Shown here: positions 1-33,753 of the stretch, piece by piece
How positions within the stretch are numbered: the stretch's first letter is position 1
Layout of the letters: every line of letters begins with the position of its first letter
The notes under the pieces: generated by a model
Told to the model about the DNA's origin: nothing
Seen by the model: only the letters and a program-made list of their open reading frames with translations
Database searches by the model: none
Assembly: GCA_009920775.1 (NCBI GenBank)
Contig: RFZI01000008.1
Span: forward strand, 1-33,753
DNA from: Paracoccaceae bacterium
GTDB taxonomy: Bacteria; Pseudomonadota; Alphaproteobacteria; Rhodobacterales; Rhodobacteraceae
Length of the DNA: 33,753 nucleotides
Reading direction: 5' to 3'
Program-made: the position numbers and the translations under genes

Positions 1-24
1 GTAGCGACCGGATTGGAGTGTATA

Positions 25-396
25 ATGGCGCACGCAGTGGATGTTCATGTCGGCAAGAGAATTCGGCATCGGCGCTGGATGAACGGGACAACGCAGCAGC
101 AACTTGCAGACGCCGTCGGGATCAAGTTTCAGCAGATCCAGAAATACGAGACAGGAATGAACCGCGTCAGCGCATCCCGCCTGTGGGACATCGCCCATGC
201 CCTGGATGTGCCGGTGACTTTCTTTTTCGAAGGGTTCGATCAAGACCAGCCCGCAGCGGAGAGCGGCAGCGCGATGCCGACGGATATTCTGGCCGACAAA
301 GAGGCGCTCGAGCTTCTGCGCTCCTATTACGCAATCCCGGAAAATCAGCGCCGCCGGCTGTTCGATCTGGCGCGGGTTCTGAGCGAGGTCGCCTGA
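25..396 (+). CDS. XRE-family helix-turn-helix transcriptional regulator
   Basis: A 123-residue protein with an N-terminal Cro/C1-type helix-turn-helix over about residues 9-65: the recognition region reads TQQQLADAVGIKFQQIQKYE and is followed by the family-typical SASRLWDIAHAL helix. The C-terminal half is acidic and helical and probably dimerises or senses a ligand. I chose the ATG at 25 because GGAG lies 6 bases upstream; an upstream in-frame TTG at 13 would overlap that ribosome binding site. The gene precedes the HisN-type phosphatase gene by about 50 bases on the same strand. Short XRE proteins of this form are common in Rhodobacteraceae, but the target genes are not evident from the sequence. 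The family call is firm; the physiological role is unknown. Confidence 0.85.
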   Translation: MAHAVDVHVGKRIRHRRWMNGTTQQQLADAVGIKFQQIQKYETGMNRVSASRLWDIAHALDVPVTFFFEGFDQDQPAAESGSAMPTDILADKEALELLRSYYAIPENQRRRLFDLARVLSEVA

Positions 397-448
397 TCCG
401 CAGCGCTTGACCGGTCCGGTTTGAGCCTTTACCCGCAAGGGAAACCTT

Positions 449-1288
449 TTGGGGGGCGGGCTTGTGCGGCGCGATCTTGATGATAAGACAAAGGGCGATC
501 TGGTAAGGGTCGCCCATTTGCTTGCCGATGCGGCGCGGCCTGTCACGCTCGAACACTTTCGCGCGGCGTCCCTAAGCGCCGACGACAAGAGCACCCTCGA
601 TAGCCATTTTGATCCGGTGACAGTGGCCGACAGAGGCGCGGAAGAAGCCATGCGCACGATCCTCGCCGCCGAGCGACCGCAGGACGGCATCTTTGGCGAA
701 GAGTACGGCCGTAGCGAGGGAACAAGCGGCCTGACTTGGGTGCTCGATCCTATCGACGGCACCCGCGCCTATATCTCGGGCGCGCCGACTTGGGGGGTTC
801 TGATCGCCGTCAGCGATGCCCACGGCCCGCTCTTCGGGATCGTGGATCAGCCGTTTATCCGCGAACGTTTTTCCGGCGGCTTCGGGATATCAGAGGCTGT
901 TGGCCCCTCGGGATCTGTCGCGCTACGAACCCGTGCCGCACGGCCACTCGCGGCCGCGACAGTGTTCACCACCTTTCCCGAGGTGGGCACGCCCGAAGAG
1001 GGTCGCGCCTTTGCCGCTGTTTCGCGCGCCGCAAGGCTGACGCGCTATGGTATGGATTGCTATGCCTATGCTCTTGTCGCGGCCGGGCAGGTCGATCTGG
1101 TGATCGAGGCGGGTCTCAACGCCTATGATATCCAAGGCCCGCAGGCGGTTATCGAGGCCGCGGGCGGGATCGTGACAAGCTGGGACGGTGGACCTGCGCA
1201 CAACGGCGGGCGCGTCATCGCGGCGGCCAATCCGGCCATTCATGCAGAGGCTCTGGCGATCCTGCAAGAAAGCCTGTCAAGCGCTTGA
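449..1288 (+). CDS. hisN: Inositol monophosphatase-fold phosphatase, HisN-type histidinol-phosphatase
   Basis: A soluble Mg-dependent phosphatase of the inositol-monophosphatase superfamily. The metal ligands are visible: GEE after the first helical region, then the DPIDGTR signature near residue 104, and a late acidic motif NAYDIQGPQAVIEAAGG. Members with this pattern are mostly annotated as histidinol-phosphatases, which release phosphate from histidinol phosphate in histidine biosynthesis; 3'(2'),5'-bisphosphate or inositol phosphate activity cannot be excluded by sequence alone. The start is uncertain. TTG at 449 has AAGGGA six bases upstream, while an in-frame GTG at 464 follows only a G-run. 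Length (about 275-279 residues) is normal for the family and the reading frame is intact. It probably forms a pair with the XRE gene upstream. Confidence 0.8.
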   Translation: MGGGLVRRDLDDKTKGDLVRVAHLLADAARPVTLEHFRAASLSADDKSTLDSHFDPVTVADRGAEEAMRTILAAERPQDGIFGEEYGRSEGTSGLTWVLDPIDGTRAYISGAPTWGVLIAVSDAHGPLFGIVDQPFIRERFSGGFGISEAVGPSGSVALRTRAARPLAAATVFTTFPEVGTPEEGRAFAAVSRAARLTRYGMDCYAYALVAAGQVDLVIEAGLNAYDIQGPQAVIEAAGGIVTSWDGGPAHNGGRVIAAANPAIHAEALAILQESLSSA

Positions 1289-1345
1289 TCCCAAGTTGAA
1301 AATGGCCCGCGGTTCGCGTAGCCTTTTACAAGGTCGCGTCCTTAT

Positions 1346-1384
1346 CCCCCTTCTGGCGGCCGTCTCCCGATCCACCGAAGGGGG
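1346..1384 (+). promoter_or_regulatory. Long-loop inverted repeat in the leader of the 8-oxoguanine deaminase gene
   Basis: CCCCCTTC at 1346-1353 is perfectly complementary to GAAGGGGG at 1377-1384, with a 23-base loop that contains further short complementarity. It ends 18 bases before the deaminase start, just ahead of the AGGGAG-like ribosome binding site. There is no T-tract, so it is not an obvious terminator. It could be a leader structure; I do not recognise it as a known riboswitch. Confidence 0.35.
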
Positions 1385-1402
1385 TGGCCAGAGGGAGACA
1401 CC

Positions 1403-2746
1403 ATGCCTGACATCCTGATCCGCAATGCCCAAACCGTCCTGACGATGGACGACAACCGCAGAGAGCTTTCAGGCGCCGATATCCGCATCAAAGGCGGAGT
1501 GATCCACGCCATCGGGCAGGGGCTTGAGGCTCAGGGCGCCGAAGCGATCGAAGCGGGGGCCTGCGTGGTGACGCCCGGCCTCGTCAACACCCACCACCAC
1601 CTCTACCAGACACTGACCCGCGCCGTTCCGGGCGGGCAGGACGCGCTTCTCTTTGGCTGGCTCAAGACGCTCTATCCGATCTGGGCCAAGTTCGGCCCCG
1701 AAGAGATGTTTGTCTCCGCGCAAATCGGCCTTGCCGAGCTGGCGCTCTCGGGCTGCACGCTGACCTCCGATCACCTCTACCTCTTCCCCAACGGCTCGCG
1801 CCTTGACGACACAATCGCCGCCGCCTCCGAAGTGGGCCTGCGGTTTCACCCCACGCGCGGCGCGATGAGTATCGGCGAGAGCGCCGGTGGCCTGCCGCCT
1901 GACAGCCTTGTGGAGCGCGAGGCCGCGATCCTAGAGGATTGCATCCGCGTGATCGACGTCCATCACGACGCCCGCGAAGGCGCGATGGTGCGGGTGGGCG
2001 TGGCGCCCTGTTCGCCCTTCTCGGTGAGCCGCGATCTAATGCGCGATGCGGCGCTCCTCGCCCGCGACAAGGGGGTGATGCTGCATACCCATTTGGCCGA
2101 GAACGACGAGGATATCGCTTATTCCGAAGCCATGTTCGGCTGCCGCCCCGGCCAGTATGCTGAGGATCTGGGTTGGACGGGCGCCGATGTCTGGCACGCC
2201 CATTGCGTCAAGCTCGACGAGGCAGAGATGGCCCTCTTTGCCCGCACCCACACCGGCGTGGCGCATTGCCCTTGTTCGAACTGCCGCCTCGGCAGCGGCA
2301 TCGCACCCGTGCGGCGGATGCGCGATCTGGGGGTGAAGGTCGGCCTCGGGGTCGATGGCTCGGCCTCGAACGACGCGGGCAACCTCATTGCCGAGGCGCG
2401 GCAGGCGATGCTTCTCCAGCGGGTTGCCCGAGGGGCCGATGCGATGAGTGCCCGCGAGGCGCTTGAGATCGCGACGCGCGGCGGCGCCGATGTGCTCGGC
2501 CGCCCCGATTGCGGGCGGATTGCCGTGGGCAAACGTGCCGATATCGCCCTGTGGGACGTGAGCGGCATTGAGAGCGCGGGAAGCTGGGATCCCGCCGCGC
2601 TTCTCCTTGCGGGGCCGACGCGGGTAAAGCACCTGATCGTCGAAGGCCGCCCGATCGTCCGTGACGGGCAAGTGACGAGCTTCGATCTGGAAACGGCGAT
2701 CACCCGCCAAAACGCACTTGCGCAGCGGCTGGCCGACCTTCTGTGA
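1403..2746 (+). CDS. 8-oxoguanine deaminase (amidohydrolase superfamily)
   Basis: A 447-residue zinc amidohydrolase. Metal-binding landmarks are in order: VNTHHHLYQ (His 64-66), HTHLAEND near residue 230, WHAHCVK near 265, and GVDGSASND with the catalytic Asp near 320. The stretch SDHLYLFPNG and the CPCSNCRLGSG segment match the branch of the family shown to deaminate 8-oxoguanine to urate, as opposed to atrazine/melamine hydrolases. It would act in the cytoplasm to clear oxidised guanine or feed purine catabolism. A good ribosome binding site (GGGAG) lies before the ATG. Length is family-typical with no disruption. Guanine deaminase is encoded about 0.6 kb away on the opposite strand, which supports a purine salvage or degradation role. 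Confidence 0.85.
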   Translation: MPDILIRNAQTVLTMDDNRRELSGADIRIKGGVIHAIGQGLEAQGAEAIEAGACVVTPGLVNTHHHLYQTLTRAVPGGQDALLFGWLKTLYPIWAKFGPEEMFVSAQIGLAELALSGCTLTSDHLYLFPNGSRLDDTIAAASEVGLRFHPTRGAMSIGESAGGLPPDSLVEREAAILEDCIRVIDVHHDAREGAMVRVGVAPCSPFSVSRDLMRDAALLARDKGVMLHTHLAENDEDIAYSEAMFGCRPGQYAEDLGWTGADVWHAHCVKLDEAEMALFARTHTGVAHCPCSNCRLGSGIAPVRRMRDLGVKVGLGVDGSASNDAGNLIAEARQAMLLQRVARGADAMSAREALEIATRGGADVLGRPDCGRIAVGKRADIALWDVSGIESAGSWDPAALLLAGPTRVKHLIVEGRPIVRDGQVTSFDLETAITRQNALAQRLADLL

Positions 2747-2751
2747 CGCCG

Positions 2752-2765
2752 TTGACGGGTGTCAA
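2752..2765 (+). promoter_or_regulatory. FNR/CRP-family-like operator upstream of the CAP lipoprotein gene
   Basis: The 14-base dyad TTGACGGGTGTCAA matches the pattern TTGA(T/C)-N4-(A/G)TCAA used by FNR-type regulators such as FnrL. It lies 54 bases upstream of the GTG start at 2820. A very similar site is present at 18417-18430 at nearly the same distance from its gene. The TTGACG could alternatively be part of an ordinary -35 element. Confidence 0.45.
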
Positions 2766-2819
2766 AGGGCTGGGGCATCATCACTAGAGGGCGGGGCAGA
2801 GATATCGCGAGAGGTTTTC

Positions 2820-3338
2820 GTGTTTAGAGCCATTTCCAGAGTTGTCTTTACCAGCGCGGCGCTCGCTATACTCGCCGCTTGCCAGCCCGCTCCTGATCCC
2901 CTTGTCGGCTCGCCTTCGGCCGCGCTCAACGTAGCCGCCGCGCAGATGATAAGCGCGGGAACCCTGCCGGAGCAGATCAATCTTCAGCGGATCAACGCCG
3001 GCCTGCCCCTTCTTACCCGCGACAGCCGCCTGACCGCTGCCGCCGAGGCCCATGCCTTGGATATGGCGATAAGGGGCACGCTGACCCATTTGGGGTCCAA
3101 CGGCTATACCGTTGGCACGCGCGTCAATATTCAGGGCTACTGCTACAGCGTCGTCAGCGAAAATATCGCCGGCGGCTGGAAGACCGTGCCACTTGTCGTC
3201 CGCGGCTGGATGGAGTCGCCGGGCCATCGGGCCAATATCCTGAGTCCGCAAGTCAAGGAATACGGTGTCGGTCGGGCAGGGGATTACTGGGTAATGATCT
3301 TCGCCGCGCCACGCCCCGGCGATTGCAGCCTGTTCTAG
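2820..3338 (+). CDS. CAP (SCP/PR1-like) domain lipoprotein
   Basis: A 172-residue secreted protein. I chose the GTG at 2820 because GAGAGG lies about six bases upstream and because the resulting N-terminus is a clear lipoprotein signal: a basic start, a hydrophobic core and lipobox LAAC with the lipidated Cys at residue 21. The rest is a bacterial CAP domain: LTRDSRLTAAAEAHALDMA, then THLGSNGYTVGTR, SENIAGG, WMESPGHRANIL and the C-terminal YWVMIFAAP strand. The conserved His of TH.G, Glu of SENIA and His of GHRANIL, which form the domain's cavity, are all present. Function of such proteins in proteobacteria is mostly unknown. The end overlaps the end of the convergent guanine deaminase gene by 4 bases. 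Confidence 0.85.
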   Translation: MFRAISRVVFTSAALAILAACQPAPDPLVGSPSAALNVAAAQMISAGTLPEQINLQRINAGLPLLTRDSRLTAAAEAHALDMAIRGTLTHLGSNGYTVGTRVNIQGYCYSVVSENIAGGWKTVPLVVRGWMESPGHRANILSPQVKEYGVGRAGDYWVMIFAAPRPGDCSLF

Positions 3339-4627
3339 CGCAAGGCCCGCTTTCCGGCGATCCAGACATCCCGCACGGCCCGGTCGTCGCCCATCATGAT
3401 GGTCGGGAAGAGCGCGTCCCAGAGATGCTCGGCGCGATCGGTGCGCTGTTTGATGGCGGGGGTCGAGCCGAGGTCGAGCACGGTGATATCGGCCATAGCC
3501 CCCGCGCCGAGGTGGCCGATCTCGCCAGACATATGCAGCGCTCGGGCCGAGCCTTCGGTGGCAAGCCACATGAGCTGGGCCGGGTGGACAGACACGCCGC
3601 GCAGCTGGCCGATCTCGTAGGCCGCGGCCATCGTGTGCAGCATCGAGAAATTCGATCCGCCGCCGGTATCGGTGGCAAGGCCCACCCGCAGCCCTGCGGA
3701 GGCAAGGCCCATCAGGTCGAAAAGGCCCGAGCCGATAAAGGTATTCGAGGTCGGGCAATGGATCAGTGAGGCGTCCACCTCGGCAAGCCGCGCCCTCTCG
3801 CGCTCTTCGAGCCAGATCGAATGGCCATAAAGGCCCTTGGTGCCGAGGAGGCCGAATTTCTCGTAGGTGTCGAGATAGTCCCGCGCCTCGGGGAATAGGC
3901 TGCGGACCCACTCGATCTCGGGGATCTGCTCGGAAAGGTGCGTCTGCATCGGGCAATCGGGAAACTCGCCCCAAAGCGCACCGAGCGCCTCGAGTTGCTC
4001 GGGCGTCGAGGTCGGCGAGAAGCGCGGGGTGATGGCATAGGTCGCGCGGCCCTTGCCCTGCCACTTCTGCAAGAGCGCCTTGCTGTCGTCATAGGCCGAT
4101 TGCGCCGTGTCGCGCAGCCCGTCAGGCGCGTTGCGGTCCATGCAGGTTTTGCCGGCGATTACCGCCATGTTCCGCTCCGCCGCCGCGCCGAAGAAGGCGT
4201 CTACGCTCTCGGGATGGATCGTGCAGAAGCTCGTCAGCGTCGTCGTGCCATGCGCGAGGGCGAGGTCGAGCGTCCGGCCAGCTACCTCGTCGGCATAGGC
4301 GCGGTCGGAGAAACGGGTTTCCTCGGGAAAAGTATAGGTATTCAGCCAGTCAATGAGCTGCTTGCCCCAGCTGGCGATGATTCCCGTCTGGGGATAATGC
4401 ATATGCGCATCGACAAAGCCCGCGGTGATGAGCGCGTTGCCATAATCGGTCACTTCCGCCTCGGGATGAGCCCGCCGCAGATCGTCCGCCTCGCCGACGG
4501 CGGCGATGCGATTGCCTTCAATAAGGACGCCGCCACGCGAGGAGGTTCGCGTCACCTCGCTCCAGTCGGCCTGAAACGGATCACCGGTGAAGGCCAGCGT
4601 CTGGCCGAGAAGAAGATGCTTGGACAT
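3335..4627 (-). CDS. guaD: Guanine deaminase
   Basis: A 430-residue amidohydrolase that converts guanine to xanthine and ammonia. The zinc site begins with FVDAHMHYPQ (His 75 and 77), followed by QTHLSEQIPEI, YGHSIWL and a catalytic Asp in ATDTGGGSNFSML. GIIASWGKQLIDWLNTYTFP and SFCTIHPESVDAFF are characteristic of true guanine deaminases rather than the related s-triazine hydrolases. The length is normal and the frame is unbroken. The ATG at 4627 gives the conserved MSKHLLLG start. It lies opposite the 8-oxoguanine deaminase gene, with the lipoprotein gene between them, suggesting a small purine-deamination neighbourhood; xanthine dehydrogenase, often nearby, is not in this window. Confidence 0.9.
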   Translation of the reverse strand: MSKHLLLGQTLAFTGDPFQADWSEVTRTSSRGGVLIEGNRIAAVGEADDLRRAHPEAEVTDYGNALITAGFVDAHMHYPQTGIIASWGKQLIDWLNTYTFPEETRFSDRAYADEVAGRTLDLALAHGTTTLTSFCTIHPESVDAFFGAAAERNMAVIAGKTCMDRNAPDGLRDTAQSAYDDSKALLQKWQGKGRATYAITPRFSPTSTPEQLEALGALWGEFPDCPMQTHLSEQIPEIEWVRSLFPEARDYLDTYEKFGLLGTKGLYGHSIWLEERERARLAEVDASLIHCPTSNTFIGSGLFDLMGLASAGLRVGLATDTGGGSNFSMLHTMAAAYEIGQLRGVSVHPAQLMWLATEGSARALHMSGEIGHLGAGAMADITVLDLGSTPAIKQRTDRAEHLWDALFPTIMMGDDRAVRDVWIAGKRALR

Positions 4628-4722
4628 GGAGGCACATTACGCGGCCCGATCTTCTTGGTAAATCGAGCTTTTGGCGAGGCAGTTTCAATATTCCGCGGAT
4701 AATCGCCGCCTCGTCCACCGCC

Positions 4723-4739
4723 CCGGAATTTCTTTCCGG
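4723..4739. repeat. Inverted repeat upstream of mgtE
   Basis: CCGGAA at 4723-4728 and TTCCGG at 4734-4739 form a perfect dyad with a 5-base spacer in the divergent guaD-mgtE intergenic region, 57 bases before the mgtE start. It could be a regulator site or a short leader hairpin; I cannot assign it. Confidence 0.3.
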
Positions 4740-4795
4740 CCCGAGGTTGTTCCTTGGCCCCGAGCCGCTATGTTGCGCCCAAACGGGAGGCCGGG

Positions 4796-6178
4796 ATGAG
4801 CGACCAGATTCTCGAACACGAAGACGACGAGGAAGAAGCCTTCGGCGTGACCGACCGCCTCGTTGAAGAGGTGATCGAGGCTGTCGATGCGTCTGACGCC
4901 GAAGCGCTCGATGCGCTTCTCGATCCCCTGCACCCCGCCGACGTCGCCCACGTCATCGAGCTGATCGACCCGCGCGAGCGGCGTGACCTGCTGAGCGTCT
5001 GGAAGGGCGGTATGGATGGCGACATCCTCTCCGAACTTGACGAGGGCCTACGCGAAGAGATCATCGAGTCGCTCGAACCGGCCGAGCTGGCCGAGGCGGT
5101 GCGCGAGCTTGAATCCGATGATGTGGTGGATCTTGTCGAATACCTCGATGAGGAACAGCAGGAGGCGGTCCTCGAGGCGCTCGACGCCTCCGAACGGGTC
5201 GCGGTTGAAAAGGCTCTGGCCTATCCCGAGGAATCCGCCGGCCGCCATATGCAGTCCGAAGTGGTCTGGGTTCCCGAGCACTGGAGCGTGGGCGAGGCGA
5301 TCGACTATTTGCGCTCGGACGTCGAGCTGCCCGACCAGTTCTATCACGTCGTCATGGTCGACCCCAAGATCAATCCGGTGGGCTATGTCACCCTCGGGCG
5401 CGTCTTGTCGAGCAAGCGGACGGTGAAGCTGCGCGATATCACCGAGGACAGTTTCCGCACCTTCCATGTGGAAGATACCGCCGCCGATGTGGCCCATGCC
5501 TTCAACCACTATCACCTGATCTCGGCGCCGGTGGTCGATGATGACGACCGGCTCGTGGGCGTGATCACCATCGACGACGCCATGACCCTTCTCGACGAGG
5601 AACACGAGGAAGACATCCTCCGCCTCGCAGGTGTCGGTGAAGGCAGCCTTTCGGACACGGTGATCGAAACCACCAAACAGCGCCTGCCGTGGCTGGCGGT
5701 CAACCTTGTCACGGCGGTGATCGCCTCGGGTGTGATTGCGCTCTTCGAAGAAACCATCGCAGGCCTCGTGGCGCTGGCGGTTCTGATGCCCATCGTCGCC
5801 TCGATGGGGGGCAATGCGGGAACCCAGTCGCTGACCGTGGCCGTGCGCGCCATCGCCACCCGCGACCTGACAAGCGCCAACGTCTGGCGGGTGATCCGCA
5901 AGGAGGCGCTGGTGGGGCTGGTGAACGGCCTGATATTCGCCGTGGCCATGGGCCTTGTCGGCTGGGTCTGGTTTGGAACGCCGATGCTCGGGCTTGTGAT
6001 CGCGATTGCGATGGTCATCAACCTCATCGTGGCGGGGTTGGCGGGGACGATGATTCCCGTCCTCCTCGAGAAATTCGGCATCGACCCCGCTCTGGCCTCG
6101 GGCGCTTTCGTGACGACCGTAACCGATGTGGTGGGCTTCTTCGCCTTCCTCGGGCTTGCGGCGCTTGTTCTCATATGA
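4796..6178 (+). CDS. mgtE: Magnesium transporter MgtE
   Basis: A 460-residue Mg2+ channel/transporter of the inner membrane. It has the acidic cytosolic MgtE N-domain (about residues 25-130, rich in DVVDLVEYLDEE-type repeats), two CBS domains (about 130-255, including ISAPVVDDDDRLVGVITIDD), a connecting helix with DEEHEEDILRLAGVGEG, and five C-terminal membrane helices. The pore signature PIVASMGGNAGTQSLTVAVR is intact. In characterised MgtE the acidic cytosolic domains bind Mg2+ and close the channel. The ATG at 4796 was chosen because GGGAGG lies five bases upstream, and an upstream in-frame GCC-rich extension is not family-like. The stop overlaps the next start as ATGA, so it is translationally coupled to the folate gene. 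Confidence 0.93.
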   Translation: MSDQILEHEDDEEEAFGVTDRLVEEVIEAVDASDAEALDALLDPLHPADVAHVIELIDPRERRDLLSVWKGGMDGDILSELDEGLREEIIESLEPAELAEAVRELESDDVVDLVEYLDEEQQEAVLEALDASERVAVEKALAYPEESAGRHMQSEVVWVPEHWSVGEAIDYLRSDVELPDQFYHVVMVDPKINPVGYVTLGRVLSSKRTVKLRDITEDSFRTFHVEDTAADVAHAFNHYHLISAPVVDDDDRLVGVITIDDAMTLLDEEHEEDILRLAGVGEGSLSDTVIETTKQRLPWLAVNLVTAVIASGVIALFEETIAGLVALAVLMPIVASMGGNAGTQSLTVAVRAIATRDLTSANVWRVIRKEALVGLVNGLIFAVAMGLVGWVWFGTPMLGLVIAIAMVINLIVAGLAGTMIPVLLEKFGIDPALASGAFVTTVTDVVGFFAFLGLAALVLI

Positions 6179-6741
6179 CCGGCGCGGACCTCACAGCCAT
6201 CAAGGCCGAAGCCCGCAAGGCCGCCTTCGCCCGCCGCAAGGTGGCCCATGAGGCCGGCGTCGGCTCGGCGGCGCTTCTGTCCTCGATCCTTGCCGGGTAT
6301 CGCGGAGTGCCGGTGGCGGGCTATATGGCGATGCGGACCGAAATTGATCCGACACCCGCCATGGACGAGGCCGCAGCACACGGTCCCGTGGGCGTGCCGG
6401 TGATCCTCGGCAAGGCGCAGCCCTTGAAGTTCCGCCGCTGGGAGCCCGATTGCGAGATGATCGACGGAGAGTTCGGCGCGCGGATTCCGGCCTCGGGCGA
6501 GTGGGTCACGCCGGAGATCCTGATCGTGCCCCTCGTGGCCTTCGACCGGAAAGGCGGCCGCCTCGGCTATGGCGGGGGGTTCTATGACCGGACGCTCGAG
6601 CTTTTGCGTGCCGCACGGCCCACTCTGGCCATCGGCTTTGCCTATGGGGCGCAGGAGGCCGAAAACCTGCCGCTCGAGCCCACCGACCAGCCGCTCGACA
6701 TGATCGTGACCGAGGCCGAGATCATCGAGCCGCGCCGCTGA
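6175..6741 (+). CDS. 5-formyltetrahydrofolate cyclo-ligase
   Basis: A 188-residue cytoplasmic enzyme that converts 5-formyl-THF to 5,10-methenyl-THF with ATP, returning a storage or inhibitory folate to one-carbon metabolism. The N-terminal basic helix (KAEARKAAFARRKVA), the substrate-binding GYMAMRTEIDP and the C-terminal nucleotide/phosphate-binding loop RLGYGGGFYDRTL are all visible, and the length is typical. The start ATG at 6175 overlaps the mgtE stop codon (ATGA), which supports this choice. The 44-base gap to the YmdB-type gene downstream and shared orientation suggest one transcript; a cyclo-ligase followed by a ymdB-type gene is a common pairing in alphaproteobacteria. Confidence 0.9.
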   Translation: MTGADLTAIKAEARKAAFARRKVAHEAGVGSAALLSSILAGYRGVPVAGYMAMRTEIDPTPAMDEAAAHGPVGVPVILGKAQPLKFRRWEPDCEMIDGEFGARIPASGEWVTPEILIVPLVAFDRKGGRLGYGGGFYDRTLELLRAARPTLAIGFAYGAQEAENLPLEPTDQPLDMIVTEAEIIEPRR

Positions 6742-6785
6742 TCGCGCCGCTTGCCCTTTGCCCCGCCCGCGCCTAGAGGTGGGGC

Positions 6786-8486
6786 ATGAAGATACTATTT
6801 CTTGGCGATGTGATGGGGCGGGGCGGACGCGCTGCTGTGGAGCGTGAAATCCCGCGTCTGCGCGCGGCGTGGAAGCTCGATTTCGTCGTGGTGAACGGCG
6901 AAAATGCGACCGGCGGCATGGGCCTCAGCGCGGGCCACGCCAAGGCGATTCTCGATGCGGGGGCTGATGTGATAACCCTTGGCGATCATGCCTTCGACCA
7001 GAAGGATATGTTTGCCTATGTCGAGCAAGAGCCGCGCATCCTGCGCCCGCTCAACTATGCCAAGGCCGCACCGGGCAAAGGCGCGCGGGTGTTCAATGCC
7101 GCGGGGGGCCGCAAAGTGCTTGTCGCGCAGGTTCTGGGGCAGGTTTTCATGAAGCGGCCTTTCGACGATCCCTTCTCGGCCATCGACGGCGTTCTGCGGC
7201 AATACCCGCTGGGCGGCCTCGTGCAGGCGAGCCTCGTCGATATGCATTGCGAGGCGACCTCCGAGAAAATGGCGATGGGCCATTTCTGCGACGGGCGGGC
7301 AAGCGTGGTGGTGGGCACCCACACCCATGTGCCCACGGGTGACGCAATGATCCTGCCGGGCGGCACGGCCTATCAGACCGACGCAGGCATGTGCGGCGAT
7401 TATCATTCGGTGATCGGCATGAAGAAAGACGAGCCGATGCGCCGCTTCGTCACCGGCATGGCGAAAGAGCGGTTTGAACCGGCGATGGGCGAGGTGACTG
7501 TCTCTGGCCTCTATATAGATGGTGCGCCAAGGCGGGCGTCTGGCCGCCGCGGGGCCAGCATGAACCGCAACCTCACCCTGTTTCTGCTGCTGGGCGCCGT
7601 AGGGACGGGCTGGGGAAGCACGCAGGTTTTGGGCAAATGGGCGACTTCGACCGGCTATCAGCCCTTTGGCCTGATCTTCTGGCAATTCGTGATCGCCACA
7701 CTGGTTCTTGGCGGGATCGCTGTCGTGCGGGGGCGGAGCTTTCAGATCACAAAGCCTGCGATCCGTTTCGCGGTGGTGATCGCGATCATCGGCACGATCA
7801 TCCCGAATTTCACCTTTTACTGGGCGATCACGCGGCTGCCCGCGGGCATCATGTCGATCATCATCGCCGCCGTGCCGATGATGGCTTTCCCGATTGCGCT
7901 TCTCCTCGGCATGGACCGCTTCAGCTATGCCCGCCTCGCGGGCCTCTGCGCGGGGCTTCTCGGCGTTGCGCTGATCGCCTTGCCCGAGGCGAGCCTGCCC
8001 ACGGCGGCCATGGCTTTGGCCCTGCCGGTCGCTCTTTTGGGGCCGCTCTTCTATGCCTTCGAGTCCAACTTCGTTGCCTGGCACGGGACAGCGGGCCTCG
8101 GCGCAATACAGGCCATGGCGCTCTCGTCGGCCTTTGGCGTGGTGCTGACCCTGCCTTTGACCCTTGGCATGGGGCAGTGGATCAACCCCTTCGTCACCTT
8201 CGGTTTGGCCGAATGGTCGCTTGTCGCCACGGCGTCGATTCACGCCTTGGCCTATGCCACCTACGTCTGGATCGCCGGCGTGGCGGGGGCGGTCTTTGCC
8301 GCGCAAACGGCCTATATCGTCACGGGCAGCGGCATCCTCTGGGCGATGGTGCTTTTGGGCGAGCGCTATTCCGGCTGGGTCTGGGCCGCGCTCGGGGCAA
8401 TGATGGTGGGCGTTCTTCTCGTTCAACCGCGAAACGCGGACGGGGTTGAAGCTGCGGCCGATGCAGGCGAGACTCCGCATCAATAG
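6786..8486 (+). CDS. Apparent fusion: YmdB-type metallophosphoesterase (N) and EamA/DMT transporter (C)
   Basis: One 566-codon frame joins two unrelated proteins. Residues 1-244 are a TIGR00282/YmdB-family metallophosphoesterase with LFLGDVMGRGG, VNGENATGG, GDHAFDQ and VGTHTHVPTGD metal motifs. From residue 259 onward it is a ten-helix EamA/DMT transporter. The join is not a natural linker. Reading one frame over from base 7519 gives MVRQGGRLAAAGPA and then TGA at 7561-7563, which looks like the normal YmdB C-terminus, and that TGA overlaps the transporter ATG at 7560 as ATGA. I infer loss of roughly a dozen codons near 7517-7520 that shifted the frame and removed the stop. The true state may be two separate coupled genes; the fusion is probably an artefact or a mutation. 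Confidence 0.75.
   Translation: MKILFLGDVMGRGGRAAVEREIPRLRAAWKLDFVVVNGENATGGMGLSAGHAKAILDAGADVITLGDHAFDQKDMFAYVEQEPRILRPLNYAKAAPGKGARVFNAAGGRKVLVAQVLGQVFMKRPFDDPFSAIDGVLRQYPLGGLVQASLVDMHCEATSEKMAMGHFCDGRASVVVGTHTHVPTGDAMILPGGTAYQTDAGMCGDYHSVIGMKKDEPMRRFVTGMAKERFEPAMGEVTVSGLYIDGAPRRASGRRGASMNRNLTLFLLLGAVGTGWGSTQVLGKWATSTGYQPFGLIFWQFVIATLVLGGIAVVRGRSFQITKPAIRFAVVIAIIGTIIPNFTFYWAITRLPAGIMSIIIAAVPMMAFPIALLLGMDRFSYARLAGLCAGLLGVALIALPEASLPTAAMALALPVALLGPLFYAFESNFVAWHGTAGLGAIQAMALSSAFGVVLTLPLTLGMGQWINPFVTFGLAEWSLVATASIHALAYATYVWIAGVAGAVFAAQTAYIVTGSGILWAMVLLGERYSGWVWAALGAMMVGVLLVQPRNADGVEAAADAGETPHQ
7560..8486 (+). CDS. EamA-family DMT transporter (own start inside the fused frame)
   Basis: The ATG at 7560 would give a 308-residue inner-membrane protein starting MNRNLTLFLLLGAVGTGWGS, a normal EamA N-terminus. 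About ten hydrophobic helices follow in two repeated halves of five, with the typical central FYAFESNFVAWH region and a second-half WIAGVAGAVFAAQTAYIVTG helix. Such proteins export amino acids, metabolites or toxic analogues, but the substrate cannot be read from sequence. The start overlaps, in another frame, a stop that appears to be the original end of the YmdB-type gene, so I consider this the ancestral gene start. No strong ribosome binding site is present, consistent with translational coupling. Confidence 0.65.
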   Translation: MNRNLTLFLLLGAVGTGWGSTQVLGKWATSTGYQPFGLIFWQFVIATLVLGGIAVVRGRSFQITKPAIRFAVVIAIIGTIIPNFTFYWAITRLPAGIMSIIIAAVPMMAFPIALLLGMDRFSYARLAGLCAGLLGVALIALPEASLPTAAMALALPVALLGPLFYAFESNFVAWHGTAGLGAIQAMALSSAFGVVLTLPLTLGMGQWINPFVTFGLAEWSLVATASIHALAYATYVWIAGVAGAVFAAQTAYIVTGSGILWAMVLLGERYSGWVWAALGAMMVGVLLVQPRNADGVEAAADAGETPHQ

Positions 8487-8500
8487 TCGCGGGTGGTTTC

Positions 8501-10260
8501 ATGTTCGAGTTTCTCTCCCTTGGTCAGTCCGCTCAGGCGATCCTCGCGCTCGTCGTCGTGGCGGCCATGTTCGTCCTCTTCCTGCGCGAGGCGCTGCCGA
8601 CCGAGGTCGTGGCGATCCTCGGGGTGGCGGTTCTCCTGATCTCGGGCGCTTTGCCCTATGAGGCGGCGGTCTCGGTCCTGTCGAACCCCGCGCCTTGGAC
8701 CATCGCTGCGATGTTTATCGTCATGGGGGCGCTGGTGCGGACCGGTTCACTCGACCGGCTGACGAAATTCGCCAACCGCTCGGCCAAGACCCAACCCAAG
8801 CTCGCGGTCGCGGGGGTTCTGGCCTTTGTCGTCGTCGCCTCGGCCTTCATGAACAACACGCCCGTGGTGGTGGTGATGATCCCCGTGGTGGTGCAGCTGT
8901 CGCGGACCCTCGGCATCACCGCGTCGCGCCTCCTGATCCCGCTCAGCTATGCGGCGATCATGGGGGGCACGCTGACGCTCATCGGCACCTCGACCAACCT
9001 TCTCGTCGATGGTGTGGCGCGGGCGCGGGGGCTTGAAGCCTTCTCGATCTTCGAGGTGACGCCTATTGGCCTCGCTGTCGTCGCTTGGGGGATGATCTAT
9101 CTGCGCTTCGTCGGCCCGCGCCTTCTGCCTGACCGCGACAGCATGGCGACGCTCCTCTCCGACCGCTCGAAGATGCGCTTCTTCACCGAAGTCGTGATCC
9201 CCGCCGACAGCAGCCTGATCGACCGTCAGGTGACGGGCGTTGAGCTCTTCAAGCGCGATGGCGTGCGCCTCATCGACGTGGTCCGCGCCGAGGTCTCGCT
9301 GCGGCGCGATCTGTCGGCGGTGACGCTCAGGGCCGGCGACAGGGTCGTCGTCCGCACCCAGATGGCCGAGCTTTTGAGCCTTCAGCAGGACAAGAACCTG
9401 CGCCCCGTCGATCAGGTTTCGTCGGTCGAAACAACGACGGTCGAGGTTCTGATCTCGCCCGGATGCAAGATGATCGGGCGGCGGCTCGGGGATATGCGCC
9501 TGCGGCGGAGCTATGGCGTCTATACCCTCGCGGTGCACCGCCGCGACAAGAACATCGGCCGCCAGATCGACGATCTGATCGTGCGGGTAGGCGATACGCT
9601 GCTTCTCGAGGGATCGCCCGAGGATATCCAGCGCCTTGCCTCTCCGAACCCTCGGATCGCGCCTATCGCCGCGCCCATGCCCCGATCGCGATTGCCTCGC
9701 TGGTGGGCATCGTCGTTCTGGCCGCGCTGGGCGTCGCGCCTATTCTCCTCTTGGCGGTTCTTGCGGTCGCCGTGGTGCTCGGCACCCGCTGCATCGACGC
9801 GGAAGAGGCCTTCGGCTTTGTCGACGGGCGGCTGCTGGCGCTGATCTTCTCCATGCTCGCCGTGGGGGCGGCCTTGGAAAGTACGGGCGCTGTGTCGATG
9901 ATCGTCGAAGGCGTCTCGCCGGCTTTGGGCGCGTTGCCTCCCTTCCTGGTGGTCTGGGCCGTCTATCTCGTGACGTCGATCCTGACCGAGCTTGTCTCCA
10001 ACAACGCGGTCGCCGTGGTCGTCACCCCCATCGCCATCGGCCTCGCCACGGCGCTGGGCATCGACCCGCGGCCCTTGGTTGTCGCCGTGATGGTCGCCGC
10101 TTCGGCGAGTTTTGCCACGCCCGTGGGCTATCAGACCAATACGCTGGTCTATGGCCCCGGAGGCTACAAGTTCGTCGATTTCCTGCGGGTGGGCATTCCC
10201 CTGAACCTGACCATGGGCCTCTTGGTCTCCGCTCTAATCCCCTTCGTCTGGCCGCTCTAG
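8501..10260 (+). pseudogene. SLC13-family permease with TrkA-C domains, frameshifted
   Basis: Frame one from ATG 8501 encodes an N-terminal membrane half (SAFMNNTPVVVVMIPVV and GGTLTLIGTSTNLLV, typical SLC13/DASS re-entrant motifs) and two TrkA-C-like regulatory domains, ending natively at about base 9640 (RLA). The C-terminal membrane half continues in another frame, with LSEPSDRAYRR from 9640, then ELVSNNAVAVVVTP and ATPVGYQTNTLVYGPGGYKF up to the stop at 10260. Together they make one permease of about 590 residues. I infer loss of a short segment around 9638-9641 that shifted the frame. Without it this would be an inner-membrane anion or dicarboxylate/sulfate-type transporter; the substrate is unknown. 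It converges with a paralogue ending 4 bases away. Confidence 0.8.
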
Positions 10261-10264
10261 ACGC

Positions 10265-12046
10265 TCATAAAGGCCAAAACACGAGGATCGCCGGGATCGA
10301 GACGGCGATCACGAGGATTTCCAAGGGCAGCCCCATCGGCCAATAGTCGGAGAAGCGATAGCCGCCGGGGCCGAGGATCAGGGTGTTGTTCTTGTGACCG
10401 ATGGGCGTGAGAAACGCGCAGGAGGCGGCGACGGCCACGGCCATCAGGAACGGATCGGGCGAGACGCCGAGGCTTTGCGCCATCTCGATGCCTACGGGGG
10501 CCGCGACGATGGCGGTGGCGGTGTTGTTGAGCACGTCCGAGAGGGTCATCGTGACGACCATCAGGACGGTCAGCACCGCCCATGCGGGCCAGCCTTGGGT
10601 GAGACCGACGAGCGAGGAGGCGATGAGTTCGGTCCCGCCCGAGGTTTCGAGAGCGGCGCCCAAGGGGATCATCGAGCCCAAGAGGACGACCACGGGCCAT
10701 TCGATGTGGCTGTAGAGCTCCGAGAGCGGCAGGATGCCGAACAGCACATAGCCGACAACGACGATCCCAAGCGTCACGGGCAGGTAGATGAGGCCGACGC
10801 TTGCCGCCAGAACGGCGGCGGCGAAAAGGCCGATGGCGAGCCAGACCTTCTTGTCGGCCGTCACGGCAAGGCCACGGTCGGCCAAGGCGAGGCAGCCGAG
10901 CCATTCGACGATCTCGGGCGAGCGATCCTTGGGGGTCAGCAGCAAGAGGATATCGCCGGGCCGGATCACCGTTTTGCGCATCTGGGTGCGGATTTGCCGG
11001 CCCCGCCGCGAGATGCCGAGAAGGACGGTGTTCTGCCGTCAGGCCAGACCGATCGCCTCAGCCGTCTTGCCCGCGATCCGCGCGCCATCGGGCACGACAA
11101 CCTCAGTAAGCGCCATGCCTGCCGCCGCCGCCTTGGGCGCATCGCCATTCTTCTTACCGCTGATCTTGAGGCCGAGGGCGGCGCGAAACTCGTCAAGCGC
11201 CTCGGGCGCGGCTTCGATCACGATGTGGTCGGATGCTTTCAACTCGGCATTGGCCGAGGTGCCATAGCGCCGCTTGCCGCCGCGAATGAGGCCGAGAATG
11301 GCCACGTCGGCCTTGTCGGCCTCGGGGTAGATCTCCGACAGGCGCTTGCCGATGAGCGTGCTGCCGCGCGGGATCGACAGCTCGGCGATATAGTCGGCAT
11401 ATTCCGCCATTGGATCGCCCTGAAGGCCCGGCCCGTCGCGCTGGGGGATCAGGCGCCAGCCGATGAGGGCCACGAAGATGAGCCCCGCAACGGCGGTGAG
11501 GCCGCCCACGGGCAGGAAATCGAACATCGCGAAGGGCTCGCCCAAAGCCTCTCCCCGATAGGCGGCGATGATGATGTTGGGGGGCGTGCCAATGAGCGTC
11601 GCCATGCCGCCTAGGATGGTGGCAAAGGACAAAGGCATGAGCGTCAGCCCCGCGGCACGCCCCGCCTTGCGGGCGCTCTGGATATCGAGGGGCATCAAGA
11701 GGGCGAGCGCCGCGACGTTGTTCATAAAGGCCGAGAGGACCCCGCCGATGCCGCCCATGAGCGTGACATGGGCGCCGAGGCTGCGGCTGGAATCGACGAG
11801 TGTACGGGTGATGAGAAGAACCGCGCCCGAGCGCACCAGACCCGCCGACACGACCAGCACCAAAGCCACGACAAGCGTCGCCGGATGGCCGAACCCGTCG
11901 AAGGCGTGTTTGGTCTCGACCACGCCGAGGACCACCCCGAGCATCAGCGCGGCAAAAGCCACGAGGTCATAGCGGAAGCGCCCCCAAAGCATCATTCCGA
12001 AGACGACGGCAAAGAGGGTGAAGAGGACGATCTGATCCTGTGTCAT
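10265..12046 (-). pseudogene. SLC13-family permease with TrkA-C domains, interrupted by an in-frame TGA
   Basis: Read from ATG at 12046, this encodes [20 protein letters not shown], an N-terminal membrane half with SAFMNNVAALALLMP and GGMATLIGTPPNII, and two TrkA-C-like domains. A TGA at 11041-11039 interrupts the second TrkA-C domain after EAIGLA. The same frame then continues as RQNTVLLGISRRGRQIRTQM and a complete C-terminal half with DVLNNTATAIVAAPVG and LTPIGHKNNTLILGPGGYRF, up to 10265. A single change (TGG or CGA to TGA) explains it, so the full product would be 593 residues. It is a paralogue of the convergent permease next to it. Alternative views are a sequencing error or two separately translated fragments with restart at ATG 10981. 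Confidence 0.8.
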
Positions 12047-12170
12047 GCCGCCACTATCACCGATCCCCGTCGCCGCCTCCAACCCTTTCCTTGCGGGGAT
12101 TGCATCGCCCCGCGCCCTTGGGCTATTGACGCGCGACTCCGCTAAGCAGAACGAGACGCACGAGGTTATC

Positions 12171-12884
12171 ATGGCCGGCCACTCAAAATGGGCAAACATC
12201 CAGCACCGCAAAGGCCGCCAGGATGCCGCCCGGTCGAAACTCTTCTCCAAACTCTCGAAAGAGATCACCGTCGCCGCCAAGATGGGCGACCCCGATCCCG
12301 AGAAGAACCCGCGCCTGCGCCTTGCCGTGAAGGCCGCCCGTTCGCAGTCGATGCCGAAGGACGTGATCGACCGCGCCATCAAGAAATCGCAGGCGGGCGA
12401 CGCGGCGGACTATACCGAGATCCGCTATGAGGGCTATGGCCCCAATGGCATCGCCATCATCGTCGAGGCGCTGACCGACAATATCAACCGCACTGCCTCG
12501 AACGTGCGGTCCTATTTCACCAAATCGGGCGGCAACCTCGGCACCACCGGTTCGGTCAGTTTCATGTTCGACCGCGTGGGCGAGATCACCTACGGCCCCG
12601 AAGCGGGCGACGCCGACACCGTGATGATGGCGGCCATCGAAGCGGGCGCCGACGATGTGGAAAGCGACGACGAGGGTCACTGGATCTATTGCGGCGACAC
12701 TTCGCTCAACGAGGTGTCTGAGGCGCTCGAAGGCGAATTGGGCGAGGCCAAGGAAGCCAAGCTCATCTGGAAGCCGCAGAGCCGCACGAACGTCGATCTC
12801 GAGACCGCGCAGAAGCTGATGCGCCTCATTGACACGCTCGAGGAGGCATCCTCTGGATGGTGGCGACGGGCCTTAATTTCGTGA
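12171..12884 (+). CDS. YebC/PmpR-family protein, C-terminus altered
   Basis: Starts with the family hallmark [19 protein letters not shown] and continues through [44 protein letters not shown] and [14 protein letters not shown]. YebC proteins bind DNA and have been described as transcription regulators and, more recently, as factors that relieve ribosome stalling at proline-rich stretches. Native sequence ends near residue 225 (LIDTLEE, base 12845). The last dozen residues, [12 protein letters not shown], are not YebC-like but are the out-of-frame reading of the following transporter gene. Normal members are about 246 residues and end in an acidic segment plus a final strand, so the true tail is missing. 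The ATG at 12171 has GAGG upstream. Confidence 0.88.
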
Positions 12885-13705
12885 TGGTCACGGCACTTGT
12901 GAAACACGTTGGGGCAGGGGTTCCGGCGGCGGAAGCGGCGTTTCTGCGCTATGGCCTCGGTCTTGTGTTCCTCTTGCCGATGATCCGGCCGATCCTGCGG
13001 GCGCATCTGACCTCGCGTCAGGTAAAGCTCTTCGCGGCGCGCGGCGTCGTGCATACGCTGGCGGTGATCCTGTGGTTCTTTGCCATGGCGCGGATCCCTT
13101 TGGCCGAGGTGACAGCGCTTAATTATCTCAGCCCGGTCTATACGACCCTCGGCGCGGCGATCTTTCTTGGCGACAAGCTACAGATGCGGCGGATCGCGGC
13201 GATTGTCGTGGCGCTTATCGGCGCCCTCATCATCCTGCGCCCCGGCGCGCGCGAGATCATGCCGGGCCATATCGCCATGCTTGGCACCGCCGCCTTCTTT
13301 GCCGCGAGCTATCTGATTGCCAAACGCCTGAGCGACGATCTCTCGCCCACGGTCGTTGTGGGGATGCTCTCGGTCACAGTGACCATCGGCCTCGCCCCCT
13401 TTGCCGCCGCCGTCTGGGTGACGCCCACGCTCGAACAATGCGGCTGGCTGTTTCTCGTCGCCTGTTTCGCCACGGCAGGCCACTACACCATGACGCTCGC
13501 CTTCCGCGCCGCCCCCCTTTCAGTCACCCAGCCCGTGACCTTTCTCCAGCTCGTCTGGTCGGTCAGTATCGGCGCGCTCTTCTTTGGCGAGCCTGCCGAT
13601 CATTGGGTGATCACTGGCGGGGCGTTGATCATGGCGGCGGTGAGCTTTATCACCTGGCGCGAGGCGCGTTTACGGCGGAAACCACCGCCAGCGGTGGCGG
13701 GCTAA
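12857..13705 (+). CDS. EamA-family DMT transporter, 5'-truncated
   Basis: A 282-residue inner-membrane protein with about ten hydrophobic helices in two EamA repeats ([26 protein letters not shown], then [19 protein letters not shown], and [21 protein letters not shown] in the second half). Such proteins are metabolite or drug exporters; the substrate is unknown. The first ATG in this frame is 12857, but codons just upstream (GGC ATC CTC TGG, bases 12845-12856) read GILW, which belongs to the first helix of this family. The true start has therefore been lost where the gene abuts yebC, and the reading frame overlaps the altered yebC tail by 28 bases. No ribosome binding site is positioned for 12857. 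Confidence 0.75.
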
Positions 13706-13710
13706 GTTTT
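13682..13710 (+). terminator. Possible intrinsic terminator at the end of the EamA gene
   Basis: CCACCG at 13682-13687 pairs with CGGTGG at 13692-13697 (loop CCAG); TTTT follows at 13707-13710 after a 9-base gap that contains the stop codon. The gap makes this a weak candidate. It would separate the transporter transcript from the betI operon. Confidence 0.35.
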
Positions 13711-13712
13711 CA

Positions 13713-13734
13713 TTGATTGACGAGTCAATAAAAA
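13713..13734. promoter_or_regulatory. Probable BetI operator
   Basis: ATTGAC at 13716-13721 and GTCAAT at 13724-13729 form a perfect dyad with a GA spacer inside TTGATTGACGAGTCAATAAA. This resembles the E. coli bet operator as I recall it (TTGATTGGACGTTCAAT). It lies 45 bases upstream of betI, where BetI would repress the operon until choline is present. Confidence 0.7.
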
Positions 13735-13773
13735 CGCCCCTAGGGTGCCGCAATCCCTGATCGCGGAAGTCCG

Positions 13774-14355
13774 ATGCCGAAACTTGGAATGGAACCGATC
13801 CGGCGCGCCGCGCTGGTTGATGCGACGATCACCGAGATCGGCAAATCCGGCACGCTTGATGTAACCGTGAGCCAGATCGCCAAGCGGGCCGGGATGTCGT
13901 CGGCCTTGGCGCATCACTATTTGGGCTCGAAGGAGCAGATCTTCATCGCCGCCATGCGCCATACCCTGTCGCTCTACGGGGCGGGCGTGCGCGGCGCCTT
14001 GGCGATGGCGCAGGGTCCGCGCGGGCGGATAGAGGCGGTGATCCGGGCCGGCTTTTCGACGACCAACTTCCGGCGCGAGGTGGTGGCGGCGTGGCTCAAC
14101 TTCTACGTCCTCGCCCAGACGAACGCCGAGGCGCGGGCACTTCTTCTGATCTATCAAAACCGGATGCGATCGAACCTCGTGCATGATCTGCGACCTCTCG
14201 TCGGCGGTCGGGCCGAAGGAGCCGCCGAACGGATCGCCGGCCTTATCGACGGGCTCTACCTGCGTGAAGCATTGGGCCGCACCCTGCCGAGCGGTGACGA
14301 GGCCACGCGGCAGGTTCTCGAGGCGCTGGATCTGGAGATCGGAGCCGCGAAATGA
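13774..14355 (+). CDS. betI: Transcriptional repressor BetI (TetR family)
   Basis: A 193-residue TetR-type repressor. The N-terminal helix-turn-helix (TVSQIAKRAGMSSALAHHYL, about residues 31-50) and the starting MPKLGMEPIRRAALVDATI are characteristic of BetI. The C-terminal helical domain (AAWLNFYVLAQTNAEARALL, then AGLIDGLYLREAL) forms the choline-sensing and dimerisation part. In studied bacteria BetI represses choline-to-betaine genes and choline relieves this. A matching palindrome sits upstream at 13716-13729, so autoregulation is likely. Its stop lies just after the betC start (ATGA-type overlap at 14352-14355), so betI and betC are translationally coupled in one operon. Confidence 0.93.
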   Translation: MPKLGMEPIRRAALVDATITEIGKSGTLDVTVSQIAKRAGMSSALAHHYLGSKEQIFIAAMRHTLSLYGAGVRGALAMAQGPRGRIEAVIRAGFSTTNFRREVVAAWLNFYVLAQTNAEARALLLIYQNRMRSNLVHDLRPLVGGRAEGAAERIAGLIDGLYLREALGRTLPSGDEATRQVLEALDLEIGAAK

Positions 14356-15807
14356 CCGCCCCCAATATCCTGATCTTCATGGTCGACCAGCTGAACGGGA
14401 CGCTCTTTCCCGATGGCCCCGCCGACTGGCTCCATGCCCCCAACCTCAAACGCCTTGCCGCCCGCTCGGTGCGTTTCGCCAATACCTATACCGCCTCGCC
14501 CCTCTGCGCCCCGGCGCGGGCCTCGTTCATGTCGGGCCAGTTGCCGCGCCGGACCGGCGTTTATGACAATGCGGCCGAGTTCACCTCGTCCTTGCCCACC
14601 TATGCCCACCACCTGCGCCGCGCGGGCTATCAGACCTGCCTCTCGGGCAAGCGACATCTATCCCGCCGATTTCGGCTGGACGCCGGATTATCGCAAACCC
14701 GGCGAGCGGATCGACTGGTGGTATCACAATATGGGATCCGTCACCGGCGCAGGCGTGGCCGAGATCACCAACCAGCTCGAATATGATGACGAGGTGGAAT
14801 ATCACGCGGGCCGCAAGCTTTACGACCTCGCCCGCGGCCACGATCCGCGCCCGTGGTGCCTCACCGTCAGCTTTACCCACCCGCACGACCCCTATGTGGC
14901 CCGCCGCAAATACTGGGATCTCTATGCGGATTGCGCCCATCTCGACCCCGAGGTGCCGCCCATTCCCTATGCCGAGCAGGATCCGCACTCCAAGCGGCTT
15001 CTCGATAGCTGTGACCGTGACAAGTTTGACATCACCGACGAAGACGTACGCCGCTCGCGCCGCGCCTATTTCGCCAATATCTCCTATATCGACGACAAGA
15101 TCGGCGAGCTTCTGGATATCCTCGAACGCACGCGGCAGGAGGCGGTGATCCTCTTTGTCTCCGACCACGGCGATATGCTGGGCGAGCGGGGGATGTGGTT
15201 CAAGATGTCCTTCTTCGAAGGCTCGGCCCGCGTGCCCCTGATGATCGCCGCGCCGGGGCTCAAGGCGGGGCGGATCGACACGCCTGTATCCACGCTCGAT
15301 GTGACGCCAACGCTTGCCGACCTTGCGGGCATTTCGCTTGACGAGGTCTTGCCGTGGACCGATGGCGAGAGTCTTGTCGGCCTCGCTAAGGGCGAGGAGC
15401 GGACGACGCCGGTCGCCATGGAATACGCCGCCGAAGGCTCCTATGCGCCTTTGGTCGGCCTGCGCTATGGCAAGTGGAAATACACCCGCTGCGCCCTCGA
15501 TCCCGATCAGCTTTTCGACCTCGAGGCCGACCCGCAGGAGCTCCGCAACCTCGCGGGCGATCCGGCTCACAAAGGCACGCTCGACCAGCTCCGCGCCAAA
15601 TCCGAAGCGCGCTGGGATCTCGCCGCCTTCGACGCCGAGGTGCGGCAGAGCCAGGCCCGCCGCTGGGTCGTCTACGAGGCGCTGCGCAATGGCTCCTACT
15701 ACCCGTGGGACTATCAGCCGCTGCAGCAAGCATCCGAGCGCTATATGCGCAACCACATGAACCTCGACACGCTCGAGGGAAACCAACGCTTCCCAAGGGG
15801 CGAGTGA
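14352..15807 (+). pseudogene. betC: Choline-sulfatase BetC, frameshifted by an internal deletion
   Basis: BetC hydrolyses choline-O-sulfate to choline and sulfate. The first frame from ATG 14352 carries the N-terminal metal site (ILIFMVDQLNG) and the sulfatase signature CAPAR, with the formylglycine-forming Cys at residue 52, up to SGK (residue 100, base 14651). The remainder is in another frame: DIYPADFGWTPDYRKPGERI from 14653, WYHNMGSVTGAGVAEITNQL, TVSFTHPHDPY, SDHGDMLGERGMWFKMSF and a C-terminus typical of BetC. Family members have about 18 residues between these parts (a segment around GPDQLHGFEERL in relatives), so about 56 bases appear lost at 14649-14653. As given, the gene would make only a short truncated product. 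The stop overlaps the next start (TGATG). Confidence 0.85.
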
Positions 15808-16448
15808 TGTACAGGGTCTACGGAAGGGCTACGTCGTCCAACGTCCAATGTCTGCTTTGGGGTCTGGAAGAGCTTGGTCTGGATTACGAACGGCTAGACT
15901 ATGGCGGCGAATTCGGCGGGCTCGACACCGCGGAATTCCGAAAACTGAATCCCCACGGTCGGATCCCGGTTCTTCAAATTGGGGACCAAGCATTGTTCGA
16001 GAGTGCGGCAATCCTGCGCTATCTCGCCGCTCGGCACGGGTCCGAGAGCTTTTGGCCCTCTGACTCCGTGGGGCGGGCGAAGGTCGATATGTGGGCGGAA
16101 TGGGCCAAGTGGTCTGTCGCGGACAACTTTACTGTCCCTGTTTTCTGGTTGAATACCCGGACTGCACCAGAACGGCGTGATCCTGCGCGAATTCGCGCCA
16201 ATCTTGCCCGGCTTGAGGCCGAACTTGAAAAAGCCGAGCCGATCCTGAGACAATCGGCCTATCTCTGCGGTGAGGAGCTTTCACTCGCGGATATCCACTT
16301 CGGTCATATACTCTATCGCTATTTCGACACCGACCTCGACCGGCGAGATCTACCGGAACTCGGCAGCTACTACGCTCGGCTTTGCGCGCGCCCGGCATTC
16401 GTCAAGACTGTGATGGTCTCCTACGACTCTCTGAGGAACACGTTTTGA
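15807..16448 (+). CDS. Glutathione S-transferase-like protein
   Basis: A 213-residue cytosolic GST-fold protein. Residues 1-80 form the thioredoxin-like domain (YRVYGRATSSNVQCLLWGLE, the cis-Pro motif GRIPVLQ, and ESAAILRYLA for glutathione binding). The helical C-terminal domain includes LCGEELSLADIHFGHILY. The substrate is unknown. The ATG overlaps the betC stop as TGATG, so it would be co-translated with the bet genes. The gene is odd for this place: betC is usually followed directly by betA in relatives, and codon choice here is visibly less GC-rich at third positions (CTA, CGA, AAA, ATT and TTG recur) than in betC or betA, suggesting later acquisition. Fold assignment is secure; its role in choline metabolism is speculative. 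Confidence 0.85.
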   Translation: MYRVYGRATSSNVQCLLWGLEELGLDYERLDYGGEFGGLDTAEFRKLNPHGRIPVLQIGDQALFESAAILRYLAARHGSESFWPSDSVGRAKVDMWAEWAKWSVADNFTVPVFWLNTRTAPERRDPARIRANLARLEAELEKAEPILRQSAYLCGEELSLADIHFGHILYRYFDTDLDRRDLPELGSYYARLCARPAFVKTVMVSYDSLRNTF

Positions 16449-16750
16449 AAGCCGCCATCATGGACAAGGTGCCTGACCTTGAGGCGGCGCATCGCCGTAG
16501 CATCTTTCACCGCGCAGAAATTCTTGCCAGCGGGCGCTGCGGCTGTTTCGACTGCCTCGCCACTTTCACCCCCGCCGAGATCACCGACTGGACCGATACC
16601 GGCAAGCCCGAGGCCGAATGGACCGCCCTTTGCCCGCGATGCGGGATGGATACGGTCCTTGGCGACGGTTCGGGCCACCCCATAACAGAAGACTTCCTCA
16701 GCCAGATGCACGCGCATTGGCTCGAGGGCGACGACGAGGAAGACGAATGA
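16445..16750 (+). CDS. Small Cys-rich hypothetical protein in the bet operon
   Basis: A protein of about 100 residues that I recognise only as a conserved hypothetical type. It contains two Cys pairs, CGCFDC near residue 37 and CPRCG near residue 67, spaced as in a zinc ribbon or treble-clef site, followed by [13 protein letters not shown] and a strongly acidic tail (EGDDEEDE). The start is uncertain. TTG at 16445 overlaps the GST stop and has TGAGGA seven bases upstream, whereas ATG at 16460 has no clear ribosome binding site but gives a conventional start. The stop overlaps the betA start as ATGA, so it is tightly coupled within the operon. A metal-binding or regulatory role is possible but not shown. 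Confidence 0.7.
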
Positions 16751-18411
16751 GCGCTGCGGCAGACTATGTAATCATCGGAGCGGGCAGCGCGGGCTGCGCT
16801 ATGGCTTATCGGCTGGCTGAAGCGGGCAAAAGGGTTGTGGTGATCGAGCACGGCGGCACGGACGCCGGCCCCTTCATCCAGATGCCGGCGGCGCTGAGCT
16901 ATCCGATGAACATGGCGATGTATGACTGGGGCTTCCGCAGCGAGCCCGAGCCGCATCTGGGCGGCCGCCAGCTTGCCACGCCGCGGGGCAAGGTGATCGG
17001 CGGCTCGTCGTCGGTGAATGGCATGATCTATGTGCGCGGCCATGCGCGGGACTATGACCACTGGGCCGAGAGCGGCGCGGCGGGTTGGGCCTATGCGGAT
17101 GTGCTTCCCTATTTCAAACGGATGGAGCATTGGCACAGCGGCGGGCACGGCGGCGACAAGGACTGGCGCGGGAAGGATGGCCCCCTGCACGTCACACGCG
17201 GCCCGCGCACCAATCCGCTGACCCGCGCCTTTGTCGAGGCGGGGCGGCAGGCGGGCTATCCTGTCACGGGCGATTATAACGGGCAGCAACAAGAGGGCTT
17301 TGGCCCCTTCGACGCGACGATCTGGAAAGGGCGGCGCTGGTCGGCGGCCAATGCCTATCTGCGGCCGGCGATGAAGACCGGCAATTGCACGCTGATCCGT
17401 GCCTTCGCCCGCCGCGTGGTGATCGAGGAGGGCAGGGCCACCGGCGTCGAGGTCGAGCGCGGCGGCAAGATCGAGGTGATCGGCGCGGGGCGCGAGGTGA
17501 TCGTTGCCGCCTCGTCGATCAATTCGCCCAAGATCCTGATGCTCTCAGGGATTGGCCCGGCGGCGCATCTGAAGGAGCATGGCATCGATGTGATCGCCGA
17601 CCGCCCCGGTGTCGGCCAAAACCTGCAAGACCATCTCGAGCTCTACATCCAGCAGGCGGCAACCCAGCCGGTGAGCCTTTTCAAATACTGGAACCTCTGG
17701 TCCAAGGCGATCATCGGCGCACGCTGGCTCTTCACCAAGACTGGCCTCGGCGCGTCCAACCAGTTCGAGAGCGCGGCCTTCGTCCGCAGTAAGGCCGGCG
17801 TCGAATATCCTGATATCCAATACCATTTCCTGCCCATCGCCATCCGCTATGACGGGCAGGCGGCGGCCGAGGGGCACGGGTTTCAGGCCCATGTCGGGCC
17901 GATGCGATCCGCCTCGCGGGGGGCGATCACGTTGCGATCGGGCGATCCCAAGGACGCGCCGAAGATCCTCTTCAACTATATGAGCGAGACAAGCGACTGG
18001 GAGGATTTCCGCACCTGCATCCGCCTGACGCGCGAGATCTTCGGGCAAGAGGCCTTTGCCCCCTATCGCGGCAAGGAGATCCAGCCGGGGGCGGATTGCC
18101 AGTCGGACGAGGCGCTTGATGACTTCATCCGCGAGCACGTCGAAAGCGCCTATCACCCCTGCGGCACCTGCAAGATGGGCGCGGCGAGCGATCCGATGGC
18201 GGTGGTCGATCCCGAATGCCGCGTGATCGGTGTGGAGGGGCTGCGGGTCGCCGACAGCTCGATCTTCCCGCGCATCACCAACGGCAATCTCAACGCGCCC
18301 TCGATCATGACGGGCGAGAAGGCCGCCGATCATATCCTTGGCCGCGATATGCTGCCGCCGTCGAATGACGAGCCGTGGATCAACCCGAACTGGAAAACCT
18401 CGCAGCGGTGA
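16747..18411 (+). CDS. betA: Choline dehydrogenase BetA (GMC oxidoreductase)
   Basis: A 554-residue FAD enzyme that oxidises choline to betaine aldehyde. The ADP-binding motif [15 protein letters not shown] is at the N-terminus, followed by GMC signature 1 ([20 protein letters not shown]), GMC signature 2 ([16 protein letters not shown]), the active-site His in [12 protein letters not shown] and the final [17 protein letters not shown] with the second catalytic residue. Length is normal and the frame is intact. The ATG overlaps the preceding stop. The GMC family also includes other alcohol dehydrogenases, but the betI-betC context makes choline the best substrate. The usual partner, betaine aldehyde dehydrogenase (betB), does not follow: the next gene is a DUF465 protein, so the second oxidation must be encoded elsewhere or be done by BetA itself. 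Confidence 0.92.
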
Positions 18412-18416
18412 AAAGT

Positions 18417-18430
18417 TTGATGCGTGTCAA
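18417..18430 (+). promoter_or_regulatory. FNR/CRP-family-like operator upstream of the DUF465 gene
   Basis: TTGATGCGTGTCAA fits TTGA(T/C)-N4-(A/G)TCAA and is 57 bases before the ATG at 18488. A TAGGAT sequence at 18453-18458 stands where the -10 element of a class II FNR-activated promoter would be (site centre about 41 bases before the transcription start). It shares 12 of 14 bases with the site at 2752-2765. Confidence 0.45.
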
Positions 18431-18433
18431 AGT

Positions 18434-18450
18434 GGGCGGTGAATCCGCCC
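18434..18450. repeat. GC-rich inverted repeat between betA and the DUF465 gene
   Basis: GGGCGG at 18434-18439 and CCGCCC at 18445-18450 form a perfect dyad with spacer TGAAT. No T-tract follows, so it is a poor intrinsic terminator; it sits between the FNR-like site and the possible -10 element. Confidence 0.35.
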
Positions 18451-18487
18451 GCTAGGATCGCACCGTAACTTCGATGAAAGGTAACCC

Positions 18488-18736
18488 ATGTCCAACACCC
18501 CGCACGAGCTTGGCGACGATTTCCCCGGTCAGGCCGACCTGATCCACGAGTTGAAAACCACGAACGCCCATTTCGCAAATCTTGCCGACCGCTACCACGA
18601 GATCAACCGCGCGGTGCACAGGGCCGAGACCGATGTCGAGCCGACCGACGATCTGCATATGGCCGAGCTGCGCAAGGAACGGATGGCGCTGAAAGATCAG
18701 ATCTCCGCGGCGCTTCGGGCGGCTCAGTCCACCTGA
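18488..18736 (+). CDS. DUF465 (YdcH-like) small protein
   Basis: An 82-residue, strongly helical and charged protein with the DUF465 pattern: LIHELKTTNAHFANLADRYHEINRAVHRAE, then a turn (VEPTDD) and a second helix LRKERMALKDQISAAL. Such proteins form a helical hairpin or coiled coil; the function is unknown. The ATG at 18488 has AAGG about six to ten bases upstream. It is a separate unit after betA with its own apparent promoter region (FNR-like site at 18417-18430). Its 3' end overlaps the 3' end of the convergent ScfR regulator gene by 13 bases. Confidence 0.85.
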   Translation: MSNTPHELGDDFPGQADLIHELKTTNAHFANLADRYHEINRAVHRAETDVEPTDDLHMAELRKERMALKDQISAALRAAQST

Positions 18737-20118
18737 TAGGGCAAAACGCCCCGATGATCGGGGTCGACCTTCAATCGCCGCTCGAGCGGCGGGACGGCGC
18801 GCTGGTGACAGTCGCGCCGTTCGCATATCCGGCAGGAGATGCCGATGGGCTCGAAAGCCTCGGGCGTATCGACGTCCATATGATCGGCATAGACCAGCGC
18901 CGGCGCGTGCCGCACCTCGCAGCCGAGGCCGATGGCGTAGCGGCGGGTGGGTGCATCAAACGCGCCGCCGGATTTCGTCACATCCCGCGCAAGGCAGAAA
19001 TAGCGCACGCCGTCGGGGGTCTCGGCCAGCTGGCGGAGGAACCGCCCCGGTGTTTCAAAGGCGCGATGCACGTTCCAAAGAGGGCAGGCGCCGCCATAGC
19101 GGGCGAATTGTAGGGTGGTGGCCGAGTGGCGCTTGGTGATCGTGCCGGCCGGATCGACGCGGACGAAGAAAAAGGGAATGCCCTTGGCGCCGGGGCGCTG
19201 CAGGGTCGAGAGACGGTGCGCCACCTGTTCGAGCGAGGCGCCGAAACGGTCGGCAAGGCGTTCGAGGTCGTGGCGGGTTTCCTGCGCGGCGGTGAGGAAG
19301 CGCTCATAGGGCATGAGAGCGGCGCCCGCGAAATAGTTGGCAAGGCCCACCTTGGCGATGGCGCGGGCTTCGGGGGAATGGAAACGGGCAAGGTCGAGCG
19401 TCGCTTCGAGGAGCTTGTCCTGCGTCAGGAAGGCGACCTGCAGGAGAAGCTGAAAGGTGCGGGTCTGTTCGGCCGAGCGGCGCGAGAGGGTGAGGATCTT
19501 GGCCTCGGGATCGTAGTGGCGCGTCACATCCGTATCGGCAAAGCGCACCGCCACGCCCCGCGTCCCGAGCGCGGCGATGGCGGCATCACGGATCGTCGCG
19601 GGGCTTTGCGTGGCAAAGCGTTCGGCGGTGCGGTCGACAGCGTCGATATAGTTGTCGCAATAGTGGAAGAAGTCGCGCACCTCTTCCCATGGGCTCGGTT
19701 GCAGCCGCGCATCCTCGCGCCCGAGTGCTTCGTCGAGCGAGGCGAGGCGTTCATGCGTCTGCCGGTAGGCGCGGTGGAGATCGAGGAAGGCGCGGGCGAG
19801 GGCAGGGGCGTTGGACGCCGCAAGCCGCAGATCGGCCAAGCCCGGCGGCGTGTCACCGAACAGGGGATCGGCCAGCGCCTCGCGCATATCGCCAACAAGG
19901 CGGGCCTCGTCGCCCGATTGCAGCTCGGTCACGTCAAAGCCGAACTCTTGGGCAAGGCCGAGGACCACGGCGGTCGAGACTGGGCGGTTGTTGTTTTCCA
20001 TCTGGTTGAGATAGGGCAGCGAGACCCCGAGCTTGTCGGCAAAGGCCTTTTGCGTCAGGCCGAGCCGCCCGCGCAGCTCGCGCAGCTTGACGCCCGCGTA
20101 GAGTTTCTGGATCGCCAC
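18724..20118 (-). CDS. ScfR/PccR-type XRE regulator of short-chain acyl-CoA metabolism
   Basis: A 464-residue transcription factor. Residues 6-65 are an XRE helix-turn-helix (LGLTQKAFADKLGVSLPYLN, QMENNNRP). The middle is an IrrE/ImmA-like region, and the C-terminal domain ends with the conserved Cys cluster SCRICERRDCHQRA. This architecture is that of RamB/PrpR of actinobacteria and PccR of Rhodobacter sphaeroides, which sense acyl-CoA and control glyoxylate, methylcitrate or propionyl-CoA carboxylase genes; the Cys set in mycobacterial PrpR carries an Fe-S cluster. The start is GTG (20118), giving the usual MAIQKLYAGVKLRELR. A TTTGCAAA palindrome and TTCGC dyad precede the gene, and similar sites precede pccB 1.8 kb away, so I infer control of pccB and itself. 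Confidence 0.9.
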   Translation of the reverse strand: MAIQKLYAGVKLRELRGRLGLTQKAFADKLGVSLPYLNQMENNNRPVSTAVVLGLAQEFGFDVTELQSGDEARLVGDMREALADPLFGDTPPGLADLRLAASNAPALARAFLDLHRAYRQTHERLASLDEALGREDARLQPSPWEEVRDFFHYCDNYIDAVDRTAERFATQSPATIRDAAIAALGTRGVAVRFADTDVTRHYDPEAKILTLSRRSAEQTRTFQLLLQVAFLTQDKLLEATLDLARFHSPEARAIAKVGLANYFAGAALMPYERFLTAAQETRHDLERLADRFGASLEQVAHRLSTLQRPGAKGIPFFFVRVDPAGTITKRHSATTLQFARYGGACPLWNVHRAFETPGRFLRQLAETPDGVRYFCLARDVTKSGGAFDAPTRRYAIGLGCEVRHAPALVYADHMDVDTPEAFEPIGISCRICERRDCHQRAVPPLERRLKVDPDHRGVLPYQVD

Positions 20119-20130
20119 GCCGGCCCCCGA

Positions 20131-20168
20131 TTTGCAGCTTCGCTATGCGAAGTCATAGGCTTTGCAAA
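20131..20168. promoter_or_regulatory. Probable ScfR autoregulatory operator
   Basis: The 66-base gap upstream of the ScfR gene contains TTTGCA (20131-20136), the perfect dyad CTTCGC-TAT-GCGAAG (20138-20152) and TTTGCAAA (20161-20168). TTTGCAAA is the half-site I recall for R. sphaeroides PccR. Close spacing to the start fits self-repression. Confidence 0.55.
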
Positions 20169-20184
20169 CCCGCGCTGGCAAGCC

Positions 20185-21402
20185 TCACTCGATCCCGAGC
20201 CGCTTTTCGCGCCAGATGACAAAGCCGATGGCGACACCCGACAAGACCGACGAGCCGAACATGATCGCCTGCAAGGGCAGGCTACCGGCCTCGGGAGAAA
20301 GGCTCGCGCCTGCGACCGCCGAAAGCGCCGCGCCGCCCGTGACCATGATCGCCCCGCCAAGGCCCGAGGCGGTGCCGGCAAGGTGGGGCCGCACCGAAAG
20401 CATTCCGGCGGTGGCATTGGGCATCGTGAGGCCGTTGCCTAGCCCGAGGAAGGTGCAGAAGCCGAAGAAGAGAAGGGCGCTTTCCTGCCCCGCGAGGCTG
20501 ATTGCCATGGAAACCGCAAGGCCCGCACTGGCGACCCCCGTGCCCACAAGGGTCATGCGGTTTACCCCGAAGCGCACGGAATAGCGGCCAGAAAGATAAT
20601 TGCCCAAGGCATAGCCCACGGTGGGTGAGCCGAGGGCAAGGCCAGTCTGGAGAGGGGTCAGTCCAAAGACGCCGCTTGCCACGAGCGAAGCGCCGCCCAG
20701 AAGTGCGTAATAGGCACCAGCCGCGAAGGCGGTGCACAAGACATAGCCCCAGAAGCGCGGAGAGCCGAGGAGAGCCGGATATTGCCTGACCTGCTCACGG
20801 AAGGGCAGGCCGCGGTCGCGCACTGTCTCGCCTTGATCCGCCCAGGCGAGGACGACCATCAGAAGGCCCATCCCCGTCAACAGCCAGAAATTCGCCCGCC
20901 AGCCGAGAAATTCATCCACCGCGCCGCCGATGAAAGGCCCGATCATCGGCATGATCGACATCCCCAAGGTCACATAGCCGATCATCGAGGCGGCTTTGTC
21001 TTGGGAAACGAGGTCGCGCACCACGGCGCGGCTCAGGACCATCCCCGTCGCCACGGTTGCCTGCACCAGCCGGAAGCCGAGAAAGGCCGCGCCCGTGGGC
21101 GCAAGCGCCGCTCCGGCGGAGGCAAGCGTGAAGATGGCAAAACCCCCAAGAACCACAGGGCGACGGCCGAAGCGGTCGGAGATTGGGCCGACAATGATCT
21201 GCATGATCGCCGTGGCCGCGAAATAGCCCGAGACCGCCAGCTGCATCACGCTGTAATCGACGCCGTATTCCGCCGCGATCGTGTTCAGCGAGGGCAGGAA
21301 CAGCGACATATTCAACGCCGACAGCCCCGCCAGCATCACCAGCGTAAACATATGCGGCGGCGTGGTGCGGTCGAAGAAGCGGGGGGCGGGATGCGAAGTC
21401 AT
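20185..21402 (-). CDS. Bcr/CflA-family multidrug efflux MFS transporter
   Basis: A 405-residue inner-membrane protein with about 12 helices. The MFS motif A, GPISDRFGRRPVV, follows the second helix; SRAVVRDLVSQDKAASMIGY and IMPMIGPFIGG are typical of the Bcr/CflA (drug:H+ antiporter) branch, whose known members export chloramphenicol, bicyclomycin or sulfonamides. The substrate here is unknown. The start ATG at 21402 gives MTSHPAPRFFDR before the first helix; an upstream in-frame extension looks non-native. It lies between the DUF486 gene (37 bases upstream) and the ScfR gene (66 bases downstream) on the same strand, and all three may be co-transcribed. Confidence 0.85.
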   Translation of the reverse strand: MTSHPAPRFFDRTTPPHMFTLVMLAGLSALNMSLFLPSLNTIAAEYGVDYSVMQLAVSGYFAATAIMQIIVGPISDRFGRRPVVLGGFAIFTLASAGAALAPTGAAFLGFRLVQATVATGMVLSRAVVRDLVSQDKAASMIGYVTLGMSIMPMIGPFIGGAVDEFLGWRANFWLLTGMGLLMVVLAWADQGETVRDRGLPFREQVRQYPALLGSPRFWGYVLCTAFAAGAYYALLGGASLVASGVFGLTPLQTGLALGSPTVGYALGNYLSGRYSVRFGVNRMTLVGTGVASAGLAVSMAISLAGQESALLFFGFCTFLGLGNGLTMPNATAGMLSVRPHLAGTASGLGGAIMVTGGAALSAVAGASLSPEAGSLPLQAIMFGSSVLSGVAIGFVIWREKRLGIE

Positions 21403-21439
21403 GGCTTTGGCTATGCCCCGAGGCGGGGGAAGTCCACGC

Positions 21440-21799
21440 CTATTCGGCGCCAAAACGGGCAAAGATGAACCATGCGCCTGCCGCGATCAGCACAAAGCCG
21501 ACCGCATGATTCCACCGGATCGGCTCGCCAAGGTAAAGCACCGAGAAACCGGCAAAGACGGTGAGCGTAATGACCTCTTGGATGGTCTTGAGCTGCGCCG
21601 CGCTGAAATGCCCGTGGCCGATGCGGTTGGCGGGCACCTGCAGCACATACTCGAAAAAGGCGATGCCCCAACTGACGAGGATCACGACGATCAAGGGCGC
21701 GGCCTTGAACTTGAGGTGCCCGTACCAGGCGAAGGTCATGAAAAGATTGGACATCAGGAGAAGCCCGATGGTCAGGACAGGCACAGGAAGCTGCGGCAT
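21440..21799 (-). CDS. DUF486/DMT-family small membrane protein
   Basis: A 119-residue protein with four hydrophobic segments: PVLTIGLLLMSNLFMTFAWY, APLIVVILVSWGIAFFEYVL, an interrupted helix around LTVFAGFSVLYL, and WNHAVGFVLIAAGAWFIFA. The motif FMTFAWYGHLKF and the central VPANRIGHGHFSAAQLK identify DUF486, relatives of small multidrug resistance-type transporters of unknown substrate. I chose the ATG at 21799 because it gives the family start MPQLPVPVL; upstream codons are not conserved-looking. It is divergent from pccB, with 147 bases between the starts that hold the TGCAA-type operator sites, so its promoter may also respond to ScfR. Confidence 0.85.
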   Translation of the reverse strand: MPQLPVPVLTIGLLLMSNLFMTFAWYGHLKFKAAPLIVVILVSWGIAFFEYVLQVPANRIGHGHFSAAQLKTIQEVITLTVFAGFSVLYLGEPIRWNHAVGFVLIAAGAWFIFARFGAE

Positions 21800-21822
21800 G
21801 GCGAGGTCTCGAGGGGAGGATG

Positions 21823-21876
21823 TTACGCAATTTTGCAATTAGCGCGAACTATATTGCATTGAATTTGCAAATTTGC
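21823..21876. promoter_or_regulatory. pccB operator region: multiple ScfR/PccR-like TGCAA palindromes
   Basis: The AT-rich gap before pccB has TTTGCAAT (21832-21839), ATTGCATT (21853-21860) and a perfect 12-base palindrome AATTTGCAAATT (21862-21873) containing TTTGCAAA and running into TTTGC (21872-21876). The last two centres are 11 bases apart, about one helical turn. This resembles the TTTGCAAA-N4-TTTGCAAA element I recall for PccR-dependent pccB control in Rhodobacter sphaeroides. Confidence 0.65.
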
Positions 21877-21946
21877 TCGTTTGGCCTTTTGCCCGCCGCT
21901 CCACCTCCCTAAACTGTGGCAGCGGCAATCGAGGGCAATCTATCCG

Positions 21947-23479
21947 ATGAAAGACATCCTGCAAGAACTGGAATCGCGGCGCGAAACGGCTCGTCAGGGC
22001 GGCGGTGCCCGCCGGATCGAAGCGCAGCACGCCAAGGGCAAGCTGACCGCGCGCGAGCGGATCGAGCTTTTGCTCGACGAGGGCTCGTTCGAAGAATTCG
22101 ATATGTTTGTTGCCCATCGCTGCACCGATTTCGGGATGCAGGAAAGCCGCCCCGCCGGTGACGGCGTGGTGACGGGCTGGGGCACGGTAAACGGCCGTAT
22201 GGTCTATGTCTATTCTCAGGATTTCACCGTCTTTGGTGGATCGCTGTCGGAAACCCACGCCCAGAAGATCTGCAAGATCATGGACATGGCGCTGCAAAAC
22301 GGCGCGCCGGTGATCGGCATCAACGACTCGGGCGGCGCACGCATCCAAGAGGGCGTGGCCTCGCTTGCGGGCTATGCCGAGGTGTTCCAGCGCAACATCC
22401 TGGCCTCGGGCGTGGTGCCGCAGATTTCCGTTATCATGGGCCCCTGCGCCGGTGGCGCGGTCTATTCGCCGGCGATCACCGACTTCATCTTCATGGTGAA
22501 GGACTCAAGCTATATGTTCGTGACCGGACCCGATGTGGTGAAAACCGTGACGAACGAGATCGTCACCGCCGAGGAATTGGGCGGCGCTTCCACCCATACC
22601 CGCAAATCGTCGGTCGCCGATGGGGCCTTTGAAAACGACGTCGAGGCGCTGGCCGAGATCCGCCGCCTTGTCGATTTTCTCCCCCTCAACAACCGTGAAA
22701 AGCCGCCCGTCCGCCCCTTCTTTGACGATGTGGCGCGGGTGGAAGACAGCCTCGACACGCTGATCCCCGACAATCCCAACACGCCCTATGACATGAAAGA
22801 GCTGATCCACAAGATCGCCGACGAGGGGGATTTCTACGAGATACAGGCCGAGTATGCGAAGAACATCATCACCGGGTTCGTTCGCCTCGAAGGCTCGACC
22901 GTAGGTGTTGTCGCCAACCAGCCGATGGTTCTGGCGGGGTGCCTCGATATCGACGCCTCGCGCAAGGCCGCGCGCTTTGTCCGTTTCTGCGATGCCTTCG
23001 AGATCCCGATCCTGACCCTTGTCGATGTGCCCGGCTTCCTGCCCGGTACGAGCCAGGAATACGGCGGCGTCATCAAACACGGCGCGAAGCTCCTCTTCGC
23101 CTATGGCGAGGCGACGGTGCCCAAGGTAACCGTGATCACCCGCAAGGCCTATGGCGGCGCCTATGACGTGATGGCGTCCAAGCATCTGCGCGGCGATTTC
23201 AACTATGCCTGGCCCACCGCCGAAATCGCGGTGATGGGTGCCAAGGGCGCGGTCGAAATCCTTTATCGCAGCGAGTTGGGCGACAAAGACAAGATCGCGG
23301 CCCGGACCAAGGATTATGAGGATCGCTTCGCCAATCCTTTCGTTGCCGCCGAGAAGGGCTTTATCGACGAGGTGATCATGCCTCATTCGACCCGCCGCCG
23401 TGTCTGCCGCGCCTTTGCGAGCTTGCGGGGCAAGCAGCTCAAGAACCCGTGGAAGAAGCACGACAACATTCCGCTCTAG
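21947..23479 (+). CDS. pccB: Propionyl-CoA carboxylase beta (carboxyltransferase) subunit
   Basis: A 510-residue cytoplasmic subunit that moves the carboxyl group from biotin to propionyl-CoA, giving methylmalonyl-CoA; it assembles with PccA as an alpha6-beta6 complex. Crotonase-fold carboxyltransferase landmarks are intact: [20 protein letters not shown], the oxyanion hole [12 protein letters not shown], and in the C-terminal half [19 protein letters not shown] and [14 protein letters not shown]. The ATG at 21947 gives the family start [12 protein letters not shown] with GAGGG about 11 bases upstream. The length matches alphaproteobacterial PccB. TGCAA-type palindromes upstream suggest ScfR control. 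pccA lies 1.06 kb downstream beyond a hypothetical gene and a lipoprotein gene, an order common in Rhodobacteraceae. Confidence 0.95.
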
Positions 23480-23489
23480 GACCGCCGAA

Positions 23490-23528
23490 ATGACCAAAAC
23501 CCAAGCCAACGGTCGGGAGCACCGCTGA
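23490..23528 (+). CDS. Possible 12-residue leader ORF between pccB and the next gene
   Basis: ATG at 23490 opens MTKTQANGREHR and ends in TGA at 23526-23528, which overlaps the next gene's ATG as TGATG. CTAGGA lies about nine bases upstream but includes the pccB stop. It may serve translational coupling or be chance; there is no evidence for a functional peptide. Confidence 0.25.
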   Translation: MTKTQANGREHR

Positions 23529-23914
23529 TGGAAAAGCACCGTGGATTCCCAAGCCGGATGCCCAGCTCGGACCATCAATTCACCATTCGCCGCGCCAACA
23601 AGGAGGGCGCGACCAAGATCATCCTGCGCGAGCGGTTCCGCGATCGCCGTCCGATCGACCGCAAGGCCGACGAGCTTTTCCTCTGGGCGCTGTGGAATCA
23701 TTTCGGCGAAGAGCCCTTCGTCCGCGGCAACCTCGATGCGGGGCGGCTGTCGTGGCTTTTCGGGCGCGAGGTCGTCGCCGCCGAAGAGCCGTTTGACCCG
23801 CAAGACTATGACGCGCTCCTGAAGATCGATCTCGCCAAAGCGAAGGCCAGCTTTCCGCAGATCTTTGACGATCGCGCCGCCTCGCCCTTCGAGGGAGACG
23901 ACGATTGGGACTGA
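23528..23914 (+). CDS. Conserved hypothetical protein of the pcc locus
   Basis: A 128-residue soluble protein with no signal or membrane segment and no domain that I recognise. It is charged: an N-terminal basic part (TIRRANKEGATKIILRERFRDRR), a central hydrophobic-aromatic segment (DELFLWALWNHFGEEPFV), then an acidic C-terminus ending SPFEGDDDWD. Codon use matches its neighbours, so I take it as real. The ATG at 23528 overlaps a tiny upstream frame; an internal ATG at 23558 (MPSSDHQFTIRR) is an alternative start. It lies directly downstream of pccB and upstream of a strong terminator, so pccB and this gene probably form one transcript. A link to propionate metabolism is by position only. Confidence 0.7.
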   Translation: MEKHRGFPSRMPSSDHQFTIRRANKEGATKIILRERFRDRRPIDRKADELFLWALWNHFGEEPFVRGNLDAGRLSWLFGREVVAAEEPFDPQDYDALLKIDLAKAKASFPQIFDDRAASPFEGDDDWD

Positions 23915-24086
23915 TGGGCGGAAATTGGCCTGTCGTGGCAGGGATTTGGCAGGAAGACGCGCATCCGGCGCGACGGCCGTTCATGGCTGTTGGCGGAGGC
24001 TCGGGCCTGTGCCAGTCTTATCCTCGGGCCTGCGTTCTCGGCGACGAGGCGCTGTCCCAGCATCCAAATTGTTCCCCTTTCCTGGA

Positions 24087-24125
24087 CCGGTCAGCCCCCC
24101 TTCGGGGCCGACCGGCCCCCTTTTC
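24087..24125 (+). terminator. Strong intrinsic terminator after the pccB transcript
   Basis: A 12-base stem with one A-C mismatch (CCGGTCAGCCCC with GGGGCCGACCGG) closes a CCTTC loop at 24087-24115, followed by a C-run and TTTT then TTT within ten bases. It should end the transcript of pccB and the hypothetical gene. Confidence 0.75.
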
Positions 24126-24198
24126 CGTTTCGGCGCCCCAATGCGCGAGTTTCGGCCCATATCCGGCGGTTGATATTGCCTATCGGCCCGCCGCCGGT

Positions 24199-24223
24199 GC
24201 TTGTTTGACCAACTCAAACAAGC
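24199..24223. promoter_or_regulatory. Perfect 10-bp inverted repeat before the glycine-zipper lipoprotein
   Basis: GCTTGTTTGA at 24199-24208 and TCAAACAAGC at 24214-24223 are exact reverse complements around CCAAC. The AAAAGGG ribosome binding site begins immediately after (24224-24230) and the ATG is at 24240. It may be an operator or an RNA hairpin controlling translation initiation. The inner TTGA-N5-TCAA has the wrong spacing for FNR. Confidence 0.6.
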
Positions 24224-24239
24224 AAAAGGGCAGTCTCCC

Positions 24240-24446
24240 ATGCACAGAAAACTCTTCGCTCTCGCCATCGCGGCGACCCTTGGCCTTGCCGGCTGTATCG
24301 ACACCGATCTCGAGCGTGGGCTCGCCGGAGCGGCAGTTGGCGCCATGCTTGCTGATTCCGTTGGCGGCAACGCATTCACCGGAGCGCTCATCGGCGGCGC
24401 GGCTGGCGCGACCTGCGACGATCTCGGCGCCAAAGTCTGCCAATAA
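24240..24446 (+). CDS. Small glycine-zipper lipoprotein
   Basis: A 68-residue protein with an N-terminal lipoprotein signal (MHRKLFALAIAATLGLAGC; lipobox LAGC, lipidated Cys 19) followed by a short acidic linker and a glycine-zipper membrane-like stretch with AGAAVGAMLADSVGG and GALIGGAAGA. It ends with DDLGAKVCQ, leaving two further Cys residues that could form a disulfide. AAAAGGG lies about nine bases before the ATG. Such glycine-zipper lipoproteins are widespread in Rhodobacteraceae; roles in envelope integrity are supposed but not known. It is set apart from pccB by a terminator and from pccA by two hairpins, so it may be its own transcription unit. Confidence 0.8.
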   Translation: MHRKLFALAIAATLGLAGCIDTDLERGLAGAAVGAMLADSVGGNAFTGALIGGAAGATCDDLGAKVCQ

Positions 24447-24453
24447 CCTGATC

Positions 24454-24467
24454 CGCCCCTCGGGGCG
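24454..24467. repeat. Short GC hairpin after the lipoprotein gene
   Basis: CGCCCC at 24454-24459 pairs with GGGGCG at 24462-24467, only two bases apart. No T-run follows. It precedes the larger hairpin at 24481-24516. Confidence 0.3.
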
Positions 24468-24480
24468 CAAGACTTCCCCT

Positions 24481-24523
24481 AACCGCCACGGGCGCCTGCG
24501 CGCACCCGTGGCGGTTTCGCATT
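24481..24523 (+). terminator. Terminator-like hairpin immediately upstream of pccA
   Basis: AACCGCCACGGG at 24481-24492 is perfectly complementary to CCCGTGGCGGTT at 24505-24516, with a 12-base loop, followed by TTTCGCATTT. It ends only about 10 bases before the pccA ribosome binding site (GAAGGA, 24525-24530). It could terminate the lipoprotein transcript, attenuate read-through, or simply stabilise a 5' end. Confidence 0.6.
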
Positions 24524-24539
24524 TGAAGGACCTCGCCTG

Positions 24540-26540
24540 ATGTTCAAGAAGATCCTGATCGCCAACCGGGGCGAAATCGCCTGCCGCGTCATCAAGACGG
24601 CCCGCAAGATGGGCATCCAGACGGTGGCGGTCTATTCCGATGCCGACCGTAATGCGCTCCATGTGTCGATGGCCGACGAAGCGATCCACATCGGCCCGCC
24701 GCCCGCGAACCAGTCCTACATCGTGATCGACAAGATCATGGCCGCGATCAAGGAAAGCGGCGCGGAGGCGGTGCATCCGGGCTATGGATTCTTGTCGGAA
24801 AACCCCAAGTTCGCCGAGGCCTTGGAAAAGGCGGGCGTCGAATTCATCGGGCCGCCAGTGAAATCCATCGAGGCGATGGGCGACAAGATCACTTCGAAAA
24901 AGATTGCTCAGGAAGCAGGCGTGAGCACGGTTCCGGGCTATATGGGCCTCATTGGCGATGCCGACGAGGCGGTGAAGATCAGCCAGGAAATCGGCTATCC
25001 GGTGATGATCAAGGCCTCTGCCGGGGGCGGCGGCAAGGGGATGCGGATCGCCTGGAACGACACCGAGGCGCGCGAGGGCTTCCAGTCATCCAAGAACGAG
25101 GCCGCCAATTCTTTTGGCGATGACCGGATCTTCATCGAGAAATTCGTCACCCAACCGCGCCACATCGAAATTCAGGTGCTCTGCGACAAGCACGGCAACG
25201 GCGTCTATCTGCACGAGCGGGAATGCTCGATCCAGCGGCGCAACCAGAAGGTCGTGGAAGAGGCCCCGTCGCCCTTCCTCGATGAAGCCACCCGCAAAGC
25301 GATGGGCGAGCAGGCCGTAGCTCTGGCCAAAGCGGTGGGCTATGCCAGCGCTGGCACGGTCGAATTCATCGTCGACGGCAACCGCAACTTCTACTTCCTC
25401 GAAATGAACACCCGCCTGCAGGTGGAACACCCCGTCACCGAGCTCATCACCGGGGTCGATCTGGTCGAGCAGATGATCCGCGTGGCCAACGGCGAGGCGC
25501 TGCCGTTCAAGCAGGAAGACCTCAAGATCAACGGTTGGGCGATCGAGAACCGCCTATACGCCGAGGATCCCTACCGCAACTTCCTGCCCTCCATCGGCCG
25601 CCTCAGCCGCTATCGCCCGCCTGTCGAGGGCGACACGGAAACGGGCGGCATCGTGCGTAACGATACCGGCGTTTATGAGGGCGGCGAGATTTCGATGTAT
25701 TACGACCCGATGATCGCCAAGCTCTGCACCTGGGGCCCGACGCGGGCGCAGGCCATCGAAGAGATGCGCGTGGCGCTCGATACCTTCGAGGTCGAGGGCA
25801 TTGGTCACAACCTGCCGTTCGTCGCCGCCGTGATGGATCACCCGCGTTTCGTTTCCGGCGCCATGACCACCGCCTTCATCGCCGAGGAATACCCCGACGG
25901 GTTCTCGGGCGTCGAGCTGCCGCGCGAGGCGCTGGTGCGCGTGGCCGCCGCCGCGGCCGCCATGCACCGTGTTACGGAAATCCGCCGCTCGCGCATCTCG
26001 GGCCGGATGAGCAACCACGAGCGCCATGTCGGCACCGATTGGGTGGTGACGCTGCAGGGGCAGGAATTCCCTGTGACCATGACCGCCGACCGCGCGGGCG
26101 CGGATGTGACCATCGAGGGCAAGACCCTGCGGATCGAAAGCGACTGGACGCCGGGCGATCCCCTCGCGCGGCTCACCGTGGGCGGCGCACTTCTGGTCCT
26201 CAAGGTCGGCAAGCGCACCCAAGGCTTCCGCCTGCGCTTCAGGGGCGCCGATCTGCAGGTCACGATCCGCACGCCGCGGCAGGCCGAGCTTGCGCGGCTC
26301 ATGCCAGAAAAGCTGCCGCCCGATACCTCCAAATTCCTCCTCTGCCCAATGCCGGGCCTCATCGTGAAGGTCAACGTGGCCGCGGGCGACGAGGTACAGG
26401 AGGGGCAGGCGCTTTGCACCGTCGAGGCGATGAAGATGGAGAACATCCTCCGCGCCGAGCGCAAGGGGATCGTCAAGAAGGTCAATGCTTCGGCGGGCGA
26501 CAGCCTTGCCGTTGACGAAGTGATCATGGAGTTCGAGTGA
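24540..26540 (+). CDS. pccA: Propionyl-CoA carboxylase alpha (biotin carboxylase/carrier) subunit
   Basis: A 666-residue subunit that carboxylates its own biotin with ATP and bicarbonate and presents it to PccB. Domains in order: biotin carboxylase (KILIANRGEIACRV start, ATP-binding KASAGGGGKGMRI near 160-175, EMNTRLQVEHPVTE near 290), the BT linker domain that contacts PccB, and the biotin carrier domain with the biotinylated Lys 632 in EAMKMEN. It is about 15 residues shorter than the Ruegeria pomeroyi protein because of a shorter loop after RYRPPVEG; other alphaproteobacterial homologues also have a short loop here, so I regard it as natural. GAAGGA lies nine bases before the ATG. Its stop overlaps the start of the next gene (TGATG). 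Confidence 0.95.
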   Translation: MFKKILIANRGEIACRVIKTARKMGIQTVAVYSDADRNALHVSMADEAIHIGPPPANQSYIVIDKIMAAIKESGAEAVHPGYGFLSENPKFAEALEKAGVEFIGPPVKSIEAMGDKITSKKIAQEAGVSTVPGYMGLIGDADEAVKISQEIGYPVMIKASAGGGGKGMRIAWNDTEAREGFQSSKNEAANSFGDDRIFIEKFVTQPRHIEIQVLCDKHGNGVYLHERECSIQRRNQKVVEEAPSPFLDEATRKAMGEQAVALAKAVGYASAGTVEFIVDGNRNFYFLEMNTRLQVEHPVTELITGVDLVEQMIRVANGEALPFKQEDLKINGWAIENRLYAEDPYRNFLPSIGRLSRYRPPVEGDTETGGIVRNDTGVYEGGEISMYYDPMIAKLCTWGPTRAQAIEEMRVALDTFEVEGIGHNLPFVAAVMDHPRFVSGAMTTAFIAEEYPDGFSGVELPREALVRVAAAAAAMHRVTEIRRSRISGRMSNHERHVGTDWVVTLQGQEFPVTMTADRAGADVTIEGKTLRIESDWTPGDPLARLTVGGALLVLKVGKRTQGFRLRFRGADLQVTIRTPRQAELARLMPEKLPPDTSKFLLCPMPGLIVKVNVAAGDEVQEGQALCTVEAMKMENILRAERKGIVKKVNASAGDSLAVDEVIMEFE

Positions 26541-28045
26541 TGCCAGCCCGCGGGGGCATCAGCCTCGCGGCCCTGTCTGCCCTTTCGGCGGGATTTGGGT
26601 TTGCGATCTGGTTTGCCCTCACCTGGGCCCGCATCGGCACGTTCGAATATCCGCTCGACGACGTCTACATCCACCTCGCCATGGCCGAGGGGATTGCCGG
26701 CGGCACCTATGGGATCAACCCCGGCGAGCCCGCCTCGGCGGCCTCGTCGATCCTCTATCCGCTTCTGCTCACCCCCTTCGCGGGCACGGATTTTCAGCGG
26801 CTCTTGCCTCTGGCATGGAACCTTGCGGGCCTACTGACGCTCGGTTGGTTGCTCGGGCGCTGGATCGAGGAATGGAGCACCGGAACGGTGGCCGTTTTCC
26901 TCGCGTTGGTTCTTCCCTTTGCGACCAACATGGCCGGTATCGCTAACCTCGGGATGGAGCACACGCTGCACGCGCTGGCGATGGCGGTGATGCTCTTGGG
27001 CTTCTGGCGGTTCCTGTCGAAGGGCGAGATCGGCTTGGCGCTCATCGCCGGTGTCCTTCTCGCGCCGGTGCTGCGCTTCGAGGGGATCGGGCTGGCATTG
27101 GCGGTTTCCGGCGTGGTCGCCCTGCGCGGGCACCTTCGGGCGGGCACAATGCTGGCGGTGCTCGCGCTGGTTCCAGTTGCCCTGTTCGCTTTGTTCCTCA
27201 CCTCTCAGGGCCTCGACCCCGTCCCAAGCTCGGTCCTTGCCAAACTCAGCGCAGCATCCGATTCCAGCGACCCGCTCTCGCGCCTTCTGCGCAACCTCTT
27301 TTCGGTCGGCGGCCTTGTCGTCGTAGCGGCCTTCGCCTTGCTGACCGTCGCCATCTTCAACCGCGAGAACCAGAACCTGCGCCTCTTCACCCTCGTGGTC
27401 TGGCTGGCCGTTCTGGGGCACCTCTTTGCAGGCCGCATCGGCTGGGCGGCGCGGTATGAGCACTATGTTCTCGTGATCGCCGCCATCGCGCTCGTCCCCG
27501 CCTTGGCACGTGGCAGGGCCTTTCGCGCCGTCGGTATGGCCGCTGCTCTGGCGAGTGCCGCCTATTTCCTCTGGATGAATGCCACGGTCTATAACTGGAC
27601 GGCCCGCGGCGTTTATCTCCAGCACGTCCAGATGGCGCGGATCGAGGCCGAACTGCCGGGCGTTCCGGTGGCCGTCAATGATATCGGACGGGTCGCTTGG
27701 GCGCAGGATGCCCCCGTCGTCGACCTGTGGGGGCTGGCCTATGCCGATGCCCGCCGTGCGCGGCAGGAGGCCGATGGCGGGCCGGTTCCGGGCTGGGCCG
27801 GGGCATTGGCCGATGCCAAGGGCGCCCGCTACGCGATGGTCTATGCCGATTGGTTCAAGGATGGGATCGGTACGGATTGGCAATTGGTGGCAACCCTGAC
27901 CACGCCCGCGCCCATCGGCATCCTCGGCAGCGAGACTGTGTCGATCTATGTCCTCGACCCGACGATGGAAGATGATCTGCGGGCGGTGATCGAACGGCTG
28001 GCCCCGTCGATGCCTGAGGGCGCGACGCTGACCCAAGTGAATTGA
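26540..28045 (+). CDS. Multi-pass membrane protein, GT-C glycosyltransferase-like
   Basis: A 501-residue protein with an N-terminal helix, then a conserved-looking periplasmic loop FEYPLDDVYIHLAMAEGIAGG containing a DD pair, followed by about ten more hydrophobic segments to residue 370 and a soluble C-terminal domain of about 130 residues. A DD or DE pair in the first long loop, then GINPGEPASAASSILYPLLL, is how GT-C glycosyltransferases using polyprenyl-phosphate sugars begin, so I infer this fold; the substrate is unknown. The ATG at 26540 overlaps the pccA stop (TGATG), and mcm follows 37 bases later, so it is embedded in the propionyl-CoA operon. It could be unrelated to propionate, or modify an envelope glycan. 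Confidence 0.7.
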   Translation: MPARGGISLAALSALSAGFGFAIWFALTWARIGTFEYPLDDVYIHLAMAEGIAGGTYGINPGEPASAASSILYPLLLTPFAGTDFQRLLPLAWNLAGLLTLGWLLGRWIEEWSTGTVAVFLALVLPFATNMAGIANLGMEHTLHALAMAVMLLGFWRFLSKGEIGLALIAGVLLAPVLRFEGIGLALAVSGVVALRGHLRAGTMLAVLALVPVALFALFLTSQGLDPVPSSVLAKLSAASDSSDPLSRLLRNLFSVGGLVVVAAFALLTVAIFNRENQNLRLFTLVVWLAVLGHLFAGRIGWAARYEHYVLVIAAIALVPALARGRAFRAVGMAAALASAAYFLWMNATVYNWTARGVYLQHVQMARIEAELPGVPVAVNDIGRVAWAQDAPVVDLWGLAYADARRARQEADGGPVPGWAGALADAKGARYAMVYADWFKDGIGTDWQLVATLTTPAPIGILGSETVSIYVLDPTMEDDLRAVIERLAPSMPEGATLTQVN

Positions 28046-28082
28046 ATGACCTGCGACGGAAGACTTGAGAAAGGCTCTGCAA

Positions 28083-30133
<2,051 letters not shown>

Positions 30134-30137
<4 letters not shown>

Positions 30138-31108
30138 GCTGCGGCGGGCGCGGCCTCGCGCCGCGCCGCCAGTATCAGGACGCCATAACCAAGGATCGCC
30201 GACACAAGCGAGCCGGAGAGCACGCCAAGCCGCACCGCGTTCATCTGCGCGGGATCAGCGAAGCTCAGCGAGCCGATGAAGAGCGACATGGTAAAGCCGA
30301 TGCCCGCAAGGCAGGCGATGCCATAGATATGCATCCAGCTTGCGCCATGCGGCAGGCGGGCAAAGCCCAGCTTGACCATGGCCCATGTCATGCCAAAGAC
30401 GCCCAGTTGCTTGCCGACGATCAGGCCCAAGGCAATGCCAAGGGGCAGGGGCGCGAAGATGTCGGAGAGCGACAGGCCGGTGAGCACCACGCCCGCATTG
30501 GCAAAGGCAAAGATCGGCACGATCATATAGAGCACATATGGCGACAACCCATGCTCAAGGCTGTGAAGCGGCGATTTGCCGAACTTGTCGGTGAGCGGGA
30601 TGGTGAAGGCGGTGACAACGCCCGCAAGCGTGGCATGGACGCCGGATTTCAGCACAAGAAACCACATGATCGTGCCCAGAAGAAGTGCAGGCGCAATCCG
30701 GTGCGCGCCCTTCCAGTTGAGCCACAGGAGGCCCGCCAGAGGAATGGCGGCCAGCATCAGGTAATCGATCTTGAGTTCGGCCGTATAGAACAGGGCGATG
30801 ATGACGATCGCACCAAGGTCATCAAGGATCGCCAGCGTCAAGAGGAAGACCTTGAGCGAGGCCGGGGCGCGGGTTCCCAGAAGGGCGAGGATGCCAAGGG
30901 CAAAGGCGATATCGGTCGCGGCCGGAATGGCCCAGCCGCCGAGGTTGGCGGGGCTCGACCAGTTGAGCGCCACGAAAACAAAGGCCGGAAGGATCATGCC
31001 GCCCACCGCCGCCATGCCGGGCAGAACCACGTCGCGCGGGTTCTTGAGCTTGCCCTCGAGCATCTCGCGTTTCAACTCAAGGCCAATGAGGAAGAAGAAC
31101 ACCGCCAT
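30134..31108 (-). CDS. nhaA: Na+/H+ antiporter NhaA, N-terminally truncated
   Basis: A 324-residue remainder of an inner-membrane antiporter that exchanges Na+ for H+ and supports pH and salt homeostasis. The catalytic helices are recognisable: [19 protein letters not shown] and [19 protein letters not shown] carry the adjacent aspartates of the ion site, with [12 protein letters not shown] later. The first ATG (31108) begins [16 protein letters not shown], which in full NhaA is about residue 65. The same frame is NhaA-like further upstream to about base 31195 (AFLGAKLSITLNGDG, ILWINDGL) but has no start codon there. The first membrane helix and the true start are missing where the divergent VOC gene begins. 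The product as given is probably non-functional. Confidence 0.85.
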
Positions 31109-31202
31109 CAGGCCATCGTTGATCCAAAGGATCAGCGGCTTGGCGAGGCCATCGCCGTTCAGAGTGATCGAGAGTTTTGCGCCAAGGAAGGCGTCGTCTC
31201 CG

Positions 31203-31823
31203 ATGTGGCGGCTCGATCATCTCGCTGTGGTGTGCGCCGATCTGGCCGAGGGTTCGGCTTGGGTCGAAACGGCCTTGGGCGCGAAGTTGGCGGCGGGCGG
31301 TAAGCACGCACGCTATGGCACCCATAACCGCCTGCTGGGGCTTGGCCCCGACCTTTATCTCGAGGTGATCGCCCCCGATCCCGAAGCCGCCCCGCAAGGG
31401 CCGCGGTGGTTCGGGCTCGATGCGGCTTCCGGCGCGCCGCGGCTCGGCAACTGGATCGTCGCCTGTAGCGATCTGGGGGCCGCCCTCGCCGCCAGCCCGG
31501 GCGGTGCGGGCGAGCCGGTCGATCTCGAGCGGGGCGATCTCAAGTGGCGCATCGCCGTGCCGGAGGACGGCAGCCTGCCGATGGCGGGCGGTTGGCCGAC
31601 GCTGATCGAATGGGCCCAAGGCACCCGCCATCCGGCCACGAGGCTGGCCGACAGCGGGCTGCGCCTTTCCCAACTGACGATCCATCACCCCGAGGCCGGC
31701 AGGATTGCCAAGGCGCTCGCACCACGGCTGGCAGACCTGCGCATCGCTTTCGAGCCAGCGCCCACACCGTCCTTGTCCGCCATTTTCCTGACGCCCGAGG
31801 GCGAAGAAAGGCTCCTATGTTGA
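31203..31823 (+). CDS. VOC/glyoxalase-like domain protein
   Basis: A 206-residue soluble protein starting MWRLDHLAVVCADLAEG, the opening strand and metal-ligand region (DH) of a vicinal-oxygen-chelate fold, followed by RLLGLGPDLYLEVIAPDPEA with the second ligand Glu. It belongs to the glyoxalase-like subgroup that has a first complete and a second degenerate module; the reaction is unknown. The start ATG at 31203 matches relatives, but only a few bases separate it from the remnant of divergent nhaA, and no ribosome binding site is well placed, so upstream regulatory DNA has apparently been lost. The 3' end overlaps the GNAT gene by 7 bases, indicating translational coupling. Confidence 0.8.
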   Translation: MWRLDHLAVVCADLAEGSAWVETALGAKLAAGGKHARYGTHNRLLGLGPDLYLEVIAPDPEAAPQGPRWFGLDAASGAPRLGNWIVACSDLGAALAASPGGAGEPVDLERGDLKWRIAVPEDGSLPMAGGWPTLIEWAQGTRHPATRLADSGLRLSQLTIHHPEAGRIAKALAPRLADLRIAFEPAPTPSLSAIFLTPEGEERLLC

Positions 31824-32287
31824 TCCGCCCCGCCACCGCCGCCGACGCCCCCGCCATCGCCGCGATCTGGAACCACTATATCCGCGACACTACAGTGACC
31901 TTTCTCCCTGACGAGAAGTCGCTCGAGGATGCCGAGAAGATGATCGCCACCGATGTCTGCCTCGTGGCCGATGACAACGGTGTTCAGGGCTTTGCCCGCT
32001 ATTTCCAGTTTCGCGGCGGGCGGGGGTATTTCCATACGGTCGAGCATACCGTCCTTCTTGCCCCCGGCACTGGCGGGCGCGGCTATGGGCGGGGGTTGAT
32101 GAAGGCGCTCGTGGCTCATGCAGCGGTGGCGGGCAAACATTCCATGTGGGCGGGCGTCAGCGGCGAGAACGCCGACGGTGTGGCTTTCCACGCTGCCCTT
32201 GGTTTTGAGGAGGTCGCCCGCCTTCCCGAGGTCGGCTTCAAGTTCGGTCGCTGGATCGACCTCGTCCTTATGCAAAAACGCCTCTGA
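31817..32287 (+). CDS. GNAT-family N-acetyltransferase
   Basis: A 156-residue cytoplasmic acetyltransferase. It opens with MLIRPATAADAPAIAAIWNHY, typical of the phosphinothricin/amino-acid acetyltransferase branch. The acetyl-CoA pyrophosphate loop lies in GTGGRGYGRGLMKALVAHA, followed by the motif B region HSMWAGVSGENADGVAFH and LGFEEVARLPEVGFKFGRW. The acceptor may be an amino acid, methionine sulfoximine-type compound or other amine; it cannot be decided here. The ATG at 31817 lies inside the end of the VOC gene (7-base overlap), and the TerB-DnaJ gene follows 31 bases later. Confidence 0.88.
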   Translation: MLIRPATAADAPAIAAIWNHYIRDTTVTFLPDEKSLEDAEKMIATDVCLVADDNGVQGFARYFQFRGGRGYFHTVEHTVLLAPGTGGRGYGRGLMKALVAHAAVAGKHSMWAGVSGENADGVAFHAALGFEEVARLPEVGFKFGRWIDLVLMQKRL

Positions 32288-32318
32288 CATCCGCGCCTCA
32301 AACCGTTAGGCTCGCCCC

Positions 32319-32999
32319 ATGTCGATTTGGACCCGAATAGCTGACGCCCTCTCCTCGCTCGCCAAGGGCGAGGGGCTTTCGACCGTTTTCGAGAAACTCC
32401 GTACCCCGCCCGAGCGGTCTGTCGCCTTCGCCATCGCCGTGATCGGCCTCGGCGCCAAGATGGCCAAGGCCGATGGCCTTGTGACGCGCGACGAGGTCTC
32501 GGCGTTCCGCGAGGTGTTTTTCATCGCGCCGGACGACGAAGCCAATGCCGCCAAGGTTTTCAATCTGGCGCGTCAGGACGTGGCCGGTTTCGAGGAATAT
32601 GCGCGGCGCATCAAGGCGATGTATGCCGACGAGGTCGATCCCCTTTGCGATCTGATGGAGGGCCTCTTCCATATCGCGATGGCGGACGGGGAATATCATC
32701 CGGCGGAAAACGCCTTCCTTCTCGAGGTCGCCCGTATCTTCGGCTTCGACGAGCGCCGCTTTTCGCGTATCCGTGCCCAGTTTGTCCCCGATGCCGAGCG
32801 CGATCCCTATGATGTACTGGGCGTGGCCCATGATGCGCCGATGGCCGAGGTGCGCGCGGCCTGGAGGGCCTGCGTGCGTGAGACCCACCCAGATCAGATG
32901 ATCGCCCGTGGCCTGCCCGAAGAGGCGATCCGGCTGGCCGAAAAACGGCTCGTCGCGATCAACCGCGCTTGGGAGCAGATCAGCGGGAAAGCCGCATGA
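32319..32999 (+). CDS. TerB-like/DnaJ-domain protein (DjlA-like, soluble)
   Basis: A 226-residue co-chaperone-like protein. Residues about 30-150 form a TerB/DjlA-type helical domain (AFAIAVIGLGAKMAKADGLV, then LFHIAMADGEYHPAEN, both with the acidic DG motifs). The C-terminal 65 residues form a J-domain, DPYDVLGVAHDAPMAEVRAA, with the essential HPD in ETHPDQM and a closing INRAWEQI helix. It would stimulate a DnaK-type Hsp70. Unlike E. coli DjlA, there is no clear N-terminal membrane anchor, so a cytosolic location is likely. Its stop overlaps the start of the next gene as ATGA. Target proteins are unknown. Confidence 0.88.
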   Translation: MSIWTRIADALSSLAKGEGLSTVFEKLRTPPERSVAFAIAVIGLGAKMAKADGLVTRDEVSAFREVFFIAPDDEANAAKVFNLARQDVAGFEEYARRIKAMYADEVDPLCDLMEGLFHIAMADGEYHPAENAFLLEVARIFGFDERRFSRIRAQFVPDAERDPYDVLGVAHDAPMAEVRAAWRACVRETHPDQMIARGLPEEAIRLAEKRLVAINRAWEQISGKAA

Positions 33000-33753
33000 G
33001 AATAGCGACCTACAACGTCGAATGGTTCGCCAACCTCTTCGACGATGCGGGGAACCTCATCGACAACAACAGCTGGTCGGGCCGGCAAGACGTGACCAAG
33101 GCGGAACAGGCAGTGGCCTTGGCACGGGTCTTTCAGGCGATAAATGCCGATGCGATCATGATCATCGAAGCCCCCGACATCTCGCCCCACCGCGACGGGC
33201 GCATCGCGCTGGAAACCTTCGCCGCCTATGCGGGCCTGCGCGCCCGCAAGGCGCTGGCGGGTTTTCCGAACGAGACCCAGCAAGAGATCATCCTGCTCTA
33301 CGATCCCGATACCGTCTCGGCGAGGCATGATCCGAAAGGGGATGGCACAAGCAAGAAGGGCTCTGACAAGGCGCCTCGTTTTGACGGGGTCTTTCGCCTC
33401 GACCTAGATGTCGACGCAGCTCCCGATCTCATTCGTTGGTCCAAACCGCCTTTGGAGGCGGTGCTCAAGACAAAGGGCGGGCGCGAGGTTCGGCTGATCG
33501 GGGTCCATGCGAAATCGAAAGCGCCGCATGGAGCACAGGAAGGGCACGCCGCCTTTCGGATCTCCATCGAAAACCGCCGCAAGCAGCTTGCCCAGTGCAT
33601 CTGGCTGCGCCAGCGGATCGAGCAGCATCTCGAGGATGGCGACGACCTGATCGTTCTGGGCGATCTCAATGACGGCCCCGGCCTCGACGATTACGAAAAG
33701 CTCTTCGGGCGCTCGAGCGTCGAGATCATCATGGGCGAAGAGGGCGCGACCCG
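32996..33753 (+). CDS. Endonuclease/exonuclease/phosphatase-family protein (partial, runs off window)
   Basis: An open frame from ATG 32996 continues without a stop to the window end (252 complete codons). It starts MRIATYNVEWFANLF, the first catalytic strand with the metal-region Asn, followed by the metal-binding Glu in AIMIIEAPD, then LIGVHAKSKAPHGA and LIVLGDLNDGPGLDDYE, the latter carrying the conserved D-x-N. These are the hallmarks of the DNase I/AP-endonuclease/phosphatase superfamily. No signal peptide is seen. The substrate could be nucleic acid or a phosphoester. The start overlaps the stop of the TerB-DnaJ gene (ATGA), so the two are coupled. It is truncated only by the window edge. 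Confidence 0.85.
   Translation, partial: MRIATYNVEWFANLFDDAGNLIDNNSWSGRQDVTKAEQAVALARVFQAINADAIMIIEAPDISPHRDGRIALETFAAYAGLRARKALAGFPNETQQEIILLYDPDTVSARHDPKGDGTSKKGSDKAPRFDGVFRLDLDVDAAPDLIRWSKPPLEAVLKTKGGREVRLIGVHAKSKAPHGAQEGHAAFRISIENRRKQLAQCIWLRQRIEQHLEDGDDLIVLGDLNDGPGLDDYEKLFGRSSVEIIMGEEGAT

Follow-up and report, generated by a model that had tools for sequence, protein, structure and literature searches.

The closest described system to the one analysed here is PccR-pccB of Rhodobacter (Cereibacter) sphaeroides, reportedly the work of Carter and Alber in 2015. Its PccR motif would be TTTGCAAA-X4-TTTGCAAA, located upstream of pccB with the two centres 12 bases apart. Passages of two papers treat PccR of this species as an activator that controls pccB (PMC10370305, PMC12632250), and a passage of the first one describes a pccR deletion in R. 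capsulatus with poorer growth on propionate (PMC10370305). Furthermore, sections of PMC6765138 indicate that the sites of MtPrpR and MtRamB contain TTTGC(A/G)AA, that C-X2-C-X4-C is the motif of iron-sulfur acyl-CoA regulators, and that PccR of R. sphaeroides has a tryptophan at the position of F155 of MtPrpR, a position tied to the choice of ligand. Regarding RamB of Paracoccus denitrificans, an extract of PMC10370305 states that reporter expression requires both of its boxes.

The pccB locus and its probable regulator gene

The window (the whole stretch of DNA that was analysed, 33,753 nucleotides from a Paracoccaceae bacterium) contains an ScfR-family gene, pccR, in whose neighbourhood we found pccB, pccA and mcm by means of their ORFs and domains:

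18724 to 20118, minus strand: pccR, ScfR-family regulator with HTH, IrrE-like (M78) and ScfRs domains
21440 to 21799, minus strand: DUF486 (DMT_6) gene (PF04342, E 5.6e-48), which shares its intergenic region with pccB
21947 to 23479, plus strand: pccB, propionyl-CoA carboxylase carboxyltransferase subunit (PF01039, E 3.5e-200)
24540 to 26540, plus strand: pccA, propionyl-CoA carboxylase biotin subunit (PF18140 PCC_BT and biotin carboxylase domains)
28083 to 30137, plus strand: mcm, methylmalonyl-CoA mutase (NF006944 above cut-off over the scanned 28086-30134; start taken from the ORF)

The ORF at 23528-23914 stops more than 600 bases before pccA, and owing to this gap pccA may have its own promoter. 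At 28076-28083, TCTGCAAA overlaps the ATG of mcm.

The domains PF09856 (E 7.4e-70), PF06114 and PF13560/PF01381 scored above the cut-off in PccR, which was the single protein with PF09856 found in its own genome (82.6% complete). The closest solved structures are of the MtPrpR/MtRamB type (PrpR 6cyy, E 2.6e-87). The C-X2-C-X4-C motif is present (C429, C432 and C437) together with a further conserved cysteine, C345, and W144 aligns with F155 of MtPrpR, a residue number counted from the 81-486 construct. Among 82 ScfR entries of at least 48% identity, repeat entries of some genes included, 73 have W and 9 have Y at the ligand-selecting position, whereas the 12 entries below 48% have neither. W144 and the pathway suggest that the ligand is probably propionyl-CoA. 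In the genome of locus L037 (G033) the pccR matches are split into pieces in different frames, and in that of L028 (G035), whose pccB array is also reduced, there are two short fragments only; a decay of pccR is possible in both.

An earlier note on this DNA had claimed that several half-sites, including a perfect 12-base palindrome, lie between the divergent starts of DUF486 and pccB in GC-rich surroundings, the last two centres being 11 bases apart. Reading the letters confirmed these positions: the palindrome, AATTTGCAAATT, occupies 21862-21873, the array is flanked by the ATG of DUF486 at 21799 (minus strand) and the divergent ATG of pccB at 21947, and the GC content of the window is around 61-67% per kilobase. 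The boxes and box positions, numbered also from box B1, are the following:

21824 to 21831, plus strand: box A1, TACGCAAT, degenerate, unlike TTTGCAAA at 3 of 8 positions; B1-40
21832 to 21839, plus strand: box A2, TTTGCAAT, 1 mismatch; B1-32; included in the alignment of selected operators
21839 to 21846, plus strand: position of the optional box A3, where the window has a TTAGC half only; B1-25
21853 to 21860, plus strand: middle box M, ATTGCATT, degenerate, 3 of 8 positions differ; centre 11 bases before that of B1
21864 to 21871, plus strand: box B1, perfect TTTGCAAA, within the 12-base palindrome
21872 to 21879, plus strand: box B2, TTTGCTCG, degenerate half-site, 3 of 8 positions differ from TTTGCAAA; B1+8

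The GC centres of the five boxes A1, A2, M, B1 and B2 are at 21827.5, 21835.5, 21856.5, 21867.5 and 21875.5, with centre-to-centre steps of 8, 21, 11 and 8. Thus, the 11-base step is that between ATTGCATT and TTTGCAAA, and a further degenerate core follows 8 bases on. The match to the R. sphaeroides element, which had also been claimed, holds only in part: TTTGCAAA-like boxes do precede pccB, but the exact TTTGCAAA-X4-TTTGCAAA is absent and the nearest pairing in the window is ATTGCATT-X3-TTTGCAAA. In the own genome, a search for two exact TTTGCAAA boxes separated by 3-5 bases gave 0 matches.

Counted over the whole window there is no enrichment for TTTGCAAA-like sites, as 9 sites with at most one mismatch were found versus 6.27 expected and 19 of 100 shuffles reach 9. 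The 147-bp intergenic stretch has 2 such sites (shuffle fraction 0.014), and its count with at most two mismatches is ordinary (shuffle fraction 0.40). Actually, the densest 54-base cluster of GC-centred boxes with at most two mismatches in the window is located near 20131-20168, upstream of the regulator gene and not of pccB. The statistics of the window taken by itself are weak, and the case for the boxes rests on conservation.

Conservation of the array and its association with PccR

Besides the window, the set of pccB loci contained the best 80 of 594 relatives, which are 80-98% identical in PccB, more distant relatives lying outside the set. As anchor we used the last perfect box or, where there was none, the last box with at most one mismatch, located 30-200 bases upstream of pccB, and such a box was found in 68 of the 81 loci. 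Counting boxes with at most two mismatches, with expected values from single-base shuffling, B1-40 was occupied in 39 of the 68 anchored loci (0.12 expected; A1 of the window is too degenerate to count), B1-11 in 13 (0.10 expected; M of the window is not counted) and B1+8 in 19 (0.16 expected; B2 of the window is not counted). A box was found at B1-32 in 44 of the 68 loci versus 0.09 expected, and at B1-25 in 17. Therefore, a step of 11 bases is a variant that recurs, and no feature is as common as the 32-base spacing. Regarding the earlier note, its 11-base spacing recurs, but at its comparison value of 12 (B1-12) no box was found among these 68 loci. Likewise, the boxes that it had taken for the switch are real, but the array is longer: its commonest feature is the box at B1-32, which is often accompanied by another one at B1-40.

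Pairs spaced 31-33 bases were present in 49 of the 81 loci with at most two mismatches per box, and in only 25 with at most one. The 31-33 spacing filter retained 46 loci, of which 36, thus a pattern-selected sample, were aligned over 62 bp; the alignment is gapped in a single row and its consensus is nnnnTTTGCAGATTTGCAATTnGC-n11-TGCnAATnnTTTGCAAATTTGCnnAAT. The conserved form is represented in the window by A2 (21832) and B1 (21864), 32 bases apart, with B1 shortly before the -35 of pccB.

As regards the R. sphaeroides motif, the genome G127, of 4.6 Mb and a listed completeness of 100%, has TTTGCAAA-GTCA-TTTGCAAA ahead of pccB and also a TTTGCGAT box 32 bases ahead of the final box, an arrangement that would reconcile the 4-base gap with the long array. 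We read the exact 4-base gap as a species variant that does not define the class of PccR operators. The spacing-12 reading was dropped because of the empty B1-12 position and the missing exact pairs of gap 3-5 in the own genome. In G174 there is an exact 4-base-gap pair whose neighbours match none of pccB, pccR, prpE, DUF486 and the nearby MFS gene.

Downstream of B1 we found two promoter-like elements:

21887 to 21892, plus strand: inferred -35 of pccB, TTTTGC, with CTT at B1+22
21910 to 21915, plus strand: inferred -10 of pccB, TAAACT, with TANNNT at B1+46

These were counted in 45 relatives, the window being read separately. CTT was located exactly at B1+22 in 36 of them and TANNNT exactly at B1+46 in 30, and the window is exact in both. 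TANNNT anywhere within +43..+49 was found in 36 of the 45, versus none in the control range +28..+34. This fixed distance places the B pair just before the -35 of pccB, and a site just before the -35 is a usual position of an activator.

PccR status was assigned by genome-wide searches in 33 genomes; elsewhere a locus counted as PccR-bearing if a pccR with 45% identity or more adjoined it, partial genes included. The pccB box pair was present in 57 of the 64 loci with PccR versus 1 of the 17 without it, and in 90 of 3240 random 300-base stretches from the same loci, true sites included. Ignoring relatedness, the co-occurrence of box pair and PccR has a p of 1e-10. The relatedness-corrected test used 6 independent pairs, of which 3.9 on average went in the same direction and 0 in the opposite one (median p 0.125, not significant), so that after the correction the association is suggestive. 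Furthermore, nine genomes without sites retain a more distant ScfR (36-41% identity), which suggests that the boxes follow PccR and not ScfR regulators in general.

Eight loci depart from the rule. The seven PccR-bearing loci without the pair are L031, L092, L028, L088, L023, L029 and L079, and conversely L043 has the pair and no PccR found genome-wide. L079 may be accounted for by a second pccB in its genome, divergent from pccR and with boxes in between, L092 by boxes near its divergent pccR and farther from pccB, and L028 by its fragmentary pccR and reduced array, which leaves L031, L023, L029 and L088 as plain exceptions among the PccR-bearing loci. In the Rhizobiales loci L075, L078, L083, L085 and L086, unlike the Rhodobacteraceae layout, pccR is divergent and directly beside pccB, and the boxes are right at the pccR start.

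Boxes at pccR, prpE and other places

Upstream of pccR the window has three boxes:

20161 to 20168, minus strand: pccR box R1, perfect TTTGCAAA, between an inferred -35 TTGCCA (20176-20181) and an inferred -10 TATGAC (20152-20157)
20144 to 20151, minus strand: intermediate box, TTCGCATA, which is not kept in the near relative L013
20131 to 20138, minus strand: pccR box R2, GCTGCAAA, 30 bases downstream of R1

Of 42 loci, 38 (the window being one of them) have two boxes ahead of pccR, versus 8 of 2100 random stretches, which may themselves contain true sites. Their spacing, searched in the range 14-40, was 29-32 in 23 of the 38, 20-21 in 10, and other values in the remainder. By eye and with no control, the first box is often located between a -35 like CTTGAC or CTTGCC and a TA-containing -10. 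Since R1 lies between the inferred -35 and -10, PccR should block polymerase there, and we infer from this position that PccR represses its own gene by promoter occlusion. Between the pccR boxes, at 20138-20152, there is also an inverted repeat, CTTCGC-ATA-GCGAAG, which is not kept in L013.

The pattern TTTGCA-N4..34-TTTGCAAA occurs at three places of the own genome, namely pccB, pccR and prpE, versus 0 for the reversed-pattern control. The prpE gene is on contig C102 of the own genome (G000) and is partial, with 468 residues read; its best assignment was propionate--CoA ligase (E 5.7e-169, below the full-length cut-off), acetate--CoA ligase giving a lower score. Upstream of it, at around 1445-1540 of the contig (locus L123), there is an array of TTTGCA boxes that includes TTTGCAGATTTGCAGA, close to the pccB consensus. 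The operator profile derived from pccB recovered pccB in the own genome with E 2.9e-10 and prpE weakly (E 0.4). Across five genus genomes, with a first pass of up to 150 scored candidates per genome and E up to 10, it recovered pccB, prpE and one weak further place, G003:C80. Boxes are located upstream of prpE in the own genome and in four other genus genomes. Within the genus, G002 (listed as 93% complete) keeps the prpE boxes and has no pccB match and ScfR matches of only around 32-35%; its lack of pccB is either an assembly gap or a real loss.

The prpE box pair was found in 25 of 39 rows from PccR-bearing genomes (14 had none) versus 0 of 13 from genomes without PccR (Fisher 4e-5, relatedness uncorrected). 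The 39 rows are the own genome plus 38 of 40 sampled from 63 other PccR-bearing genomes, the second prpE of G046 being omitted. On the other side, 15 of 17 genomes were matched and the exclusion of L167 and L170, with a 52% PccR in the genome, left 13; several starts in this set were extrapolated and are not ATG. The second, acs-like matches L171-L174 were omitted from the rows. In 21 of the 27 prpE rows with a perfect box, the last such box is followed by a further one at a distance of 32 or 33 bases.

When the family was searched blind for exact box pairs, 76 of the 198 genomes had a match, as compared to 4 with the pattern reversed. From 30 of these 76 we took one locus each, and these loci may overlap with the 81 pccB loci: 16 adjoin pccB, pccR or prpE and 14 adjoin none of them. 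The spacing of 32 was at pccB in 5 of 6 cases and the spacing of 20 at pccR in 5 of 6. Ten proteins from 7 of the 14 remaining loci (a chemotaxis protein, a sulfotransferase, a LysR, an ArsR, a kinase, two TRAP transporter parts, an OmpA protein and two without family) showed no common target theme. In addition, G209 and G191 have 15 and 8 exact TTTGCAAA pairs with gaps of up to 30 (reversed control 0), far above most of the 198 relatives, which could reflect a wider regulon, a repeat element or base composition.

The literature covered, which included passages of PMC7083601, PMC6023979 and PMC9195938 and had the primary PccR paper and most subscription papers outside its scope, gave no link between PccR and either prpE or the pccR promoter; PMC5343134 contains none of the propionate terms.

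A probable composite operator and its alternatives

Our explanation starts from the observed box positions, their conservation, their fixed distance to the promoter-like elements and the association with PccR. We consider it very probable that the boxes are a composite operator through which the PccR encoded at 18724-20118 would activate pccB. The earlier note had assigned the boxes to the ScfR protein of the window as its pccB operator, and the comparative evidence together with the regulator domains, the iron-sulfur cysteines and the tryptophan argues for this assignment. PccR would occupy the upstream pair A1/A2 and the downstream pair B1/B2, with M or A3 joining in some lineages, and the two pairs, being 32 bases apart, would be separated by about three helical turns. 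When carrying an acyl-CoA signal, probably propionyl-CoA, PccR would recruit RNA polymerase from the B pair and thus switch on pccB, perhaps together with the downstream pccA and mcm. It would also activate prpE elsewhere in the genome, whereas on its own promoter box it would block polymerase and limit its own synthesis. The binding of PccR, the activation, the ligand, the self-repression and the co-transcription of pccA and mcm are what we infer from sequence.

The boxes might instead be operators of another ScfR-family regulator, RamB- or MccR-like, since relatives of the family use similar boxes, such as TTTGC(A/G)AA in the MtPrpR and MtRamB sites (sections of PMC6765138), and two MAG loci, L043 with the pair and L045 with boxes and no counted pair, have only ScfR homologues of 39-43% identity genome-wide. 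Nevertheless, this is unlikely, because the own genome, 82.6% complete, has one PF09856 protein, genomes with distant ScfRs only (e.g. L035, L071, L081 and L089) have no pccB box pair, and W or Y occupies the ligand-selecting position in all 82 entries of at least 48% identity and in none of the 12 below. A1 and A2 are also 25-40 bases upstream of the ATG of DUF486, as would be expected if the array served this gene, or DUF486 and pccB as a two-way switch. However, DUF486 divergently adjoins pccB in only 10 of the 81 loci, yet the box pair is present in 58, and the distance from the boxes to the promoter-like elements of pccB is fixed, which makes this role very unlikely. For its rare divergent position we rejected DUF486 as the main target; it is probably a bystander, and within this genus it could be affected as such. 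An origin of the boxes by chance, or from the composition of an AT-rich intergenic stretch, would agree with the weak window-only statistics, but it is scarcely credible given exact offsets that recur in 68 anchored loci versus 0.09-0.16 expected at each of four offsets, and given that two boxes precede pccR in 38 of 42 loci but occur in only 8 of 2100 random stretches.

The proposed composite operator develops the R. sphaeroides motif into a model that lends itself to experiment, in which A2 and B1 are predicted to be the most important boxes. It predicts prpE as a target and a negative self-control of pccR, and it would account for the variable spacing of neighbouring boxes alongside the kept 32-base spacing. 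It would also help to predict how propionate and ethylmalonyl-CoA metabolism is controlled in a large family of marine and phototrophic bacteria. Furthermore, PccR may work in both directions, with nothing but the placement of its operator deciding between them, a proposal that we regard as evenly balanced: the rigid 32-base array upstream of the -35 would activate pccB and, with a similar spacing, prpE, and the boxes on either side of the pccR promoter, with a spacing of 20-21 or 29-32 bases (around two or three turns), would repress pccR. If true, there would be a compact propionate regulon in Rhodobacteraceae, with prpE for activation, pccB and its neighbours for carboxylation, and the regulator itself. 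The control of pccB by PccR is published, whereas the long array, the prpE target and the self-repression are proposed here and their novelty is provisional.

Comparing with the known systems, the R. sphaeroides PccR-pccB is like the window in having an ScfR regulator over pccB and TTTGCAAA boxes upstream. It differs in its presumed 4-base gap, whereas in the window the nearest boxes are 11 apart, one of them degenerate, and the array is longer. MtPrpR and MtRamB of M. tuberculosis share with the window the ScfR family, the TTTGCAAA core and C-X2-C-X4-C, but MtPrpR uses a perfect and an imperfect box one base apart and serves the methylcitrate cycle, not PCC (sections of PMC6765138). RamB of P. 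denitrificans (class 2), compared by layout, has an 18-bp spacer and a glyoxylate-cycle target, unlike the window, but according to passages of PMC10370305 it is, as we propose for PccR, an ScfR activator with two near-identical boxes.
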